From: Simplicispira metamorpha
GTDB lineage: Bacteria; Pseudomonadota; Gammaproteobacteria; Burkholderiales; Burkholderiaceae_C
Reading direction: 5' to 3'
Assembly (NCBI RefSeq): GCF_004341365.1
Contig: NZ_SLXH01000008.1
Span: 1-64,000 of the forward strand
Length of the DNA stretch: 64,000 bases
Numbering within the stretch: position 1 is the first letter of the stretch; the number at the start of each line of letters is the position of its first letter. The notes under the pieces are model-generated. The model was not told where the DNA came from, searched no databases, and saw only the letters and a program-made list of their open reading frames with translations. Below, piece by piece: positions 1 through 64,000 of the stretch. The translations under genes were made by a program, and so were the position numbers.

Positions 1-238
1 ATTTGCAGAAATCGCCCAAAAAGGTGCAGCAGTTTTTTGGGAAGGATTCTGTCAAATATGCCGCTTGATTCAAGTTGTTTTATTTCTAGTCAATAATTTA
101 TTGGGCTCCAAAAGTGGCATTGATGAGTTAAAGACGCTTTTTGATCTGTATCAACAAGGCGCACTGACAGCCGAAGAGTTCAAAGATATGAAACAGCATT
201 TGTTGCGCTCTCTTCGCTCCACGCCGAGTGGTTGCTAA
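1..238 (+). CDS. C-terminal part of a SHOCT-domain protein (5' end outside window)
   Basis: An open frame enters from the left edge (first full codon at base 2) and stops at TAA 236-238, giving 78 visible residues. The first half has a short hydrophobic run (LIQVVLFLVNNLL). The last 35 residues, IDELKTLFDLYQQGALTAEE followed by FKDMKQHLL, match the SHOCT pattern (short C-terminal helical domain: a Leu-rich helix, a G-x-[IL]-[ST]-x-x-E-F turn, then a second helix ending in LL). SHOCT domains usually sit at the C terminus of membrane or secreted proteins and are thought to mediate oligomerisation. The base composition is AT-rich like the next two genes, and the gap to the next gene is only 50 bases, so it probably belongs to the same unit. 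The rest of the protein cannot be judged. Confidence 0.6.
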   Translation, partial: FAEIAQKGAAVFWEGFCQICRLIQVVLFLVNNLLGSKSGIDELKTLFDLYQQGALTAEEFKDMKQHLLRSLRSTPSGC

Positions 239-288
239 ATTTATAAAAAATTCGCTGTATTTTTTCTTCCCTAACCTGAAAGGTTTAT

Positions 289-1392
289 ATGCCCCTTCCC
301 CTCATTATTGGAGTTGCAGCTCTTGCTACTGCTGCTTTTGGTGCCAAAAAAGGTTATGACGGCTACCAAAAGCATTCGGAGGCTGATGATATTGTAAAAG
401 AAGCCAAGTCTCGTTATGACCGGAAGAGAAATTCTTTTGATGGAAAAGAGAAAGAAACTACACTTGCTCTTGATTTGCTGGGGAAAAAAGAATTAGAAAT
501 CGGTCAAAGTATTGGTAAATTTAAAATCTTGGCTGATGCACTTTTGAAGCAACTAAATTCGGGTAGAAAAAATAAGCTGGACATTAGCATTCCAAAGCAT
601 AAATTGCAAAAAATCGAGGATTACAGTTACACCGCTGTTGGTGTCATGGGTACCGCTATGGGCGCTGGTGCTGCGGGTGCGGCTGCTGGTTTTGCCATTT
701 ATGGCGGTGTGATGGCGCTTGGCGCGGCCTCCACTGGTACAGCTATCTCTGCTTTGTCTGGCGCAGCAGCAACCAAGGCTACATTGGCTGCGCTGGGGGG
801 TGGGTCACTGGCCACTGGTGGCCTTGGGATTGCTGGTGGCACAGCCATTTTGGGAGCAGCGGTGGCTGCACCTGTTTTGGCAATTGCGGGTTGGGCTTAT
901 GACAGCCATGGTGAGGAAGCGCTGAGAAATGCACGCAAGGCGAATGGTGAGGTCAACGTTGCGATTGAGAAAATGGACAGGGCCTCTCAGCAGCTTGAAG
1001 ACACTATAGATTATTCGCAAAAAATCAAGCGATCGCTCAATTCTATTTTTGGTCAATTCCAACAATATTTTGATGAACTTAAGAATATAAATGCTTTTAT
1101 TGAGGATATTAAGGGTCGAAATGTTGATGTGAATTCTGAGATGGATAAACTTGGTGGTAATGCTGTTCGTGTAATTGAAGATGGTTATGCGTTAGCATCT
1201 ATCTTGGTTGATGTCATTACTACTCCGTTATTTACGCTTAAGAAAATTAATAATGAAGTGGTGCGTAATAGGGATGGTGTGCCCGAAATGGAGAAGGATG
1301 CTGATGGTTCTATGATTCTTAATGATGCGGAACTGGAGGCTGCTTTGCGTAAGGCTAAAAATGAAGCTAATGATATAGGGGATGTTAGGTAA
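289..1392 (+). CDS. Hypothetical Gly/Ala-rich membrane protein with flanking helical regions
   Basis: I do not recognise this 367-residue protein. It starts at ATG 289, six bases after a gaaagg ribosome site. Residues 2-19 are a hydrophobic N-terminal segment. Residues 20-110 are charged and mostly helical. Residues 114-203 are an extremely Gly/Ala-rich hydrophobic stretch with repeated small-xxx-small spacing, as in glycine-zipper membrane or pore segments. Residues 215-290 look like a coiled coil (NVAIEKMDRASQQLEDTIDY). A second hydrophobic patch lies near residues 300-315, followed by an acidic tail. The overall plan (anchor, helix, Gly-zipper membrane region, coiled coil) resembles membrane-inserting effector or scaffold proteins, but that is inference. 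Codon use is AT-rich and unlike the recBCD genes, pointing to transfer. It is followed by a terminator-like hairpin and then the HNH-like membrane protein gene. Confidence 0.75.
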   Translation: MPLPLIIGVAALATAAFGAKKGYDGYQKHSEADDIVKEAKSRYDRKRNSFDGKEKETTLALDLLGKKELEIGQSIGKFKILADALLKQLNSGRKNKLDISIPKHKLQKIEDYSYTAVGVMGTAMGAGAAGAAAGFAIYGGVMALGAASTGTAISALSGAAATKATLAALGGGSLATGGLGIAGGTAILGAAVAAPVLAIAGWAYDSHGEEALRNARKANGEVNVAIEKMDRASQQLEDTIDYSQKIKRSLNSIFGQFQQYFDELKNINAFIEDIKGRNVDVNSEMDKLGGNAVRVIEDGYALASILVDVITTPLFTLKKINNEVVRNRDGVPEMEKDADGSMILNDAELEAALRKAKNEANDIGDVR

Positions 1393-1402
1393 TTTATTGG
1401 TG

Positions 1403-1431
1403 GTGTCGCCTAAAGATGGCGGCACTTTTTT
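1403..1431 (+). terminator. Rho-independent terminator-like hairpin between two cassette genes
   Basis: The stem gtgtcgcc (1403-1410) pairs with ggcggcac (1418-1425), eight pairs including one G-U, around a seven-base loop, followed directly by six T residues. It lies 11 bases after the stop of the Gly/Ala-rich membrane protein and only 26 bases before the next ATG on the same strand. It may therefore act as a partial terminator that lowers expression of the downstream gene. Confidence 0.7.
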
Positions 1432-1457
1432 AGTGTTTTTAAAAAATTTTGGAAAAT

Positions 1458-3080
1458 ATGCAAGCTGCTACTAATTATCCTTGGGCTAAAGAGCTTGAGA
1501 AAACTGTAATCAATAGTTTGACGACAACTTTTGGGTTGGATTTTCTTCTTTTTAAGGATAAGGTTGGTGGTGATGTTGATACCATCCAAAATGCTCGAAA
1601 AAATATTTATGCAACAGATGCGTCCCAGCAAAAATATGAGCAACGCGGTGACTACGACAGAACTGCTTATGACTCTCATAAAAATTTCATAGAAACAGGC
1701 CGCCGAGAAAAAGCGGCACATCAAAGTGGAAATTTGCATGATGCCTATCGCAACCAATCGATGGGTTTAAATGAAAGACGTGACCTTGATCACGTTATTT
1801 CAGCTAAAGAAATTCACGATGACCGTGGTCGGGTGCTGGCTGGGTTGGATGGCGCTGAGTTGGCAAACCAAAGCAGTAATCTGCAGAGTACACATTTCAG
1901 CATCAATAGATCAAAGCAAGCAACTTGCTGTGATGATTTTCTTAATGAATTGCCTGGAAAAATTGAAATATATGAAAATAATTTAAAAAAAGACCAGGAG
2001 AGGCTCAAGAATCTTCCTCGAGATACTCCTGCGCAGCGTGATAAAGCCGACAGGCTTGAGTCTGATATTCGCAAGGCTAAAATAAAGATTGATGCATTAA
2101 AATCAATCGATGTGGAAGAGATGCGAAAAAAAGATGAAGAAGCACGTGGTAAATATGACTCCGATATCAATAAAAATTATTATAGCGGAAGCAGGTTCAT
2201 GGTAAGTACGGCTAGTGCGGCAGGTATCTCTGGATTGAAAATGGGTACGCGCCAAATGTTGGGCCTGATAATGACTGAGATTTGGTTTGAATTGCGAGAT
2301 CAAATCCCGAAAATTCTTGAAAACCTCAAGCAAAAGTTCAGTTTCGATAAATTTATGGAGCACATCAAGAATGCCTTGCAAGGCATTTGGCATCGTGTGC
2401 AAAAAAGGTTTAATGATTTTCTAGTAGCATTCAAAGATGGTGCCTTTGCTGGCATCATGTCGAGTGTTGCGACGACTATCTTTAATATCTTTGCTACAGC
2501 TCAAAAAATGGCCATTAAGATCATTCGGGAGATCTGGGGGCAATTGGTTAAAGCATTTAAGTTGATATTATTTAATCCTGATAGACTTGGTTTCGTCGAT
2601 TTGTGTCGTGCGGTGGTCGGAATTCTCTCTGCTGCTGCAGGAGTTGCAGTAGGGTCGCTAGTTCACGCACAATTAGTTCCAATGCTCAGTTTTCCATTTG
2701 GTGCTGAATTGGCAGCATTCGCTGGTGCATTGATTACGGGTATTATCACACTGGGGCTTACCTATTTTTTGCTGCATAGTGAAATGGCAAAAAAGATGTG
2801 GGATTTTGCCGAGTCCATAATGCCGCATGCTGGCACTGTGAAAAAATACCAGGCCATCAATGCTGAGCTTGATCGATACCTGACTGAGCTGACGCGCATA
2901 GAATTTAACCTAGACCCAGAAGAGCTAGCTGTCTTCTCGCACGATTTGGCATCCTGCACAGATGAAGTGCAACGTGGTCTGGTTATTAAGGAAGAAATCA
3001 CCCGACGTGGTATTGAGCTGCCTTATGAAATAGGCAATCCTGCAAGTACGCGCAAATGGCTTGCGTCATTGGTCAAGTGA
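1458..3080 (+). CDS. Hypothetical multi-pass membrane protein with an HNH-like nuclease motif
   Basis: A 540-residue protein. ATG 1458 is preferred over the in-frame TTG at 1449 because GGA (1451-1453) is well spaced before the ATG. Residues about 109-153 read DLDHVISAKEIHDD, then ELANQSSNLQSTHFSINRSK. The order D-H, N-L, N-x-x-K fits an HNH/His-Me finger core (D111-H112, N141, N150). Residues 160-240 are a charged probable coiled coil. The C-terminal half has at least three hydrophobic blocks (about 250-280, 330-375 and 385-445), the last clearly membrane-spanning. A nuclease-like motif joined to a membrane module is unusual; no activity is established. It shares the AT-rich composition of the upstream gene, and its stop overlaps the next gene, so the genes are likely cotranscribed. 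It could be a defence or toxin effector. Confidence 0.65.
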   Translation: MQAATNYPWAKELEKTVINSLTTTFGLDFLLFKDKVGGDVDTIQNARKNIYATDASQQKYEQRGDYDRTAYDSHKNFIETGRREKAAHQSGNLHDAYRNQSMGLNERRDLDHVISAKEIHDDRGRVLAGLDGAELANQSSNLQSTHFSINRSKQATCCDDFLNELPGKIEIYENNLKKDQERLKNLPRDTPAQRDKADRLESDIRKAKIKIDALKSIDVEEMRKKDEEARGKYDSDINKNYYSGSRFMVSTASAAGISGLKMGTRQMLGLIMTEIWFELRDQIPKILENLKQKFSFDKFMEHIKNALQGIWHRVQKRFNDFLVAFKDGAFAGIMSSVATTIFNIFATAQKMAIKIIREIWGQLVKAFKLILFNPDRLGFVDLCRAVVGILSAAAGVAVGSLVHAQLVPMLSFPFGAELAAFAGALITGIITLGLTYFLLHSEMAKKMWDFAESIMPHAGTVKKYQAINAELDRYLTELTRIEFNLDPEELAVFSHDLASCTDEVQRGLVIKEEITRRGIELPYEIGNPASTRKWLASLVK

Positions 3081-3358
3081 AAATATCGGCGCGTGCCCCG
3101 TTCCCCTGCACTCAATGCGGCCTGTGTTGCCAGCATGTTTACCTTGCCGAGGAAACACAGTTTCTGGATCGCGGTGATGGAACGTGCAAGCACTACGACA
3201 TGGAAGGCAAGTCCTGCGCCATTTACGAAGAACGGCCAGATATTTGTCGCGTGGATCGGATGTACGCGCTGCGCTATGCACACAAGTACACATGGGACGA
3301 ATTCATCGCTTTGAACCTTCAAGTGTGTATCAGCCTTGAAGAGCTATCAAATAAATAG
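3077..3358 (+). CDS. YkgJ-family cysteine-cluster protein
   Basis: A protein of about 93 residues. The conserved region, with CTQCGLCCQHV near the N terminus and further cysteines in GDGTCKHY, GKSCAIYEERPDICR and LQVCISL, is typical of the YkgJ/UPF0153 putative zinc- or iron-chelating family, many of which are small single-domain proteins. The GTG at 3077 overlaps the TGA (3078-3080) of the upstream gene as GTGA, which suggests translational coupling. An in-frame ATG at 3056 would add seven residues that do not resemble the family. The last codons (EELSNK, stop) lie in sequence related to the dispersed repeat, so the C terminus may have been shaped by it. The biochemical role of the family is unknown. 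Confidence 0.8.
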   Translation: MKISARAPFPCTQCGLCCQHVYLAEETQFLDRGDGTCKHYDMEGKSCAIYEERPDICRVDRMYALRYAHKYTWDEFIALNLQVCISLEELSNK

Positions 3359-3397
3359 CTGCTTACGCTTGCTGCATAAGGGGTAGAGGCTGTTTTC
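3353..3397 (-). repeat. Dispersed repeat copy (reverse orientation)
   Basis: Read on the minus strand it gives aaaacagcctctacccctta, then tgcagcaagcgtaagcagctattt, matching the repeat family seen elsewhere in the window. It begins inside the stop codon region of the YkgJ-family gene. The flanking agctatcaaataaatagct is palindromic, like the ends of other copies. Confidence 0.65.
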
Positions 3398-3483
3398 GCT
3401 TGAATTTTTTCCCGTCATGCTGGCGGTGATGATGAACCACCCCGCCCGTTTTGGGGGTAAGCCGTTTCTTCCTATGGTGAAGG

Positions 3484-3670
3484 ATTAAAAATGGCTCTAG
3501 AGCGTGTTATGAACTTCTGTGCAAGTCATTGATTTTATTGAAGAATTCCACGATTTCCACTTTTGAAAAAACGTGCGTAAGTGCTTATCACAAAAGAGAA
3601 TTTTTCAAAGTTCATAACACGCTCTAGCCCTTACGTAGCAAGCGCAAGAAGCTATCAAAAAAGAAGCTGC
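3484..3670 (+). repeat. Dispersed repeat copy split by a MITE-like insertion
   Basis: The left part (3484-3500) reads ttaaaaatggctctag and the right part (3624-3670) reads ctagcccttacgtagcaagc, then gcaagaagctatcaaaa. Removing 3501-3627 restores a continuous copy that matches the intact copy at 34405-34460, which has aaaatggctctggccctta in the same position. Confidence 0.7.
3497..3627. mobile_element. 131-base MITE-like element with perfect 20-base terminal inverted repeats
   Basis: The left end ctagagcgtgttatgaactt (3497-3516) is the exact reverse complement of the right end aagttcataacacgctctag (3608-3627). The outer ctag on both sides can be read either as part of the inverted repeat or as a 4-base (or TAG 3-base) target duplication. 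The interior of about 90 bases is AT-rich and non-coding. The size, perfect termini and lack of a transposase fit a miniature inverted-repeat transposable element. The parent insertion-sequence family was not identified. Confidence 0.7.
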
Positions 3671-3726
3671 TGCGCACCGTCTGCCTCCTTACGCTCCATC
3701 CCTTTCCCTGCCTCTGGAACTCGCCC

Positions 3727-6700
3727 ATGCCCCACCCGCATCCCCTCCCGCCCGGATTCATTGTTTTGCACGGTAACCGCGCGGAAGACCTGGCGCAGAC
3801 CCTCATCGCCTGGCTGGGCCGCCACCCGCTGCAGCCCCTCGAAGAAGAGGTGGTGCTGGTGCAGAGCAGCGGCATGGCCGAGTGGCTGAAGATGGAGATG
3901 GCGCGCCAGGCCGGGGTGTGCGCTGCGGCGCGGGTGGAGCTGCCGGGGCGTTTTGTCTGGCGCGCCTACCGCCAGGTGCTGGGTGCAGGCGCGGTGCCCC
4001 GCGAGTCGCCGCTGGACAAGCTGCCCATGACCTGGCGGCTGATGCAGCTGTTGCCCGGCGTGCTGGCGCAGCCGGTGTTTGCGCCCATGGCCCAGTACCT
4101 GCGGCCTACCGCCCAGACCGCTGAATGGGCCAGCGAACCAGCATCCATCGCCCCCGACACCGCCCGCCAACTGCAACTGGCTGCCCAGCTGGCCGACCTG
4201 TTCGACCAGTACCAGAACTACCGCGCCGACTGGCTACAGGCCTGGGCCGCCGGGCACGACACCGTCACCACCCCCGCTGGCCAGCCCCAGGCCCTGGCGG
4301 ACGACCAGCGCTGGCAGCCTGCACTGTGGCGCGCGGTGCTGGAGAGCCTGCCGCCCGAGCAGCGCAGCGCCACCCGCCCCGACCTGCACCGCCAGGCGCT
4401 GGCGCGCTTGCAGGGCGACGAGGACTTTGCGGGCCGGGTGCCGCGCCGCCTGGTGGTGTTTGGCATGAGCCACATCCCCGGCGCCTACCTGGAGCTGCTG
4501 GCCGCGCTGGCGCCGCACAGCCAGGTGATTCTGGCCGTGCCCAACCCCTGCCGTTTTTACTGGGGCGACATCATCGAAGGCCGCGAGCTGTTCCGGATGG
4601 AGCGCCGCCGCCACCACCCGCGCACAGGCAGCCCCAGTGCGCCGCCCGCCTGGGAAGACATGCACCTGCACGCCCACCCGCTGCTGGCCGCCTGGGGCCG
4701 CCAGGGGCGCGACTTTGTGCGCCAGCTTGATGCCTTTGACGATGCCGCCGCCACAGCACAACGCTTTCCGCTGCTCAAAATCGACCTGTTTGGCGAGGCC
4801 CCCGAAACGGCAGACACGCCCCTGCTCACCCGCGTACAGCAGCGTATCCGCGACCTGGAGCCGCTGGCGGTGCGCCACGACGATGCACCGCTGGCGCGTG
4901 ACGACCGCTCCGTGGTGTTCCATGTGGCGCACAGCCCGGTGCGCGAGCTGGAGGTGCTGCAAGACCAGCTGCTGGCCCTGCTGGCCCAGCCCGGTCTGGC
5001 CCCGCGCGACATCGTCGTCATGGTGCCCGACGTACAAAGCATGGCCCCGGCCATTCGCGCCGTATTCGGCCAGTACCCGCGCCACGATGCGCGCTTTATC
5101 CCCTTCGATATTGCTGATCTGAGCGCCAAGGCCAGCAGCCCGGTCATCGTGGCGCTGGAATGGTTGCTGCGCCTGCCCACGCAGCGCTGCGGCCTGAGCG
5201 AGCTGGTGGATTTGCTGGAAGTGCCCGCCATTGCCCGGCGCTTTGGCATCGCCGCCGACCAACTGCCGCAGCTCACGCAGTGGATGGGCGGTGCGGGCAT
5301 CCGCTGGGGGCTGCACGCCCAGCAGCGCGCGCAACTGGGCCTGGCGGAATGTGGCGAGCAAAACAGCGCCTGGTTTGGGCTGCAGCGCATGCTGCTGGCC
5401 TATGCCGCCGGGGCGCTTGACGATGCGCCCGCTGCCGCCGCAGGCTGGCAGGGCATAGAGCCTTACACCGAAGTGGGTGGCCTGGATGCCGCCGTGGCGG
5501 GCAGCCTGGCCCACCTGCTGCACACACTCGATGGTTGGTGGCAGCGCAGCCAGCAGCAGGCCACGCCCGAGCAGTGGCGCGACCACGCCCAGTGGCTGCT
5601 GGGCGCGTTGCTGCGCAGCACCGATGAGGCCGATGCCCAGGCCCTGGCCGCACTCCACGACGGCCTGGCGCGCTGGCTGCGCGCCTGCGAACAGGCCGGG
5701 TTTGCACAAGCCGTGCCGCTGGCCGCGCTGCGCCACGGCTGGATGGACGCCTTGCAGCAGCCCAGCCTCGACCAGCGCTTCAGGGCGGGTGGCGTGACCT
5801 TTTGCACGCTGATGCCCATGCGCGCGATCCCGTTCGAGGTGGTGTGCCTGCTGGGCATGAACGATGGCGACTACCCCCGCCGCGCACCGCGCAGCGACTT
5901 CGACCTGATGAACCAGCGCGGCATGTTCCGCCCCGGCGACCGCTCGCGCCAACACGACGACCGCCAGCTCATGCTCGAAGCCCTGCTGTCGGCGCGGCGC
6001 GTGCTGTATGTGAGCTGGACGGGCCGCAGCGTGCGCGACAACAGCGACCAGCCGCCCTCGGTGCTGGTGTCGCAGCTGCGCGACTACATCGCCGCCGCCT
6101 GGGGCGACGAGGCCGTGGCCTGCCGCACCACCGAGCACCCGCTGCAACCCTTCAGCCGCCGCTACTTCGAGGCCGCCTCGCCGCTGCGCACCTACGCCCG
6201 CGAGTGGCGCAGCGTGCATGGTGTGCTGGACGAGCCCTTGGCGATTGCGCCCCACGATGGCACACAAGGCGCCTCCGTGGTCTTGGCCGATGACAGCGCC
6301 CCGCTGGATATGGAGCGGCTGGTGCGGTTCTTGCGCAACCCGGTCAAGGCGTTTTTCAAGGAGCGTTTGGGCGTGGGCTTCTGGAATCCTGAAGACGAGC
6401 CGGGCGATACCGAAGCCTTTGCCTTTGACGGTCTGGAAAACTACCAGCTCGTTGCCGCGCAGCTACAGCACTGGCCCGCGCCGCCGCAGTGCGATGCAGC
6501 GCAGCTCCAGTCGCTGGTGGCCAGTCGGCTCGGTGCCCTGCAACGCGCGGGCGATTTGCCCATGGCCGGTCTGGGCACCCGCAAGAAACAGGAGCTGCAA
6601 GCCACCCTGACTGCCATGGCCAGTGCCTGGGCCGCGCTGGGCCAGGCGTTTGGCCAGCGCACCGAGCGCATCGCCGTGCAGCACCAATCCCAAGGCGTGG

Positions 6701-7431
6701 TGTTGCGCGACTGGATTGATGGTGTGTACCAGCGCCAGGCAAACGCTGCCCCGGAGGCAGTCCAGGCCGCCGGGGCCAGCCAGCGCGCCTGGGTGCAACT
6801 GCAGCCCAGCAAAGTCAGCGCCAAGGGCAAGCCCCGGCCCGACAAGCTGCTGGCGCCCTGGGTGCGCACGCTGCTGGCCGCCGCTGCCGGGCAGCCCTTG
6901 CAGGGCTGCGTGGTGGGGCAGGATGCGGTGCTGCACATCCAGCCCATGTCTCCAGCGCAAGCCACCGAGAGCCTGAACACCTTGTGCGCGCTGTGGCAGC
7001 TGGGCCAGCAAGCGCCCTTGCCCTTGCCCCTGAACACCGCGCTGGAGATGGCCACCATCACTGCTTTGACCCCGCCCGCCGAGCAGGAAAAAGCCTATGA
7101 CCAGGCCCAGGCCGCCTACGAAGGCAGCGACTACAGCGACAGCCAGCAACGGGCCGAAGTGCGCGAGATGTGCCTGGCGCGCACCTTTGCCGACTTTGAC
7201 GCGCTGTGCGCCGCCCGCGCCCCCGATGGCCTGGGGCTGGCAGATTGGGCGCCGCAGGTGTATGGCCCGCTGCTGCAATGGGCCAGAGAGTGCATCACCG
7301 TGCAACCGCATGCCCCCGAGGCAGATGCCGACGCCGCACCAGCCCCCGAGGCCGACGCCGCAGCGCCCCCCGCCAAAGTCACAACCAAAGCAAAAACCAA
7401 AGCAAAAACCAAGGCCAACGCCGATGCCTGA
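3727..7431 (+). CDS. recC: Exodeoxyribonuclease V subunit gamma (RecC)
   Basis: A 1234-residue protein starting at ATG 3727. RecC is the scaffold of the RecBCD helicase-nuclease. It binds the 3' strand, scans for Chi, and has inactive helicase-like and nuclease-like folds. The N terminus (FIVLHGNRAEDL, then VQSSGMAEWLKMEMA) is characteristic, as are LLGMNDGDYPRR in the middle and MERLVRFLRNPVKAFFKERL in the nuclease-like part. It is longer than E. coli RecC (1122), mainly through an Ala/Pro/Lys tail from about residue 1195 with a repeated TKAK unit. It is first in recC-recB-recD with no ptrA, and its stop lies 28 bases before the recB start used here. Its GC-rich composition contrasts sharply with the cassette upstream. 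Confidence 0.95.
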   Translation: MPHPHPLPPGFIVLHGNRAEDLAQTLIAWLGRHPLQPLEEEVVLVQSSGMAEWLKMEMARQAGVCAAARVELPGRFVWRAYRQVLGAGAVPRESPLDKLPMTWRLMQLLPGVLAQPVFAPMAQYLRPTAQTAEWASEPASIAPDTARQLQLAAQLADLFDQYQNYRADWLQAWAAGHDTVTTPAGQPQALADDQRWQPALWRAVLESLPPEQRSATRPDLHRQALARLQGDEDFAGRVPRRLVVFGMSHIPGAYLELLAALAPHSQVILAVPNPCRFYWGDIIEGRELFRMERRRHHPRTGSPSAPPAWEDMHLHAHPLLAAWGRQGRDFVRQLDAFDDAAATAQRFPLLKIDLFGEAPETADTPLLTRVQQRIRDLEPLAVRHDDAPLARDDRSVVFHVAHSPVRELEVLQDQLLALLAQPGLAPRDIVVMVPDVQSMAPAIRAVFGQYPRHDARFIPFDIADLSAKASSPVIVALEWLLRLPTQRCGLSELVDLLEVPAIARRFGIAADQLPQLTQWMGGAGIRWGLHAQQRAQLGLAECGEQNSAWFGLQRMLLAYAAGALDDAPAAAAGWQGIEPYTEVGGLDAAVAGSLAHLLHTLDGWWQRSQQQATPEQWRDHAQWLLGALLRSTDEADAQALAALHDGLARWLRACEQAGFAQAVPLAALRHGWMDALQQPSLDQRFRAGGVTFCTLMPMRAIPFEVVCLLGMNDGDYPRRAPRSDFDLMNQRGMFRPGDRSRQHDDRQLMLEALLSARRVLYVSWTGRSVRDNSDQPPSVLVSQLRDYIAAAWGDEAVACRTTEHPLQPFSRRYFEAASPLRTYAREWRSVHGVLDEPLAIAPHDGTQGASVVLADDSAPLDMERLVRFLRNPVKAFFKERLGVGFWNPEDEPGDTEAFAFDGLENYQLVAAQLQHWPAPPQCDAAQLQSLVASRLGALQRAGDLPMAGLGTRKKQELQATLTAMASAWAALGQAFGQRTERIAVQHQSQGVVLRDWIDGVYQRQANAAPEAVQAAGASQRAWVQLQPSKVSAKGKPRPDKLLAPWVRTLLAAAAGQPLQGCVVGQDAVLHIQPMSPAQATESLNTLCALWQLGQQAPLPLPLNTALEMATITALTPPAEQEKAYDQAQAAYEGSDYSDSQQRAEVREMCLARTFADFDALCAARAPDGLGLADWAPQVYGPLLQWARECITVQPHAPEADADAAPAPEADAAAPPAKVTTKAKTKAKTKANADA

Positions 7432-7459
7432 GCGCACGCCCCTGACGACGGAACCGACC

Positions 7460-10400
7460 ATGCCCGAAACACTGCACCCCCGAAGCTTCCCGCTGTGGGG
7501 CTCGCGCCTGATTGAAGCCAGCGCCGGTACCGGCAAAACCTGGACGATTGCCGCGCTGTACGTGCGCCTGGTGCTGGGCCACGGCGCGCCCGAGACGCGC
7601 TTTGCCCGGCCCCTGATGCCGCCCGACATTCTGGTGATGACCTTCACCCGCGCCGCCACGCGGGAGTTGTCCGACCGCATCCGAGCGCGCTTGCTGGAGG
7701 CCACCCGGTGTTTTCGCGGCGAGGCCGTGCCGCACGAGGCCGACCACTACCTGCAACACCTGCTGGCCGATTACGCCGACCCTGCCGCGCGCCAGCAGGC
7801 CGCCTGGCGCCTGGCCATGGCCGCTGAGGGCATGGACGACGCCAGCATCCACACCATTGACGCCTGGTGCCAGCGCATGCTGCGCGAGCACGCTTTTGAC
7901 AGCGCCAGCCTGTTTGAAGAGGAGCTGGTGGCCGACGAAGAAGCCTTGCTCGCCCAGGCTGTGCAAGATTACTGGCGCCAGCAGTGCTACGGCCTGTCTG
8001 CCGACTCGCTGGCGCAGGTGCTGGGCGTCTGGCGCAGTGTGGATGCCTTGCTCAATGACGTGAAAGCGCTGCGGGGCAAAGTGCCGCAGGGCGAGGGCGC
8101 TGCGCTCAGTGTGGTGGAAGCGATGGCGCAGGCCCACAGCGAGCACCAACGGCAGTTGGATGTGCTGCGCAGTGACTGGAGTCGGCGGGTGGTGGCAATG
8201 CGCGGTTTTGTCAATGCGCAAACCCCACCGGCAGCCCACGGCTGGGCAGCCGGATTTCCTATGGCAAACCTCAATCGCTGGCTGGATACGCTACAGAACT
8301 GGACTGAAGGCAAGGACAAGGACGGCGAGAAGCCGACGCCTGTAGTGCTTGACCTGGGTAAGGGCTGGCAGCGCCTCACGCTGGCCGGGCTGGCAGCGAT
8401 GCGCCAAGCCGGGGCCGGGCCTATCCCGTTCACGCAAGACGAGCAGGAGGCCTTCAATGCCTTCGCCACCCTGCAAATCGCCCTGCAAAACCTGCCCCAG
8501 CCCAGCGCCACCGCCCGCCGCCACGCCGCCGCCAGCGTGGCGCAGCGCCTGCGCCAGCTCAAGCAGCAGCAGGGCACGTTCGGTTTTGCCGACATGCTTG
8601 AGCGCCTGGACGCCGCGCTGCACAGCGCCAGCGGCGAGCGCCTGCGCGATCGCATTGCTGCCCAATACCCGGTGGCGCTGATTGACGAGTTCCAGGACAC
8701 CGCGCCCCTCCAGTACCGCATCTTTGACCAGATTTACCGCACACCAGACAACGACCCCGAGCGCGCTTTGCTGCTGATTGGCGACCCCAAACAGTCCATT
8801 TACGGTTTTCGTGGTGCGGACATTTACAGCTACCTGCAAGCGCGCCGTGCCACCGCAGGGCGGCACTATGCGCTGTCGGTCAATTACCGCTCTACCCATG
8901 CGCTGGTGCAGGCCGTCAACCACAGCTTTTTGCAGGCCGAGGCGCGGCCACCGCAGCAGGGGCAGCCCGGCGGCGCCTTCCAGTTTGCCGCCAGCGATGG
9001 CAGCAACCCCTTGCCCTTTGTGGAAGTGGCAGCCCACGGGCGCCAGGAGCAATGGGTGGGTGCGGGCGCCGCCATGCCCGCCATCACGCTGGTGCATGAC
9101 CTGGAGATGCAAAGTGCGGGCCACACGCGCTACGCCTTTGCCCAGCGCTGCGCCGAGCAAATCGTTGTGTGGCTGAACGATCCGACCAACGGTTTTCAAG
9201 AGGAAGGCAAGCCGCTGGAGCGCCTGCGCCCGCAGGACATTGCCATCCTGGTGCGCACCGGCACCGAGGCCGCTGCCATGCGCCGCGCCCTGCAAAAGCG
9301 CAACGTGGCATCGGTGTATTTGTCGGACAAGGATTCGGTGTTCCAGAGCGACGAGGCCCGCGACCTGGTGCATTGGCTGCGCGCCGTGGCCGCCCCGCAA
9401 GACGCTACCTTGGTGCGCGCCGCGCTGGCGCTGGCCAGCGTGGGGCTGGCGCTGGACGTGCTGGCGCGGCTGGCCACGCAAGACGATTGGTTTGACGAGC
9501 AGGCCGACACCCTGCGCGCGCTGCGGCAGGTCTGGGCCAGCCAGGGCGTGCTGGCCATGCTGCGCCAGACCATCCACCGCTTCGGGCTGGCTGCGCGCTG
9601 GCTGCAACGCGATGGCGGCGAGCGCAGCCTGACCAATTACCTGCACCTGGCCGAACTGCTGCAACACGCCAGCGCCGATTTGGAGGGCGAGCAAGCCCTC
9701 ATCCGCTGGCTGATGAACCAGATTGCTGAAAACGCCGAGCAAAGCGACGAGCAGGTGGTGCGCCTGGAAAGCGATGCCGACCTGATCAAGATCGTCACCA
9801 TCCACAAAAGCAAGGGGTTGGAATACCCGGTGGTGTGCCTGCCGTTTGCCAGCAGTTTCCGGGGGTTTGACAAGCGCTATGTCACATCGGCCCTGCTGCC
9901 CACGGCGGGAGGCGAGCGCGAGCTGGTGCTGGACATGAACGACGAGGCCCAGACCCGCTACGAACAAGAGCGCTTGCGCGACGACCTGCGCCTGCTCTAT
10001 GTGGCCATGACCCGGCCCCGCCATGCGCTGTGGCTGGGCTTTGCGGCGGTCAAGGTGGGCAACGGCAAGGCGTGCCAGACCCACCACAGCGCCATCGGCT
10101 ACCTGCTGGGTGGGGCCGCCCCGCGTGAGGCAGCCGATTGGCTGGTGCCCTTGCAGGCGCTGGCCAGCGCGGGTACGGGCATCGTGCTGCACAGTGCCGC
10201 CGCCCATACCAGCGTGACCCGTCTGGCGCCGCGTGGCCACCCAGCCGCTTTGCAAGAGGTGCCCGATTACCGCGCCGACTTTGATCGCCACTGGGGCATT
10301 GCCAGCTACTCGCGCCTGACCCGTGACCTGAAGAGCCCACCGCAAACGCTGGCGCAAAGCAGCCTTGCCACGCCACCACCCGCATGGCCTGCCCATGCGC

Positions 10401-11248
10401 TCTCGCCCCTGCACGTGCTGCGCCCTGCGGACGATGAAGCGCTGCCCGATGGGGAGGCCGGGGAGGGCACCACGCCCGCGCTGCCCGCTGCCACCGCAGG
10501 CGCAGGCCATGCCGCCACGCCGATCTGGCACCACTTCCAGCGCGGGCCGCTCACGGGCAACTGGCTGCACCAGCAACTTGACTGGCTGGCTGACCAGGGC
10601 TTTGCCCTGCGCGGCAACGAGCGCCTGCAACAGCGCCTGCAAGCGCGCTGCGAGCAGGGCGGCTACCAGGAGTCGGCCCCCGCGCTGGTCGCCTGGCTGA
10701 CCGACGTGGCCCACGCACCGCTGCCCGGTCTGGGCGTGGCGCTGGCCGATCTGCCCACCGCGCGCTCTGAAATGGAGTTCTGGCTGCCCGCACGCCAGAT
10801 TGACACCGCCGCCATCGACACCCTGTGCCGTGATTACCTGCTGCAAGGGGCAGAGCGCCCGCGCCTGCAAACCAGCACGCTGCACGGCATGTTGATGGGC
10901 TTTATCGATTTGGTGTTCGAGCACGAAGGGCGCTATTGGGTGCTGGACTACAAATCCAACGCCCTGGGCGCCGACGACAGCGCTTACGACGGCCACGGCC
11001 TGCGCGCCGCCATGGCCACGCACCGCTACGACGTGCAGGCCGCCGTGTATGTGCTGGCGCTGCACCGGCTGCTGCAAGCCCGCCTGGGGAGCGCTTACGA
11101 CCCCGAGACGCAATTGGGCGGCGCGGTGTATTTCTTCCTGCGCGGCCTCCACGGCCCGGCGGGGGGCGTTTACACCCTGACCTTGCCAACGCAGGCCTTG
11201 GGCGCACTCGACGCCATGCTCGAACCCTCCCCTGAACCCATAGCCTGA
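7460..11248 (+). CDS. recB: Exodeoxyribonuclease V subunit beta (RecB)
   Basis: A 1262-residue protein. ATG 7460 gives MPETLHPRSFPLWGSRLIEA, which matches the usual RecB N terminus. ATG 7424, overlapping the recC stop, would add 12 residues and is an alternative. RecB is the 3'-5' SF1 helicase and the only nuclease of RecBCD. Visible motifs: Walker A ASAGTGKTW (residues 20-28), DEFQDT, GDPKQSIYGFRGAD, NYRST, TIHKSKGLEYPVV and LLYVAMTRPRHAL. The C-terminal nuclease retains GFIDLVF and VLDYKSN, so both its helicase and nuclease motifs appear intact. Length is close to E. coli RecB (1180). The complex repairs double-strand breaks and degrades linear foreign DNA, which complements the type I restriction system later in the window. 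Confidence 0.95.
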   Translation: MPETLHPRSFPLWGSRLIEASAGTGKTWTIAALYVRLVLGHGAPETRFARPLMPPDILVMTFTRAATRELSDRIRARLLEATRCFRGEAVPHEADHYLQHLLADYADPAARQQAAWRLAMAAEGMDDASIHTIDAWCQRMLREHAFDSASLFEEELVADEEALLAQAVQDYWRQQCYGLSADSLAQVLGVWRSVDALLNDVKALRGKVPQGEGAALSVVEAMAQAHSEHQRQLDVLRSDWSRRVVAMRGFVNAQTPPAAHGWAAGFPMANLNRWLDTLQNWTEGKDKDGEKPTPVVLDLGKGWQRLTLAGLAAMRQAGAGPIPFTQDEQEAFNAFATLQIALQNLPQPSATARRHAAASVAQRLRQLKQQQGTFGFADMLERLDAALHSASGERLRDRIAAQYPVALIDEFQDTAPLQYRIFDQIYRTPDNDPERALLLIGDPKQSIYGFRGADIYSYLQARRATAGRHYALSVNYRSTHALVQAVNHSFLQAEARPPQQGQPGGAFQFAASDGSNPLPFVEVAAHGRQEQWVGAGAAMPAITLVHDLEMQSAGHTRYAFAQRCAEQIVVWLNDPTNGFQEEGKPLERLRPQDIAILVRTGTEAAAMRRALQKRNVASVYLSDKDSVFQSDEARDLVHWLRAVAAPQDATLVRAALALASVGLALDVLARLATQDDWFDEQADTLRALRQVWASQGVLAMLRQTIHRFGLAARWLQRDGGERSLTNYLHLAELLQHASADLEGEQALIRWLMNQIAENAEQSDEQVVRLESDADLIKIVTIHKSKGLEYPVVCLPFASSFRGFDKRYVTSALLPTAGGERELVLDMNDEAQTRYEQERLRDDLRLLYVAMTRPRHALWLGFAAVKVGNGKACQTHHSAIGYLLGGAAPREAADWLVPLQALASAGTGIVLHSAAAHTSVTRLAPRGHPAALQEVPDYRADFDRHWGIASYSRLTRDLKSPPQTLAQSSLATPPPAWPAHALSPLHVLRPADDEALPDGEAGEGTTPALPAATAGAGHAATPIWHHFQRGPLTGNWLHQQLDWLADQGFALRGNERLQQRLQARCEQGGYQESAPALVAWLTDVAHAPLPGLGVALADLPTARSEMEFWLPARQIDTAAIDTLCRDYLLQGAERPRLQTSTLHGMLMGFIDLVFEHEGRYWVLDYKSNALGADDSAYDGHGLRAAMATHRYDVQAAVYVLALHRLLQARLGSAYDPETQLGGAVYFFLRGLHGPAGGVYTLTLPTQALGALDAMLEPSPEPIA

Positions 11249-11272
11249 ACCCTGTCGCTGGAGCCCTTGCCG

Positions 11273-13546
11273 ATGAATCCCACCCTCCACACCCTGCGCG
11301 ACTGGTCAGAGCAGGGCTGGCTGCGCCGCCTGGACAGTGCCATGGCCGATTTTGTGGCGCAGCACGATCCACAGGCCGAGCCCGCCTTGCTGGTGGCCAC
11401 CGCCTTGCTGGCCCACATGGAAGGCCGGGGCCATGTCTGCCTGCCGCTGGCCGATCTGGTGCGCCAACCGCACAGCGCACTGGCCTGGACCGCCCAGGCC
11501 AGCGAGGCCCTGGGCACCTTCTGGCCCAGTCTGCCTCCAGAGCCTGCGGCATGGGTGCAAGCCTTGCAGCGCAGCCCCGTCGTGCGCTGTGTGGCCGATG
11601 GCAATGCCCCGCCCGACACCGGCCAGCCGCTGGTGTTGGGTGGTACGCCAGAGGCGCCGCTGCTCTACCTGCGCCGCTATTGGGTGTATGAGCAGCAGGT
11701 GGCGCAGGCGGTGGGCCAGCGCGCCGCCGTAGCGCAAGCGGTGGACGAGCGCGCCGCCCGCGACTGGCTGAACCTGCTGTTTCCGAAGCCGTCCGCCAAC
11801 AATGCTGCTTCGCCGCCGCCCGTGCCCGATTGGCAAAAAATTGCCTGCGCCCTGGCCCTGCGCAGCCGCCTCACCGTCATCACGGGCGGGCCGGGCACTG
11901 GCAAAACCTATACCGCCGCGCGCCTGCTGGCACTGCTGCTGGCCACCAGCCCCGACCCTGCCCAGCTGCGCGTGGCGCTGGCCGCCCCCACCGGCAAGGC
12001 AGCGGCGCGCCTGCGCCAGTCGATTGACCAATCGCTGGCCAGCCTGCAAGCGAGCCTGCAAGGCGCCATTGACCTGCACGCCCTGGCCGAGCGCATCGGC
12101 AAGGCCCGCACCCTGCATTCGCTGCTGGGCATGCACCAGGGCAGCCGCCAGTTCCAGCACAACGCCCAGCACCCGCTGGATGTGGACGTGCTCATCGTCG
12201 ATGAAACCTCCATGGTGCATTTGGAGATGATGGCCGCACTGCTGCAAGCCATGCCGCCCCAGGCCACGCTGATTTTGCTGGGCGACAAAGACCAGCTGGC
12301 CTCGGTGGAAGCGGGCTCGGTGCTGGGCGATTTGTGCGCCCACGCCCAGGACACGCGCTACCACCCCGCCACCTGCGACTACCTGCGCGCTGTGGCGGGC
12401 GAGGCATTGAGCGCATCGGCCACGCCCGGCAGTGCGCTGGACCAGCAAACCGTGATGCTGCGCCACAGCCGCCGCTTTGGCACCGACATTGGCGCCCTGG
12501 CCAAGGCCGTTAACGCTGGCGCTGCTTTTGCCATCCAGACCACGCCAGATGTGCCCTGGGGCGCCTACGACTTGCTCCAGCGCGGCACCCGGCAAGCGCT
12601 GGCGGCTGGCACTTGGGCGCCACCCGCACAGGTCGCCCAAGTTCCAGTGGCCACCGACCTGGCAGCCCAAAAAACAGCGCCCCAGGCGAAGGCTAAAGCG
12701 TCTGCCCGTGCGCGCCCAGCTGCCGCAGTGCAGGCACCCGATGCGCCCGCGCCAGCCCCCGAGGCCCCCGGCAGCGCAGCCCCTGCGGCGGGCAAGGTGT
12801 ATTTGCTGCCCACCCCCGTACTGCCCGAGGCCGTGGTGCAACTGGCCCTGCATGGCCGCGCGCTGGCCCCGGCCTGTTATGGCGACTACCTGCGCGCCAT
12901 GCAACATGGCATGAAGGCGCGGCCCGTACCCGCAGCCCCGGCGACCAACGCCGCCCCGCCCGACGCGGCCAGCGCGGCCCAGACCAGTGCCGTGGATGCC
13001 CACACCGCCTGGGTCAAAACCGTGCTGCAAGCGTTTGACCGTTTCCGCATCCTGTGCGCCGTTCACGACGGCCCCTGGGGCGACCGCGCCATGAACCAGC
13101 AGGTGCAAAACGCACTGGCCCGCACTGGCCTGCTGCAGCCCCAAGGCGAATGGTTTGCGGGCCGCCCCATCATGGTCACGCGCAACGACAAGGCGCTGGG
13201 CGTGTTCAACGGCGACGTGGGCGTGGTGCTGCCCGCGCCCGAGGGCAAAAAAAACCTGCGTGCGTATTTTCTCGATGGCGAGCAGTTGCGCAGCGTCTCG
13301 GTCAGCCGCCTGGCGCATGTCGAAACCGCCTTTGCCATGACCATCCACAAAAGCCAGGGCTCGGAGTTTTTCCATACCGTGGTGGTGCTGCCCGACGCCG
13401 GGGGCGATCTGCTCACGCGCGAGCTGGTCTATACCGGCATCACCCGCGCCAAGGAGTTCTTGACGCTGGTCGAACCCCGCCCGGGCTTGCTGGGAACGGC
13501 CATGGCGCAGCAGGTCAAGCGGGCCAGTGGTTTATCAATCAAATAG
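11273..13546 (+). CDS. recD: Exodeoxyribonuclease V subunit alpha (RecD)
   Basis: A 757-residue protein. ATG 11273 is chosen over TTG 11267 because GGAG (11260-11263) is nine bases upstream. RecD is the 5'-3' SF1B helicase of RecBCD. Motifs: Walker A TGGPGTGKTYTAARL, APTGKAAARL, Walker B VLIVDETSMV, LLGDKDQLASVEAGSVLGD, and AMTIHKSQGSEF with YTGITRAKEFL near the C terminus. It is longer than E. coli RecD (608). Part of the excess is a low-complexity Ala/Pro/Lys segment around residues 460-515 (PQAKAKASARARPAAAVQAP), which probably forms a disordered loop. It closes the recCBD operon, and its end abuts a dispersed repeat copy. Confidence 0.95.
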   Translation: MNPTLHTLRDWSEQGWLRRLDSAMADFVAQHDPQAEPALLVATALLAHMEGRGHVCLPLADLVRQPHSALAWTAQASEALGTFWPSLPPEPAAWVQALQRSPVVRCVADGNAPPDTGQPLVLGGTPEAPLLYLRRYWVYEQQVAQAVGQRAAVAQAVDERAARDWLNLLFPKPSANNAASPPPVPDWQKIACALALRSRLTVITGGPGTGKTYTAARLLALLLATSPDPAQLRVALAAPTGKAAARLRQSIDQSLASLQASLQGAIDLHALAERIGKARTLHSLLGMHQGSRQFQHNAQHPLDVDVLIVDETSMVHLEMMAALLQAMPPQATLILLGDKDQLASVEAGSVLGDLCAHAQDTRYHPATCDYLRAVAGEALSASATPGSALDQQTVMLRHSRRFGTDIGALAKAVNAGAAFAIQTTPDVPWGAYDLLQRGTRQALAAGTWAPPAQVAQVPVATDLAAQKTAPQAKAKASARARPAAAVQAPDAPAPAPEAPGSAAPAAGKVYLLPTPVLPEAVVQLALHGRALAPACYGDYLRAMQHGMKARPVPAAPATNAAPPDAASAAQTSAVDAHTAWVKTVLQAFDRFRILCAVHDGPWGDRAMNQQVQNALARTGLLQPQGEWFAGRPIMVTRNDKALGVFNGDVGVVLPAPEGKKNLRAYFLDGEQLRSVSVSRLAHVETAFAMTIHKSQGSEFFHTVVVLPDAGGDLLTRELVYTGITRAKEFLTLVEPRPGLLGTAMAQQVKRASGLSIK

Positions 13547-13547
13547 G

Positions 13548-13597
13548 CTTGTAACGCTTTCTGGGTGGGCGCAAGCAGCTATTGATTTAATAGCTTC
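13548..13597 (+). repeat. Dispersed repeat copy after recD
   Basis: It contains gggcgcaagcagctattgat followed by ttaatagct. Its right end, 13577-13595, is a perfect palindrome (agctatt, five-base spacer, aatagct), like several other copies. It occupies most of the recD to activator gap. Confidence 0.6.
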
Positions 13598-13632
13598 AAC
13601 ATACGGGAGAGGGCCTGCGCTACCATCGCCGC

Positions 13633-15162
13633 ATGGCTCTTCCTGACCCCGCTACCACCCCCGCCGCAGCCACCCACGCCGCCTTGCCCCTGGACGCGCA
13701 AGGCATTCTGGAGCTGGCGGCGCGCTCCATGTTCCAGCTGTTTTCCAGCGTCAGCCAGGGCATGTTTCTGGTGGACCACAGTGGCCGCATCGTCTGGGTC
13801 AACGAGGGCTACCGGCGCTTTTTGCCCGACCTGGGCGTGGGCTCGGTCGAGCAGTTTCTGGGCCGCATGGTCGAAGAGGTGATTCCCAACACCCAGATGC
13901 GCAGCGTGCTCGACACCGGCAAACCCGTGTTGATTGACCTGCTCACCAACCAGGCGGGCACCTTTGTGGTCAGCCGCATTCCGCTGCGCGACGAGGCCCA
14001 GCAGGTCATTGGCGCCATCGGCATCGTGCTGTTTGACCACCCCGAAACCACGCTGCAACCCCTGATCAGCAAGTTTGCGCTGCTCCAGCGCGACCTGGAC
14101 GACGCCCGGCGCGAGCTGGCCGTGCAGCGCGGCCGCCAGATCAGCGGCGCCGGCAGCGGCGTGCGCCGGGCCAAATACACCTTTGCCAGCTTTGTCGGCT
14201 CCAGCCCCGCCGCCGCCGAGGTCAAGCGCCAGGCGCGCCGGGCGGCCCAGTCGTCCAGCCCGGTGCTGCTGCTGGGCGAGACGGGCACGGGCAAAGAGCT
14301 GCTGGCGCACGCCATCCACGCCACCTCGGCGCGCTCGGGCGGGCCGTTTGTCAGCGTCAACATTGCCGCCGTACCCGACACCTTGCTGGAGGCCGAGTTT
14401 TTTGGCGTGGCCCCCGGCGCCTACACCGGTGCCGACCGCAAAGGGCGCGATGGCAAATTCAAGCTGGCCGACGGCGGCACGCTGTTCCTCGACGAGATTG
14501 GCGATATGCCACCCAGCCTGCAAGCCAAGCTGCTGCGCGCGCTGCAAGAGGGCGAGATCGAGCCGCTGGGCTCCAACCAGCTGGTGCCGTTTGACGTGCG
14601 CGTGGTGGCGGCCACCTCGCGCGACCTGACCGCGCTGGTGCGCGAGGGCAAGTTCCGCGAGGACTTGTTCTACCGCCTGCATGTGCTGCCCCTGCGCGTG
14701 CCGCCCCTGCGCGAGCGGCGCAGCGACATCCCGGCGCTGGTCGAGGTGCTGGGCGAAGACCTGGCCCTGCGCAACGGCAGCGCCCCGCCCGAGCTGCTGC
14801 CCGACGCCCTGGCACTGCTGATGGCCCAGCCCTGGCGCGGCAACATCCGCGAGCTGCGCAACGTGCTGGAGCAGGCCGCCATGCGCAGCGACTCCGACAC
14901 CATCGACGCCGCCCAGCTCACCCGCATCCTGCGCGAAACGGGCGTAGAGCCCGCCGCCCCCGAGCCCGATGCGCCCGCGCTACAGCCCGGCGCGCAGGCC
15001 CAGGGCGATTTGCTGCGCCCCCTGGCCCAGCAGGTGGCCGAGCTGGAGCGCCGCGCCATCGCCGCCGCCCTGGCCGCCCACGGCGGCAACAAGCAGGCCA
15101 CTGCACGCCAGCTGGGCATATCACGCGCCACGCTGTACGCACGTATGGAAAACCCTGCGTAA
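13633..15162 (+). CDS. Sigma54-dependent transcriptional activator (PAS, AAA+, Fis-type HTH)
   Basis: A 509-residue bacterial enhancer-binding protein. Residues about 30-130 look like a PAS sensor (MFLVDHSGRIVWVNEGYRRF). Residues about 175-405 are the AAA+ domain, with Walker A GETGTGKE, the sigma54-contact loop GAYTGA (the usual F replaced by Y, a known natural variant), Walker B GGTLFLDEIGD and arginine-rich FREDLFYRLHVLPLRVPPLRER. The C terminus ends in a Fis-type helix-turn-helix (ATARQLGISRATLYARM). It binds upstream enhancers and uses ATP to open sigma54 promoters. The region just downstream has a textbook sigma54 promoter before the ABC transporter genes, so that operon is its likely target. 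The PAS ligand is unknown. Confidence 0.92.
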   Translation: MALPDPATTPAAATHAALPLDAQGILELAARSMFQLFSSVSQGMFLVDHSGRIVWVNEGYRRFLPDLGVGSVEQFLGRMVEEVIPNTQMRSVLDTGKPVLIDLLTNQAGTFVVSRIPLRDEAQQVIGAIGIVLFDHPETTLQPLISKFALLQRDLDDARRELAVQRGRQISGAGSGVRRAKYTFASFVGSSPAAAEVKRQARRAAQSSSPVLLLGETGTGKELLAHAIHATSARSGGPFVSVNIAAVPDTLLEAEFFGVAPGAYTGADRKGRDGKFKLADGGTLFLDEIGDMPPSLQAKLLRALQEGEIEPLGSNQLVPFDVRVVAATSRDLTALVREGKFREDLFYRLHVLPLRVPPLRERRSDIPALVEVLGEDLALRNGSAPPELLPDALALLMAQPWRGNIRELRNVLEQAAMRSDSDTIDAAQLTRILRETGVEPAAPEPDAPALQPGAQAQGDLLRPLAQQVAELERRAIAAALAAHGGNKQATARQLGISRATLYARMENPA

Positions 15163-15174
15163 AACTTGAACGGG

Positions 15175-15215
15175 TGTCTGCATGGCAGACAGTGGCGATG
15201 TCTGTTTTCTGGACA
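15175..15215 (+). promoter_or_regulatory. Two tandem 17-base palindromes, probable enhancer sites
   Basis: TGTCTG-N5-CAGACA (15175-15191) is a perfect palindrome. TGTCTG-N5-TGGACA (15199-15215) is a degenerate copy. Both share TGTC-N9-GACA and their centres are 24 bases apart. They lie roughly 120-145 bases upstream of the start expected from the sigma54 promoter at 15300-15315, the usual place for enhancer sites of sigma54 activators. Confidence 0.6.
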
Positions 15216-15242
15216 CATGGTGCGTTGATCGATCCAGAGGTT

Positions 15243-15259
15243 CATTGGTTTTTCCAATG
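15243..15259 (+). promoter_or_regulatory. Perfect 17-base palindrome CATTGG-N5-CCAATG
   Basis: CATTGG (15243-15248), ttttt, CCAATG (15254-15259). It has the same 6-5-6 geometry as the upstream palindromes but a different sequence. It may be a second regulator's operator or a structural element in the looped region between the enhancers and the promoter. Confidence 0.4.
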
Positions 15260-15260
15260 T

Positions 15261-15273
15261 AATCAATGGCTTG
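15261..15273 (+). promoter_or_regulatory. IHF consensus match between enhancers and sigma54 promoter
   Basis: aatcaatggcttg fits WATCARNNNNTTR at every defined position. IHF bends DNA to bring the activator to sigma54 polymerase, and this site lies between the palindromes and the -24/-12 promoter, as in well-studied sigma54 promoters. Confidence 0.55.
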
Positions 15274-15299
15274 TGCGATGTTCGGCAGGATTTTTGGGC

Positions 15300-15315
15300 T
15301 GGCACGGACTGTGCA
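15300..15315 (+). promoter_or_regulatory. Sigma54 (-24/-12) promoter of the ABC transporter operon
   Basis: TGGCACG-gact-GTGCA matches TGGCACG-N4-TTGCW with one mismatch (G for the first T). The invariant GG (15301-15302) and GC (15313-15314) are separated by exactly 10 bases. The expected start is near 15326, 21 bases before the ATG and upstream of the AGGAG ribosome site (15334-15338). Confidence 0.8.
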
Positions 15316-15346
15316 ATGTTCAGTCACCACCACAGGAGACACATCC

Positions 15347-16531
15347 ATGCAACGTCGCACATTGGTCGCACTGGCCGCTTTGGCCGCCACCGTTTCGGCA
15401 CCGGCCTTCGCCCAGTCGGGTGAAATCCGCATTGCCCACATCTACAGCAAGACTGGCCCGCTGGAGGCCTACGGCAAGCAGACGCAAACCGGCCTGATGA
15501 TGGGCCTGCAATACGCCACCGGCGGCACCATGCAGGTCAACGGCAAAAAAATCGTGGTCATCGAGAAAGACGACCAAGGCAAGCCCGACCTGGGCAAGAG
15601 CCTGCTGGCCACCGCCTACTCCGATGACAAGGCCGATCTGGCCGTGGGGCCGACGTCCTCGGGCGTGGCGCTGGCGCTGTTGCCGGTGGCCGAGGAGTAC
15701 AAGAAGATTTTGCTGGTCGAGCCCGCCGTGGCCGACTCGATTACCGGCGACAAGTGGAACAAATACATCTTCCGCACGGGCCGCAACAGCAGCCAGGACG
15801 CCATCAGCAACGCCGTGGCGCTGGACAAACCCGGCGTTCACATCGCCACGCTGGGCCAGGACTACGCTTTTGGCCGCGACGGCGTCAAGGCGTTCAAAGA
15901 GGCCATCAAGAAGGCCAAAATTGTCCACGAAGAGTATTTGCCCACCACCACCACCGACTTCACCGCCGGGGCGCAGCGCCTGATCGACAAGCTCAAGGAC
16001 TTGCCCGGGCGCAAGGTGATCTGGATTGTCTGGGCCGGGGCGGGCAACCCGTTCAAGATTGCCGACCTGGACTTGAAGCGCTACGGCATCGAGATTGCCA
16101 CCGGCGGCAACATCCTGCCGGCCATGGCCAGCTACAAAAACTTCCCCGGCATGGAAGGCGCCACCTACTACTACTTCGGCATTCCGAAGAACCCGGTCAA
16201 CGATGCGCTGGTGGCCGCGCACTACCAGCAGTTCAAGACGCCGCCCGACTTCTTCACGGCGGGCGGCTTTACCTCGGCCATGGCGCTGGTCACAGCCCTG
16301 AAAAAAACCGGCGGCGACACCAAAACCAACACGCTCATCAAGACCATGGAAGGCATGAGCTTTGACACGCCCAAGGGCACCATGACCTTCCGGCGCGAAG
16401 ACCACCAGGCCATGCAGAGCATGTACCACTTCAAGATCAAGGTGGACCCGGCCTTCAGCTGGGGTGTGCCCGAGCTGGTGCGCGAGATCAAGCCCGAAGA
16501 GATGAACATCCCGATCCGCAACGCGCGCTGA
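15347..16531 (+). CDS. ABC transporter substrate-binding protein, LivK-like
   Basis: A 394-residue periplasmic binding protein. ATG 15347 follows AGGAG by eight bases and exposes a clear signal peptide, MQRRTLVALAALAATVSAPA then FA-Q, with probable cleavage after residue 22. The mature protein has the type 1 periplasmic-binding fold of the Leu/Ile/Val family (IRIAHIYSKTGPLEAYGKQT, VGPTSSGVALALLPVAEEY, ATLGQDYAFGRDGVKAFKEA). It captures the ligand for the permeases encoded downstream. The family binds branched-chain amino acids but also amides, urea, aromatic acids and other organic acids. The linked alpha/beta hydrolase and sigma54 control argue against a housekeeping amino-acid role, so the ligand is left open. 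Confidence 0.92.
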   Translation: MQRRTLVALAALAATVSAPAFAQSGEIRIAHIYSKTGPLEAYGKQTQTGLMMGLQYATGGTMQVNGKKIVVIEKDDQGKPDLGKSLLATAYSDDKADLAVGPTSSGVALALLPVAEEYKKILLVEPAVADSITGDKWNKYIFRTGRNSSQDAISNAVALDKPGVHIATLGQDYAFGRDGVKAFKEAIKKAKIVHEEYLPTTTTDFTAGAQRLIDKLKDLPGRKVIWIVWAGAGNPFKIADLDLKRYGIEIATGGNILPAMASYKNFPGMEGATYYYFGIPKNPVNDALVAAHYQQFKTPPDFFTAGGFTSAMALVTALKKTGGDTKTNTLIKTMEGMSFDTPKGTMTFRREDHQAMQSMYHFKIKVDPAFSWGVPELVREIKPEEMNIPIRNAR

Positions 16532-16546
16532 GGCGGCGGCTACCCC

Positions 16547-17311
16547 ATGCTTGCAACCCAGGACCTGACCATCCGCTTTGGCGGCCACGTGGCGGTGAAT
16601 GCCGTGAGCTGCGCTTTTGCGCCGGGCACGCTCACCGCCATCGTTGGCCCCAACGGCGCGGGCAAGACCACGTACTTCAACCTGATCTCGGGCCAGCTCA
16701 AGGCCAGCGCTGGCTCGGTGCGGCTGGGCGGGCGCGAGCTGACGGGGCTATCGGCATCGGCGCGCACCCGGGCAGGGCTGGGGCGGGCGTTTCAGCTCAC
16801 CAACCTGTTCCCCAACCTGAGCGTGCTGGAGAACGTGCGCCTGGCCGTGCAGGCCACGCAAGCGGGCAAACACCACCGTGGCCTGAACCTGTGGAGCATC
16901 TGGAGCGACCACCGCCAGCTCACCGAGCGGGCAGAAGAAATCCTGCACGCCGTGGCCATGCAAGAGCGGCGCGACACCCCCGTGGCCAGCTTGCCCCATG
17001 GCGACCAGCGCAAGCTGGAAGTGGCCCTCTTGATGGCGCTGGAGCCGCAGGTCTATATGTTTGATGAACCCACCGCCGGCATGAGCCACGACGAGGCGCC
17101 CGTGATCCTGAACCTGATCCGCGCGCTGAAACAAGACAAAAGCAAAACCATCTTGCTGGTCGAGCACAAGATGGACGTGGTGCGCGAGCTGGCCGACCGC
17201 ATCATCGTGCTGACCAACGGCACGCTGGTGGCCGATGGCGCGCCCGCTGAGGTGATTGCCTCGCCCGTGGTGCAAGAGGCTTATCTGGGCGTGGCCAAGG
17301 AGGCCGCATGA
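16547..17311 (+). CDS. ABC transporter ATP-binding protein, LivG-type
   Basis: A 254-residue cytoplasmic ATPase starting 15 bases after the binding-protein gene. Walker A is GPNGAGKTT (residues 34-42), the Q-loop region is FQLTNLFPNLSVLENVRL, Walker B is VYMFDEPTAG, and the H-loop is in LLVEHKMDVV. The signature is LPHGDQRKLEVA rather than LSGGQ, within the range seen in LivG proteins. It pairs with the LivF-type ATPase whose gene overlaps its stop by four bases (ATGA), so the two are translationally coupled. Confidence 0.93.
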   Translation: MLATQDLTIRFGGHVAVNAVSCAFAPGTLTAIVGPNGAGKTTYFNLISGQLKASAGSVRLGGRELTGLSASARTRAGLGRAFQLTNLFPNLSVLENVRLAVQATQAGKHHRGLNLWSIWSDHRQLTERAEEILHAVAMQERRDTPVASLPHGDQRKLEVALLMALEPQVYMFDEPTAGMSHDEAPVILNLIRALKQDKSKTILLVEHKMDVVRELADRIIVLTNGTLVADGAPAEVIASPVVQEAYLGVAKEAA

Positions 17312-18102
17312 GCATCGCTGTCATGACCGCCACTGGTGCGCCGCAGCGGGCTGTGGGGCCAGCGCAGCCCGTGGCCAGTGCGCAACCCTTGCTGCAATTG
17401 CAGGGCGTACACACGCACATTGGCGCATACCACATCCTGCACGGCGTGGATTTGGCCGTGCCCCAGGGCGAGCTGACCATGCTGCTGGGCCGCAACGGCG
17501 CGGGCAAGACCACCACGCTGCGCACCATCATGGGCCTGTGGCAGGCATCGCAGGGCCGCATCACCTTTGCCGGGCGCGACATCACGCGGCTGCACACGCC
17601 GCACATCGCCCACCTGAACATTGCCTACGTGCCCGAGAACATGGGCATCTTTGCCGACCTGACGGTGAAAGAAAACATGCTGCTGGCCGCCCGCCAGGCG
17701 CGCAATGTGGCGCAGATGGATACGGCGCGGCTGGAATGGATTTTCAAGCTGTTCCCGGCGGTAGAGAAGTTCTGGAACCACCCGGCGGGCAAGCTCAGTG
17801 GCGGGCAAAAGCAGATGCTGGCCGTGAGCCGCGCCATCGTCGAGCCGCGCGACCTGCTCATCATCGACGAGCCCAGCAAGGGCCTGGCGCCGGTGATGGT
17901 CAACAACATGATCGACGCCTTTGGCCAGCTCAAGAAAAGCGGCGTCACGCTGCTGCTGGTGGAGCAGAACATCCACTTTGCCAAGCAGCTGGGCGACAGC
18001 GTGGCCGTGATGGACAACGGCCGCGTGGTACACGCCGGCAGCATGGCCGCGCTGGCGCAGGACGAGGCCTTGCAGCGCCAGCTACTGGGGTTGGCACTGT
18101 GA
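17308..18102 (+). CDS. ABC transporter ATP-binding protein, LivF-type
   Basis: A 264-residue ATPase whose ATG overlaps the preceding TGA. Walker A is GRNGAGKTT, the signature LSGGQKQML is canonical, Walker B is LLIIDEPSKGLAP and the switch His is in LLLVEQNIHFA. The first 30 residues before the ABC domain (MTATGAPQRAVGPAQPVAS) are a low-complexity extension absent from typical LivF proteins of about 235 residues. It forms the heterodimeric motor with the LivG-type protein. A dispersed repeat copy separates it from the permease genes. Confidence 0.93.
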   Translation: MSIAVMTATGAPQRAVGPAQPVASAQPLLQLQGVHTHIGAYHILHGVDLAVPQGELTMLLGRNGAGKTTTLRTIMGLWQASQGRITFAGRDITRLHTPHIAHLNIAYVPENMGIFADLTVKENMLLAARQARNVAQMDTARLEWIFKLFPAVEKFWNHPAGKLSGGQKQMLAVSRAIVEPRDLLIIDEPSKGLAPVMVNNMIDAFGQLKKSGVTLLLVEQNIHFAKQLGDSVAVMDNGRVVHAGSMAALAQDEALQRQLLGLAL

Positions 18103-18110
18103 CGCACCAT

Positions 18111-18170
18111 TTCAAGCCAAATCAGGCTCCAGCCCTTATGCAGTGCGCGCTGGCAGCTATCAAAAACAAA
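18111..18170 (+). repeat. Dispersed repeat copy inside the transporter operon
   Basis: It reads caaatcaggctccagccctt, then atgcagtgcgcgctggcagc and tatcaaaaa. It is a well-conserved copy filling the gap between the LivF- and LivH-type genes, where it may affect mRNA structure or processing. Confidence 0.75.
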
Positions 18171-18211
18171 GCACACTGGCCCACCCACCCCACCGTGAGA
18201 GGAAGCACCGC

Positions 18212-19195
18212 ATGAGCACCCGCGATCTGGACTGGAAGCCGCTGGCGCTGGTGCCGCTGCTATCGCTCATCGTGCTGCCCTTCATCGGCTCGCCCAGCAC
18301 CTGGCTGACGCTGACGGTGGCGGGGCTGGCCATGGGCATGATCATTTTCATCATCGCCTCGGGGCTGACGCTGGTGTTCGGGCTGATGGACGTGCTCAAC
18401 TTTGGCCACGGCGTGTTCATTGCGCTGGGCGCGTTTGTGGCCACCAGCGTGCTGGGCGCCATGGGCGACTGGACACAGAGCGCGCAGCTGTGGCGCAACC
18501 TGGTGGCGGTGCTGCCCGCCATGCTGGTGGCCATGGCGGTGGCGGGCGCCGTGGGCCTGGCGTTCGAGCGCTTTATCGTGCGGCCTGTGTACGGCCAGCA
18601 CTTGAAGCAAATCCTCATCACCATGGGCGGCATGATCATTGGCGAGGAGCTGATCAAGGTGATCTGGGGGCCGCAGCAAATCCCGCTGCCACTGCCCGAG
18701 GGCATGCGCGGCGCCGTACTGGTGGGCGACGCTGCCATCGAGAAATACCGCCTGGTGGCAGTGGCAGTGGGCCTGCTGGTGTTTGGCGTGCTGGCCTATG
18801 TGCTCTCGCGCACCAAGGTGGGCCTGCTGATCCGCGCCGGCGTGCAAGACCGCGAGATGGTCGAAAGCCTGGGCTACCGCATCCGGCGGCTGTTTGTGGG
18901 CGTGTTTGTGGTGGGCAGTGCGCTGGCGGGCCTGGGCGGCGTGATGTGGGGGCTGTACCAGCAAAACGTGGTGCCGCAAATGGGCGCGCAGGTCAACGTG
19001 CTGATCTTTATCGTCATCATCATCGGCGGGCTGGGCAGCACGGGCGGGGCGCTGATTGGTGCGCTCTTGGTGGGGCTGATGGCCAACTACACCGGCTTTT
19101 TGCTGCCCAAAGTGGCGCTGTTTTCCAACATTGCGCTGATGGTGGCCATCTTGCTGTGGCGCCCGCAGGGCATCTATCCGGTGGCCAACCGCTGA
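18212..19195 (+). CDS. Branched-chain amino acid-type ABC permease, LivH-type
   Basis: A 327-residue inner-membrane permease. ATG 18212 is preceded by GAGAGGA (18197-18203) at eight bases; an earlier in-frame start would run into the dispersed repeat. Multiple hydrophobic segments are evident (LALVPLLSLIVLPFIG, MIIFIIASGLTLVFGLMDVL). The NFGHGVFIALGAF motif and the C-terminal GLGSTGGALIGALLVGLMANY are characteristic of LivH/BPD_transp_2 proteins. It forms the translocation pore with the LivM-type protein. Slightly longer than typical LivH (about 290-310). Confidence 0.93.
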   Translation: MSTRDLDWKPLALVPLLSLIVLPFIGSPSTWLTLTVAGLAMGMIIFIIASGLTLVFGLMDVLNFGHGVFIALGAFVATSVLGAMGDWTQSAQLWRNLVAVLPAMLVAMAVAGAVGLAFERFIVRPVYGQHLKQILITMGGMIIGEELIKVIWGPQQIPLPLPEGMRGAVLVGDAAIEKYRLVAVAVGLLVFGVLAYVLSRTKVGLLIRAGVQDREMVESLGYRIRRLFVGVFVVGSALAGLGGVMWGLYQQNVVPQMGAQVNVLIFIVIIIGGLGSTGGALIGALLVGLMANYTGFLLPKVALFSNIALMVAILLWRPQGIYPVANR

Positions 19196-19208
19196 ACAGG
19201 AGCCTGAC

Positions 19209-20282
19209 ATGCTGAACCGACTCCTCTCGGGCGACTACCCGCGCAGCAAGCTGCTGGCGGCGGTGTTGCTGGCGATTTTTTTCGCTCTGGCGCTGGCGCC
19301 GTTTCTGTTTCCGGGCGTCAAGGCGCTGTCGGTGGCGGCCAAGGTGCTGATTTTTGTGGTGCTGGTGGCCAGCTTCGATTTGCTGCTGGGCTATACCGGC
19401 ATCGTCAGCTTTGCGCACACCATGTTTTTTGGCATTGGCGCCTATGGCATTGCCGTGGCCACCACGCGCCTGGGGCCAACCTGGACGGCGCTGGGCGTGG
19501 GCCTGGGTGGGGCGCTGCTCTTGTCGCTGCTGCTGTCGCTGGCGGTGGGGCTGTTCTCGCTGCGGGTGCGGGCCATCTTTTTTGCCATGATCACGCTGGC
19601 CGTGGCCTCGGCGTTCCAGACGCTGGCCTCGCAGCTGTCGGACATCACCGGCGGCGAGGACGGCCTGACCTTCAAGGTGCCCGCCGTCTTGTCGCCCAGC
19701 TTTGAGCCGTTTGACGAGCCGTTTCTGGGCGTGGCCATCGATGGGCGGCTGATCTGCTACTACCTGCTGTTTGTGCTGGCCGTGGCGCTGGTGCTGGCGC
19801 TGCTGCGCATCGTCAACTCGCCCTTTGGCCGGGTGCTGCAAGCCATCCGCGAGAACGAGTTCCGCGCCGAGGCCATCGGCTACCGCGTGGTGGTGTACCG
19901 CACCACATCCAGCGTGCTGTCGGCGCTGTTTGCCACCATGGCCGGGGCCATGCTGGCGCTGTGGCTGCGCTACAACGGGCCGGACACCTCGCTCAGCTTT
20001 GAAATCATGATGGACTGCCTGCTCATCGTGGTCATTGGCGGCATGGGCACCATATACGGATCGGTCATTGGTGCGGTGCTGTTTCTGGTAGCGCAAAGCT
20101 ATTTGCAGGATTTGCTGCGGCTGGGCAGCGAGGCGGCGGCCAGCCTGCCGTGGCTGTCGGCGCTGCTCTCGCCCGACCGCTGGCTGCTGTGGCTGGGCGT
20201 ACTGTTTGTTCTCTCGGTGTACTACTTTCCCACCGGCGTGGTGGGGCGCTTGCGCATGGGGGCGCTGCGCCGGGCGGGTTGA
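19209..20282 (+). CDS. Branched-chain amino acid-type ABC permease, LivM-type
   Basis: A 357-residue permease 13 bases after the LivH-type gene, with an AGGAG ribosome site just before ATG 19209. About eight to ten hydrophobic helices are visible. Family motifs include DLLLGYTGIVSFAHTMFFGI, LRVRAIFFAMITLAVASAFQ, ITGGEDGL and VIGGMGTIYGSVIGAVLFLV. It is the second membrane half of the transporter. An alpha/beta hydrolase gene follows at a distance of 114 bases on the same strand. Confidence 0.93.
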   Translation: MLNRLLSGDYPRSKLLAAVLLAIFFALALAPFLFPGVKALSVAAKVLIFVVLVASFDLLLGYTGIVSFAHTMFFGIGAYGIAVATTRLGPTWTALGVGLGGALLLSLLLSLAVGLFSLRVRAIFFAMITLAVASAFQTLASQLSDITGGEDGLTFKVPAVLSPSFEPFDEPFLGVAIDGRLICYYLLFVLAVALVLALLRIVNSPFGRVLQAIRENEFRAEAIGYRVVVYRTTSSVLSALFATMAGAMLALWLRYNGPDTSLSFEIMMDCLLIVVIGGMGTIYGSVIGAVLFLVAQSYLQDLLRLGSEAAASLPWLSALLSPDRWLLWLGVLFVLSVYYFPTGVVGRLRMGALRRAG

Positions 20283-20396
20283 CAGTTTTTGGCTGGCGCT
20301 GTGGCCCGGGGCGCCGGGCGTGGCACTGGCCCCGTATTGCTGCCGTGCCTCTGCCGCATTTTTGCTACCGCTTTTTCACCTTCAAGGGGCTTTGCC

Positions 20397-21308
20397 ATGT
20401 CTCCTGCATCGCGCTATATCACCTGCGCTGGCTACGAAATCCATGTCACCGAATGGGGCGCGCCCGACGCTCCGGCGGTGATTGCCTGGCACGGCCTGGC
20501 GCGCACTGGGCGCGATATGGACGAGCTGGCCGCGCACCTGGCCGCGCAGGGCTGGCGCGTGGTGTGCCCCGACACCCTGGGCCGGGGCCTGAGCCAGTGG
20601 GGCCGCGATCCGCTGCACGAATACTGCCTGCGCTTTTACGCCCGCCTGGCCGCTGACTTGTTCGATCAGCTGGGCATTGCGAGCGCGCACTGGGTGGGCA
20701 CCTCCATGGGCGGCGCCATTGGCACCGTGTGCGCCTCGGGCCTGTTTGCGCCGCAGCTCAAGGGCCGCATCCAGAGCCTGGTGCTCAACGACAACGCGCC
20801 CGAGCTGTCGGCACTGGCGCTGGAGCGCATCAAGGCCTATGCGGGCCAGCCCCCGGCCTTTGATACCGTGACCGAGCTGGAAGCATTTTTTCGCCAGGTG
20901 TACCGGCCCTACGGCTGGCTCAGCGATGCGCAGTGGCGCCGCCTGACCGAAACCTCCACCCGGCGCTTGGGCGATGGCCGCGTCACGCCGCACTACGACC
21001 CGGCCATGGTGCAGCAGTTCACGCACCACGCAGACGATTACCTGATTTGGGAGCACTACGACGCCCTCGACATCCCCGTGCTGTGCCTGCGCGGTGCCGA
21101 GTCCGATCTGGTGCTGCCCGATACCGTGGCCGCCATGCACCAGCGCGGCCCCGGCGCGCGCGGCCTGCTGCAAGTGATCGAGGTGCCCGGCTGCGGCCAC
21201 GCCCCCGCGCTGAACGTGCCCGAGCAGCTGGCCTGGGTGGCGGGGTTTTTGCAGCGCAGCGCAGCGCCGGGTGAGGGTGGGGGATGCGGCTCTTTGCTAC
21301 TAAAATAA
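20397..21308 (+). CDS. Alpha/beta hydrolase
   Basis: A 303-residue protein. ATG 20397 has AAGGGG (20384-20389) at seven bases. The oxyanion motif WHGLARTG is near residue 32. The nucleophile elbow is GTSMGGAIG (Ser about 103), the acid is probably in RGAESDLVLPD, and the catalytic His is in VPGCGHAPALN, so the triad looks complete. No signal peptide, so cytoplasmic. Its position directly after the LivHM-type permeases suggests that it hydrolyses the imported compound, for example an ester, lactone or amide, but the substrate cannot be read from the sequence. The last residues (GEGGGCGSLLLK) run into repeat-like sequence and are probably not conserved. Confidence 0.9.
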   Translation: MSPASRYITCAGYEIHVTEWGAPDAPAVIAWHGLARTGRDMDELAAHLAAQGWRVVCPDTLGRGLSQWGRDPLHEYCLRFYARLAADLFDQLGIASAHWVGTSMGGAIGTVCASGLFAPQLKGRIQSLVLNDNAPELSALALERIKAYAGQPPAFDTVTELEAFFRQVYRPYGWLSDAQWRRLTETSTRRLGDGRVTPHYDPAMVQQFTHHADDYLIWEHYDALDIPVLCLRGAESDLVLPDTVAAMHQRGPGARGLLQVIEVPGCGHAPALNVPEQLAWVAGFLQRSAAPGEGGGCGSLLLK

Positions 21309-21407
21309 GAGCTTTTAACGCTGGTGTTGATTGGTTGAGAGGGCAAAAAGGTTGTGCCAGCCAGGCGCTGACCATGCCCGGTGCCAACGGCATGGGCTCT
21401 GCACACC

Positions 21408-21998
21408 ATGATGGTTTCTACACACCTGGTCACCGGCTTTTTTGCGGGTGCCGGGCTGGTCAGTTTTTTGCATTTGCACGATATGGCGGCCGTGGGGTTG
21501 CTCATCGGCGCCACCGGGGGCGCGTTGTTGCCCGACATTGACCACCCCAAAAGCTGGCTGGGGCGGCGCATTCCGTTCATTTCCATGCCGATTGCGGCCG
21601 TGTTTGGCCACCGGGGCATCACGCACAGCCTGCTGGCGGTGGTGGGCCTGGCGCTGGCGCTGCGCTACGGCCTCGCGCAATGGCAATTGGTGGGCACTGG
21701 GTGGGCTTTGGTGGCGGTGGGCGTGGCGGCGGGCTACCTCAGCCACATCGCGGGCGACTTTGTCACCCACGGCGGTGTGCCCTTGCTGTGGCCGGTGAAG
21801 CGGCGTTTTTCATCCCCGCTGACGTTTTTGACGGGTGGCGCCTTCGAGCGCTTGCTGGGCTTTGCCCTGGCGCTGGGCGCCGGGTGGGTCTTGCTGGAGC
21901 ATTTCGCCCCCGAGGTGCTGGATTACGTCCTGAAACACACGCTGACCGTGCTGCGCAGCTTGGCCACCTTCGCCGTGCGCGCCATCGGCGCCGTGTGA
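21408..21998 (+). CDS. Membrane-bound metal-dependent hydrolase, YdjM/DUF457-like
   Basis: About 196 residues. ATG 21408 (followed by a second ATG) is preferred over GTG 21381 because the family begins with a short leader before HLVTGFFAGAG. Metal-binding-type motifs are visible: STHLVTG, LLPDIDHPKSWLG, FGHRGITHSLL and YLSHIAGDFVTHGGVPLLWP, each in the conserved H/D arrangement of this family. There are several transmembrane segments. E. coli YdjM is a LexA-regulated inner-membrane protein of unknown substrate. No LexA box was seen here. It may be the last gene of the transporter unit or independent; the 99-base gap to the hydrolase is not informative. Confidence 0.82.
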   Translation: MMVSTHLVTGFFAGAGLVSFLHLHDMAAVGLLIGATGGALLPDIDHPKSWLGRRIPFISMPIAAVFGHRGITHSLLAVVGLALALRYGLAQWQLVGTGWALVAVGVAAGYLSHIAGDFVTHGGVPLLWPVKRRFSSPLTFLTGGAFERLLGFALALGAGWVLLEHFAPEVLDYVLKHTLTVLRSLATFAVRAIGAV

Positions 21999-22114
21999 TC
22001 CTGGCGTGGCGCCAACGCGCCCAGCCACCAGCGTACAGCGCAAGGCGCGGGCCGCACACCTTGCCAGGGCCAGAGGCCGCGCTGCCGCCTGCCAGCGCGT
22101 GCCCTCAGCCTCTC

Positions 22115-22282
22115 TCAATCGGGCATAGAGCAGTGTCCGCCCGCCGCCGCCTGGCCTGAGCCTGCGGCGATCAGCGGGGGCTCGTTGCGCAAGTCCACGG
22201 GCTCAGAGTGCTGGAAGTCCCAGGCCAGAAAGCCCAGCAGCAGCAACCAGAACGCGCTGCGCAAAATCAGGGTGGTGTTCAT
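22115..22282 (-). CDS. Small single-span membrane protein (55 residues) downstream of yeeE
   Basis: The minus-strand ATG at 22282 has a strong AGGAG ribosome site nine bases upstream and reads MNTTLILRSAFWLLLLGFLA, then WDFQHSEPVDLRNEPPLIAA, then a Gly/Ala stretch ending GGHCSMPD, stop at 22115. Residues 5-21 form one hydrophobic helix with a basic residue before it. The remaining part is hydrophilic, probably periplasmic, with one cysteine near the C terminus. It starts only 21 bases after the YeeE/YedE stop on the same strand, so it is very likely in the rhodanese-yeeE transcript. I do not recognise the family. The single Cys near the end could interact with the thiosulfate or sulfur chemistry of its neighbours. 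Confidence 0.65.
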   Translation of the reverse strand: MNTTLILRSAFWLLLLGFLAWDFQHSEPVDLRNEPPLIAAGSGQAAAGGHCSMPD

Positions 22283-22303
22283 TGGCAAAGTCTCCTGCGC
22301 AGT

Positions 22304-23377
22304 TCAGAAATGGAAATGGCGGCGCACGCGCAGCCCAATCAGCGTGCCGCCAAAGGCCAGGGGCACCCAGATCCAGCCGTGGATGCTGCCGGTGGCAATG
22401 CCGCTGAGCATGGCGCCCACGTTGCAGCCAAAGGCCAGGCGCGAGCTGTAGCCCATCAGCAGCCCGGCGGCCATGCCCACCAGCCATTGCTGGCCCGTCA
22501 GGGGCTTGCTGGTTTCGGTTTTCTTGGCGGCCACCCACAGCGCACCGCCCAGGATGCCGATGTTGGTGATGCTGGTCACGTCCAGCAGCACGGTTTGCGT
22601 GATGCGCTGGGCGTTGCCCGGCTGGCTCCAGAACCAGTTGGCGCTGGGGTCAAACGCGCCCACGCCCTGGGCGATTTTTGCGGCCCACAGACCAAAACCA
22701 TAGACCACGCCCCAGGGCTGGCCCGCCAGCAGCAGGTTGGCCGTGGCCAGCAGCGCCAGCGCGATGGCGCCCACCACCCAGCGTTTGTCCCACAGCGGGT
22801 GGGCGTTGCCCGCCCAGCGGCGCACGCCCCAGCCCACCAGCGCCAGCGCCACCAGCGTGGCCGCCAGCGCAGGCATCCAGCCCCAGGTGCTGACCAGGCC
22901 CACGGGCTCGGTTTTGCCCAGCGCCAGCCAGCCGTCCAGATGCACCGAGCCCAAAAAGCTGCCCAGCGCAAACACCGGCAAGATCGCCATGTTCAGCGGA
23001 ATGCCCAGCCCGGCCTTGTACAGCGTGCCCGAGCCGCAGCCGTCGGCAATCTGCATGCTCAGCCCGAAAAAGAAGGCGCCAATCAGCAGGCTGACGCTGG
23101 GTGGCCCGAGGGCCGCCGTGAGTTCCGGGAACAGGCCCAGCAGCGGCATGGCCAGCACGGAGGCCAGCGCCAGCAGCAGCAACTGGCCCATCACGCCGCG
23201 CGCATCGCGCTGCTCGACCAGCATGCGCCAGCCAGTGGTAAAGCCAAAGCGCGCACCGGCCAGGGCCGCGCCCAGGCCAATGCCCACCAGAAACAACAGG
23301 CCCTGGCGAGCCGACACGCTCCAGACCAGAAACACAGCAAAAGCCGCCAGGGCCAATACCAGGGGTAAACGCTTCAT
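22304..23377 (-). CDS. YeeE/YedE family transporter (thiosulfate/sulfur transport)
   Basis: A 357-residue inner-membrane protein with about nine to ten hydrophobic helices. It has two related halves, each with a cysteine motif: MQIADGCGSGTLYKAG in the first and RLAFGCNVGAMLSGIATGS in the second. These cysteine loops are the signature of the YeeE/YedE family; the founding characterised member, TsuA, imports thiosulfate by passing it along conserved cysteines. The gene is preceded by a periplasmic rhodanese gene and followed by a 55-residue membrane protein gene, all on the minus strand, which supports a sulfur-uptake role. The exact substrate (thiosulfate or another sulfane) is inferred. Confidence 0.9.
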   Translation of the reverse strand: MKRLPLVLALAAFAVFLVWSVSARQGLLFLVGIGLGAALAGARFGFTTGWRMLVEQRDARGVMGQLLLLALASVLAMPLLGLFPELTAALGPPSVSLLIGAFFFGLSMQIADGCGSGTLYKAGLGIPLNMAILPVFALGSFLGSVHLDGWLALGKTEPVGLVSTWGWMPALAATLVALALVGWGVRRWAGNAHPLWDKRWVVGAIALALLATANLLLAGQPWGVVYGFGLWAAKIAQGVGAFDPSANWFWSQPGNAQRITQTVLLDVTSITNIGILGGALWVAAKKTETSKPLTGQQWLVGMAAGLLMGYSSRLAFGCNVGAMLSGIATGSIHGWIWVPLAFGGTLIGLRVRRHFHF

Positions 23378-23404
23378 CGCACCGCGTCCTTCATCAAATA
23401 GGGA

Positions 23405-23444
23405 AACTCAAAAAGCCAACGCCCCGGCCAGAGTGGACGGGGCG
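23405..23444 (-). terminator. Hairpin between rhodanese and yeeE (possible attenuator)
   Basis: CGCCCCG and CGGGGCG (23420-23426 and 23438-23444) form a seven-pair stem. Read on the minus strand it is followed by ttggcttttt. It could reduce transcription from the rhodanese gene into yeeE. Confidence 0.4.
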
Positions 23445-23468
23445 GCGCCTGGAAGAAAGTGAAGCGGC

Positions 23469-24392
23469 TTATTTGAACAGCGATTTGAGCTGCTGCATGC
23501 GGCCTGGCACGTTGTCCATGGGCAGGTGGCTGGCGTCTTGCGTCCAGTCCACCATGGAGCCCGCGTAGAGCTTCACGTTCTTCTGGCCCAGCACTTCGGA
23601 TTGGGCAAACCAGTTGGTCGCGGCCCAGTGGCCGGTGTTGCAAAAGGCCACGGTTTCCGTTTCGGGTTGCTTGCCCAGCGGGGTGCTGGCGGCGGCCTTT
23701 TGCGCTTCGGGCACCGACATCATGGCCGTGCTGCCGGGGGCAAACCAGCGCGAATGCTCGACGTTGACCGCGCCCTTGAGCGTGCCCGCCTGCTTGGCGG
23801 CGGCGTGTTTGGTCTCGCCCTGGAAGAAGGCTGCGGGCCGGGCATCGACCAGCAGCGCGTTGCCGGACTTGACCTTCTCGGCCACCTCATCGCGGGTGGC
23901 GATGTAGCGCTTGTCCAGTGTGGGTGTGAACTTGGAAGCGGTGATTTGCGGCACCACGTTGTCTTGCGGCAGCTTGGCGCTGGCCCAGGCCTGCATGCCG
24001 CCGTTGAGCACCGACAGCTGCTGCACGCCCAGCACCTTCAGCGTCCAGTACACGCGGGCGGCGCTGCCAAAGTCGGTGGTGTCGGCGCCGCTGGAGACGA
24101 CGACGGCGTGGCTGTCCGGATTCAATCCCAGGCTTTGCACCAGTTGCGTGAGCTGGGGCAGGGCGGGCAGGTCGCCGGGGTTGCTGGCCGGGCCGCGCCA
24201 TTGGCCGTAGGGCGCCGAGACGGCCCCGGGGATGTGGCTCTCGGCATACGCCTTGGGCTCGCGGATATCGATGATGCGCACTTGCGGCGCCTTGGCCTGC
24301 GCTTGCAGATCGGCCGGGCTGAGCAGGGGCTGGGCGGCAAACGCGCTGCTGGCCGCCGTGATGGCAAAGGCGAACTGGAGGATTTTTTTCAT
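23469..24392 (-). CDS. Periplasmic tandem-domain rhodanese (sulfurtransferase)
   Basis: A 307-residue protein. The start at 24392 gives a classical signal peptide MKKILQFAFAITAASSAFAA with AGGA upstream; an earlier in-frame ATG would bury it. Two rhodanese domains are visible. The first (residues about 20-150, IIDIREPKAYAESHIPGAVS) has VVVSSGADTTDFGS where a catalytic Cys would be expected, so it is inactive. The second (about 165-300, LLVDARPAAFFQGE) has AFCNTGHWAATNWF with the active Cys. The loop CNTGHW resembles thiosulfate sulfurtransferases with a CxTGxx loop. The protein is exported, so it probably acts on thiosulfate or sulfane sulfur in the periplasm before uptake by the YeeE protein. 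Confidence 0.9.
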   Translation of the reverse strand: MKKILQFAFAITAASSAFAAQPLLSPADLQAQAKAPQVRIIDIREPKAYAESHIPGAVSAPYGQWRGPASNPGDLPALPQLTQLVQSLGLNPDSHAVVVSSGADTTDFGSAARVYWTLKVLGVQQLSVLNGGMQAWASAKLPQDNVVPQITASKFTPTLDKRYIATRDEVAEKVKSGNALLVDARPAAFFQGETKHAAAKQAGTLKGAVNVEHSRWFAPGSTAMMSVPEAQKAAASTPLGKQPETETVAFCNTGHWAATNWFAQSEVLGQKNVKLYAGSMVDWTQDASHLPMDNVPGRMQQLKSLFK

Positions 24393-24674
24393 GGGGGTTC
24401 CTGGGTAAAGCGCCACCGGGCAGCGCAACAATGGGTGCGATTGTGGCCGGGTAAGTCCCCATTCCCAACCATCTTTATTTTGGTTGCTTGTTCGTTTTGG
24501 TAATAAACAAGGCGGGTCTTGTGTCTTGGGTGCATTTGGGCGTGCTGCACGGCGCTGTTGCGCTGGTGGCGCCCGGGGGCTTTGCCGCAGGGCGCAGGCC
24601 GTGTCGCTCCGCCTTGGCTACAGTGCCGCGCCGGGCCATTGCTTGTCCACCGTCCATATTCTTGGGAGTTTTCC

Positions 24675-24932
24675 ATGCGCATGCGCAAAAAAGCCGACCT
24701 GCCGCACAAGGCCTGCGCCACCTGTGGCCTGCCGTTTGCCTGGCGCAAAAAATGGGAAAAAGTCTGGGACGAGGTGCGCTACTGCTCTGACCGCTGCCGC
24801 AGCGCGCGCGGTGGTGCCAGCGCTGGCGCCAGCACCAGTCCAACCGCCAGCCACAGCGTTGACACCAGCGCCAGCCATGGCGCGGCCCGCAGCGCCCGGC
24901 CTGCATCCACCACCAAAAAATCGTCGCGATGA
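24675..24932 (+). CDS. DUF2256 zinc-ribbon-like protein
   Basis: An 85-residue protein. ATG 24675 follows GGGAG (24664-24668) by six bases. Residues about 8-45 contain the DUF2256 pattern: [20 protein letters not shown] then VRYCSDRCR, that is CxxC followed by CxxxC, a probable zinc site. The remaining 40 residues are a low-complexity Ser/Ala/Thr tail. DUF2256 genes are known to sit beside photolyase or cryptochrome genes and are sometimes fused to them. Here the stop overlaps the ATG of the cryptochrome gene (ATGA), so the two are coupled. Function is unknown; a role in DNA or cofactor handling for the photoreceptor is guesswork. Confidence 0.85.
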
Positions 24933-26356
24933 GCACCACCCTTTACTGGCTGCGCCACGACCTGCGCCTGCACGACAACCCCGCGCTGGCGCTGGCCTGC
25001 CGGGGTGCCGAGCAGCTGCTGCCGGTGTTTGTCCACCCGCCGCAAGACGAGGCCAGTCCTTGGGGCTTTGCCCGCGTGGGCGCGCACCGCCGGGCTTTTC
25101 TGGCCCAGGCGCTGGCCGATTTGCGCGCCAATCTGCAAGCGCGCGGCAGTGACCTGCTCGAATGCACCGGCGCGCCGCAGATGGTGCTGCCCGCCATCGC
25201 CCAGGCGCTGGGCGCGGCGCGCATCGTTTGCGAAGACATCGCCGCGCCCTACGAGCAGGCCGAAGTGGCCGCCCTGCGCGCCGCCGGCCTGGCGGTGCAG
25301 ACCGTGTGGCAATCGAGCCTGCTGTGCCCTGCCGATTTGCCCTTTGCCATCGATGCGCTGCCGCAGGTGTTCACGCAGTTTCGCCAGGCCGTGGAGCGCG
25401 CCGCAGTGCAGCCGCCCGCGCCGTTGCCCACGCCGCAGGCGCTGCCACCGCTGCCGTCCGGGATGGATTTAGGGTCAAAACAGGCTCCAGCCCTTATCCA
25501 GAAAGCGCTAGCAGCTATCAAACCAGAAGCAAATGTGGCGCCCAACCAGGCGCTGGCTGCCGGTGCAGCAGATGTTGGCTCAAAACAGCCTCCAGCCCCC
25601 GTACAGAAAGCGCAAGCAGCTATCAAAACAGGAGTTGATGCGGCGCCGCTGCACGATCCGCGCTCGTCCTTCCCCTACGCCACGCCTGCCTGCCACGGCG
25701 GCGAAACCGCCGCGCTGATTCACTTGCGCCAGTACCTGGCGCGCAAGCTGCCACACAGCTACAAGCAAACGCGCAACGGTTTGATGGGGCTGGACTACTC
25801 CAGCAAGTTCTCGTCCTGGCTGGCCACCGGGGCGCTGTCGGCCCGGCAGGTGATGGCCGAGCTGCGTGCCTTTGAAGACCAGCACGGCGCCAACGATGGC
25901 ACGTACTGGCTGTGGTTCGAGCTGCTGTGGCGCGACCATTTCCGCTTGCTGCACCTGCAACACGGCGCCGCGCTGTACCGCGCCCTGGGCTTGGGCGCTG
26001 CGCCGCTGCCGCCGCACCACGCTGCCGGTTTTGCCGTTTGGCGCCGGGGCGACACCGGCCAAAGCCTGGTCGATGCTGGCATGCGCGAGCTGGCCGCCAC
26101 CGGGTATCTGAGCAACCGCCTGCGCCAAATCGTGGCCAGCTACCTGCTGCACGACCTGGGCGGCGACTGGCGCGCTGGTGCCGCCTGGTTCGAGGCCCAG
26201 CTGCTGGACTACGACACCTACAGCAACCAGGGCAACTGGCTGTACGTGGCCGGGCGCGGCACCGACCCGCGCGGCGGGCGCCGCTTCAACCCCGACAAGC
26301 AGACCCACGACCACGATGCCGATGGCCAGTACCGCCGCCTGTGGGGCACGGCATGA
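24929..26356 (+). CDS. DASH-family cryptochrome / photolyase
   Basis: A 475-residue flavoprotein. The N-terminal antenna domain ([20 protein letters not shown]) is followed by the FAD-binding helical domain: [34 protein letters not shown] and [11 protein letters not shown]. The C-terminal part has [45 protein letters not shown] and [14 protein letters not shown]. These last motifs identify the CRY-DASH subgroup rather than class I CPD photolyase. DASH proteins repair CPDs mainly in single-stranded DNA and may also signal. Residues about 180-235, between the two domains, are encoded by two tandem copies of the dispersed repeat ([17 protein letters not shown] and [17 protein letters not shown]). 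This lengthens the interdomain linker without breaking the frame. Confidence 0.92.
25472..25524 (+). repeat. Dispersed repeat copy within the cryptochrome gene (first)
   Basis: It reads gtcaaaacaggctccagccc, then ttatccagaaagcgctagca and gctatcaaa. It encodes [17 protein letters not shown] in frame. Confidence 0.85.
25577..25629 (+). repeat. Dispersed repeat copy within the cryptochrome gene (second)
   Basis: It reads gctcaaaacagcctccagcc, then cccgtacagaaagcgcaagc and agctatcaaaa. It is in the same orientation and frame as the copy 105 bases upstream, so the pair looks like a duplication or a double insertion. Confidence 0.85.
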
Positions 26357-26452
26357 GCGCCGCTGCCTGCGCCCGCCCAGCGCCTGCCCAGCGGCCACCG
26401 AGCTCCCTGGCCGCGCATCTTTTGAATCTTCTTTTGTCTGGAGCCCTGCGCC

Positions 26453-27151
26453 ATGCAATCCCTTCCTGACGGTTACCGCGCCCTGGTCATTGGCCACACC
26501 GGCGCCATCGGCAGCGCGCTGCTGCACAACCTGCAAGCCGACCCGCGCTGCGCCCTGGCCCTGGGCGTAGGCCGCCGCAGCGACCCGGCCATCGACTTGG
26601 CCGACGAAGCCAGCGTGGCCCGCGCCGCGGCCCAACTGCGCGCGCAGGGGCCGTTCCACTGCATCATCCACGCCGCCGGGGTGCTGCACACGCCGCAATT
26701 TCAGCCCGAGAAGCGCCTGGCGCAGCTGAACTACGCGCAGCTGGAGGCCACCTTCCGCGCCAACACCTTTGGCCCCGCGCTGGTGTTGGCGCACTTCGCG
26801 CCCTTGCTTGCCCGCCACGAACGCAGCGTGCTGGCCGTGCTCTCGGCCAAGGTGGGCAGCATTGGCGACAACCGCCTGGGGGGCTGGTACAGCTACCGCG
26901 CCTCCAAGGCCGCGCTGAACATGCTGCTCAAAACCGCCGCCATCGAAGTGGCCCGCAGCCACCCGCGCGCCACCCTGGTAGCGCTGCACCCCGGCACCGT
27001 GGATTCGGCCCTGTCGGCCCCCTTCAACGGCGCCGCCATAGGCCGATCCCCGATGGACGCCGCCACCGACCTGCTGCGCGTGCTCGACAGCTTGCGTCCC
27101 GAAGACACGGGGAGTTTTTATGCCTACAGCGGCGAGCGGCTGCCGTGGTGA
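26453..27151 (+). CDS. Short-chain dehydrogenase/reductase
   Basis: A 232-residue Rossmann-fold oxidoreductase with CTGGAG before ATG 26453. The cofactor motif is GHTGAIGSALL (TGxxxGxG-like, about residues 14-24). IIHAAGVLH is the NAG-type motif, and the catalytic pair is in GGWYSYRASKAALN (Y-x-x-x-K) with Ser in VLSAKVGSI. LHPGTVDSALSAPF follows. Length is usual for classical SDRs. It resembles the small C-factor or cell-cell-signalling-type SDRs found near cryptochromes in proteobacteria; the substrate is unknown. A LysR gene begins 25 bases after its stop on the same strand and may be cotranscribed. Confidence 0.88.
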   Translation: MQSLPDGYRALVIGHTGAIGSALLHNLQADPRCALALGVGRRSDPAIDLADEASVARAAAQLRAQGPFHCIIHAAGVLHTPQFQPEKRLAQLNYAQLEATFRANTFGPALVLAHFAPLLARHERSVLAVLSAKVGSIGDNRLGGWYSYRASKAALNMLLKTAAIEVARSHPRATLVALHPGTVDSALSAPFNGAAIGRSPMDAATDLLRVLDSLRPEDTGSFYAYSGERLPW

Positions 27152-27176
27152 AGGCGCTCTGGAGCGAGAAAGAACC

Positions 27177-28097
27177 ATGATCGACCACCTGCGCGCCCTG
27201 CGCCTGTTCACCCGCATCGTGGAGCTGGGCAGCTTCAGCCGGGCGGCTGAGCAGCTGGGGCTGAACCGGGCTGCGGCCACGCACAGCATCCAGCAGCTGG
27301 AGCGCCACCTGGGCGTGCGCCTGCTGGCGCGCACCACCCGGCAGGTCACGCCCACGGTGGAGGGCGCTGCGTACTACGAGCGCTGCGTGGCCATCCTGGC
27401 CGATCTGGACGAGGCCGATGCGCAGTTCACCCAGGCAGCGCGGGTGCCGGAGGGGCGCATCCGGCTCGATTTGTCGGCTGCCATGTTCCGCAACGTGCTG
27501 GCGCCGGCGCTGCCGGAGTTCAGTGCGCGCTACCCGCAGATACGGCTGGAAGTGAGCGTGACCGACCGGCCCATCGACCTGGTGCGTGAGGGCGTGGACT
27601 GCGTGCTGCGCGCGGGCGATTTGCGCGATGTGCCTCTGGTGGCGCGCCGCCTGGCCCACCTGCCCCAGGTGACCTGCGCCAGTGCCGAGTACCTGGCCCG
27701 CCACGGCAACCCCTACACGCTGGACGCGCTGGCCCAGCACCACGCGGTGGACTACCTCTCGGCAGCTACGGGCAGGCCGGTGCCGCTGGAGTTTGTGGTG
27801 GATGGCAAGCTGCTCACGCGCAAGCTGCCCGCGCGCATCGCCGTCAACAACGGTGACAGCTACATCAGCGCCTGCGTGGCGGGTTTTGGCCTGATCCAGA
27901 CGCCGTATGCCTTTGTGGCCCCGCTGCTGGCGCAGGGCGTGTTGTGCGAGCTGCTGCCTGCACAGCGCCCGCCGCTGTTGCCGCTGAGCGTGCTCTACCC
28001 GCCCAACCGGCAATTGCCCGCGCGGGTGCGGGTGTTCATCGATTGGCTGCTGGCGCTGTTTGCCCGCCCCGACGGGCCAGGCCGCTCGCCGCCGTAG
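27177..28097 (+). CDS. LysR-family transcriptional regulator
   Basis: A 306-residue regulator. The N-terminal winged helix-turn-helix is evident: MIDHLRALRLFTRIVELGSF, SRAAEQLGLNRAAATHSIQQ, LERHLGVRLLARTTRQ. Residues about 90-295 are the periplasmic-binding-like effector domain (GRIRLDLSAAMFRNVLAPAL, DCVLRAGDLRD, GFGLIQTPYAF), typical of the subgroup that includes AaeR/PecT-like and CrgA-like regulators. The effector is unknown. It lies directly after the SDR gene and is convergent with benE, so it is not in the usual divergent arrangement with a target. The SDR unit may be autoregulated. Confidence 0.92.
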   Translation: MIDHLRALRLFTRIVELGSFSRAAEQLGLNRAAATHSIQQLERHLGVRLLARTTRQVTPTVEGAAYYERCVAILADLDEADAQFTQAARVPEGRIRLDLSAAMFRNVLAPALPEFSARYPQIRLEVSVTDRPIDLVREGVDCVLRAGDLRDVPLVARRLAHLPQVTCASAEYLARHGNPYTLDALAQHHAVDYLSAATGRPVPLEFVVDGKLLTRKLPARIAVNNGDSYISACVAGFGLIQTPYAFVAPLLAQGVLCELLPAQRPPLLPLSVLYPPNRQLPARVRVFIDWLLALFARPDGPGRSPP

Positions 28098-28185
28098 CCA
28101 GGAGCGCCGCCAGCCGCTGGCGCTGCGCCGGACAAAGCGGGGTGGCGCAGGGGGCAAGGCACGGGCCAGGCCAGCGCGGGCGGTT

Positions 28186-29418
28186 TCAGTCCTTGTTGGC
28201 CAGGGCGACGAAGTCGGCTTTTTCCATCAGCCACGACACGGCAAAGCCCGCCACCAGCCCCCAGAATGCGGCGCCGATGTTCCAGACGCCCAGGTCGGCC
28301 ACCGTGACCAGCAGGCTGATCAGCGCCCCCAGCGTGAAGCGGCCACTGCCGAACGAGGCCACAAACGCCCCTTGCAGCACGCGCAGCATGGCCAGGCCGC
28401 CCAGCACCATGATGAATTCTTTGGGCGTGGCCAGCATCAGGCCGGTGAAGGTGGGCGCCATCAGGCCAAAGGTCAGGGCGAGTGCGCCAAAGGTCAGCGC
28501 GGCGGTGTACTGGCGCTCGCGGGTGCCCGACGAGGTCATCAGCGCATTACTCGGGCCGGTGAGGCAGGTGCTGACCGAGCCTACAGCGGCGCTCAGGAAC
28601 GAGCCAATGCCGCAAGCGACGGCAATCGCGTTCACGGGCGGCTCATGCCCGGCGGCTTTGAGTACCGCCACGCCCTGGCCGTTTTGCACCACCAGCACCG
28701 TGATGGCCAATGGCACCACCAGCTCCACCAGCGCCGCCACCGACCACACCGGCGCCTGCACCACGGGCTGCGCAAAGGTCAGGCTGCCCAGCAAGTCGGG
28801 GTTGACCTGCCCGCCCAGCGCCACCGCCACGGCGCCCACCAGCAGCGCGCCAATCAGCGGTGGCAGCCGCTTGCCCAGCGCAGGCAGGGCCGACAGCAGC
28901 ACAAACGCCACCACCATGGGCGCGGCAATGGTGAGGTTGCTGTGCAGGGCGCGCACCAGATCCAGGCCAAAGCGCAAAAACACCCCGGCCACCATGCCCA
29001 TCACGATGGGCATGGGCAGCAGCGCCATGATGCGCTTGACCCAGCCGCTCAGCCCCAGCACCAGCACCAGGGCGCTGGTGGCATAAAAGGCGCCCAGCAC
29101 CTCGGCAAAGCTCAGGTGTTGCAGCGCCGGGCCGACCAGCACCGTGCCCGGAATCGTCCAGGCAAAGCCCAGCGGCGTGCGGTAGCGCAGCGTCATGGTC
29201 AGCGTGACCAGACCGTTCATGAAGAACGCGCCAAACACCCACGAGGCCAGCTCCGCCTGCGACAGCCCGCCGCGCACGCCCACCGACAAAATGATGGCCA
29301 GCGGCCCCGTGGCAGAAAAGATGAAGGCAATCAGGCCGTTGGTGGCGTAGCCGGGGCCCAAGTCGGCCCAGATGTGGCGCCAACGGGGCAAGGGCAGGGT
29401 GGGGTGTTCAAGGGACAT
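28186..29418 (-). CDS. benE: BenE-family transporter
   Basis: A 410-residue inner-membrane protein, start at 29418 (MSLEHPTLPLPRWRHIWADL). About 12 hydrophobic helices are apparent, with family-typical segments FIFSATGPLAIILSVG, FAWTIPGTVLVGPALQH, LPMPIVMGMVAGVFLRFGLD and CLTGPSNALMTSSGTRERQY. The family takes its name from the benzoate/H+ symporter BenE of Acinetobacter, and E. coli YdcO is a homologue. No benzoate catabolic genes are in the window, so the substrate is not settled. Upstream starts would add an unrelated leader and are rejected. It is convergent with the LysR gene. Confidence 0.88.
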   Translation of the reverse strand: MSLEHPTLPLPRWRHIWADLGPGYATNGLIAFIFSATGPLAIILSVGVRGGLSQAELASWVFGAFFMNGLVTLTMTLRYRTPLGFAWTIPGTVLVGPALQHLSFAEVLGAFYATSALVLVLGLSGWVKRIMALLPMPIVMGMVAGVFLRFGLDLVRALHSNLTIAAPMVVAFVLLSALPALGKRLPPLIGALLVGAVAVALGGQVNPDLLGSLTFAQPVVQAPVWSVAALVELVVPLAITVLVVQNGQGVAVLKAAGHEPPVNAIAVACGIGSFLSAAVGSVSTCLTGPSNALMTSSGTRERQYTAALTFGALALTFGLMAPTFTGLMLATPKEFIMVLGGLAMLRVLQGAFVASFGSGRFTLGALISLLVTVADLGVWNIGAAFWGLVAGFAVSWLMEKADFVALANKD

Positions 29419-29790
29419 GGGGCGTACCGATGGCGAGGGGCGTGTGGCAAACAACGGGCGCGGCACCCGACCCTGCCAGGGGCCCTGCACCGCAAGAGCA
29501 CAAATTATCGGGATTTGCCTGTGCTGAATAAACACGCAAAAACACCAGCTACTTTTTGTTCTGAAGAAACAATCGGGTGCTGAAAGGGGGGCTGACAAGC
29601 GCAGATGGGCACAAGCCCAAGCTGGTTGTCTGGCGTGCCGCCTGTGCGCTGCGGTGGCAGCCTGTACAGTCCGGCGTTCCATTTCTGCGCTACCAAGATT
29701 ACCTATGAAACACCACGATGCCCACTGCATGGGGGCTTTTGTGCCCCGCGTTGTTCTGGCCCGCAGGGGCGGTGTGAGCGGAGGTGCAGC
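29419..29790. other. Gene-free divergent region between benE and the DUF2788 gene
   Basis: Bases 29419-29790 separate the divergent benE and DUF2788 genes. They contain a weak minus-strand promoter (29504-29532), a possible 29-codon leader frame on the plus strand (29705-29794) and no larger gene. The sequence around 29500-29580 is more AT-rich than its surroundings, as expected of a promoter region. Confidence 0.7.
29504..29532 (-). promoter_or_regulatory. Possible sigma70-type promoter for benE
   Basis: On the minus strand GATAAT (29509-29504, five of six to consensus) lies 17 bases downstream of TTTATT (29532-29527), a weak -35. It is 85 bases before the benE start. Low certainty because of the poor -35. 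Confidence 0.3.
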
Positions 29791-30003
29791 GTGATTTTTG
29801 GCTACACCGAGGCGCAGATTTCCGGCTTCTTCCTCACCTACGGGGTGGGCGCCTTCATGCTGTTTATGCTGTTCATCATCGGGCAGCTGGCCTGGCAGTC
29901 CAAGGCGGGAAAGTTTGGCGCCTTGGTGATTTTTTTGGGGCTGGGCCTGGGCATGTTGGGCTTTGCCGCCAAGTTCGTCATCCAGTGGTGGCTGGAGCGT
30001 TAG
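29791..30003 (+). CDS. DUF2788 small membrane protein
   Basis: A 70-residue protein. GTG 29791 is chosen because a strong GGAGG (29780-29784) lies six bases upstream and the resulting sequence, MIFGYTEAQISGFFLTYGVG, then AFMLFMLFIIGQLAWQSKAG, matches the DUF2788 family start and length. Two transmembrane helices (about residues 12-33 and 43-66) are separated by a short basic loop. Function is unknown; the family is widespread in beta- and gammaproteobacteria. The GTG overlaps a TGA ending an upstream 29-codon frame, so coupling is possible. Confidence 0.8.
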   Translation: MIFGYTEAQISGFFLTYGVGAFMLFMLFIIGQLAWQSKAGKFGALVIFLGLGLGMLGFAAKFVIQWWLER

Positions 30004-30004
30004 G

Positions 30005-30070
30005 TTGAAATAGTGCTATTGAAAATATAGCTGCAAGTGCTTATTGGGTAAGCGCCATAGCCACTTTTTA
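30005..30070 (-). repeat. Dispersed repeat copy (reverse orientation)
   Basis: On the minus strand it reads aaaaagtggctatggcgctt, then acccaataagcacttgcagc and tatattttcaatag. It is a diverged copy filling most of the gap between the DUF2788 gene and the convergent Na/Pi cotransporter gene, where its palindromic end might serve as a bidirectional terminator. Confidence 0.6.
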
Positions 30071-30078
30071 TGGTTTTT

Positions 30079-31926
30079 TTACTGGTGTGCGGCAGTGTCT
30101 TGCGGCGGCGGTTTTGGTGCGCCTTCGGTGCTGGGCAGGGGCGGCAAGTCGGGCAGGGTGGCCAGGCGCTGGGCGGCCTTGAAACCTTGCTCCACGGCGC
30201 GGCGCAGGTCACTCAGGCGGGCCAGCCAGTCGTACACCGCGTTCACGTCCACCGCACCGCCAGCGCCCGCGTGCAAGAGGGCGGCTTTGGCGGCCTGGTA
30301 GCTGTCTTCAAAGGCGTCGCGCGCCTCGCTGGCCAGCCAGGTGCCGGTTTGCGCCTGGTTTTCGCTTTGGGGATCGGCCATCGTAAAAAACGCCAGTGCG
30401 CTGGTAAACACCGGCACCACGCAGGCCACGATGTCGGCGCTGGGCGAAGAGGTGGTGTCCGCCCCAGCGGCATGGTCGGGCGCGGCAGCCTCGGGTGCGC
30501 TGGCTGGCAGCAGCATGTGTTGCAGCGCGCCGGGCAGCAGCAACAGCGGGGCTGCTGGTGCCGCAGCAGGCGCAGGCCGGGGCGTGTGGCTGCCTTGCAC
30601 GCCGACGTGGTGCATGACGCGCGCCAGGGTGTCAAAGTGGGTGGCAATGCGCAGCAGCTCGGGCAGCTGCCGGGCCACGTCCTGGGGCATGGGGCGGCGG
30701 CTGAGTTCACTGACGAACTGGCCAATGGCCAGCTGCAAATGCTCTACCGTCCCCAGCTGGCGGGCCAGGCGGGCGTCGGACTGGGGCGGTGCGGGTGCCC
30801 AGGGCAGGGCCTGCGGGTTCAGGCGTGCGGCGTCGCTGGCCAGCGCCAGCGCCAGGTGGCCCATGCGCGCCAGTTCGCGGCGCAGTGCCTGCAAGGCCAG
30901 GCCGGGCACGGCGGCGACGTTGCGGTCGAGGTAGCGCGGGCGGCCCACGTCCTCATCGGCCTGGCCAAAGCGCGCCAGCAACCAGCGCACCAGCGGCCCC
31001 GATAGCGGCCACATCAGCAGCACCCCCAGCGCATTGAACGCCGTGTGAAAAATCACCAGCTGCGTCACCACATCGCCACTGCCCGTGGCCCACACGCCCA
31101 CCGTGTGGATCAGCCACAGCAGCGGTGACAACATGGCCATGGCCACGATGGCCGTGACCACGTTGAAGAACACATGCGCCGCCGCCAGCCGCCGCGCGTT
31201 CGACGTAGCGCCAATGGCCGCCAGAATGCCCGTGAGCGTGGTGCCCACGTTGGCGCCAATCACCATGGCCGCGCCCACCTGCACCGACATCATGCCGCCC
31301 GCCACGGCGGTCAGCACCAGCGTCAGCGTGGCCGAGGAGGCTTGCAGCACGATGGTCAGCAGCAGGCCCACGCCCACGGCCATGGCCAGACCGGGCAGGT
31401 CGTTGCCCAGTGCGGGCAGGGCGGTGGTGGTGCCGGAGAAGCCGTTTTTGAGGATGTCGATGCCCAGAAACATCACGCCAAAACCTGCCAGCGCCGTGCC
31501 CAGGCCGCCCCGGCGCGTGCCCTCACCCGTGAGCTTGAGCGCCATGCCCACACCGACAAACGGCAGGGCAAAGGCGTCGATCTTCATCTTGAAGCCAATC
31601 CAGGCCACCAGCCAGCCCGTGACCGAGGAGCCCAGGTTGGAGCCAAACACCACCCACAGCGCCGAAGAAAACGTCAGCAACCCGGCGTTGACAAAACCAA
31701 TCGCCGCCACCGTCATGGCGGTGGACGATTGCAGCAGCGCCGTCAGCAGCACGCCCGTGATCAGCCCGTGCAGGCGCGTGCGCGTCCAAGCGGCCAGAAT
31801 GCGCTCCAGCGCCCGGCCCGCCGCCATCTTCAGGCCGTCGGTGAGCATGGTCATGCCCACCAGAAACAGGCCCACCCCGCCCAGCAGCGTGATGGCCATG
31901 GCGGTGGCGGTGGGTGCGGCGGACAT
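30079..31926 (-). CDS. Na/Pi-cotransporter family protein with PhoU-like C-terminal region
   Basis: A 615-residue membrane protein. The N-terminal two thirds carry the duplicated Na/Pi-cotransporter signature with QSS motifs: LLTALLQSSTAMTVAAIGFV in the first half and IVLQASSATLTLVLTAVAGG in the second, plus GANVGTTLTGILAAIGATSN. About eight to nine transmembrane segments lie before residue 330. The last 280 residues are soluble, helical and PhoU-like, with an Ala/Pro-rich interruption (RPAPAAAPAAPLLLLPGALQ). It probably transports phosphate with sodium. The start is two bases after the stop of the Lon-family gene upstream, so the two are one transcript. Confidence 0.88.
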   Translation of the reverse strand: MSAAPTATAMAITLLGGVGLFLVGMTMLTDGLKMAAGRALERILAAWTRTRLHGLITGVLLTALLQSSTAMTVAAIGFVNAGLLTFSSALWVVFGSNLGSSVTGWLVAWIGFKMKIDAFALPFVGVGMALKLTGEGTRRGGLGTALAGFGVMFLGIDILKNGFSGTTTALPALGNDLPGLAMAVGVGLLLTIVLQASSATLTLVLTAVAGGMMSVQVGAAMVIGANVGTTLTGILAAIGATSNARRLAAAHVFFNVVTAIVAMAMLSPLLWLIHTVGVWATGSGDVVTQLVIFHTAFNALGVLLMWPLSGPLVRWLLARFGQADEDVGRPRYLDRNVAAVPGLALQALRRELARMGHLALALASDAARLNPQALPWAPAPPQSDARLARQLGTVEHLQLAIGQFVSELSRRPMPQDVARQLPELLRIATHFDTLARVMHHVGVQGSHTPRPAPAAAPAAPLLLLPGALQHMLLPASAPEAAAPDHAAGADTTSSPSADIVACVVPVFTSALAFFTMADPQSENQAQTGTWLASEARDAFEDSYQAAKAALLHAGAGGAVDVNAVYDWLARLSDLRRAVEQGFKAAQRLATLPDLPPLPSTEGAPKPPPQDTAAHQ

Positions 31927-31928
31927 GG

Positions 31929-34388
31929 TCAGTGCCCTCCCACATCACGCCCGGCGCGCCCGCTGCGCCCACCGCGCGTGCGGTCCGCCAGCTGGCAGGC
32001 ACGGCGAAAGGCGCGCAGGGTGTGCTCGGCCCGGCCCAGCACGCTGCCGGGCTCGCCCGTGGCCACGCCGTCGGGCCCCAGGCCCGGTGCCTGGCCCGTG
32101 AGCAACGCAATGCCTTCACTGGCGTGGTGGGCGGTGTAGATGTGAAAGCGCCCCTGCGCCACGGCGCTGACAATGTGCGGCGCCAGCATCAGCTGCTGTT
32201 GGTTGCGCGCCGGGATCAAGGCGCCCTGCGTACCATCCAGCCCTGCCGCCTCGCAGGCGTTGAACCAGCCCTCGATTTTTTCGTTGATACCACCCACCGG
32301 CAGCACCTGGCCGTGCTGGTTGAGTGCGCCCGTCACGGCAATGCCCTGCGCCAGCGGCAAGCCCGACAGCGCTGACAGCAGCGCATACAGCTCCGCACAC
32401 GAGGCCGAGTCGCCCTCCACCCCGCTGTATTCCTGCTCGAACACCACCGAGGCATTCAGCGCCAGCGGCGCGATGTGGCCAAACAGGGCGGTGAGGTAGC
32501 TGTGCAGTATCAGCACGCCCTTGTCGTGGATGGGGCCGGACATTTCCACCTCGCGCTCGATGTTCAGCAGCCCCTCGTGCCCGGCAAAGGCGCGCGCCGT
32601 GATGCGCACCGGAAAGCCAAAGCGGTAGTCGCCCAGGTCGATTTGCGTCAGCGCGTTGATCTGGCCGATGTGCGCGCCGTGCAGTGTCAGCAGCCGCTCG
32701 CCGTCGGCAATGGATTCGTGCAGGCGCTGCTCGGGGTAGTTGTGGCGCAGCATGCGCGCTTGCAGGGCGGCTTCGATGTCGCCGGGCTCGACCAGCGCAC
32801 CAGCGCGCGCACGGCACAGCGCGGCGCTCTCGATGGCCAGTGCTTCGGTGTGGGCAAACAGGGCGCTTTGGCGGGTCTGGTCGTCGGCCTCGCGGTGGCT
32901 TTGCTCCAGCATGCGTGCCACGGCGGCGGCAGAAAAATGCGGCAGGCCCCGCCTGTGTACGGTCTGGGCGATGAACACGGCGGTGGTCTGGCGCGTTTGC
33001 GCCGTGGCCCGGAAGGATTCGGCAAAGTCCACCTTGACCCGAAAACGCCGCGCCACTTCGGGGTCGGCTTCTTGCAGGGCGTAATACTCTTCCACTGAGC
33101 CGATCAGCACGATCTTGACCTGGATGTCCACCGCCTCGGGTTGCAGCGCCACGGTGGCCATGGGGCCGTGGGCGGCGCCGGGCTCTTCGATTTGCAGGCG
33201 GTTGCAGCGCAAAAAGCGCCGCAGCCGCTCCCACAGGCCCTCGTCGCCCAGCAGGTCGCGCAGGTGCAGCATCAAAAAGCCCCCGTGTGCTTTGAGCAGG
33301 CTGCCCGCGTGGATGCTGGTGAAGTCGGCCACCAGCATGTCGGCGTCGGCCTGGTACTCGATGCTGCCCAGCAGGCTGCGCGTTTGCGGGTTGTCTTCGA
33401 TGATGACGGGGGCGCAAGTCAGGCCCGCGTTGTCCACCACCAGGTGGGCCTGGCAGCGTGCCAGCAGGTCGTCCTGGGCGTCTTTGCGTTCGTCTTCGGC
33501 GCCGCTGTTGTCGCTGGCGTCGCCCGCCACAAACAGGTGCAGGTGCTCCAGCAGCTGGGTTTGCACCTGGGCCAGCCAGGGCGCCAGGGCGCCGCTGTCC
33601 TGCGCCTGTGGGCTCAGGCTGGCGCGCACGCCCTGCAAGGCCTGTGCTACCAGCGGCTGGGCAAACTGGCGGCGCAGTTGCTCCAGTGCGGCGTCGCGCT
33701 CGCGTTCCAGCGGGCGCGTGGCTTCCAGAAAGCGGGCGATTTCGCTGCGCAGCGTTTGCTCGGCGGCGTCGATTTCGGCGCGGCGCTCGCGGCCCAGGGC
33801 GTGGGCCTCGGCTTCGGTCAGCGGGTGGCCTTTGGTGCCGATCAGCGTAAAGACCATGTGCCCGTCCTCGCGCGAGAGGCGAAAGTGCAGCTTCTCGGCC
33901 AGTGCGTCCAGTGTGGCAAAGGCGGCGGCTTCGTCGCGCTGGTAGGTTTTTTCGATGCGATCGCTCTCGGCGCGGTAGTCAGCGGCGGCCAGGCGTTTGG
34001 CCAGATCGGTGGGCAGGGCGCGCATGGCCTGCTCCATGCCCTGGCGCAGCAGGCGGCCCTGGCCGGCGGGCAGACGCAGGGCGCGCGGGCGCTCGGGGGT
34101 GTCGAAGTGGTGCAAATAGCACAGGTCGGGCGGCACCGGGCGCTGGGCGGCGGCGGCCTGCATGGCCTGGCGCAAGAGCGAGGTGCGGCCACTGCCGACT
34201 TCGCCCAGCACGAACAGGTGGTAGTCGGGCTGATCCATCTCCAGGCCAAAGCGGGCGGCCACCTGGGCGCGCTCCTGGCCAATCCAGGGCAGGGGCAGGC
34301 CTTGCAGCGCCTCTGTGCTCGCAAAACCCAGCGTGTCGGGGGGGATGGTCAGGCGCAGCTGGTGGGGGGCAAGGGCGGTGGCGGGCAT
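31929..34388 (-). CDS. Lon-family (S16) AAA protease, LonC/YcbZ-like
   Basis: An 819-residue ATP-dependent protease distinct from the canonical Lon encoded at 61256. The N-terminal part has a Walker A-like loop VLGEVGSGRTSLL (about residues 60-72). A long helical insert with coiled-coil character (about 130-290) precedes the AAA core (DIQVKIVLIGSVEEYYALQE, VARRFRVKVDFAE). The C-terminal S16 domain has YSGVEGDSASCAELYALLSA with the catalytic Ser and GGINEKIEGWFNACEAAG with the catalytic Lys. There is no N-terminal LON substrate domain, as in YcbZ-type proteins. E. coli YcbZ is linked to ribosome quality control, but the role here is uncertain. Coupling to a Na/Pi cotransporter gene is unexplained. 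Confidence 0.88.
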   Translation of the reverse strand: MPATALAPHQLRLTIPPDTLGFASTEALQGLPLPWIGQERAQVAARFGLEMDQPDYHLFVLGEVGSGRTSLLRQAMQAAAAQRPVPPDLCYLHHFDTPERPRALRLPAGQGRLLRQGMEQAMRALPTDLAKRLAAADYRAESDRIEKTYQRDEAAAFATLDALAEKLHFRLSREDGHMVFTLIGTKGHPLTEAEAHALGRERRAEIDAAEQTLRSEIARFLEATRPLERERDAALEQLRRQFAQPLVAQALQGVRASLSPQAQDSGALAPWLAQVQTQLLEHLHLFVAGDASDNSGAEDERKDAQDDLLARCQAHLVVDNAGLTCAPVIIEDNPQTRSLLGSIEYQADADMLVADFTSIHAGSLLKAHGGFLMLHLRDLLGDEGLWERLRRFLRCNRLQIEEPGAAHGPMATVALQPEAVDIQVKIVLIGSVEEYYALQEADPEVARRFRVKVDFAESFRATAQTRQTTAVFIAQTVHRRGLPHFSAAAVARMLEQSHREADDQTRQSALFAHTEALAIESAALCRARAGALVEPGDIEAALQARMLRHNYPEQRLHESIADGERLLTLHGAHIGQINALTQIDLGDYRFGFPVRITARAFAGHEGLLNIEREVEMSGPIHDKGVLILHSYLTALFGHIAPLALNASVVFEQEYSGVEGDSASCAELYALLSALSGLPLAQGIAVTGALNQHGQVLPVGGINEKIEGWFNACEAAGLDGTQGALIPARNQQQLMLAPHIVSAVAQGRFHIYTAHHASEGIALLTGQAPGLGPDGVATGEPGSVLGRAEHTLRAFRRACQLADRTRGGRSGRAGRDVGGH

Positions 34389-34404
34389 GGATTAGTTTGG
34401 TATA

Positions 34405-34460
34405 AAAAATGGCTCTGGCCCTTATTGGATGGGCGCGAGCAGCTATCAATTTTGAGTTTT
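34405..34460 (+). repeat. Dispersed repeat copy (intact reference for the split copy)
   Basis: It reads aaaaatggctctggccctta, then ttggatgggcgcgagcagct and atcaattttg. It lies in the 236-base gap between the Lon-family and hemH genes, which otherwise shows no gene. Its left end aligns with the left arm of the MITE-interrupted copy. Confidence 0.75.
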
Positions 34461-34624
34461 AACCGGAAGTGGCTGTGGGCGCAAGCGGGCTTGTGCGGGG
34501 CGCTGGGCATTGGGCCAGGACAGTCAGCGTGGTGTGGTGACCCCGTCCCGCTGGCTGGCGGGGCGTTGGCTGCGTGCCGACACCGGCGCGCGCCGTGCGG
34601 CCACGGCACCCTTCGGGACTGGTT

Positions 34625-35743
34625 TCAGTGCGCCACGGGGCAGGCGCCTGCGGGGGCGCCGCCTGCCCGGGCGTGTGCCTGGGCATCGGCCAGCGCGGCA
34701 GCATCGGGCAGCTGGGTGGGCCAGCCGCCCAGGTGCTGCTGGGCGATGCGGCTGAGCGCGGTGATCCACAGGTTGCTGTCGTTCAGGCAGGGGATGTAGT
34801 GAAACTCTTTGCCCCCCGCGTGCAAAAAGGCTTCGCGCGCTTCCTGGTTGATTTCTTCCAGCGTTTCCAGGCAGTCGCCGGTGAAGCCGGGGCAGATGAC
34901 ATCGACGCGGCCCACGCCCGCCTGGCCCATCTCGATCAGCGTGGGCTCGGTGTAGGGCTGCAGCCACTTGGCCTTGCCAAAGCGCGACTGGAAGGTGACT
35001 TGGTAGTCGTCTTTTTGCAGGCCCAGGCGCTGGGCCAGCAGGCGCGCGGTTTTGTGGCTCTCGCAGTGGTAGGGGTCGCCCAGGTGCAGGGTGCGCTCGG
35101 GCACGCCGTGAAAGCTCATCACCAGCTTGTCGGGCGGGCCGTGGTGCTTCCAGTGGGTCTGGATGGTGGCGGCCAGGGCGTTGATGTAGCCGGGGTCGTC
35201 GTGGTAGTGGTTGACAAAGCGCAGCTCGGGCACGTTGCGCGTGCGTGCAGCCCAGGTGTAGACGGCATCGAACACGCTGGCCGTGGTGGTGCCCGAATAC
35301 TGCGGGTACAGCGGCAGGATCAGGATGCGCGTGGCGCCCTCGGCCTTGAGGGCGTCGAGCTGGCTGGCAATGGAGGGGTTGCCGTAGCGCATGGCGTGGC
35401 GCACCAGCACCTGGTGGCCTGCCTCGCCCAGCCAGCCGCGCAGCAGCGTGGCCTGTTTGCTTGTCCAGACGGCCAGCGGCGAGCCTTCAGGCGTCCAGAT
35501 ACTGGCGTATTTGGCGGCCGACTTGGCTGGGCGCGTGCGCAGGATGATGCCGTGCAGGATCAGCCACCACAGCGGCTTGGGGATTTCCACCACGCGCTGG
35601 TCCGACAAAAACTGCCCCAGGTAGCGGCGCAGTGCGGGGGCGGTGGGGGCGTCGGGCGTGCCCAGGTTGCACAGCAAAATGGCCGTGCGCGGGGCCTGGC
35701 CGTGGGTGTAGGCGGGTTCGGGTTGAAAAGGCATGAGGGGCAT
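34625..35743 (-). CDS. hemH: Ferrochelatase (HemH)
   Basis: A 372-residue enzyme inserting Fe2+ into protoporphyrin IX in the last step of protoheme synthesis, a cytoplasmic or membrane-peripheral protein. Start 35743 gives [20 protein letters not shown]; a second ATG at 35734 is equally possible. Family motifs: [33 protein letters not shown], the catalytic-His motif [36 protein letters not shown] and [20 protein letters not shown] with the conserved Glu, then [14 protein letters not shown]. The N terminus is a little long and the C terminus ends in an Ala/Gly-rich tail ([17 protein letters not shown]). Upstream on the minus strand lies the divergent hsdM gene. Confidence 0.95.
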
Positions 35744-35830
35744 TCTCGCCCAAGGTGTATTCGGATTGGCTGCACACCCGCCTGCAAATTCACGGAATGG
35801 CGCATTTGCATTGCCGTTACCCTCGCTTCT

Positions 35831-38215
35831 ATGAAACCAACCCAACCACAAGATCAAAGCCACCTGAAATGGGTGGCTGATTTCATCTGGAACATTGCCG
35901 ACGACCGCCTGCGCGACGTGTATGTGCGCGGCAAGTACCGTGACGTGATCCTGCCCTTCACAGTGCTGCGGCGACTGGATGCGGTGCTGGAGTCCACCAA
36001 ACAAGCGGTTTTGGAGCGCAAGAAATTTCTGAACACGCACGGCGTGGCCGAGCAGGACGGCGCCCTGCGCATGGCTGCCGGGCAGGCCTTTTACAACACC
36101 TCTGAATCCACGCTTGAAAAGCTCAAGACCAGCACAGCAGGCCAGCGCCTGCGCGATGACTTCATCGACTACCTGAATGGCTTTTCGCCCAACGTCCAGG
36201 AAATCCTGACCAAATTCAAATTCCGCGACCAGATTCAAACGCTGGTCGATGCCCACATTCTGGGTTTTCTGATCAACGATTTTCTTGACCCCGACATCAA
36301 CCTATCACCACTGCCGATCAAAGATGCCGATGGCCGCGTCCGCCTGCCCGCGCTCGACAACCATGGCATGGGCACGGTGTTTGAGGAACTGATCCGCCGC
36401 TTCAACGAGGAAAACAATGAAGAGGCTGGCGAGCATTTCACGCCGCGTGACGTGGTACAGCTCATGGCCAAGTTGCTGTTTCTGCCGATTGAAAACCAGA
36501 TTCAATCGGGCGGTTACACCTTGTACGACGGCAGTTGTGGCACCGGCGGTATGTTGACGGTGGCCGAAGAGGCCTTGCAGGCATTGGCCACCAGTCACCA
36601 CAAAGAAGTCTCGATTCACCTGTTCGGCCAGGAGATCAACCCCGAAACTTACGCCATCTGCAAGGCCGACCTGTTGCTCAAAGGCGAAGGCGAGGAGGCC
36701 GAGAACATCGTCGGTGGTGCAGACAAATCCACGCTGTCAGCCGATGCGTTCAAGGCGCATGAGTTCGACTTCATGCTCTCTAATCCACCCTACGGCAAGA
36801 GCTGGAAAACCGACCTCGAACGCATGGGCGGCAAACAGGGCTTGAACGACCCACGCTTTATCGTCAGCCACGGTGGCGACCCCGAATTCAAGCTCCTCAC
36901 CCGCTCCAGCGATGGGCAACTCATGTTCTTGGTGAACAAGTTGCAAAAGATGAAGCACCACACGCCGCTGGGCAGCCGCATTGCGCTGGTACACAACGGC
37001 TCGGCGCTGTTCACGGGCGACGCGGGCCAGGGCGAGAGCAACATCCGCCGCTGGGTGCTGGAGAACGATTGGCTCGAAGCCATCATCGCCCTGCCGCTCA
37101 ATATTTTCTACAACACCGGTATTGCAACCTATGTCTGGGTGCTCGCCAACAAAAAGGCTGCGCACCGCCAAGGCCGTGTGCAACTGATAGACGCCAGCCA
37201 GTGGTTTGGGCCGCTGCGGCGCAACCTGGGCAAAAAGAACTGCGAACTGGGCGATGCCGACATTGCCCGCATCCTCGACCTCTACCTCGGCGATGCACAG
37301 GGAACCGCCCAGTCCAAATGGTTCGACACCCAGGACTTCGGCTATTGGAAGATCACCGTAGATCGCCCGCTGCGCCTGAAAAGCCAACTTTCCGACGAGC
37401 GCATTGAGCCTCTGCGTTTTGCCTCTGGCGACGAAGCGCTGCGCGCCGAAATCTATGCCACCCACGGCGAGGCGCTCTATACCGAGTTCACTGCGCGCAA
37501 ACCGACCATTGAGGCGTGGCTGAAAGGCGAGGACGAAAACGAGGACGACGACAGCGAAGACAGCGACAGCGCCGATGACGGGGAGGCGCCCGCCGCGCGC
37601 AAGGCCGTACCCGCCAAGCGTCGCAAGAAGCTGCTCGACGCATCAACCTGGCTGCGTGACAAAAGACTGATGGCGGTGGCGCAACGGGTGCAGCAGACAC
37701 TGGGCAGCGCCATGTTCGACGACCACAATGCATTCCGCTCCCGCTTCGACGCCGCCCTGAAGGCGCAGGGCGACAAGCTCGGTGCGCCGGAGAAAAAAGC
37801 CATTTACAAAGCGGTGAGCTGGCGCGACGAGGCTGCACCGCCGGTGGTAGCCAAACGCAGCAAGCTCAAAGCGGGTGAGCACTTTGAACCTGGCTACGAC
37901 GGCGCCTACCTGGAAACCGTGGGCAAAGACCGTTTCATGGTGGAGTACGAGCCCGACAGCGACCTGCGCGACACCGAGCAGGTGCCACTGAAAGAGCCGG
38001 GCGGCATCGACGCCTTTTTTGCCCGCGAAGTGCTACCGCACGCGCCGGACGCTTGGATCGCCACGGACAAAACCCAGATCGGCTACGAGATTTCGTTCGC
38101 CCGCTACTTCTACAAGCCCACGCCGCTGCGCACGCTGGCGGAAATCCGCGCCGACATTCTTGCGCTGGAGCAGCAGAGCGAAGGTTTGCTGCACAAGATC
38201 GTGGGGGGCGCGTGA
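35831..38215 (+). CDS. hsdM: Type I restriction-modification methyltransferase subunit (HsdM)
   Basis: A 794-residue N6-adenine methyltransferase subunit. Residues about 10-170 are the HsdM N-terminal helical domain ([20 protein letters not shown]). The methyltransferase core has motif [18 protein letters not shown], motif [15 protein letters not shown] and [13 protein letters not shown]. The protein is much longer than EcoKI HsdM (529). After about residue 555 an acidic run ([18 protein letters not shown]) and a Lys/Arg run lead into a further 200-residue domain that I do not recognise, perhaps involved in holding HsdS or the extra nuclease. It methylates host DNA and is needed for restriction. 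Its stop overlaps the hsdS ATG (TGATG). Confidence 0.93.
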
Positions 38216-39546
38216 TGGCGGCAACGAGCACCTACTCGAACTACCAGCCAGTTCGTTCCCGCTGGGTTCCGTGTGTGCCGGATCACTGGCGGCTACTCCG
38301 TGCCAAGAACTTCTTGCGAGAAATAGACGACCGCTCAAAAACGGGCGAGGAAACTCTGCTGTCGATGCGTCAGCACCGTGGCTTGGTTCCGCACAACGAT
38401 GTTTCGGTCAAGCGCATCGCCCCGGAGAATCTCATCGGTTACAAGAAGGCGCGACCAGACGAACTGGTGTTGAATCGGATGCAGGCTGGCAATGCAATGT
38501 TCTTCCGCAATCGCCTGTCCGGTTTAGTTAGCCCGGATTACGCGGTGTTTCGCCTGCTTCGTGACGACAGCCCCGAATACCTCGGTTATTTGTTCCGGTC
38601 GTGGCCGATACGCGGATTGTTCCGGTCTGAGTCGAAAGGTCTTGGAACGGGAACCTCAGGTTTTTTGCGGCTCTATTCAGACCGATTTGCTGCGCTCGAA
38701 ATCCCATTGCCGCCACGCCCCGAGCAAGATCAGATCGTCGCCTACCTGCGCGCGCAGGACGCGCACATCGCCCGCTTTATCCAGGCCAAGCGTGAGTTGA
38801 TCGCCCTGATGGCCGAGCAACGTGGCGTTCTTGCAGAGCAGGCCATTTCATCTTCGGAAACTCAACACCTTCGGCTTGACCGCGTCGTCTCGCTTTTGGC
38901 GACGCCCATCACCAGAGAGTCGGAAGTGACCTACATGCCGATTGGCATGTTCAACCGTGGTCGCGGCATTTTTCACAAGCCGCCCACCGAAGGGAAACAC
39001 CTTGGGGATTCGACTTTTTTCCGCATCGAGAAAGGCTACCTGATGTTCAGCGGCCAGTTCGCTTGGGAAGGTGCTGTGGCCGTTGCCAGCGCCGAAGATG
39101 ATGGGTGCATTGCATCCCATCGCTACCCGATTGCCAAATGCAAACGTGATGCCGTCACGCCTGAGTATCTCTACACGTTCTTCTTGAGCAAGGCTGGCGA
39201 CCTGATTCTCAACCATCATTCACGCGGCGCTGCGGGGCGTAATCGCCCGCTGAATCCGCGCACGCTGTTGAAAGAGAAGGTTCCGGTTCCGCCGCTGCAT
39301 CTGCAGCGCGAAGTTTCCAACTTCTACTACGAAGAACTATCGGTGCGCCGAGAGATAGAGAAGGAAATCGCCCTCATCCGCGAATACCGCGACTGCCTGA
39401 TTGCCGATGTGGTCACCGGCCAAGTGGACGTGCGGGGCTGGCAGCCCGGCCCGGAGGACGTGGTGGACGACGCTGCGCTGGTGGCACTGGGCGGCGACGA
39501 AGACATCGACACCGAGACGGAGGACGGCGATGGCGAAGAAGACTGA
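38215..39546 (+). CDS. hsdS: Type I restriction-modification specificity subunit (HsdS)
   Basis: A 443-residue protein starting at 38215, overlapping the hsdM stop by one base. The plan is two target-recognition domains separated by conserved helical spacers. The first spacer follows IPLPPRPEQDQIVAYLRAQD, then AHIARFIQAKRELIALMAEQ. The second is PPLHLQREVSNFYYEELSVR, then REIEKEIALIREYRDCLIAD and VVTGQVDVRGW near the C terminus. The end is acidic (DEDIDTETEDGDGEED). It selects the bipartite DNA target for both methylation and cleavage. The target sequence cannot be predicted by reading. Confidence 0.92.
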   Translation: MAATSTYSNYQPVRSRWVPCVPDHWRLLRAKNFLREIDDRSKTGEETLLSMRQHRGLVPHNDVSVKRIAPENLIGYKKARPDELVLNRMQAGNAMFFRNRLSGLVSPDYAVFRLLRDDSPEYLGYLFRSWPIRGLFRSESKGLGTGTSGFLRLYSDRFAALEIPLPPRPEQDQIVAYLRAQDAHIARFIQAKRELIALMAEQRGVLAEQAISSSETQHLRLDRVVSLLATPITRESEVTYMPIGMFNRGRGIFHKPPTEGKHLGDSTFFRIEKGYLMFSGQFAWEGAVAVASAEDDGCIASHRYPIAKCKRDAVTPEYLYTFFLSKAGDLILNHHSRGAAGRNRPLNPRTLLKEKVPVPPLHLQREVSNFYYEELSVRREIEKEIALIREYRDCLIADVVTGQVDVRGWQPGPEDVVDDAALVALGGDEDIDTETEDGDGEED

Positions 39547-40651
39547 GTCCGCTTTGGCCTCCAACGCGCTGCTTGCCGAACTGCGCGGCCTGATCGACAC
39601 CGCCCGCCAGCACGTCGCCCAGACCGCCAATGCCACGCTGACCATGCTGTATTGGCGCATCGGCCTGCGCATTGGGGTGGAGTTGCTCCAGAAAGAGCGT
39701 GCGCCCTACGGGCAAGAGATTGTCTCCGCAGTGAGTAGAGAATTGACCCTGGCCTACGGCAAGGGCTTCACCGATCGCAACTTGTGGCACATGAAGCGAT
39801 TTGCAGAGGTCTTCCCCGACGAGCAGATGGTTTCTACGCTGAGTGCGGTTTTGTCATGGACGCATTTCCGCCAACTCATCTATCTGGAGCGGCCTTTGCA
39901 GCGCGAGTTTTACGCCGAGATGTGCCGCATCGAACGCTGGAGCACGCGCACGCTGGAGCAGAAGATCGGCGGTATGTTGTACGAGCGCACGGCCATCTCA
40001 AAAAAGCCCGAAGCGGTCGTGGAGATGGAAATTGCCAAGCTGCGCGAGCAAGACCAGATCAGCGCCGACCTGGTGTTTCGTGACCCCTACCTGCTGGATT
40101 TTCTCGGCCTGCAAGGCGCGTACAGCGAGCGCGACCTGGAGTCTGCCATCCTGGCCGATATGGAACGCTTCCTGCTGGAAATGGGTGACGGCTTCTGTTT
40201 TGTGGCCCGACAAAAGCGCTTGGTCATTGGTGCGGACGATTTTTATATCGACTTGCTGTTCTACCACCGCAAGCTACGGCGATTGGTAGCTATTGAACTC
40301 AAGCTGGAGAGGTTCCAGGCGGCGCACAAGGGACAGATGGAGCTGTATCTGCGCTGGCTCAATCGCCATGAGCGGCAACCTGGTGAAGAAGAGCCTATTG
40401 GCCTGATTTTGTGCGCCAGCATCAACCGGGAAGAAGTCGAAGTGCTGCAACTGGACGGCTCCAGCATCCGCGTGGCCGAATACCTGACCGAACTGCCGCA
40501 GCGCGAGGCACTGCGCTCGCGTTTGCATCACGCCATCGCCGTGGCGCGTGAACGTGCCGCACCGGTGGCCTTATCGCGGCCCACGACAGCGACCCAACCC
40601 ACGAATGCAGTGCCCAAACCCCGGCGCAGAAAAAAGGAAGGCAACGCATGA
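39530..40651 (+). CDS. DUF1016 (YhcG-like) PD-(D/E)XK nuclease-domain protein in the hsd operon
   Basis: A 373-residue protein. ATG 39530 has GGAGG (39519-39523) six bases upstream and lies inside the end of hsdS. Residues about 15-165 are the YhcG N-terminal DUF1016 helical region (TLTMLYWRIGLRIGVELLQK, GFTDRNLWHMKRFAEVFPDE, LSWTHFRQLIYLERPLQREF). Residues about 195-330 are the C-terminal nuclease: GADDFYIDLLFYHRKLRRLV, then AIELKLERFQAAHKGQMELY, where D..(D)..ELK supplies the PD-(D/E)XK signature. The tail is basic (PKPRRRKKEGNA). It sits between hsdS and hsdR, overlapping both, so it is produced with the restriction complex. Likely a nuclease accessory, but no role is proven. Confidence 0.9.
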   Translation: MAKKTESALASNALLAELRGLIDTARQHVAQTANATLTMLYWRIGLRIGVELLQKERAPYGQEIVSAVSRELTLAYGKGFTDRNLWHMKRFAEVFPDEQMVSTLSAVLSWTHFRQLIYLERPLQREFYAEMCRIERWSTRTLEQKIGGMLYERTAISKKPEAVVEMEIAKLREQDQISADLVFRDPYLLDFLGLQGAYSERDLESAILADMERFLLEMGDGFCFVARQKRLVIGADDFYIDLLFYHRKLRRLVAIELKLERFQAAHKGQMELYLRWLNRHERQPGEEEPIGLILCASINREEVEVLQLDGSSIRVAEYLTELPQREALRSRLHHAIAVARERAAPVALSRPTTATQPTNAVPKPRRRKKEGNA

Positions 40652-43600
40652 AGCCCACCGACACCAGTGAAAAAGGTCTGGAGCAGTTGATCGTGCGCCA
40701 CCTGGCGGGCATCAGCGAGCAGCCGCAGGCCCAGGACTGGGCGGCGGGTGAAGTGGGGGCGATGTATGCGCCGGGCGGCTACGTACTGGGTCGGGCAAGC
40801 GACTACCACCGCGATGTGGCGCTGGATGTGGTGCAGTTGCTGGCGTTTCTGAAGGCGACGCAGTCCACCGTCGTCACTGAGCTGGAACTGGCCAACGAAG
40901 GCATCAAGCGCACCCAGTTCCTGCACCGCATCCAGGGCGAGATTGCCAAGCGCGGCGTGGTGGATGTGCTACGCAAGGGGGTCAGTCACGCAAATGGCGG
41001 TGGCACCGTACACGTCGATCTGTACAAGTTGCTGCCCACACCAGGCAATGCCAGCGCCTTTGAAAACTTCGGCAAGAACATCTTCAGCGTCACCCGGCAA
41101 CTGCGCTACAGCAACGACGAATTGCAGCGTTCGCTGGATATGGTGATTTTCATCAACGGCTTGCCGGTATTGACCTTCGAGTTGAAGAACTCGCTGACCA
41201 AGCAAACCGTGGCCGATGCCGTCACGCAGTACCAGAGCGACCGCAATCCGAAAGAGTTGTTGTTTCAGCTCGGGCGCTGCGTGGCACACATGGCGGTGGA
41301 CGATGCCGAGGTGCGTTTTTGCACGCACCTGACCGGCAAGACTTCGTGGTTTCTGCCCTTCAACCAGGGCTGGAACCACGGCGCAGGCAACCCGCCCAAC
41401 CCGGACGGCTTAAAGACCGACTACCTGTGGAAGCAGGTGCTACAAAAGAACTCGTTGGCCAACATCATCGAGAACTTCACGCAGATAGTGGAAGAGGAAG
41501 ACGAAAAGGGCAAAAAGCGTCGCAAGCAGGTGTTTCCACGGTTTCACCAACTGCGAACCGTCCGCACTTTGCTCTGTCTCTCCCGCGAGGATGGCGTCAG
41601 CAAGCGTTACCTGATCCAGCACTCGGCGGGCAGTGGCAAGAGCAACACCATTGCGTGGCTTGCACACCAGTTAGTGGAGCTCAAGACTGCTGCCGATGCG
41701 ATGCTGCCTCAATTCGATTCGGTCATCGTCATTACTGACCGGCGTGCGCTGGACACCCAGATCGCCCGCACCATCAAGAGCTATGACCACGTGGCATCGA
41801 TCTTCGGCCACTCAGAAGACGCCGCCGAGTTGCGCACCTTCCTGCGCAAGGGCAAGAAAATCATTGTGACGACGGTGCAGAAGTTCCCGTTCATCCTCGA
41901 TGAACTGGACGACCTCGGCGGCAAGAGGTTCGCGCTGTTGATCGACGAGGCGCATTCCAGCCAGGGTGGCAAAACCACGGCCAAGATGCACATGGCTTTG
42001 TCGGGTGCGGCTGGGGACGGCGAGGATGGCGATGAATCCGTCGAGGACGCCGTCAACAAGCTGATTGAATCGCGCAAGATGCTGTCGAACGCCAGCTACT
42101 TTGCCTTCACGGCCACGCCGAAAAATCGCACGCTGGAGTTGTTTGGCGAGCGTTACGTGGAAGGCGGAGAAGTGCGCTACCGCTCGCCGCAAGAGCTGAC
42201 CTACACCACCAAGCAGGCAATTCAGGAGGGCTTCATCCTCGACGTGGTTGCCAATTACACGCCGGTGGACAGCTTCTACCATGTCGCCAAGATCGTCGAA
42301 GACGACCCAGATTTCGACAAGGCCAAGGCGCTGAAGAAGATTCGCAACTACGTCGAATCCCACGACAAGGCCATCCGCAAGAAGGCTGAGATCATGGTCG
42401 ATCACTTTGTGGCGCAGGTGGCAGACAAGCAAAAAGTTGGTGGCAAGGCCCGGGCGTTGATTGTCTGCAACGGCATTGCACGGGCCATCGACTATTACCG
42501 GGAGGTGTCAGATTACCTCCGCACGATCAAGAGCCCGTTCAAGGCCATCGTGGCGTACTCAGGCGATTTTGAAATTGGCGGCGCAAAAAAAACCGAGGCC
42601 GATCTGAATGATTTTCCGAGCAAGGACATTCCGGTCAAGCTCAAACAAGAGCCGTATCGCTTTCTGATCGTTGCCAACAAGTTCGTTACCGGTTTTGATG
42701 AACCGCTGCTGCACACGATGTACGTAGACAAGCCGTTGGCGGGTGTGCTGGCCGTGCAAACGCTCTCCCGGCTGAACCGCGCCCATCCGCAGAAGCGCGA
42801 TACTTTTGTTCTGGACTTCGCCAACAACGCTGAAGCGGTGAAGGTAGCCTTCCAAGACTACTACCGCGCCACGATCCAAACCGGTGAAACCGATCCCAAC
42901 AAGTTGCACGATCTGAAGAGCGATCTTGATGCCAAGCAGGTGTATAGCTGGCAGCAGGTTGAGGACTTGGTTGCCCTGTACGTTACCGGCGCAAACCGAG
43001 ACAAGCTTGACCCCATCCTTGACGCCTGCGTTGCCGAATACATCGATAACTTGGATGAAGACGGCCAAGTTGAGTTCAAGGGCAAAGCCAAATCCTTCGT
43101 GCGCAGCTATGGCTTTCTTGGGGCAATCCTGACTTACGGTCACCCAGCGTGGGAGAAGCTTTCGATTTTTCTGAACTTCCTGATTCCAAAACTACCTGCT
43201 CCAAAAGAGGAAGACTTGTCCAAGGGCGTGCTGGAGGCCATTGACATGGAAAGCTACAGGGTGGAAGCGCAGGCGTCGCTGAAGATGACGATGGGCGATG
43301 CGGATGCCTTCATTGAACCGCCACCAACTGGCGGTGGTGGCGGTGGCGGCGACCCGGAAATTGACAAGCTATCCAACATCGTGAAGGCCTTCAACGACAT
43401 GTTTGGCAACATTGCCTGGAAAGATGGCGACAAGATTCGCAAGGTCATCACCGAGGAAATTCCGGCACGGGTGGCACAGGACAGGGCTTATCAGAACGCA
43501 ATGAAATTCACCCCGTCCACTGCCAAACTGGAGCACGACAAGGCGCTGAACCGTGTGGTGCTGGAGTTGATTGCCGACCACACAGAGTTGTTCAAGCAGT

Positions 43601-43734
43601 TCAGTGACAACCCCAGCTTTAAGCGCTGGATGACGGATATGGTTTTTGACTCAACTTATCACCCGGGATCGGTGCCACCCAGCACTTCAGAGCAGGCGGT
43701 GCGCCTGCGTGAAGTGGGGGGCAGTGCTGCTTAA
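40648..43734 (+). CDS. hsdR: Type I restriction endonuclease subunit (HsdR)
   Basis: A 1028-residue motor-nuclease whose ATG overlaps the DUF1016 stop (ATGA). The N-terminal nuclease has DMVIFINGLPVLTFELKNSL (D...ExK). The SF2 translocase has Walker A IQHSAGSGKSNTIAWLA, LLIDEAHSSQGG, SYFAFTATPKNRTLELFG, and ALIVCNGIARAIDYYRE with later VANKFVTGFDEPLLHTMYVD and VLAVQTLSRLNRAHPQK. A Gly-rich hinge (TGGGGGGGDPEIDKL, near residue 895) precedes the C-terminal helical domain that binds the methyltransferase. All catalytic motifs look intact. It translocates and cuts unmodified DNA. Its TAA shares the sequence ttaa with the stop of the convergent ppk2 gene. Confidence 0.94.
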   Translation: MKPTDTSEKGLEQLIVRHLAGISEQPQAQDWAAGEVGAMYAPGGYVLGRASDYHRDVALDVVQLLAFLKATQSTVVTELELANEGIKRTQFLHRIQGEIAKRGVVDVLRKGVSHANGGGTVHVDLYKLLPTPGNASAFENFGKNIFSVTRQLRYSNDELQRSLDMVIFINGLPVLTFELKNSLTKQTVADAVTQYQSDRNPKELLFQLGRCVAHMAVDDAEVRFCTHLTGKTSWFLPFNQGWNHGAGNPPNPDGLKTDYLWKQVLQKNSLANIIENFTQIVEEEDEKGKKRRKQVFPRFHQLRTVRTLLCLSREDGVSKRYLIQHSAGSGKSNTIAWLAHQLVELKTAADAMLPQFDSVIVITDRRALDTQIARTIKSYDHVASIFGHSEDAAELRTFLRKGKKIIVTTVQKFPFILDELDDLGGKRFALLIDEAHSSQGGKTTAKMHMALSGAAGDGEDGDESVEDAVNKLIESRKMLSNASYFAFTATPKNRTLELFGERYVEGGEVRYRSPQELTYTTKQAIQEGFILDVVANYTPVDSFYHVAKIVEDDPDFDKAKALKKIRNYVESHDKAIRKKAEIMVDHFVAQVADKQKVGGKARALIVCNGIARAIDYYREVSDYLRTIKSPFKAIVAYSGDFEIGGAKKTEADLNDFPSKDIPVKLKQEPYRFLIVANKFVTGFDEPLLHTMYVDKPLAGVLAVQTLSRLNRAHPQKRDTFVLDFANNAEAVKVAFQDYYRATIQTGETDPNKLHDLKSDLDAKQVYSWQQVEDLVALYVTGANRDKLDPILDACVAEYIDNLDEDGQVEFKGKAKSFVRSYGFLGAILTYGHPAWEKLSIFLNFLIPKLPAPKEEDLSKGVLEAIDMESYRVEAQASLKMTMGDADAFIEPPPTGGGGGGGDPEIDKLSNIVKAFNDMFGNIAWKDGDKIRKVITEEIPARVAQDRAYQNAMKFTPSTAKLEHDKALNRVVLELIADHTELFKQFSDNPSFKRWMTDMVFDSTYHPGSVPPSTSEQAVRLREVGGSAA

Positions 43735-44969
43735 ATCAGCACGCCCGGTTGCTCGCCGCGCTCGTACACCACATGCGCGCGCCCGACGATCAGCGGGTCC
43801 AGCTTGCCGATGGTCTTGGGGTCTTTGTTGGTGTAGGGCAGTTTGTGCAGCACGTAGCGCATGGCGTTGAGGCGGGCGCGTTTTTTGCAGTCGCTTTTGA
43901 CCACCGTCCAGGGCGAATCGGCGGTGTCGGTGCCAAAGAACATGGCTTCTTTGGCGCGGGTGTAGTCGTCCCACTTGTCCAGGCTGGCCAGGTCGATGGG
44001 GCTGAGCTTCCATTGCTTGAGCGGATGCACCTCGCGCTCCTTGAAGCGGCGGCGCTGCTCGGCCCGCCCCACCGAGAACCAGAACTTGACCAGGTGGATG
44101 CCGCTGCGCACCAGCGTGCGCTCGAATTCGGGCGTCTGGCGCATGAACTCGTGGTATTCGGCATCGGTGCAAAAGCCCATCACGCGCTCTACGCCAGCGC
44201 GGTTGTACCAGCTGCGGTCCAGCAGCACGATCTCGCCTGCGGTGGGCAGGTGCTGGATGTAGCGCTGAAAATACCACTGGCCGCGCTCGACTTCGCTGGG
44301 TTTTTCCAGTGCCACCACGCGCGCGCCGCGTGGGTTCAAGTGCTCCATGAAGCGCTTGATGGCACCGCCCTTGCCTGCGGCGTCGCGCCCCTCAAACAAA
44401 ATCACCACGCGCTGGCCCGTCTCTTTGACCCAGGCTTGCAGCTTGAGCAATTCGACCTGCAATTGGTACTTTTGCGCCTCGTAGGTGGAGCGGCGCATCA
44501 GGTTTTTGTAGGGGTAGCCGCCCTCGCGCCAGTCCCGGGCGAGTTCATCGTCGGGGTGGTTTTTGTGAACGGGTTCGCTGGAGGCGTCAGAGGTGGCCCA
44601 CAGGGCCTGGCGCAGTGCGGCCAGGTCGTCTTGCGAGGCGCCTTCCAGGGTGGCGCGCAGGGCGCTGGCGCGTTCTGCGGCGGGCAATGCCGTGTTGTCC
44701 AGCAGCCCCAGCACAGCCGCCAGCTGGTGGTTTTGTGCGGCCTGGGTGGCTTCCTGGGGAATATGGCGACCCACGGCGCTGGTGGTCAGGTGCGGGGCCG
44801 TGTCGCCCCGCAGCGCACGCCGGGGGGCTGCGGCGGTTTTGGCGGTTTTGGCAGATTTCGCGGGTTTGGCAGATGGGGCGCCAGGGGCCGAGGGCGAGAC
44901 AACGCTTTGCAGGGCGTTGGGCGGGGTCGGCTCAGTGGCGTTGGCGGGGGAGGTGTTTTTATCGGTCAT
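43731..44969 (-). CDS. ppk2: Polyphosphate kinase 2
   Basis: A 412-residue PPK2-family enzyme, which uses polyphosphate to phosphorylate nucleotides (GDP or ADP) or makes polyphosphate. Core motifs: VVILFEGRDAAGKGGAIKRF with Walker A GRDAAGKG, LPTAGEIVLLDRSWYNRAGV with the Walker B Asp, ERVMGFC, and WKLSPIDLASLDKWDDYTRA, then DKWDDYTRAKEAMFF in the lid and AMFFGTDTADSPWTVVKSD after it. The first 130 residues are a low-complexity, Ala/Lys/Pro-rich extension (AKPAKSAKTAKTAAAPRR) followed by a poorly conserved helical stretch; the conserved core starts near residue 140. Whether ADP or GDP is preferred cannot be judged. It is convergent with hsdR. Confidence 0.9.
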   Translation of the reverse strand: MTDKNTSPANATEPTPPNALQSVVSPSAPGAPSAKPAKSAKTAKTAAAPRRALRGDTAPHLTTSAVGRHIPQEATQAAQNHQLAAVLGLLDNTALPAAERASALRATLEGASQDDLAALRQALWATSDASSEPVHKNHPDDELARDWREGGYPYKNLMRRSTYEAQKYQLQVELLKLQAWVKETGQRVVILFEGRDAAGKGGAIKRFMEHLNPRGARVVALEKPSEVERGQWYFQRYIQHLPTAGEIVLLDRSWYNRAGVERVMGFCTDAEYHEFMRQTPEFERTLVRSGIHLVKFWFSVGRAEQRRRFKEREVHPLKQWKLSPIDLASLDKWDDYTRAKEAMFFGTDTADSPWTVVKSDCKKRARLNAMRYVLHKLPYTNKDPKTIGKLDPLIVGRAHVVYERGEQPGVLI

Positions 44970-45033
44970 GCCAACATTCTGTCACCAGCGCAGCACCGGG
45001 TGCGCAGAAATCAAAGCCGACTTGGCCCCCGGT

Positions 45034-45405
45034 TTAGTGGCTGGCGTGGGCGTGGCCGGTGGCCTGCTCCCAGCGCGATTTGCAGGCGACGCAGTGCTGG
45101 GTTTGCGGCTCGATTTGCAGGCGCGCAAAGGGGATGTCGCAGCCGCATTCATCGCACAGGCCGTAACTGCCGTCGGCCAGGGCATCCAGGGCGCGGTTGA
45201 TGCGGGCCAGGTCGGCGGCGTCGATGTCGGTCAGGGCCTGGTCGACCTCGCGGGCCACATTGCGTTGCACTACAGCCCCCTCGTCGGCGCTGGGAGGCGC
45301 GAGGTTCTCGCGGTTTTGCTGCATCTGGGCATGCAACTCGTCGCGGCGTGCCAGCAGCAGGGCCCGGAGTTCTTCTTTTTGGGCGGTGGTCAATGCGGCG
45401 GTCAT
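45034..45405 (-). CDS. DksA/TraR-family zinc-finger protein
   Basis: A 123-residue protein. Start 45405 is supported by AGGAG six bases upstream. Residues 1-75 are two helices (MTAALTTAQKEELRALLLAR, DQALTDIDAADLARINRALD), the coiled-coil part that enters the polymerase secondary channel in true DksA. The zinc finger is CDECGCDIPFARLQIEPQTQ then HCVACKSRWEQ, a CxxC-x17-CxxC arrangement. It is shorter than E. coli DksA (151), so it is a DksA-like or TraR-like paralogue. The acidic tip residues needed for ppGpp-synergistic control cannot be confidently placed. A strong hairpin lies in the leader upstream. Confidence 0.85.
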   Translation of the reverse strand: MTAALTTAQKEELRALLLARRDELHAQMQQNRENLAPPSADEGAVVQRNVAREVDQALTDIDAADLARINRALDALADGSYGLCDECGCDIPFARLQIEPQTQHCVACKSRWEQATGHAHASH

Positions 45406-45438
45406 GGTGTGCTCCTGGATTTTTGGTGGTTGAGAGAG

Positions 45439-45472
45439 CTGGCCCAGCGCACTGTGGTGGTGCGCTGGCCAG
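45439..45472. other. Strong hairpin in the divergent DksA-like / HAD intergenic region
   Basis: ctggcccagcgcac (45439-45452) pairs with gtgcgctggccag (45460-45472) with a one-base bulge and a seven-base loop. It lies 34 bases upstream of the DksA-like start. On neither strand is it followed by a clear T-run, so it is not a canonical terminator. A regulatory leader structure for the DksA-like gene is possible. Confidence 0.5.
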
Positions 45473-45540
45473 GTCTTTGCCATCGTAACGCTTGGGGGCT
45501 GCGCTATCCTGCAAAGACCAGTTTCCCTGCCGTTTTTGCC

Positions 45541-46248
45541 ATGTCCCTTGATCTTTCTCGCATCCGTGCCATCACCCTTGACCTGGACGATACGCTGTGG
45601 CCCATCTGGCCCACCATTGCGCGCGCTGAAGTGGTGTTGCAAAACTGGCTGGGCGCGCACGCCCCGGCCACGCAGGCGCTGTGCCAGCAGCCGGGCGTGC
45701 TGCGCGCCATCCGTGAGCAGGTACACCACGAGTGCCCCGACCTGCTGCACGACATGAGTGCGCTGCGCCGCGAGTCCATTCGCCGCGCACTGCTGCGCGC
45801 GGGCGACGACCCGGCGCTGGCGCAAGACGCCTTTGAGGCGTTTTTTGCCGAGCGCCAGCGCGTCGAGCTGTTTGCCGATGCGCTGCCCGCGCTGGAGTAC
45901 CTGAGCAGCCGTTTTCCGGTGGTGGCGCTGTCCAATGGCAACGCCGATGTGCAGCGTGTGGGGCTGGGGCGGTATTTTTATGCCTCGGTCAGTGCGCGCG
46001 AGGTGGGCGTGGCCAAGCCCGATGTGCGCATCTTTCAGCGCGGTGCGCAGGCGGCCGGGGTGCCCGCGCAGCAGGTGCTGCACATTGGCGACGATGCCCA
46101 CCTCGATGGCGTAGGGGGCCTGCAAGCGGGCATGCAGGTGGCCTGGCTGAATCGCGCGGGCCACGATTGGGCACATGCGCCACACGCGCCGCACCTCACG
46201 GTGGCCGATCTGGGCGCGCTGTGCGCTTGTCTGGCCAAGGACGGATAG
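45541..46248 (+). CDS. HAD-superfamily hydrolase (subclass IA)
   Basis: A 235-residue phosphatase-like protein. Motif I is TLDLDDTLWPIW (DxDxT, nucleophile Asp), motif II VVALSNGNAD, motif III Lys in VGVAKPDVRIF, and motif IV VLHIGDDAHLD. A helical cap lies between residues about 20 and 100. This is the pattern of YjjG- or phosphoglycolate-phosphatase-like HAD-IA enzymes. The substrate is not predictable; nucleoside monophosphates or small phosphorylated metabolites are typical. ATG 45541 is the first start that fits the family; the long upstream frame extension runs antisense to ppk2 and the DksA-like gene. No operon partners. Confidence 0.9.
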   Translation: MSLDLSRIRAITLDLDDTLWPIWPTIARAEVVLQNWLGAHAPATQALCQQPGVLRAIREQVHHECPDLLHDMSALRRESIRRALLRAGDDPALAQDAFEAFFAERQRVELFADALPALEYLSSRFPVVALSNGNADVQRVGLGRYFYASVSAREVGVAKPDVRIFQRGAQAAGVPAQQVLHIGDDAHLDGVGGLQAGMQVAWLNRAGHDWAHAPHAPHLTVADLGALCACLAKDG

Positions 46249-46281
46249 GGCTGCGTGGCGGGCCACAGTACGCTGCGCTTC

Positions 46282-46313
46282 GTGCTGCCGTGCTGCCGTG
46301 CTGCCGTGCTGCC
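46282..46313. repeat. Short tandem repeat, four 8-base units (gtgctgcc)
   Basis: Four exact head-to-tail copies of gtgctgcc run from 46282 to 46313 in the gap after the HAD gene. They lie outside any gene. Slipped-strand copy-number variation is possible. Confidence 0.85.
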
Positions 46314-46330
46314 GTGGTCTGCCTGATTTT

Positions 46331-46390
46331 GAGGTCAAATCAGGCTCAAAGCCTTGCCTGGTGTGCGCTAACAGCTATCGATTAAATAGC
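46331..46390 (+). repeat. Dispersed repeat copy between the HAD and hpnE genes
   Basis: It contains aggtcaaatcaggctcaaag, then ccttgcctggtgtgcgctaa and cagctatcgattaaatagc. It lies in the gap between the convergent HAD and hpnE genes. Confidence 0.7.
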
Positions 46391-46404
46391 GTTTTAGGAC
46401 TGTA

Positions 46405-47724
46405 TCAGGCGCTGGAGGTGCCTTGGCCAGCGGCAGTGCCGCTGCGCACCGCGCCTTCGAGCGTGGCGGGGTAGGGGCCAGCGATGTAATCGCCGCAGGC
46501 CCACAGGCCCGGGGCGATGCGTGCGCCAGGGCGGCGCAGGCCGGGGGTGCAGGCAAAGGTGGCACGTTTTTCGACCACGGTTTGCACGGCTTGCAGGTCG
46601 TGCAGGCCCAGTTCTTCGCGGGCTTGCGCCAGCACCTGCTGTTCCAGCTGGGCGCGGTCGCCGTGGCTGGTGCTGGCCACAAAGGCCAGCAGGCCGGGCG
46701 GGTCGCCCAGCTGGCCACGGTCAAACACAAACTGGGCCGGGCCGGTGGCGGGGCTGCGCAGCGCCACCATGGGGCGTGCCAGCAAGTGCTTGCCGGGCGC
46801 GGGCACCGGGCCTTGGGCATAGACGGTGGCAATGGCCTCAAAGTGCAGCGCCTCGGCGCAGGCTGCCCAGTCGCACAGCGGCACGGCCATGGCCACGGGC
46901 GCGGTTTGCGCGCACTGCGACACGATGCGCGCGGCCTCGGTGCTGGAGGCGGCCAGCACCACGGCGTCAAAACGCTGGCCATCAACCAGCCAGCAGCCGC
47001 TGTGCGGCATGGCCGTGACCGAGCGCACGCGCACGCCCGTGCGCACCACCGAACCCTGGCCGCGCAGCCAGCGCGCAGCCGCCTCCGGAAACAGCTCGCT
47101 CAGGTTGGTGCGCGGCAGCAACAGGTTGGAGCCGCCGCGTCCGCTGAACAGGCTGTCTTGCAGCACGCGCAAAAAGACCTGGCCGCTGGCCTGGTCGGCG
47201 GGGGTGTTGAGCGCAGCCACGCACAGCGGATCAATGAACTCTTGCAGCAGTTTGGGCGGCAGCGCCGCACACAAATCGGCCACCGACTGGTGCTGCGCGC
47301 AGGTAAAGCGTGCCCGCTGCCAGCCAAAAGCCACACGCAACAGCGCCAGCCGCTCGCGCCAGCGCCAGCCGTGCGCACGGGCAATGCCGATGGCGGCGTC
47401 CCAGGGCGGTGGCAGGTCGGGCCATTGCAAGCCGCTGCCATCGGCAAAGCGCAGCGCCAGCGGCAGGCGCAGCAGGGCGGTGTCAGGGTTGATGCCCACC
47501 TGGCGCATCAGGCGCAGCGATTCGGTGTAGGCGCCGATGAGGATGTGCTGGCCGTTGTCCAGCACCAGCTCTTGCCCATCCACACCGGTGGCCAAAATGG
47601 CCCGGGCGCGCCCACCCAGGGCGCGGGCTGCTTCAAAAACAGTAGCATGGTGCCCGGCTTGCACAGTGGCCACCGCAGCGGCCATGCCCGCCCACCCTGC
47701 CCCGACGATGGCTATGCGGCGCAT
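46405..47724 (-). CDS. hpnE: Hydroxysqualene dehydroxylase (HpnE)
   Basis: A 439-residue FAD-dependent amine-oxidase-fold enzyme that reduces hydroxysqualene to squalene, the last of the three HpnCDE steps feeding hopanoid synthesis. The N-terminal FAD motif is IAIVGAGWAGMAAAVATVQA, with FEAARALGGRAR following. NGQHILIGAYTESLRLMRQV, LDPL-like IDPLCVAALNTPADQASGQV and the C-terminal GLWACGDYIAGPYPATLEGA are typical of the squalene-associated FAD desaturase group. The hpnD gene lies upstream on the same strand, separated by 137 bases that contain a direct repeat pair. No squalene-hopene cyclase is in the window. Confidence 0.92.
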   Translation of the reverse strand: MRRIAIVGAGWAGMAAAVATVQAGHHATVFEAARALGGRARAILATGVDGQELVLDNGQHILIGAYTESLRLMRQVGINPDTALLRLPLALRFADGSGLQWPDLPPPWDAAIGIARAHGWRWRERLALLRVAFGWQRARFTCAQHQSVADLCAALPPKLLQEFIDPLCVAALNTPADQASGQVFLRVLQDSLFSGRGGSNLLLPRTNLSELFPEAAARWLRGQGSVVRTGVRVRSVTAMPHSGCWLVDGQRFDAVVLAASSTEAARIVSQCAQTAPVAMAVPLCDWAACAEALHFEAIATVYAQGPVPAPGKHLLARPMVALRSPATGPAQFVFDRGQLGDPPGLLAFVASTSHGDRAQLEQQVLAQAREELGLHDLQAVQTVVEKRATFACTPGLRRPGARIAPGLWACGDYIAGPYPATLEGAVRSGTAAGQGTSSA

Positions 47725-47736
47725 GGGTCAGAAAAG

Positions 47737-47774
47737 GGCAGGGCGCCCGGCGCAGTGGGCTACCGTGGGGGCGA
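47737..47774. repeat. Direct repeat, left copy, between hpnE and hpnD
   Basis: ggcagggcgcccggcgcagt, then gggctaccgtgggggcga. It matches 47822-47859 with a few differences. The 47-base spacer contains a complementary gcccccttggggggc hairpin. Confidence 0.8.
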
Positions 47775-47821
47775 GGTTTCGCCGCCGGGCCGCCTCAAGG
47801 CGAAATGCAGCCCCCTTGGGG

Positions 47822-47859
47822 GGCAGGGCGCCACACGCAGTGGGCCACCGTGGGGGCGA
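47822..47859. repeat. Direct repeat, right copy, between hpnE and hpnD
   Basis: ggcagggcgccacacgcagt, then gggccaccgtgggggcga, 85 bases from the left copy and ending two bases before the hpnD stop. The pair with its hairpin-containing spacer resembles a small mobile or REP-like unit. Confidence 0.8.
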
Positions 47860-47861
47860 TC

Positions 47862-48701
47862 TCATAGGCGCCCCAGGGCCTGCACCTTCCAGGCCAGCCA
47901 GAATTTGCGCAGCGGCGTCAGGCTCACGCGCTGGTGCAGCACCTGGAAGTTGTCGCGCTCGATCTCGCGCAGCAGGGTGCGGTAGATGCTGGCCATCATC
48001 AGGCCGGGTTTTTGTGCGCGCCGGTCGGCAGCAGGCAACAGGGCCAGCGCTTCGTCGTAGAGCTGGTGCGCGCGTTCGGCCTGAAAACGCATCAGCGCGG
48101 TAAAGCGATCAGAGTATTCGCGCTTGAGAATTTCGTGCGCCTTGACGTCGAACTTTTGCAGCTCGTTGACGGGCAGGTAGATGCGCCCGCGCAGTGCGTC
48201 TTCGCCCACGTCGCGCAGGATGTTGGTCAGTTGCAGCGCCTGGCCCAGGCGGTGGGCGTATTGCGTGGTGGCCGGGTCGGTTTGGCCAAAAATCTGCGCT
48301 GCCACCTCGCCCACCACGCCAGCGACCAGGTGGCAGTAGCGTTGCAGGCCGGGGTAGTCGAGGTAGCGTGTTTGCTCCAGATCCATCTGGCAGCCTTCAA
48401 TGACGGCTTGCAGGTGGCGTGGCTCTATGGCGTAGGCGCTGGTGTGCGGTATCAGTGCCTGCATGACCGGGTGTGTGGGCGTGCCCGCAAAGGCCTTGGT
48501 CACCTCGCTCTGCCACCAGGCCAGTTTGCTGCGGGCCACGCTGGGGTCGGAGACTTCATCGACCACGTCGTCCACCTCGCGGCAAAACGCATAAAAGGCC
48601 GTGATGGCTGCGCGCCGGGGCCGGGGCAGGAACAGAAAGGCGTAATAGAAGCTGCTGCCCGAGGCGGCGGCTTTTTGTTGGACGTACTGTTCCGGATTCA
48701 T
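47862..48701 (-). CDS. hpnD: Presqualene diphosphate synthase (HpnD)
   Basis: A 279-residue all-helical trans-isoprenyl synthase that condenses two farnesyl diphosphates to presqualene diphosphate. Start 48701 gives MNPEQYVQQKAAASGSSFYY; earlier in-frame starts add a non-conserved leader. The first Asp-rich motif is YAFCREVDDVVDEV and the second LTNILRDVGEDALRGRIYLP. PGLMMASIYRTLLREIERDN is the typical C-terminal segment. It works with HpnC and HpnE; the hpnC gene lies 4 kb away on the same strand, beyond a chemoreceptor and a FapA gene. Confidence 0.92.
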   Translation of the reverse strand: MNPEQYVQQKAAASGSSFYYAFLFLPRPRRAAITAFYAFCREVDDVVDEVSDPSVARSKLAWWQSEVTKAFAGTPTHPVMQALIPHTSAYAIEPRHLQAVIEGCQMDLEQTRYLDYPGLQRYCHLVAGVVGEVAAQIFGQTDPATTQYAHRLGQALQLTNILRDVGEDALRGRIYLPVNELQKFDVKAHEILKREYSDRFTALMRFQAERAHQLYDEALALLPAADRRAQKPGLMMASIYRTLLREIERDNFQVLHQRVSLTPLRKFWLAWKVQALGRL

Positions 48702-48827
48702 GGGGCGCGATTGTCCCATGGCAGGTGCGCTGCTTCGCGGAACGGGCCATGGCAAATGTGCTTTTCACCCTTTTGTGTCCTGATGTGAGCGCTATGATTC
48801 CCGCGTCCGAACAACAAGAGGCCCCCC

Positions 48828-50465
48828 ATGCTGAACAACCTGCGCATCACACAGCGTTTTGTCGTCGTGCTTTTGGCGTATTGGATATCTTTCACGGCAG
48901 TGGTGGCGGTCAGTCTCTGGGGGCTGGTGTCGGCCCGTGACAGCCTCAAGACGGTGCACACCGAGGCCATGCACTGGGCGCTGCTGGCCGAAGAAAACAT
49001 ACAAATCCAGTTGCAAACGCGCATGCAGGTGTTGCTGGCCTTTCAGCACGCGCCCGACAGCCCTCTGGCGGCTGTCCATTCCCACCCCACCAGCCTGCAC
49101 CTGCAAACCATTGCCGATAACCAGGCGCGGGCTGCCGTGCTGAACAAAGAGATCGAAGCCGGCGCAGCCACCGATGCCCGGGCGCAGCAGTTGCTCCAGA
49201 CCCAGCAGGGCCTGCGCAACGCCTGGCGCGACAAGTTGCGCCCCACCCTCGACGCCATCAAGGCAGAAGATTTCAATCCGCAGGTGATGGAACGCTTCCT
49301 GGAAGCCAGCCGCACCGAGGGCGAGGCCCTGATCAAGTCCATGGCCGCGTTCCGCGACTACCAGGTTTCGCGCGCTGATGCGGCCTACCAGGACGCCGAG
49401 CACCGCTACAACATCGCCCTGCTGGTGTTTGTGCTGACCACGGTGCTGGGCGGTGTTCCGGCCTCGGTGCTGTCGCTGACGCTGCTGTCGCGCCTGCGCT
49501 CGGGTTTTCGCCAGGCCGGTGAGGCCACGGCGGCCATTGCCAACAGCGATTTGTCGCAGTCGGTGGTTTGCAGCGGCAGCGATGAAATCGCCTCCCTGCT
49601 CGGCCAGGTTGAAGCCATGCGCACCAATCTGCACAACGCCATCGGCCAGGTGCGCGGTGGTGCCGACGCCATTGCCGGTGCGGCCTCCGAAGTGGCCACG
49701 GGCACGCAGGATTTGTCCGATCGCACCGAGGCGCAGGCCAGCTCGCTGGAACAGACGGCATCGGCCACCGAGCAGCTCTCGGGCACGGTGCAGCACAACG
49801 CCGACAGCGCCAACCAGGCCAACCAGCTGGCCGTGGCCGCCACCGGCGTGGCCGAGCGCGGCGGGGCTGTGGTGGCGCAGGTGGTGGACACCATGGAGGC
49901 CATCAACGCTTCCTCGCGCAAGATCGTGGACATCATCAGCGTGATCGACGGCATTGCATTCCAGACCAACATCCTCGCCCTGAACGCTGCCGTCGAGGCC
50001 GCGCGCGCGGGTGAGCAGGGCCGGGGCTTTGCCGTGGTGGCCTCTGAGGTGCGCAGCCTGGCCCAGCGCAGTGCCGAAGCGGCCAAAGAGGTGCGTGCCC
50101 TCATCACCAACTCCGTGGACAAGGTGGGCGTGGGCAGCCAGCAGGTGGCCCAGGCCGGCGCCACCATGCAGGAGATCGTGACGGGCATCCAGCGCGTGGC
50201 TGACATCGTGGGCGAGATCGCCTCGGCCAGCCGTGAGCAGTCTTCTGGCCTGGCGCAGATCAACCAGGCGGTGGCGGACCTGGACGGTGTGACGCAGCAA
50301 AACGCCGCACTGGTAGAGCAGACCTCTGCCGCCTCCAGCGCCTTGCAGGAGCAGTCGCGCCAGCTCGCTGGTCTGGCCGCTTCATTTACTTTGCAGTCTG
50401 GCAGCAGACCGCAGGCGATAGCCCCGCAGCGCAAGCGCGCCCCCCAGGCGCTGACCCACTCATAA
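48828..50465 (+). CDS. Methyl-accepting chemotaxis protein
   Basis: A 545-residue receptor. An N-terminal transmembrane helix (residues about 10-33, [20 protein letters not shown]) is followed by a periplasmic helical sensor domain (about 35-190) and a second transmembrane helix ([20 protein letters not shown]). HAMP-like sequence and the cytoplasmic signalling helices follow. The highly conserved hairpin tip [22 protein letters not shown]-type sequence is present as [20 protein letters not shown], then [40 protein letters not shown] marks a methylation helix. The C terminus lacks an NWETF pentapeptide. The ligand is unknown. The fapA-like gene begins 17 bases later on the same strand. Confidence 0.93.
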
Positions 50466-50481
50466 GAAATCAGAGAGACAT

Positions 50482-52098
50482 ATGTCCGCAATCCACTTTC
50501 CCGGCATTACGTTCAATGAAGCCGATGGCCAGATTTTGCTGGTTTCGCAGCCTGTGCAGGGGCGCGCTGCCATGGACGCTGCCACCTTGCACCAACTGCT
50601 GGTGCAAGAAGGCTACGGCGATTGCCGGCTCGATGCCGAGGCCATCGCCAGCGCGGCCGAGATGTGCAATGTGCAGCAGGAGCCTTTTGGTATCCAGCTG
50701 GCGCAGCGCCTGGACGCCGAGTACCAGGTTCACACCAGTTCCGATGGCATGACGGCCACGCTCAGCATCATCCCGCCCGTGGGTGGCAAGCCTGCTGCGC
50801 CAGAACAGGCCTTGCAGGCCCTGACCCTGGCCGGTGTGGTGTTTGGCATTGACCAGACGGCCGTGTCGCAGGCCTGCCAGAAGGGCAGTTGCAGCCATGT
50901 CATCGTGGCCCGGGGGGTACATGCCCAGGATGGCGCAGACGCTGTCTTTGAAGACCTGGTGCCGCATACCGTGAATCGCGAGCCCACACTCGACGAGAAC
51001 GGCCTGATCGACTACCGCGAACGCGGCGCCATCGAGACAGTGCAGCCCGGCGATGCGCTGATGCGGCGCACTCCGGCCACCGCAGGCATTGATGGCCACA
51101 GCGTCAAGGGCGGCGTGGTCAAGGCCCAGCCAGGCAAAGACCGGCACTTTGCCGCAGGCCTGAGCGGCGCTGAAGTCTCCAGCGACGACCCCTGCGTGCT
51201 GGTGGCCGCCGTCAGCGGGCAGCCGGTGCGGGTCGATTGCGGCGTGACGGTGGAGCCTGTGGTGCGCTTCAAAGAAGTCAACATGGCCACGGGCAACATC
51301 CACTTTGATGGCAACGTCCACGTTACGGGCGAGGTGGTGCAGGGCATGAAGGTGGTGGCCAGTGGCGACATCGTGGTCGATGGCATGGTGGACTCGGGCA
51401 TGCTGGAAGCGGGCGGCAACATCCAGGTAGCGGGCGGGGTGATTGGCCGCTCTGCGCTGCGGGCCGGTGGCTCGGTGACAGTGCGGTTTGCCGAGGGCGT
51501 CAAAATCCATGCCGGCACCGTGATTGCCATCAAGGACATGGCCCTGGAGTGCGAGCTTGATTCGCTCAACCAGATCATTGTGGGCGCGGGCTCGCGCCAA
51601 AAGGGGCGTTTGATTGGAGGCGTGGCCACGGCAACCATGCTGGTGCGTGTGTCCACCCTGGGCTCGGACAAGGCGGGTGCCACCAAGGTGGTGCTGGGCG
51701 TGAACCGGGCGCTGGAAGAGCAGTACGCCGCCTTGCTCAAGCGCATCGACGAAGAAAAAGCCCAGGAGACGCGGCTGGAGCAACTGATCAAGCAACTCAA
51801 GGTGGCCGATCCCAAAGGCATTCTGGAGCGCGCCCGTGCCTCGTGGCAGCAGGCGGTGCTGGTGTGGGGCAAGTCCTTGAAAGAGCGCGAGGCGCTGGAA
51901 AAAGAGCTGGAGGCCACGCGCGCCGCGCGCCTGGAGGTGGCGGTGGGTACGGCGGGGGCGGTGGAGTTGTCGTTGTGCAAGCTCACGGCCCGCCTGCGCC
52001 GCGAGTTTGATCGCGGTGTGTTTGCCCTGGACGCTGGCGGTGATCTGGTGTTCACGGGCACGGATGGCACGCCGCAGTTGCTGGCGCGCCTGGCCTGA
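50482..52098 (+). CDS. FapA-family (DUF342) protein
   Basis: A 538-residue protein of the DUF342/FapA family (flagellar assembly protein A-like). The N-terminal third is mixed. Residues about 260-400 form a repeated right-handed beta-helix-like region with Gly-rich steps (VNMATGNIHFDGNVHVTGEV, VQGMKVVASGDIVVDGMVDS, AGGNIQVAGGVIGRSALRAG), characteristic of DUF342. A C-terminal coiled coil follows (AALLKRIDEEKAQETRLEQL). The family is linked to motility and cell-surface polarity in Vibrio and other bacteria, but mechanism is unclear. It is directly downstream of a chemoreceptor gene and probably cotranscribed, which supports a motility or taxis role. Confidence 0.88.
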   Translation: MSAIHFPGITFNEADGQILLVSQPVQGRAAMDAATLHQLLVQEGYGDCRLDAEAIASAAEMCNVQQEPFGIQLAQRLDAEYQVHTSSDGMTATLSIIPPVGGKPAAPEQALQALTLAGVVFGIDQTAVSQACQKGSCSHVIVARGVHAQDGADAVFEDLVPHTVNREPTLDENGLIDYRERGAIETVQPGDALMRRTPATAGIDGHSVKGGVVKAQPGKDRHFAAGLSGAEVSSDDPCVLVAAVSGQPVRVDCGVTVEPVVRFKEVNMATGNIHFDGNVHVTGEVVQGMKVVASGDIVVDGMVDSGMLEAGGNIQVAGGVIGRSALRAGGSVTVRFAEGVKIHAGTVIAIKDMALECELDSLNQIIVGAGSRQKGRLIGGVATATMLVRVSTLGSDKAGATKVVLGVNRALEEQYAALLKRIDEEKAQETRLEQLIKQLKVADPKGILERARASWQQAVLVWGKSLKEREALEKELEATRAARLEVAVGTAGAVELSLCKLTARLRREFDRGVFALDAGGDLVFTGTDGTPQLLARLA

Positions 52099-52128
52099 GC
52101 CTGCCAACAGCGTCTCGCACAGGCGCGT

Positions 52129-52974
52129 TCACATGCGCAGTGCGCGCGCCAGCATCAGCGGGCCGTCCCAGGCGCGGATACGGGGGCGGGTGTGCAGGCT
52201 GGCGCCGCGTGGCGCGTCTATCTTGTCGAGGATGCGCAAACCGCCTTGCACCACCAGGCGCAGCTCCCAGCCAGCGCGCCCGGGCAGGCGGTGTACCAGT
52301 TTTGCACCTTTTAGCATGGTGGCCCTTGCCCAGTCTGCGCTGGCAGCTATCAATTCAGTAGTATTTGGCGTGCTGTGCAGGGGCAATAAATCGGCGCGCT
52401 GCACGCCGTGGGTGGCGCAGTCGGCATCGGGCAGGTAAAAGCGCCCGCGCGGAATATCCACACTCAGGTCTTGCCAGAAGTTGATCAGTTGCAGCGCGGT
52501 GCAGATGGCGTCGCTCTCTTGCAGCGCCTCGGGGCTGTTCACGCCGTAGAGGTGCAGCAGCAGCCGCCCGACCGGGTTGGCCGAGCGGCGGCAGTAGTCC
52601 AGCAGCTCGGCGCGGTCGGCGTAGCCAGCGGCTGCGGCGGTTTTGCGCACGTCCTGGGCAAAGGCGCTGAGCAGGTCGTCCAGCAGCGGCACGGGCAACT
52701 GTGTCTGGCGCAGCACCGGTGCCAGCGGCACAAACACGCTGGCCCAGCGCGCCGAGGGTGCTGTGCCTGCGGCGATGGCGTGCAGGTCGGCACGGTAGGC
52801 GGCCAGGTCGGCCAGGCGCTGCGCGGTGCTGGCGTCGCCCTCGTCGGCCAGGTCGTCGGCGGTGCGCGCAAAGGCGTAAATGGCGGCGATGGGCGCGCGC
52901 AGGTGCGGCGGGCACAAGAGCGAGGCGACCGGAAAGTTCTCGTAGTGGGTGATGGGGGCGGGCTGGGTGTTCAC
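52129..52974 (-). CDS. hpnC: Hydroxysqualene synthase (HpnC)
   Basis: A 281-residue trans-isoprenyl synthase-fold enzyme that converts presqualene diphosphate to hydroxysqualene. The start at 52974 gives MNTQPAPITHYENFPVASLL. Asp-rich motif one is YAFARTADDLADEGDAS and motif two INFWQDLSVDIPRGRFYLPD. LLDYCRRSANPVGRLLLHLY is typical for HpnC. Residues about 204-221 (NTTELIAASADWARATML) are encoded by a diverged copy of the dispersed repeat, apparently tolerated in a helix near the C terminus. The gene is separated from hpnD/hpnE by a plus-strand chemoreceptor-FapA pair, an interruption of the usual hpnCDE order. Confidence 0.9.
   Translation of the reverse strand: MNTQPAPITHYENFPVASLLCPPHLRAPIAAIYAFARTADDLADEGDASTAQRLADLAAYRADLHAIAAGTAPSARWASVFVPLAPVLRQTQLPVPLLDDLLSAFAQDVRKTAAAAGYADRAELLDYCRRSANPVGRLLLHLYGVNSPEALQESDAICTALQLINFWQDLSVDIPRGRFYLPDADCATHGVQRADLLPLHSTPNTTELIAASADWARATMLKGAKLVHRLPGRAGWELRLVVQGGLRILDKIDAPRGASLHTRPRIRAWDGPLMLARALRM
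52312..52364 (+). repeat. Dispersed repeat copy within hpnC
   Basis: Plus-strand sequence ttagcatggtggcccttgcc, then cagtctgcgctggcagctat and caattcagtagtat matches the family core. It overlaps coding sequence on the opposite strand and stays in frame. Confidence 0.6.
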
Positions 52975-52989
52975 GGTGTGGATTGTCGC

Positions 52990-53019
52990 TTGACAGCGCA
53001 GGCAGGTATCCTCTAGATT
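52990..53019 (+). promoter_or_regulatory. Sigma70-type promoter for the RND efflux operon
   Basis: A perfect -35 TTGACA (52990-52995) and a -10 TAGATT (53014-53019, four of six) are 18 bases apart. The expected start is near 53026, inside the operator that overlaps the -10, and 34 bases before the ATG. Confidence 0.55.
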
Positions 53020-53040
53020 ACTAACCAGTCAGTCAGTAAT
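53017..53040. promoter_or_regulatory. TetR-type operator overlapping the efflux promoter
   Basis: attactaaccagtcagtcag then taat: 24 bases with perfect outer arms (attact and agtaat) and an imperfect inner palindrome containing three tandem cagt units. This style of sequence is bound by TetR-family repressors of RND pumps. It overlaps the -10 box and start point, as a repressor site should. Confidence 0.55.
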
Positions 53041-53059
53041 TTTTTCACCGGACTTTTTC

Positions 53060-54268
53060 ATGCGCACTTTGATCGCACCGTGGCCCCGTTGTGGGGTTTT
53101 TTTTCTGTGTGCCGCAGCCGGTTGGCTGACCGGCTGTTCGCGGCCCGAGCCGCTGCCCGAGCCGGTGCGTGCAGTCAAACTGCTGACGGTGGGCGTGGGG
53201 GCATTGCAGTCGCAGGTGGAGTATGCGGGCGAGGTGCGTGCGCGTGTGGAGTCGCGCCTGGGCTTTCGGGTGGCGGGCAAGATCGTCCAGCGCCAGGCCG
53301 AGCTGGGCCAGCGGGTGCGGGCCGGTCAGGTGCTGGCGCAGCTCGATCCGCAGGATTACCAGTTGGCCGCGCAGGCCGCGCAGGCCCAGGTCAGCGCTGC
53401 GCAAACCCAGCGTGATCTGGCCGCAGCTGATTTGCAGCGCTATGCCGCCCTGAAAAACCAGAATTTCATCAGCGGCGCCGAGTTACAGCGCCGCGAGGCC
53501 ACGCTCCAGGCCGCCCAGGCTGCGCTGGCGCAGGCGCGCGCGCAGTCGTCGGCCCAGGGCAACCAGGCGCAGTACACGCGGCTGCTGGCCGATGTGGCGG
53601 GCGTGGTCACGGCCATTGAAGCCGAGCCCGGCCAGGTGGTGGCGGCGGGCACGCCGGTGGTGCGCATTGCCCAGGACGGTGCGCGCGATGTGGTGTTTGC
53701 CGTGCCCGAGGACAAAGTGGCGCAGATACAGGTGGGCCAGGCCGTGGGCGTGCGCGCCTGGGCAGGCGGTGCGCCGCTGCAAGGGCGGGTGCGTGAGGTG
53801 GCCGCCAGCGCCGATCCGGTGACGCGCACCTTTGCCGTCAAAGTGGGCATAGACGCCGCCACGGCACCCGCGTTGGGGGCCACGGTGTACGTCACGCCGC
53901 AGGTGCTCAGCCATGTGGGCATACCGGCCATCACGCTGCCCACCACGGCGCTGCGCCAGCAGGGCCAGGGCACGGCGGTGTGGGTGTACGACCCGGCCAC
54001 CAGTACCGTGCGCTCGCAGGATGTGCAAATCGCCACGGCCGATGGCAACGCCGCCGTGGTGGCTGCGGGCCTGGCGCCGGGCATGCAGGTGGTGGCCACG
54101 GGCGTGCATGTGCTCTCGCCGGGGCAGAAGGTGACGGTATATGAGCAAAAATGGGCTCAAACGCCCGCCAGTGCAGCGCAAGCAGCTCCTGAAAAAGTAG
54201 CACCCAAAGACCTGACCCTTGCGCCTGCTGCGGCCTCTGGTGCCATCCCCGCTGCTTCCCAGCCGTGA
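53060..54268 (+). CDS. RND efflux periplasmic adaptor (membrane fusion lipoprotein)
   Basis: A 402-residue protein. The N terminus has a signal peptide ending in a lipobox, GWLTGC, with the lipidated Cys at residue 26. Barrel-sandwich and coiled-coil segments follow: EVRARVESRLGFRVAGKIVQ, RQAELGQRVRAGQVLAQLDP, then a helical hairpin (AAQAAQAQVSAAQTQRDLAA) and RLLADVAGVVTAIEAEPGQV. It links the inner-membrane RND pump encoded next to an outer-membrane channel. The C-terminal 40 residues (EQKWAQTPASAAQAAPEKVA) coincide with a diverged repeat copy and a Pro/Ala tail, and are probably not part of the fold. The outer-membrane factor is not in the window. Confidence 0.92.
   Translation: MRTLIAPWPRCGVFFLCAAAGWLTGCSRPEPLPEPVRAVKLLTVGVGALQSQVEYAGEVRARVESRLGFRVAGKIVQRQAELGQRVRAGQVLAQLDPQDYQLAAQAAQAQVSAAQTQRDLAAADLQRYAALKNQNFISGAELQRREATLQAAQAALAQARAQSSAQGNQAQYTRLLADVAGVVTAIEAEPGQVVAAGTPVVRIAQDGARDVVFAVPEDKVAQIQVGQAVGVRAWAGGAPLQGRVREVAASADPVTRTFAVKVGIDAATAPALGATVYVTPQVLSHVGIPAITLPTTALRQQGQGTAVWVYDPATSTVRSQDVQIATADGNAAVVAAGLAPGMQVVATGVHVLSPGQKVTVYEQKWAQTPASAAQAAPEKVAPKDLTLAPAAASGAIPAASQP
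54146..54199 (+). repeat. Dispersed repeat copy within the adaptor gene (diverged)
   Basis: aaaaatgggctcaaacgccc, then gccagtgcagcgcaagcagc and tcctgaaaaagtagc. It is related to the family, but the core end ctcctg replaces tatcaa. It encodes the C-terminal tail of the adaptor. Confidence 0.5.
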
Positions 54269-54275
54269 GCCGACC

Positions 54276-57200
54276 ATGACGCCAGTGCAACCAAAACCGG
54301 GTTTCAACCTTTCCAAATGGGCGCTCGACCATCCGGCCCTGACGCGCTACCTGATGGTGGTGCTCTTGCTGATGGGCGTGGGGGCCTATTTCCAGCTGGG
54401 GCAGGATGAAGACCCGCCGTTCACCTTCCGTGCCATGGTGGTGCGCACCTACTGGCCCGGCGCCACTGCGCAGCAGGTGGCCGAGCAGGTCACCGACAAG
54501 ATCGAACGCACGCTGCAAGAGGTGCCTTACGCCGACAAAATCCGCAGCTATTCCAAGCCGGGCGAGTCGCAAATCATCTTTCAGATCAAAGACTCCTCTA
54601 AGGCCAGCGAGGTGGCCAACGTCTGGTATGCCGTGCGCAAAAAGGTGGGCGATATGCGCTACACCTTGCCCCAGGGCGTGCAGGGGCCGTTCTTCAATGA
54701 CGACTTTGGCGACGTCTACGGCGTCATCTACGCGCTGGAGGCCGACGGCTTCAGCAACGCCGAGCTGAAAAACTTTGCCGACGATGTGCGCCAGCAGCTG
54801 CTGCGCGTGCCCGATGTGGCCAAGGTCGAGCTGTTTGGCGTGCAGGATGAGAAGCTGTTTGTCGAAATCTCGCAAAAGCGCCTCGCGCAGCTGGGTCTGG
54901 ACATGAACCAGGTGCTGGCACAGTTGGGCCAGCAAAACGCGGTCGAAAACGCTGGCGCCGTGCAGACGCCACAAGATGTGGTGCAGGTGCGCGTAGGGGG
55001 GCAGTTCAATGCCATTGACGAGCTGCGCGCCATGCCGATTCGCGGTGCCTCGGGGCGCCAGCTGCGCCTGTCGGACATTGCCGAGGTGCAGCGCGGCTAT
55101 GTGGATCCACCCAACGTCAAGGTGCGCCACCAGGGCCAGGAGGTGATTGCGCTGGGCGTTTCCATGGCCAAGGGCGGCGACATCATTGCCCTGGGCAAGG
55201 CGCTGCACGCCACCACCGATCGCATCGCCAAGCAATTGCCCGCCGGTGTGCGGTTGGTCAACGTGCAAGACCAGCCCAAGGCGGTAGCCAGTTCGGTCAA
55301 TGAGTTTGTCAAAGTGCTGATCGAGGCCGTGGTGATTGTGCTGGCCGTGAGTTTCCTGGCCCTGGGCTTGCACCAGCGCAGCGGCCACCACCCTTGGTAC
55401 AAGCGCTGGTACATCGACCCCCGACCCGGGCTGGTGGTGGGCATCACCATTCCGCTGGTGCTGGCGGTGACGTTTCTGGCCATGTGGTACTGGGGCATTG
55501 GCCTGCACAAAATCTCGCTGGGCTCGCTGATCATCGCCCTGGGCCTGCTGGTGGACGACGCCATCATTGCCGTCGAGATGATGGTGCGCAAGATGGAAGA
55601 GGGCTACGACAAGGTGCGCGCCGCCACCTTTGCCTACGAGATCACGGCCATCCCGATGCTGACGGGCACCTTGATCACAGCAGCGGGCTTTTTGCCCATC
55701 GGCATCGCCAAATCGGTCACGGGCGAATACACCTTTGCCATCTTTGCCGTGACGGTGATTGCGCTGGTGCTGTCGTGGATTGTGTCGGTGTATTTTGTGC
55801 CCTACCTGGGGACGCTGCTGCTCAAAACGCCCGCCCACGTGCAGTTGCTGCCCGCCGGCCCGGGCGTGGCCGATGGCATCACCGCCGACCCGCACGAGGT
55901 GTTTGACAGCCCGTTCTACACCGCCTTTCGCCGCGCAGTGCATTGGTGCGTGGAGCACCGCTGGATCACCATCGGCGTCACGGTGCTGATTTTTGCGCTG
56001 GGCATTGTCGGCATGGGCCGGGTGCAGCAGCAGTTCTTCCCGGATTCGAGCCGGCCTGAAATTCTGGTGGATGTGTGGTTTCCGGAGGGCACATCGTTTG
56101 CGGGCAACGAGGAGGTCACGCGCCGCGTGGAAGCGCGCCTGCGCGCCGAGCCGGGCGTGGCCAGCGTGAGCACCTGGGTGGGTTCGGGCGTGCCGCGTTT
56201 TTACCTGCCGCTGGACCAGGTGTTTCCGCAGACCAACGTGTCGCAGTTCATCGTGCTGTCGCAGGATTTGGCGGTGCGCGAGGCGCTGCGCGTCAAGCTG
56301 CCTGCGCTGCTGGCCACGGAATTTCCCGAGGTGCGTGGCCGCGTCAAGCTGCTGCCCAACGGGCCACCAGTGCCGTACCCGGTGCAATTTCGCGTGGTGG
56401 GCACCGACCCGACCGTGCTGCGTGCGCGGGCCGATGAAGTCAAAGAGGCGCTGCGCGCTGCGCCACAAATGCGCGGCGTGAACGACAACTGGAACGAGTC
56501 GGTCAAGGTGCTGCGCCTGGAGATTGACCAGGCCAAGGCGCGTGCGCTGGGCGTGAGCAGCCAGTCGATTGCCCAGGCCTCCAAGGTGATGCAGTCGGGC
56601 GCCCAAGTGGGGCAGTACCGCGAGGGCGACAAGCTCATCGACATCGTGCTGCGCCAGCCTGAGCACGAGCGCCGCTTTATCACCGACATTGCCAATGCCT
56701 ACCTGCCTACGGCCTCGGGCCAGTCCATTCCACTGACGCAGATTGCCAAGCCGGTATTCACCTGGGAGCCGGGGGTGATGTGGCGCGAAAACCGCGATTA
56801 CGCCATCACGGTGCAAGGCGATGTGGTCGAGGGCCTGCAAGGCGCCACGGTGACGCAGGCGCTGTTGCCGCAACTGCGCCAGATTGAGGCCGCCTGGCAT
56901 AACGCTGGCCAGAACGCCTACCGCATTGAGGTGGCAGGGGCGGTGGAGGAAAGCTCCAAGGGCTCGTCGTCGATTGCGGCGGGCGTGCCCATCATGCTGT
57001 TCATCACCTTCACGCTGCTGATGCTGCAATTGCACAGCTTCAGCCGCGCCATGCTGGTGTTTTTGACCGGCCCGCTGGGCATTGCCGGAGTGGCGGGTGC
57101 GCTGCTGCTGCTGAACCGGCCTTTCGGCTTTGTGGCGCTGCTGGGCGTGATTGCACTGATGGGCATGATCCAGCGCAATTCAGTGATTTTGATTGACCAG

Positions 57201-57470
57201 ATCGAGCAAGACCGCGCGCGCGGTGTGCCCGCCTGGGACGCCATCGTTGAGTCGGCAGTGCGCCGCCTGCGCCCCATTGTGTTGACAGCTGCAGCGGCAG
57301 TGCTGGCCATGATTCCGCTCTCACGCAGCGTGTTCTGGGGCCCCATGGCCGTGGCCATCATGGGCGGGCTGGTGGTGGCGACGGTACTGACCTTGCTGGC
57401 GCTGCCTGCCATGTATGCCGCCTGGTTCCGGGTGCGCCGACCACCACCTGAAGTACCAGGTGGCTGCTAA
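54276..57470 (+). CDS. RND-family efflux transporter permease
   Basis: A 1064-residue proton-driven inner-membrane pump. ATG 54276 is the first start that fits the family (MTPVQPKPGFNLSKWALDHP); it lies seven bases after the adaptor stop. The two-fold RND plan is visible: TM1 (YLMVVLLLMGVGAYFQLGQD), a large periplasmic loop, and the TM2-TM6 block. TM4 carries the proton-relay Asp pair (LIIALGLLVDDAIIAVEMMV), followed by the second half ending GLVVATVLTLLALPAMYAAW. It contains EDPPFTFRAMVVRTYWPGAT near the start, as in MdtB-like and other HAE-type pumps. An unusual basic insert (LHQRSGHHPWYKRWYIDPRP) follows TM2. Substrates are unknown. Confidence 0.93.
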   Translation: MTPVQPKPGFNLSKWALDHPALTRYLMVVLLLMGVGAYFQLGQDEDPPFTFRAMVVRTYWPGATAQQVAEQVTDKIERTLQEVPYADKIRSYSKPGESQIIFQIKDSSKASEVANVWYAVRKKVGDMRYTLPQGVQGPFFNDDFGDVYGVIYALEADGFSNAELKNFADDVRQQLLRVPDVAKVELFGVQDEKLFVEISQKRLAQLGLDMNQVLAQLGQQNAVENAGAVQTPQDVVQVRVGGQFNAIDELRAMPIRGASGRQLRLSDIAEVQRGYVDPPNVKVRHQGQEVIALGVSMAKGGDIIALGKALHATTDRIAKQLPAGVRLVNVQDQPKAVASSVNEFVKVLIEAVVIVLAVSFLALGLHQRSGHHPWYKRWYIDPRPGLVVGITIPLVLAVTFLAMWYWGIGLHKISLGSLIIALGLLVDDAIIAVEMMVRKMEEGYDKVRAATFAYEITAIPMLTGTLITAAGFLPIGIAKSVTGEYTFAIFAVTVIALVLSWIVSVYFVPYLGTLLLKTPAHVQLLPAGPGVADGITADPHEVFDSPFYTAFRRAVHWCVEHRWITIGVTVLIFALGIVGMGRVQQQFFPDSSRPEILVDVWFPEGTSFAGNEEVTRRVEARLRAEPGVASVSTWVGSGVPRFYLPLDQVFPQTNVSQFIVLSQDLAVREALRVKLPALLATEFPEVRGRVKLLPNGPPVPYPVQFRVVGTDPTVLRARADEVKEALRAAPQMRGVNDNWNESVKVLRLEIDQAKARALGVSSQSIAQASKVMQSGAQVGQYREGDKLIDIVLRQPEHERRFITDIANAYLPTASGQSIPLTQIAKPVFTWEPGVMWRENRDYAITVQGDVVEGLQGATVTQALLPQLRQIEAAWHNAGQNAYRIEVAGAVEESSKGSSSIAAGVPIMLFITFTLLMLQLHSFSRAMLVFLTGPLGIAGVAGALLLLNRPFGFVALLGVIALMGMIQRNSVILIDQIEQDRARGVPAWDAIVESAVRRLRPIVLTAAAAVLAMIPLSRSVFWGPMAVAIMGGLVVATVLTLLALPAMYAAWFRVRRPPPEVPGGC

Positions 57471-57515
57471 TGGCTCTGCAACAGGTTAAAATCGAAAGTT
57501 GACCAGTTTCATGCG

Positions 57516-57549
57516 GGCGGCAAATTGACCCTTGCCGCCTGTTTGTTTG
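57516..57549 (+). terminator. Terminator-like hairpin after the RND operon
   Basis: ggcggcaa (57516-57523) and ttgccgcc (57532-57539) form a perfect eight-pair stem with an eight-base loop, followed by tgtttgttt. It lies 45 bases after the pump stop and 7 bases before tRNA-Leu. Confidence 0.7.
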
Positions 57550-57555
57550 AAGACT

Positions 57556-57642
57556 GCGCGGGTGGCGAAATTGGTAGACGCACCAGGTTTAGGTCCTGAC
57601 GGTAGCAATACTGTGGGGGTTCGAGTCCCCCCCCGCGCACCA
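57556..57642 (+). tRNA. tRNA-Leu (UAG)
   Basis: An 87-base tRNA including encoded CCA. The acceptor stem gcgcggg (57556-57562) pairs with cccgcgc before the discriminator a (57639). The D-arm (tggcgaaattggtagacgca), anticodon loop tttaggt with TAG at 57590-57592, long variable arm and T-arm (gggttcgagtcccc) are all present. The long variable arm fits class II tRNA-Leu. It decodes CUA-type leucine codons. Confidence 0.96.
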
Positions 57643-57719
57643 CCCATGTGAGACCTTGCCGCATACAGCGCCCGCCTCGGGGCAAGCAGGCATGTTTGAC
57701 TGACAAATTAGGAAGAGCC

Positions 57720-59030
57720 ATGGCCGTTACCGTTGAAACCCTTGAAAAGCTCGAGCGCAAGATCACGCTGAGCCTGCCCCTTTCCGTGATCCAGACCGAG
57801 GTTGATTCGCGCCTCAAGCGCCTGGCTCGCACCGTGAAAATGGACGGCTTCCGTCCTGGCAAGGTGCCCATGAATGTGGTGTCGCAGCGCTATGGCTACT
57901 CGGTGCAGTACGAAGTGCTGAACGACAAGGTCGGCGAAGCTTTTGCCAGCGCTGCCAACGAAGCCAAGCTGCGGGTGGCAGGCCAGCCGCGCATCACCGA
58001 AAAAGAAGGCGCACCTGAAGGTGAAGTCACTTTTGATGCGGTGTTTGAAGTGTTCCCCGAAGTCAAGATCGGTGATCTGAACGAAGCACAAGTTGAAAAA
58101 CTCACGGCTGAAGTCAACGACAGCGCTATCGACAAGACGGTGGACATCCTGCGCAAGCAGCGCCGCAGCTTTGCCCAGCGTGCCCTTGATGCGCCCGCCC
58201 AAGATGGCGACCGCGTCACTGTGGACTTTGAAGGCAAGCTCGATGGCGAGCCTTTCCAGGGCGGCAAAGCAGAAGACTTCCAGTTTTTGGTCGGTGAAGG
58301 CCAGATGCTCAAAGAGTTTGAAGATGCTGTGCGTGGCATGAAGTCTGGCGAAAGCAAGACCTTTCCGCTGGCCTTTCCTGAGGACTACCATGGCAAGGAT
58401 GTGGCTGGCAAGACAGCCGATTTCCTGGTCACGCTGAAGAAAATCGAAGCAGCCCACCTGCCTGAAGTCAACGACGCGTTGGCCAAGTCGCTGGGTATTG
58501 CTGATGGCACGGTCGAAGGCCTGCGCGCTGACATCAAGAAAAATCTGGAGCGTGAAGTCAAGTTCCGCTTGATGGCCCGCAACAAGCAAGCGGTCATGGA
58601 TGCGCTGCTGACCAAGGCCGAACTGGATCTGCCCAATGCCAGCGTGCAAGCCGAAATCGAGCGCCTGCTCGAAGCTGCACGGGCTGACCTGAAGCAGCGT
58701 GGCATCAAGGATGCTGACAAGGCCGAGATTCCTGCCGACATTTTCCGTCCACAAGCAGAGCGCCGCGTGCGTCTGGGCTTGGTGGTGGCCGAGTTGGTAC
58801 GCGCCAACGAGTTGCACGCCAAGCCCGAGCAACTCAAGGCCCACATCGACGAGCTGGCTGCCAGCTACGAGAAGCCTGAAGACGTGGTGCGTTGGTATTT
58901 TGGCGACCGCCAGCGTTTGGCTGAAGTCGAAGCGGTGGTCATCGAAAATAACGTGGCCGATTTCGTCCTGGGCAAAGCCCAGGTGACGGACAAGGCAGTC
59001 TCGTTTGATGAGCTGATGGGCCAGGGCTGA
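57720..59030 (+). CDS. tig: Trigger factor (ribosome-associated chaperone and PPIase)
   Basis: A 436-residue chaperone, close to E. coli trigger factor (432). ATG 57720 follows AGGAAG. The N-terminal ribosome-binding domain includes the signature GFRPGKVP with the flanking [14 protein letters not shown]. The FKBP-type PPIase middle domain has [20 protein letters not shown] and [20 protein letters not shown]. The C-terminal helical arm follows. It sits at the ribosome exit tunnel and holds nascent chains. The tig-clpP-clpX-lon order is the standard proteobacterial arrangement of nascent-chain folding with ATP-dependent proteolysis. Confidence 0.97.
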
Positions 59031-59088
59031 TCCAGTGCGCTGAAGCAGTGCTCCCAGCGCTGGAGCCTGCAAGGTGAATGGCATCCCG

Positions 59089-59116
59089 GGGGCTTGTGCT
59101 TTGGCGCACAAGCCCC
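59089..59116 (+). terminator. Perfect 10-pair hairpin between tig and clpP
   Basis: ggggcttgtg (59089-59098) pairs fully with cacaagcccc (59107-59116) across an eight-base loop. The following aattcgttt is only mildly T-rich, so it may be an inefficient terminator or an mRNA processing element between tig and clpP. Confidence 0.55.
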
Positions 59117-59157
59117 AATTCGTTTGTGGGTACAGTACCCGCCTGACAGGAGAAAAC

Positions 59158-59766
59158 ATGAGCGCACTGGAAACACAAGGCCTGGGCATGATCCCGATGG
59201 TCATCGAGCAGTCGGGCCGCGGCGAGCGGTCTTATGACATTTATTCGCGTCTTCTCAAGGAGCGCGTGATTTTCCTGGTGGGGCCCGTGAACGACCATAC
59301 CGCCAATTTGGTGGTGGCGCAGTTGTTGTTCCTGGAGAGCGAGAACCCTGATAAGGATATTTCTTTCTACATCAATTCACCCGGTGGTTCGGTCAGTGCA
59401 GGCATGGCGATTTTTGACACCATGAATTTCATCAAGCCCGACGTGTCCACTCTGTGTACGGGCATGGCTGCTAGCATGGGCGCTTTCTTGTTGGCCGCTG
59501 GCGCCAAGGGCAAGCGCTTTGCATTGCCTAACTCCAAGGTCATGATCCACCAGCCTCTGGGCGGCATGCAGGGCCAAGCTACCGAGATCGAAATCCATGC
59601 CCGCGAAATCCTGAAAACCCGTGAGCAACTGAACAAGATACTCGCTGAACGCACTGGCCAGCCACTGGAAAAAATCGAGCGCGATACTGAGCGCGACTAT
59701 TTTCTGACGGCGCAAGAGGCCAAAGACTACGGTCTGGTCGATCAGGTGATCGACAAGCGCGCCTGA
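59158..59766 (+). CDS. clpP: ATP-dependent Clp protease proteolytic subunit (ClpP)
   Basis: A 202-residue serine protease that assembles into a tetradecameric chamber. ATG 59158 follows AGGAG. The catalytic triad is recognisable: Ser in [16 protein letters not shown], His in [12 protein letters not shown], Asp in [11 protein letters not shown]. The handle region [20 protein letters not shown] is typical. The N terminus ([20 protein letters not shown]) includes the propeptide region cleaved in other ClpP proteins. It acts with ClpX, encoded after a terminator 102 bases downstream, to degrade tagged and regulatory proteins. Confidence 0.97.
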
Positions 59767-59785
59767 GCGTGCATGTGCACCCTGG

Positions 59786-59819
59786 ACGGCGTTTTTCCCT
59801 CAGGGAAAGCGCCGTTTCT
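59786..59819 (+). terminator. Terminator between clpP and clpX
   Basis: acggcg and cgccgt, extended through ttccc/gggaa, make a long stem across 59786-59815 around a short ctcag-type loop, followed by ttcta. The strong hairpin suggests that clpX also has its own promoter in 59820-59868. Confidence 0.65.
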
Positions 59820-59868
59820 ATTTGGTTATCATCCCGACAACTTATTCCCGTGACAAGGCATTCTTCCC

Positions 59869-61134
59869 ATGGCCGATAAAAAAGGCTCTTCCAGCGAAAA
59901 AACCCTTTACTGCTCTTTCTGTGGCAAAAGCCAGCATGAGGTAAAGAAGCTGATCGCCGGCCCGTCGGTTTTTATCTGCGACGAGTGTATTGATCTGTGC
60001 AACGAAGTCATCCGTGACGAATTGCCAGGCACCGAGGCGGGTCGTGATGCGCGCGGCGACCTGCCCACACCGGCTGAGATCAAAGCCAATCTGGATAACT
60101 ATGTCATTGGCCAGGATATGGCCAAGCGCACTTTGTCGGTGGCCGTTTATAACCACTACAAACGGTTGCGCCATAAAGACAAAGCCCAAAAAGACGATGT
60201 GGAACTGGCCAAGAGCAATATCTTGCTGATTGGTCCCACGGGCTCCGGCAAGACACTGCTGGCGCAAACCCTGGCGCGCATGCTGGACGTGCCTTTTGTC
60301 ATGGCCGATGCCACCACACTGACCGAAGCGGGCTATGTAGGTGAAGACGTAGAAAACATCGTCGCCAAGTTGCTGCAAAGCTGCAATTACGAGGTCGAGC
60401 GCGCGCAGCGCGGCATTGTCTATATCGATGAGATCGACAAGATTTCACGCAAGGCAGACAACCCATCCATTACCCGCGATGTGTCCGGCGAAGGTGTGCA
60501 GCAGGCGCTGCTCAAACTGATTGAAGGCACCATGGCCAGCGTGCCTCCGCAAGGTGGGCGCAAGCATCCTAACCAGGACTTCTTGCAGATTGACACCACC
60601 AACATCCTGTTCATTTGTGGTGGTGCGTTTGCCGGATTGGAAAAGGTCATTGAAAATCGTACGGAAGCTTCTGGTATTGGTTTTGGCGCAGCAGTCAAGA
60701 GCAAGCAGCAGCGTTCGTTGTCTGACGTTTTCTCGGAAATCGAACCTGAAGATTTGATCAAATTTGGTCTGATCCCGGAGTTGGTGGGGCGCATGCCTGT
60801 GGTGACTGCGTTGACTGAATTGAGCGAAGACGCCTTGGTGCAGATTCTGACGGAGCCAAAAAACGCCTTGGTCAAGCAATACAGCAAATTGCTGGCCATG
60901 GAGGGTGCAGAGCTCGAAATTCGTCCTGCCGCTTTGAAAGCGATTGCCCGCAAGGCACTGGCACGCAAAACGGGAGCACGTGGATTGCGCTCTATTCTGG
61001 AGCAGGCACTGATTGGCACGATGTTCGATTTGCCCACCTCCAGCAACGTCGAAAAGGTGGTGGTGGACGAGTCCACTATTGAAGAAAACAAGTCTCCGTT
61101 GCTGGTTTACCGCGAAGCAGTCAAGCAGGCTTGA
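59869..61134 (+). CDS. clpX: ATP-dependent Clp protease ATP-binding subunit (ClpX)
   Basis: A 421-residue AAA+ unfoldase, nearly the length of E. coli ClpX (424). The N-terminal zinc-binding domain has four cysteines (CSFC and CDEC, residues 15, 18, 37, 40 or close). The AAA+ domain has Walker A GPTGSGKT, pore loop AGYVGEDVE, Walker B YIDEIDKI and sensor 2 in [13 protein letters not shown]. The IGF-type loop for ClpP docking is present as [11 protein letters not shown]. It recognises ssrA-tagged and other substrates and feeds them to ClpP. Confidence 0.97.
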
Positions 61135-61180
61135 TAGTCCTGTTGTGGACGTTGTGCCTCTCTTGTTAATCAACCCTTAC

Positions 61181-61200
61181 GCCAGTACAGACGTGCTGGC
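61181..61200 (+). other. Hairpin between clpX and lon
   Basis: gccagtac (61181-61188) and gtgctggc (61193-61200) form an eight-pair stem (one G-U) with a four-base loop. No T-run follows. The rest of 61135-61255 shows nothing else clear. Confidence 0.4.
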
Positions 61201-61255
61201 AGGTTGAAAATTCCTGTCTGCGGACCATATTCCATCCAGTTTCATGAGGCTTTCC

Positions 61256-63688
61256 ATGTCCGGACATACTCCCCTACCCGCCACGCCTATCGAGTTGCCG
61301 CTGTTGCCGCTGCGCGATGTGGTTGTGTTTCCCCATATGGTCATTCCCCTGTTTGTGGGGCGGCCCAAGAGCATCAAGGCCCTTGAGTTGGCCATGGAAT
61401 CTGATCGCCGGATTATGCTGGTGGCCCAGAAAGCTGCAGCCAAGGACGAGCCTTCGATTGCGGACATGTTTGATGTGGGCTGCATCTCTACCATCTTGCA
61501 AATGCTCAAGCTTCCGGATGGCACCGTCAAGGTGCTGGTGGAGGGGCAACAGCGTGCTTTGGTGCAGTCAATTGAAGATGTGCAGACGCATTTTGTGGCC
61601 ACGACGGTTCCGGTAGAGCCAGAACAGGGAGATAACAAGCCCAGCGAGATTGAGGCTTTGCGTCGCGCTGTCATGCAGCAGTTTGACCAATACGTCAAAC
61701 TGAACAAGAAGATTCCCCCGGAAATTCTCACTTCCATTTCCAGCATTGATGATCCGGGGCGATTGGTCGACACGATTGCTGCGCATCTGCCGCTCAAGCT
61801 GGAAAACAAACAGGCTGTCCTGGATCTGTCGGATGTGAAGCTGCGGCTGGAGAATCTGTTTGACCAGCTTGACAGGGAAGTGGATATCCTGAACGTAGAT
61901 AAAAAAATCCGTGGGCGTGTCAAACGCCAAATGGAAAAAAATCAGCGCGACTTCTACCTTAACGAACAAGTCAAAGCCATCCAGAAAGAGCTGGGAGAAG
62001 GTGAGGAAGGCGCCGACATTGAGGAAATAGAGCAAAAGATCAAGCTCGCGAGAATGCCCGTCGATGCGCGCAAAAAGGCAGAGAGTGAGCTGAAGAAGCT
62101 CAAACTCATGTCCCCTATGTCAGCAGAAGCAACTGTGGTGCGCAACTATATTGATGTGCTGGTCGGGTTGCCTTGGAGCAAAAAAACCAAAATCAAGCAT
62201 GATCTGGGCAATGCCGAAGTGGTACTCAATGAAGACCACTATGGTTTGGACAAAGTCAAAGACCGTATTTTGGAATATCTTGCTGTGCAACAGCGCGTGG
62301 ACAAGGTGAAGGCGCCTATTTTGTGCCTTGTCGGTCCACCAGGGGTGGGTAAAACCTCTCTTGGACAGTCGATTGCCAAGGCTACGGGGCGTAAGTACGT
62401 CCGTATGGCCTTGGGTGGTATGCGTGATGAGGCGGAGATCCGTGGCCACCGCCGTACTTATATTGGCGCTATGCCAGGCAAGGTATTGCAAAGCCTGACA
62501 AAAGCAGGTGCGCGTAACCCGTTGTTCTTGTTGGATGAGATCGATAAGTTGGGTACAGACTTCCGGGGTGACCCATCCAGTGCTTTGCTGGAGGTTCTGG
62601 ACCCGGAGCAAAACCACAAGTTTGGCGACCATTACGTGGAGGTCGATTTTGATCTCAGTGACGTGATGTTTGTGGCAACTTCCAACTCCATGAACATACC
62701 ACCTGCGCTTCTGGATCGCATGGAGGTTATTCGTTTGTCGGGCTATACCGAAGACGAAAAGACCAGTATCGCGATGAAGTATCTGCTGCCCAAGCAGTTC
62801 AAGAACAATGGTGTGAAGTCTGAAGAGCTTGACATTACCGAATCGGCAGTGCGCGATGTGGTGCGCTATTACACCCGTGAGGCTGGCGTTCGTTCGTTGG
62901 AGCGTGAGCTTTCCAAAATCTGCCGCAAGGTGGTCAAGGGCTTGCAACTGAAAAAGCTGGAGCCGCAGGTCGTGGTGACAGCCGACAGCCTGCCGGATTA
63001 TCTGGGTGTGCGCAAGTACACCTATGGCCGTGCTGAGTTGCAAAATCAGATCGGTCAGGTCGTTGGCTTGGCCTGGACGGAAGTGGGCGGTGATTTGCTC
63101 ACGATCGAAGCTGCCACCATGCCTGGCAAAGGCGTCATTACCCGCACAGGTTCGCTGGGTGACGTGATGAAAGAATCGGTGGAAACTGCGCGCACTGTGG
63201 TGCGCAGCCGCGCGCGTGCGTTGGGCATCAAGAACGAAGACTTTGAAAAGAAAGATGTTCACATCCATGTGCCAGACGGTGCGACGCCCAAGGATGGGCC
63301 CAGTGCGGGTGCAGCTATGGTGACGGCTTTCGTTTCGGCGCTGACAGGTATCGCTGTGCGTGGCGATGTGGCCATGACCGGCGAAATCACCCTGCGCGGG
63401 GAAGTCACTGCTATTGGCGGGCTCAAGGAGAAGCTGCTGGCCGCATTGCGCGGTGGCATCAAGACAGTGTTGATTCCGGAAGAGAACGTCAAAGATCTGC
63501 AAGAGATACCGGATAACGTGAAAAGTGGTCTCAACATCGTTCCCGTTAAGTGGATCGACAAAGTTTTGGACATCGCCTTGGAGCGCAAGCCTGTGCCTTT
63601 GACCGCTGAAGAGGCGGCTGCTGTGGTGGTTTCTGCGGCAGTGGAGAAGGTGGAAGCCCCGCTTCTTCCAGATTCCATCAAACACTGA
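61256..63688 (+). CDS. lon: ATP-dependent Lon protease (canonical)
   Basis: An 810-residue protease. ATG 61256 is preferred over 61244 because GAGG (61246-61249) is six bases upstream of it. The N-terminal substrate domain begins PIELPLLPLRDVVVFPHMVI. The AAA+ module has Walker A VGPPGVGKTSLGQS, Walker B NPLFLLDEIDKLG and KYVRMALGGMRDEAEIRGHR. The C-terminal S16 protease has Ser in ATPKDGPSAGAAMVTAF and Lys in GGLKEKLLAALRGG. It degrades misfolded and regulatory proteins. It is separate from, and unlike in plan, the LonC-like protein encoded at 31929. Confidence 0.97.
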   Translation: MSGHTPLPATPIELPLLPLRDVVVFPHMVIPLFVGRPKSIKALELAMESDRRIMLVAQKAAAKDEPSIADMFDVGCISTILQMLKLPDGTVKVLVEGQQRALVQSIEDVQTHFVATTVPVEPEQGDNKPSEIEALRRAVMQQFDQYVKLNKKIPPEILTSISSIDDPGRLVDTIAAHLPLKLENKQAVLDLSDVKLRLENLFDQLDREVDILNVDKKIRGRVKRQMEKNQRDFYLNEQVKAIQKELGEGEEGADIEEIEQKIKLARMPVDARKKAESELKKLKLMSPMSAEATVVRNYIDVLVGLPWSKKTKIKHDLGNAEVVLNEDHYGLDKVKDRILEYLAVQQRVDKVKAPILCLVGPPGVGKTSLGQSIAKATGRKYVRMALGGMRDEAEIRGHRRTYIGAMPGKVLQSLTKAGARNPLFLLDEIDKLGTDFRGDPSSALLEVLDPEQNHKFGDHYVEVDFDLSDVMFVATSNSMNIPPALLDRMEVIRLSGYTEDEKTSIAMKYLLPKQFKNNGVKSEELDITESAVRDVVRYYTREAGVRSLERELSKICRKVVKGLQLKKLEPQVVVTADSLPDYLGVRKYTYGRAELQNQIGQVVGLAWTEVGGDLLTIEAATMPGKGVITRTGSLGDVMKESVETARTVVRSRARALGIKNEDFEKKDVHIHVPDGATPKDGPSAGAAMVTAFVSALTGIAVRGDVAMTGEITLRGEVTAIGGLKEKLLAALRGGIKTVLIPEENVKDLQEIPDNVKSGLNIVPVKWIDKVLDIALERKPVPLTAEEAAAVVVSAAVEKVEAPLLPDSIKH

Positions 63689-63747
63689 AGTTTTTTCTGA
63701 AAAGTGCCAAAAATTGCGTTACAATAACGTCATCGCAGCAAACGTAG

Positions 63748-63753
63748 TACAAT
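63748..63753 (+). promoter_or_regulatory. Possible -10 element for tRNA-Gly
   Basis: TACAAT (five of six) lies 17 bases before the mature tRNA-Gly end, a suitable place for a tRNA promoter. No convincing -35 is seen at 17 bases upstream; a second TACAAT is at 63720-63725. Confidence 0.35.
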
Positions 63754-63770
63754 ACAAAGCTTCGGTAAAT

Positions 63771-63846
63771 GCGGGAATAGCTCAGTTGGTAGAGCGCAAC
63801 CTTGCCAAGGTTGAGGTCGAGAGTTCGAGACTCTTTTCCCGCTCCA
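63771..63846 (+). tRNA. tRNA-Gly (GCC)
   Basis: A 76-base tRNA with encoded CCA (63844-63846). The acceptor stem gcggga... pairs with tcccgc. The D-arm contains agctcagttggtagagc, the anticodon loop ttgccaa has GCC at 63804-63806, and the T-loop is gagttcgagactc. It decodes GGC/GGU glycine codons. It lies after lon, as in other betaproteobacteria. Confidence 0.96.
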
Positions 63847-63852
63847 AATTTT

Positions 63853-63880
63853 GAAAAGGGGAGCAAGTGCTTCCCTTTTC
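63853..63880 (+). other. Long hairpin between tRNA-Gly and tRNA-Cys
   Basis: gaaaaggggagc (63853-63864) and gcttcccttttc (63869-63880) form 12 pairs with one G-U and a four-base loop. It may be a partial terminator or an RNase processing signal in the tRNA precursor. Confidence 0.45.
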
Positions 63881-63901
63881 TCATGAAGAATGGTTTTCTC
63901 T

Positions 63902-63975
63902 GGCGCGGTAGCAAAGCGGTTATGCCCCGGATTGCAAATCCGGTTAGCCCGGTTCGACTCCGGGCCGCGCCTCCA
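63902..63975 (+). tRNA. tRNA-Cys (GCA)
   Basis: A 74-base tRNA with encoded CCA. The acceptor ggcgcgg pairs with ccgcgcc. The anticodon loop has GCA at 63934-63936. The T-arm cccggttcgactccggg is complete. It decodes UGC/UGU cysteine codons. Confidence 0.95.
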
Positions 63976-64000
63976 GAATGTAAGCTCTTAAAATTTGGCA

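Follow-up and report, generated by a model that had tools for sequence, protein, structure and literature searches.

A predicted sigma54-dependent control region between a PAS-AAA+-Fis activator gene and an ABC-importer operon in Simplicispira metamorpha

In the stretch of Simplicispira metamorpha DNA analysed here (the window, 64,000 nucleotides of contig NZ_SLXH01000008.1), the gene of a sigma54 activator is closely followed by the genes of an ABC importer. This arrangement raises the question of whether the short DNA between them is the switch by which the activator governs the importer. Judged from the sequence and its comparison with relatives, positions 15164-15326 are in all likelihood a control region that acts through sigma54 on the ABC-importer operon beginning at 15347 and is driven by the adjacent activator. 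The system is ordinary in kind, a sigma54 enhancer switch for a nutrient-uptake pump, and it is very probably real. The features of the locus are the following.

13633..15162, + strand: sigma54 activator of PAS-AAA+-Fis architecture, 509 aa (PF08448 at residues 37-132, PF00158 at 188-354, PF02954 at 468-506)
15156..15172, centre 15164: putative third activator site, decayed, overlapping the activator stop codon at the place expected from relatives
15175-15191: candidate activator palindrome UAS1, TGTCTGCATGGCAGACA, a perfect 7+3+7 palindrome, weight-matrix score 11.8
15199-15215: candidate activator palindrome UAS2, TGTCTGTTTTCTGGACA, weight-matrix score 13.5
15261-15273, + strand: IHF core, AATCAATGGCTTG, WATCAANNNNTTR, exact consensus match
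15300-15315, + strand: sigma54 -24/-12 promoter, TGGCACGGACTGTGCA, GG-N10-GC, 11/12 consensus positions
15310..15326: UAS-like palindrome over the -12 element and the predicted start, TGTGCAATGTTCAGTCA, possible brake
15326, + strand: predicted transcription start, placed by its spacing to -12
15347..16531, + strand: periplasmic binding protein of the ABC importer (PF13458)
16547..18102, + strand: two ABC ATPases, LivG- and LivF-like (PF00005)
18212..20282, + strand: two permeases, LivH- and LivM-like (PF02653)
20397..21308, + strand: alpha/beta hydrolase (PF00561), probably the last gene of the operon, whose extent is a prediction

The activator exceeds the cut-offs of PF00158 and PF02954, the domains by which an enhancer-binding protein is recognised, and the domain search found no match to a receiver domain in 13633-15162. 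It carries a Walker A motif, GETGTGKE, and a GAYTGA loop, which is the Y-for-F variant of GAFTGA. Such Y-for-F variants are functional. The partner sigma factor is encoded in the same genome by one RpoN gene (PF04552, E 7.6e-64). The known NCBIfam equivalogs were tried as names for the activator and rejected, as all scores lay below the curated cut-offs: PrdR (333.6 against 795), NifA (315.5 against 528.85), NorR (313.9 against 476), NtrC (289.8 against 558.6), and PrpR (287.2 against 499.2). The analysis gives this unnamed activator a predicted target operon, a candidate binding motif, usually in three copies, and a start-site prediction.

An earlier sequence-only reading had described tandem TGTC-N9-GACA palindromes, a full IHF consensus match, and a -24/-12 promoter with exact GG-N10-GC spacing, placed between a sigma54 activator gene and transporter genes. 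All of these are present. The frame of the activator ends 12 bp before UAS1, the promoter can be read directly from the sequence (consensus TGGCACG-N4-TTGCW, spacing GG-N10-GC), and the binding-protein ATG at 15347 lies downstream, preceded by AGGAG, with both below the predicted +1 at about 15326. As a set, the palindromes, the IHF core and the promoter are beyond chance. The 64 kb hold a single copy of the tandem pattern, which turned up in 0/100 dinucleotide shuffles, and the promoter at 15300 is the sole exact match among nine with at most one mismatch (7.65 such expected). Shuffling the letters of 15163-15346 20,000 times never produced the tandem pattern or the exact promoter and produced the exact IHF core 29 times; the window holds three such cores against 0.53 expected. 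A lone TGTC-N9-GACA is common enough, with two in the window against 0.60 expected and 15 shuffles reaching two. The reading had also counted a third palindrome, CATTGGTTTTTCCAATG at 15243-15259. It exists; as an array member it was rejected, since about 13% of shuffled versions of 15175-15315 contain at least one such inverted repeat and none was seen in the relatives examined, and it looks like a product of chance outside the activator array. Given how common single palindromes and such repeats are, chance is ruled out as the source of the tandem array and of the promoter, though not of every detail.

The proposed mechanism follows the usual order of such a switch. The PAS domain of the activator would sense a signal, and the activator would assemble on the tandem palindromes. 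IHF would bend the DNA at 15261-15273, so that the activator could contact RpoN-polymerase at 15300-15315 and open the promoter using ATP, with transcription starting near 15326.

The motif was examined across relatives with a palindromic weight matrix trained without the window, whose consensus is TGTCTGAAATTCAGACA. This matrix recovers both UAS1 and UAS2, although their scores fall below the best site of most relatives. It was trained mainly on AT-rich sites and favours AT-rich centres, and it misses locus L013, which has a perfect TGTCTG-N5-CAGACA. Among 125 loci, of which 3 lack a match to the activator C-terminus and 88 have the binding-protein gene in the retrieved stretch, 80 were used, those with this gene at most 450 bp away and a promoter score of 9 or more. 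The two-site palindrome score was reached by at most 5% of the locus's own 60 shuffles in 79 of these 80 adjacent loci, the exception being L211.

Three sites are found in 64 of the 80 loci at a looser threshold, most often centred 60, 84 and 103 bp above the -24 T. Of the 78 adjacent promoters with a site at a stricter threshold, 61 have the proximal one 57-61 bp above the -24 T. The window sites lie at 93 and 117 bp; they keep the usual 24-bp spacing and have moved away from the promoter by 33 bp. The place expected for the remaining site, 15156..15172, scores 0.3, whereas 11 adjacent positions score -20 to -41. The typical array is thus three palindromes, of which the window appears to retain two, the third having apparently decayed.

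Displacement of the whole array is seen elsewhere as well: about -11 bp in L165, +21 in L133, +24 in L187, +33 in L191, about +34 in L167, and +41 in L105, beside +33 in the window. These shifts from -11 to +41 bp form a natural enhancer-promoter spacing series for studying DNA looping. In a hand-picked sample of eight genera, from which the other distant-group promoters with proximal sites at about 96-169 bp were left out, the shifts cluster modulo a helical turn in a manner that depends on the assumed period (p 0.03 at 10.5 bp, 0.019 at 11.0, 0.10 at 10.0). The addition of four genera with a second architecture gives p values of 0.007, 0.002 and 0.03 at the same periods. That the array is displaced by near multiples of the helical turn is suggestive only.

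A further match to the activator motif lies on the promoter itself. At 15308-15328, the centre of which is 18 bp below the -24 T, the matrix gives a score of 9.0. The 17-bp palindrome at 15310-15326 has the -12 element as its left half, spans about -16 to +1, and ends at the predicted +1. At the same offset, a score of at least 5 is found in 16 of 149 promoters (the window and 15 others, from eight genera), whereas shuffling the 30 bases that follow an unchanged -24/-12 element gives such a score in 0.14% of cases; the remaining offsets between 10 and 44 yield two such matches in total. The right half-site CAGNCA, in which the free letter is G, T or C, occurs 27 times, and 18 of these copies begin at this offset. 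These data point to a possible addition to the circuit, in which 15310-15326 would be a low-affinity activator site, a governor, that blocks RpoN-polymerase when the active activator is abundant. A partial precedent is NtrC at glnAp2, where extracts from PMC3870243 describe a tandem enhancer together with proposed low-affinity limiting sites; NtrC differs in being a two-component response regulator, and the extracts do not describe governor sites over -12/+1. Against the brake, the palindrome is absent from 133/149 promoters, the 5' leaders share descent, which could explain part of the pattern, and the -12 element itself provides the left half. The circuit with a brake is therefore a tentative proposal, which we consider rather doubtful. 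The idea that the activator limits itself, opening the promoter and shutting it at high level by an arrangement kept in eight genera, is equally unlikely, and the locus is a candidate case of an enhancer protein braking its own promoter.

The control region proposed here, with or without the brake, was compared across the family. The comparison among relatives that the sequence-only reading had proposed strengthens the predicted circuit, which is conserved in many related species. Relatives of the activator at E<=1e-130 occur in 152 of 299 family genomes, including those of Delftia, Polaromonas, Ramlibacter and Curvibacter, which makes an origin of the window in Comamonadaceae most likely. Both the activator and the binding-protein gene are found in 145 genomes, the activator alone in 7, the binding protein alone in 13 (one of which, G182, has a diverged activator), and neither in 134; the Fisher p of this co-occurrence is 1.6e-59 with related genomes treated as independent, as they are in all counts given here. 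In a smaller set of chosen genomes, the binding-protein gene occurs in 25/26 with the activator and in 1/30 without it.

The sites and the promoter follow the activator in the same manner. Among 166 distinct promoters, drawn from part of the 158 genomes in which the binding-protein gene occurs, after removal of one identical promoter, the palindrome is present in 139 of the 154 with the activator in the genome and in 0 of the 12 without it. A -24/-12 match of at least 10/12 is present in 140/154 and 0/12, respectively. These counts class L261 with the activator, as its genome encodes an activator of diverged sequence, with 62% identity across residues 137-505; if it is classed without, they become 138/153 and 139/153 against 1/13 and 1/13. 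Two of the 12 activator-less promoters, L245 and L259, reach a promoter score of 9, which is equalled or exceeded by 54 of 830 shuffles. Fifteen of the 154 activator-bearing promoters have no site at threshold. Fourteen come from a distant group, in which the identity of the activators to that of the window is about 59-65%; drift of the motif or a failure of the matrix may account for these. The last is L137, scored without a site because its -24 GG is lost and its promoter misplaced; the automatic choice of -24 is possibly wrong in a few promoters (L137, L167).

In some genomes, the activator gene lies apart from the transporter, at distances from about 0.7 kb to far along the chromosome, or on a different contig (for example L222, L228 and L230). 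The site is kept in 28 of the 33 transporter promoters so separated, and a promoter match of at least 10 in 29 of 33. Since sites and promoter are kept before separated transporters, the control region travels with the transporter and not with the 3' end of the activator gene. The predicted circuit of adjacent activator, tandem enhancer, IHF site, promoter and operon is thus supported by conservation, by the separated loci, and by its absence where the activator is lacking.

These data bear on the reading in which the palindromes belong to another regulator and the adjacent activator acts elsewhere. We infer binding by the activator, and the tandem scan of its own genome covered one spacing, which leaves some room for that reading; the sites nevertheless track the activator, 139/154 against 0/12, and their dyad symmetry, repetition and distance suit a Fis-type activator. 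We regard it as highly improbable. In the own-genome scan, the tandem pattern with at most three mismatches was found at 8 forward and 9 reverse places, against 3 and 2 for a reversed-pattern control, and at this one spacing no place other than that in the window comes within one mismatch of the pattern. A looser single-site search gave at least 86 places per strand against at least 51 for the control, and a tandem search of 120 family genomes gave mostly GC-rich look-alikes among the matches listed; from these scans we claim no second target. The remaining reading, that the elements came together by chance and that the activator's transcript is the sole one to cover the operon, agrees with the fact that no terminator was found in 15100-15400. 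A search of the same stretch for a sigma70-like promoter also found none, which favours the sigma54 reading. The chance reading is made the least credible of all by the shuffle tests, conservation, co-inheritance and the control regions retained at separated loci.

Under the preferred reading of a sigma54 control region driven by the adjacent activator, IHF would assist the contact between enhancer and promoter. The genome encodes IHF alpha, IHF beta and an HU-like protein; the two IHF subunits score above the cut-offs for NF001401 and NF001222 and below those for TIGR00987 and TIGR00988. In 67 of the 149 promoters, against 2.4% of letter shuffles, the 60 bp above -24 hold an IHF core that departs from the consensus at one position at most, and in 49 of these 67 it starts exactly 18 bp above the -24 T. 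The window core starts 39 bp above it, not at the usual 18. As 82/149 promoters have no IHF core at this mismatch level, help from IHF looks common and not universal.

Searches of open-licence papers found none that describes the activator, its motif or the circuit, and the nearest known systems share parts of it. Pseudomonas relatives of the activator are 47-48% identical to it over residues 21-505. Their loci are taken as the HbcR locus because the gene content matches. HbcR (PA2005) has the same PAS-AAA+-Fis architecture, and in Pseudomonas, as in the window, the activator lies directly upstream of a neighbour operon with a sigma54-like promoter. GTCT/AGAC half-sites are visible there by eye as well: GTCTC-N6-GAGAC-like repeats follow the activator stop in L017-L020, in which the half-sites stand, again by eye, one base further apart than those of the window. 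The neighbours there are a 463-aa protein, 3-hydroxybutyrate dehydrogenase and acetoacetate-CoA ligase, whereas the window has an ABC importer. The 463-aa protein, which we take to be a permease, had no family match in the Pfam and NCBIfam scans, in which ten and six proteins of relatives were searched, respectively. A relative of it, 71% identical, adjoins the Paraburkholderia activator. A tblastn search of the window with the Pseudomonas HbcR-locus proteins gave no match at 1e-30. A tree of 41 activators puts the window in a 16-row clade (100/97) and Pseudomonas and Paraburkholderia in another (100/100); L015, whose neighbour is likewise the binding-protein gene, falls outside the 16-row clade. 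By its sequence, the window activator therefore seems kin to the HbcR-type activators yet stands apart, and the phylogeny places it outside their clade.

According to extracts from PMC10482368, HbcR responds to (R)-3-hydroxybutyrate. At L021, a relative of the activator lies beside a TRAP transporter and a CoA-transferase. From these two analogies comes a reasonable though weak guess that the inducer, and also the cargo, might be a short-chain organic acid; for the inducer, one of the 3-hydroxybutyrate type is conceivable. The genes downstream encode an importer of the branched-chain-amino-acid type. The PDB relatives of the binding protein, 3n0x and 3nnd, are annotated merely as "possible substrate binding protein", and no open-licence paper on them was found.

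Other sigma54 systems resemble the array in motif or layout. In extracts from PMC4894688, GcsR of Pseudomonas aeruginosa has, like the family array, three tandem palindromic 18-bp sites above its target operon, as shown by gel shift; it differs from the window activator in being TyrR-like and glycine-responsive, with the consensus TGTAACG-N4-CGTTCCG. Desulfovibrio activators, as presented in extracts from PMC4641369, use TGT/ACA enhancer motifs with an 11-bp gap, and their genes are often co-localised with the promoter served, with small regulons. The proteins and targets differ, and the likeness to the window is one of motif and layout.

Some variants were seen along the way. The binding-protein gene stands twice in tandem behind the activator at G003:C1:216723-219259 and G181:C1:1363500-1366096, and in the latter (locus L137) the -24 GG lost is the one before the first copy. 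At G183:C22:12170-13636, beside L160, the activator relative has one internal stop, which reflects either a decayed gene or an assembly error, and the enhancer and promoter there score well. Within the window, the matrix also matches at 2091-2111 (score 10.4) and at 74-94, where the score of 14.5 exceeds those of both UAS1 and UAS2.
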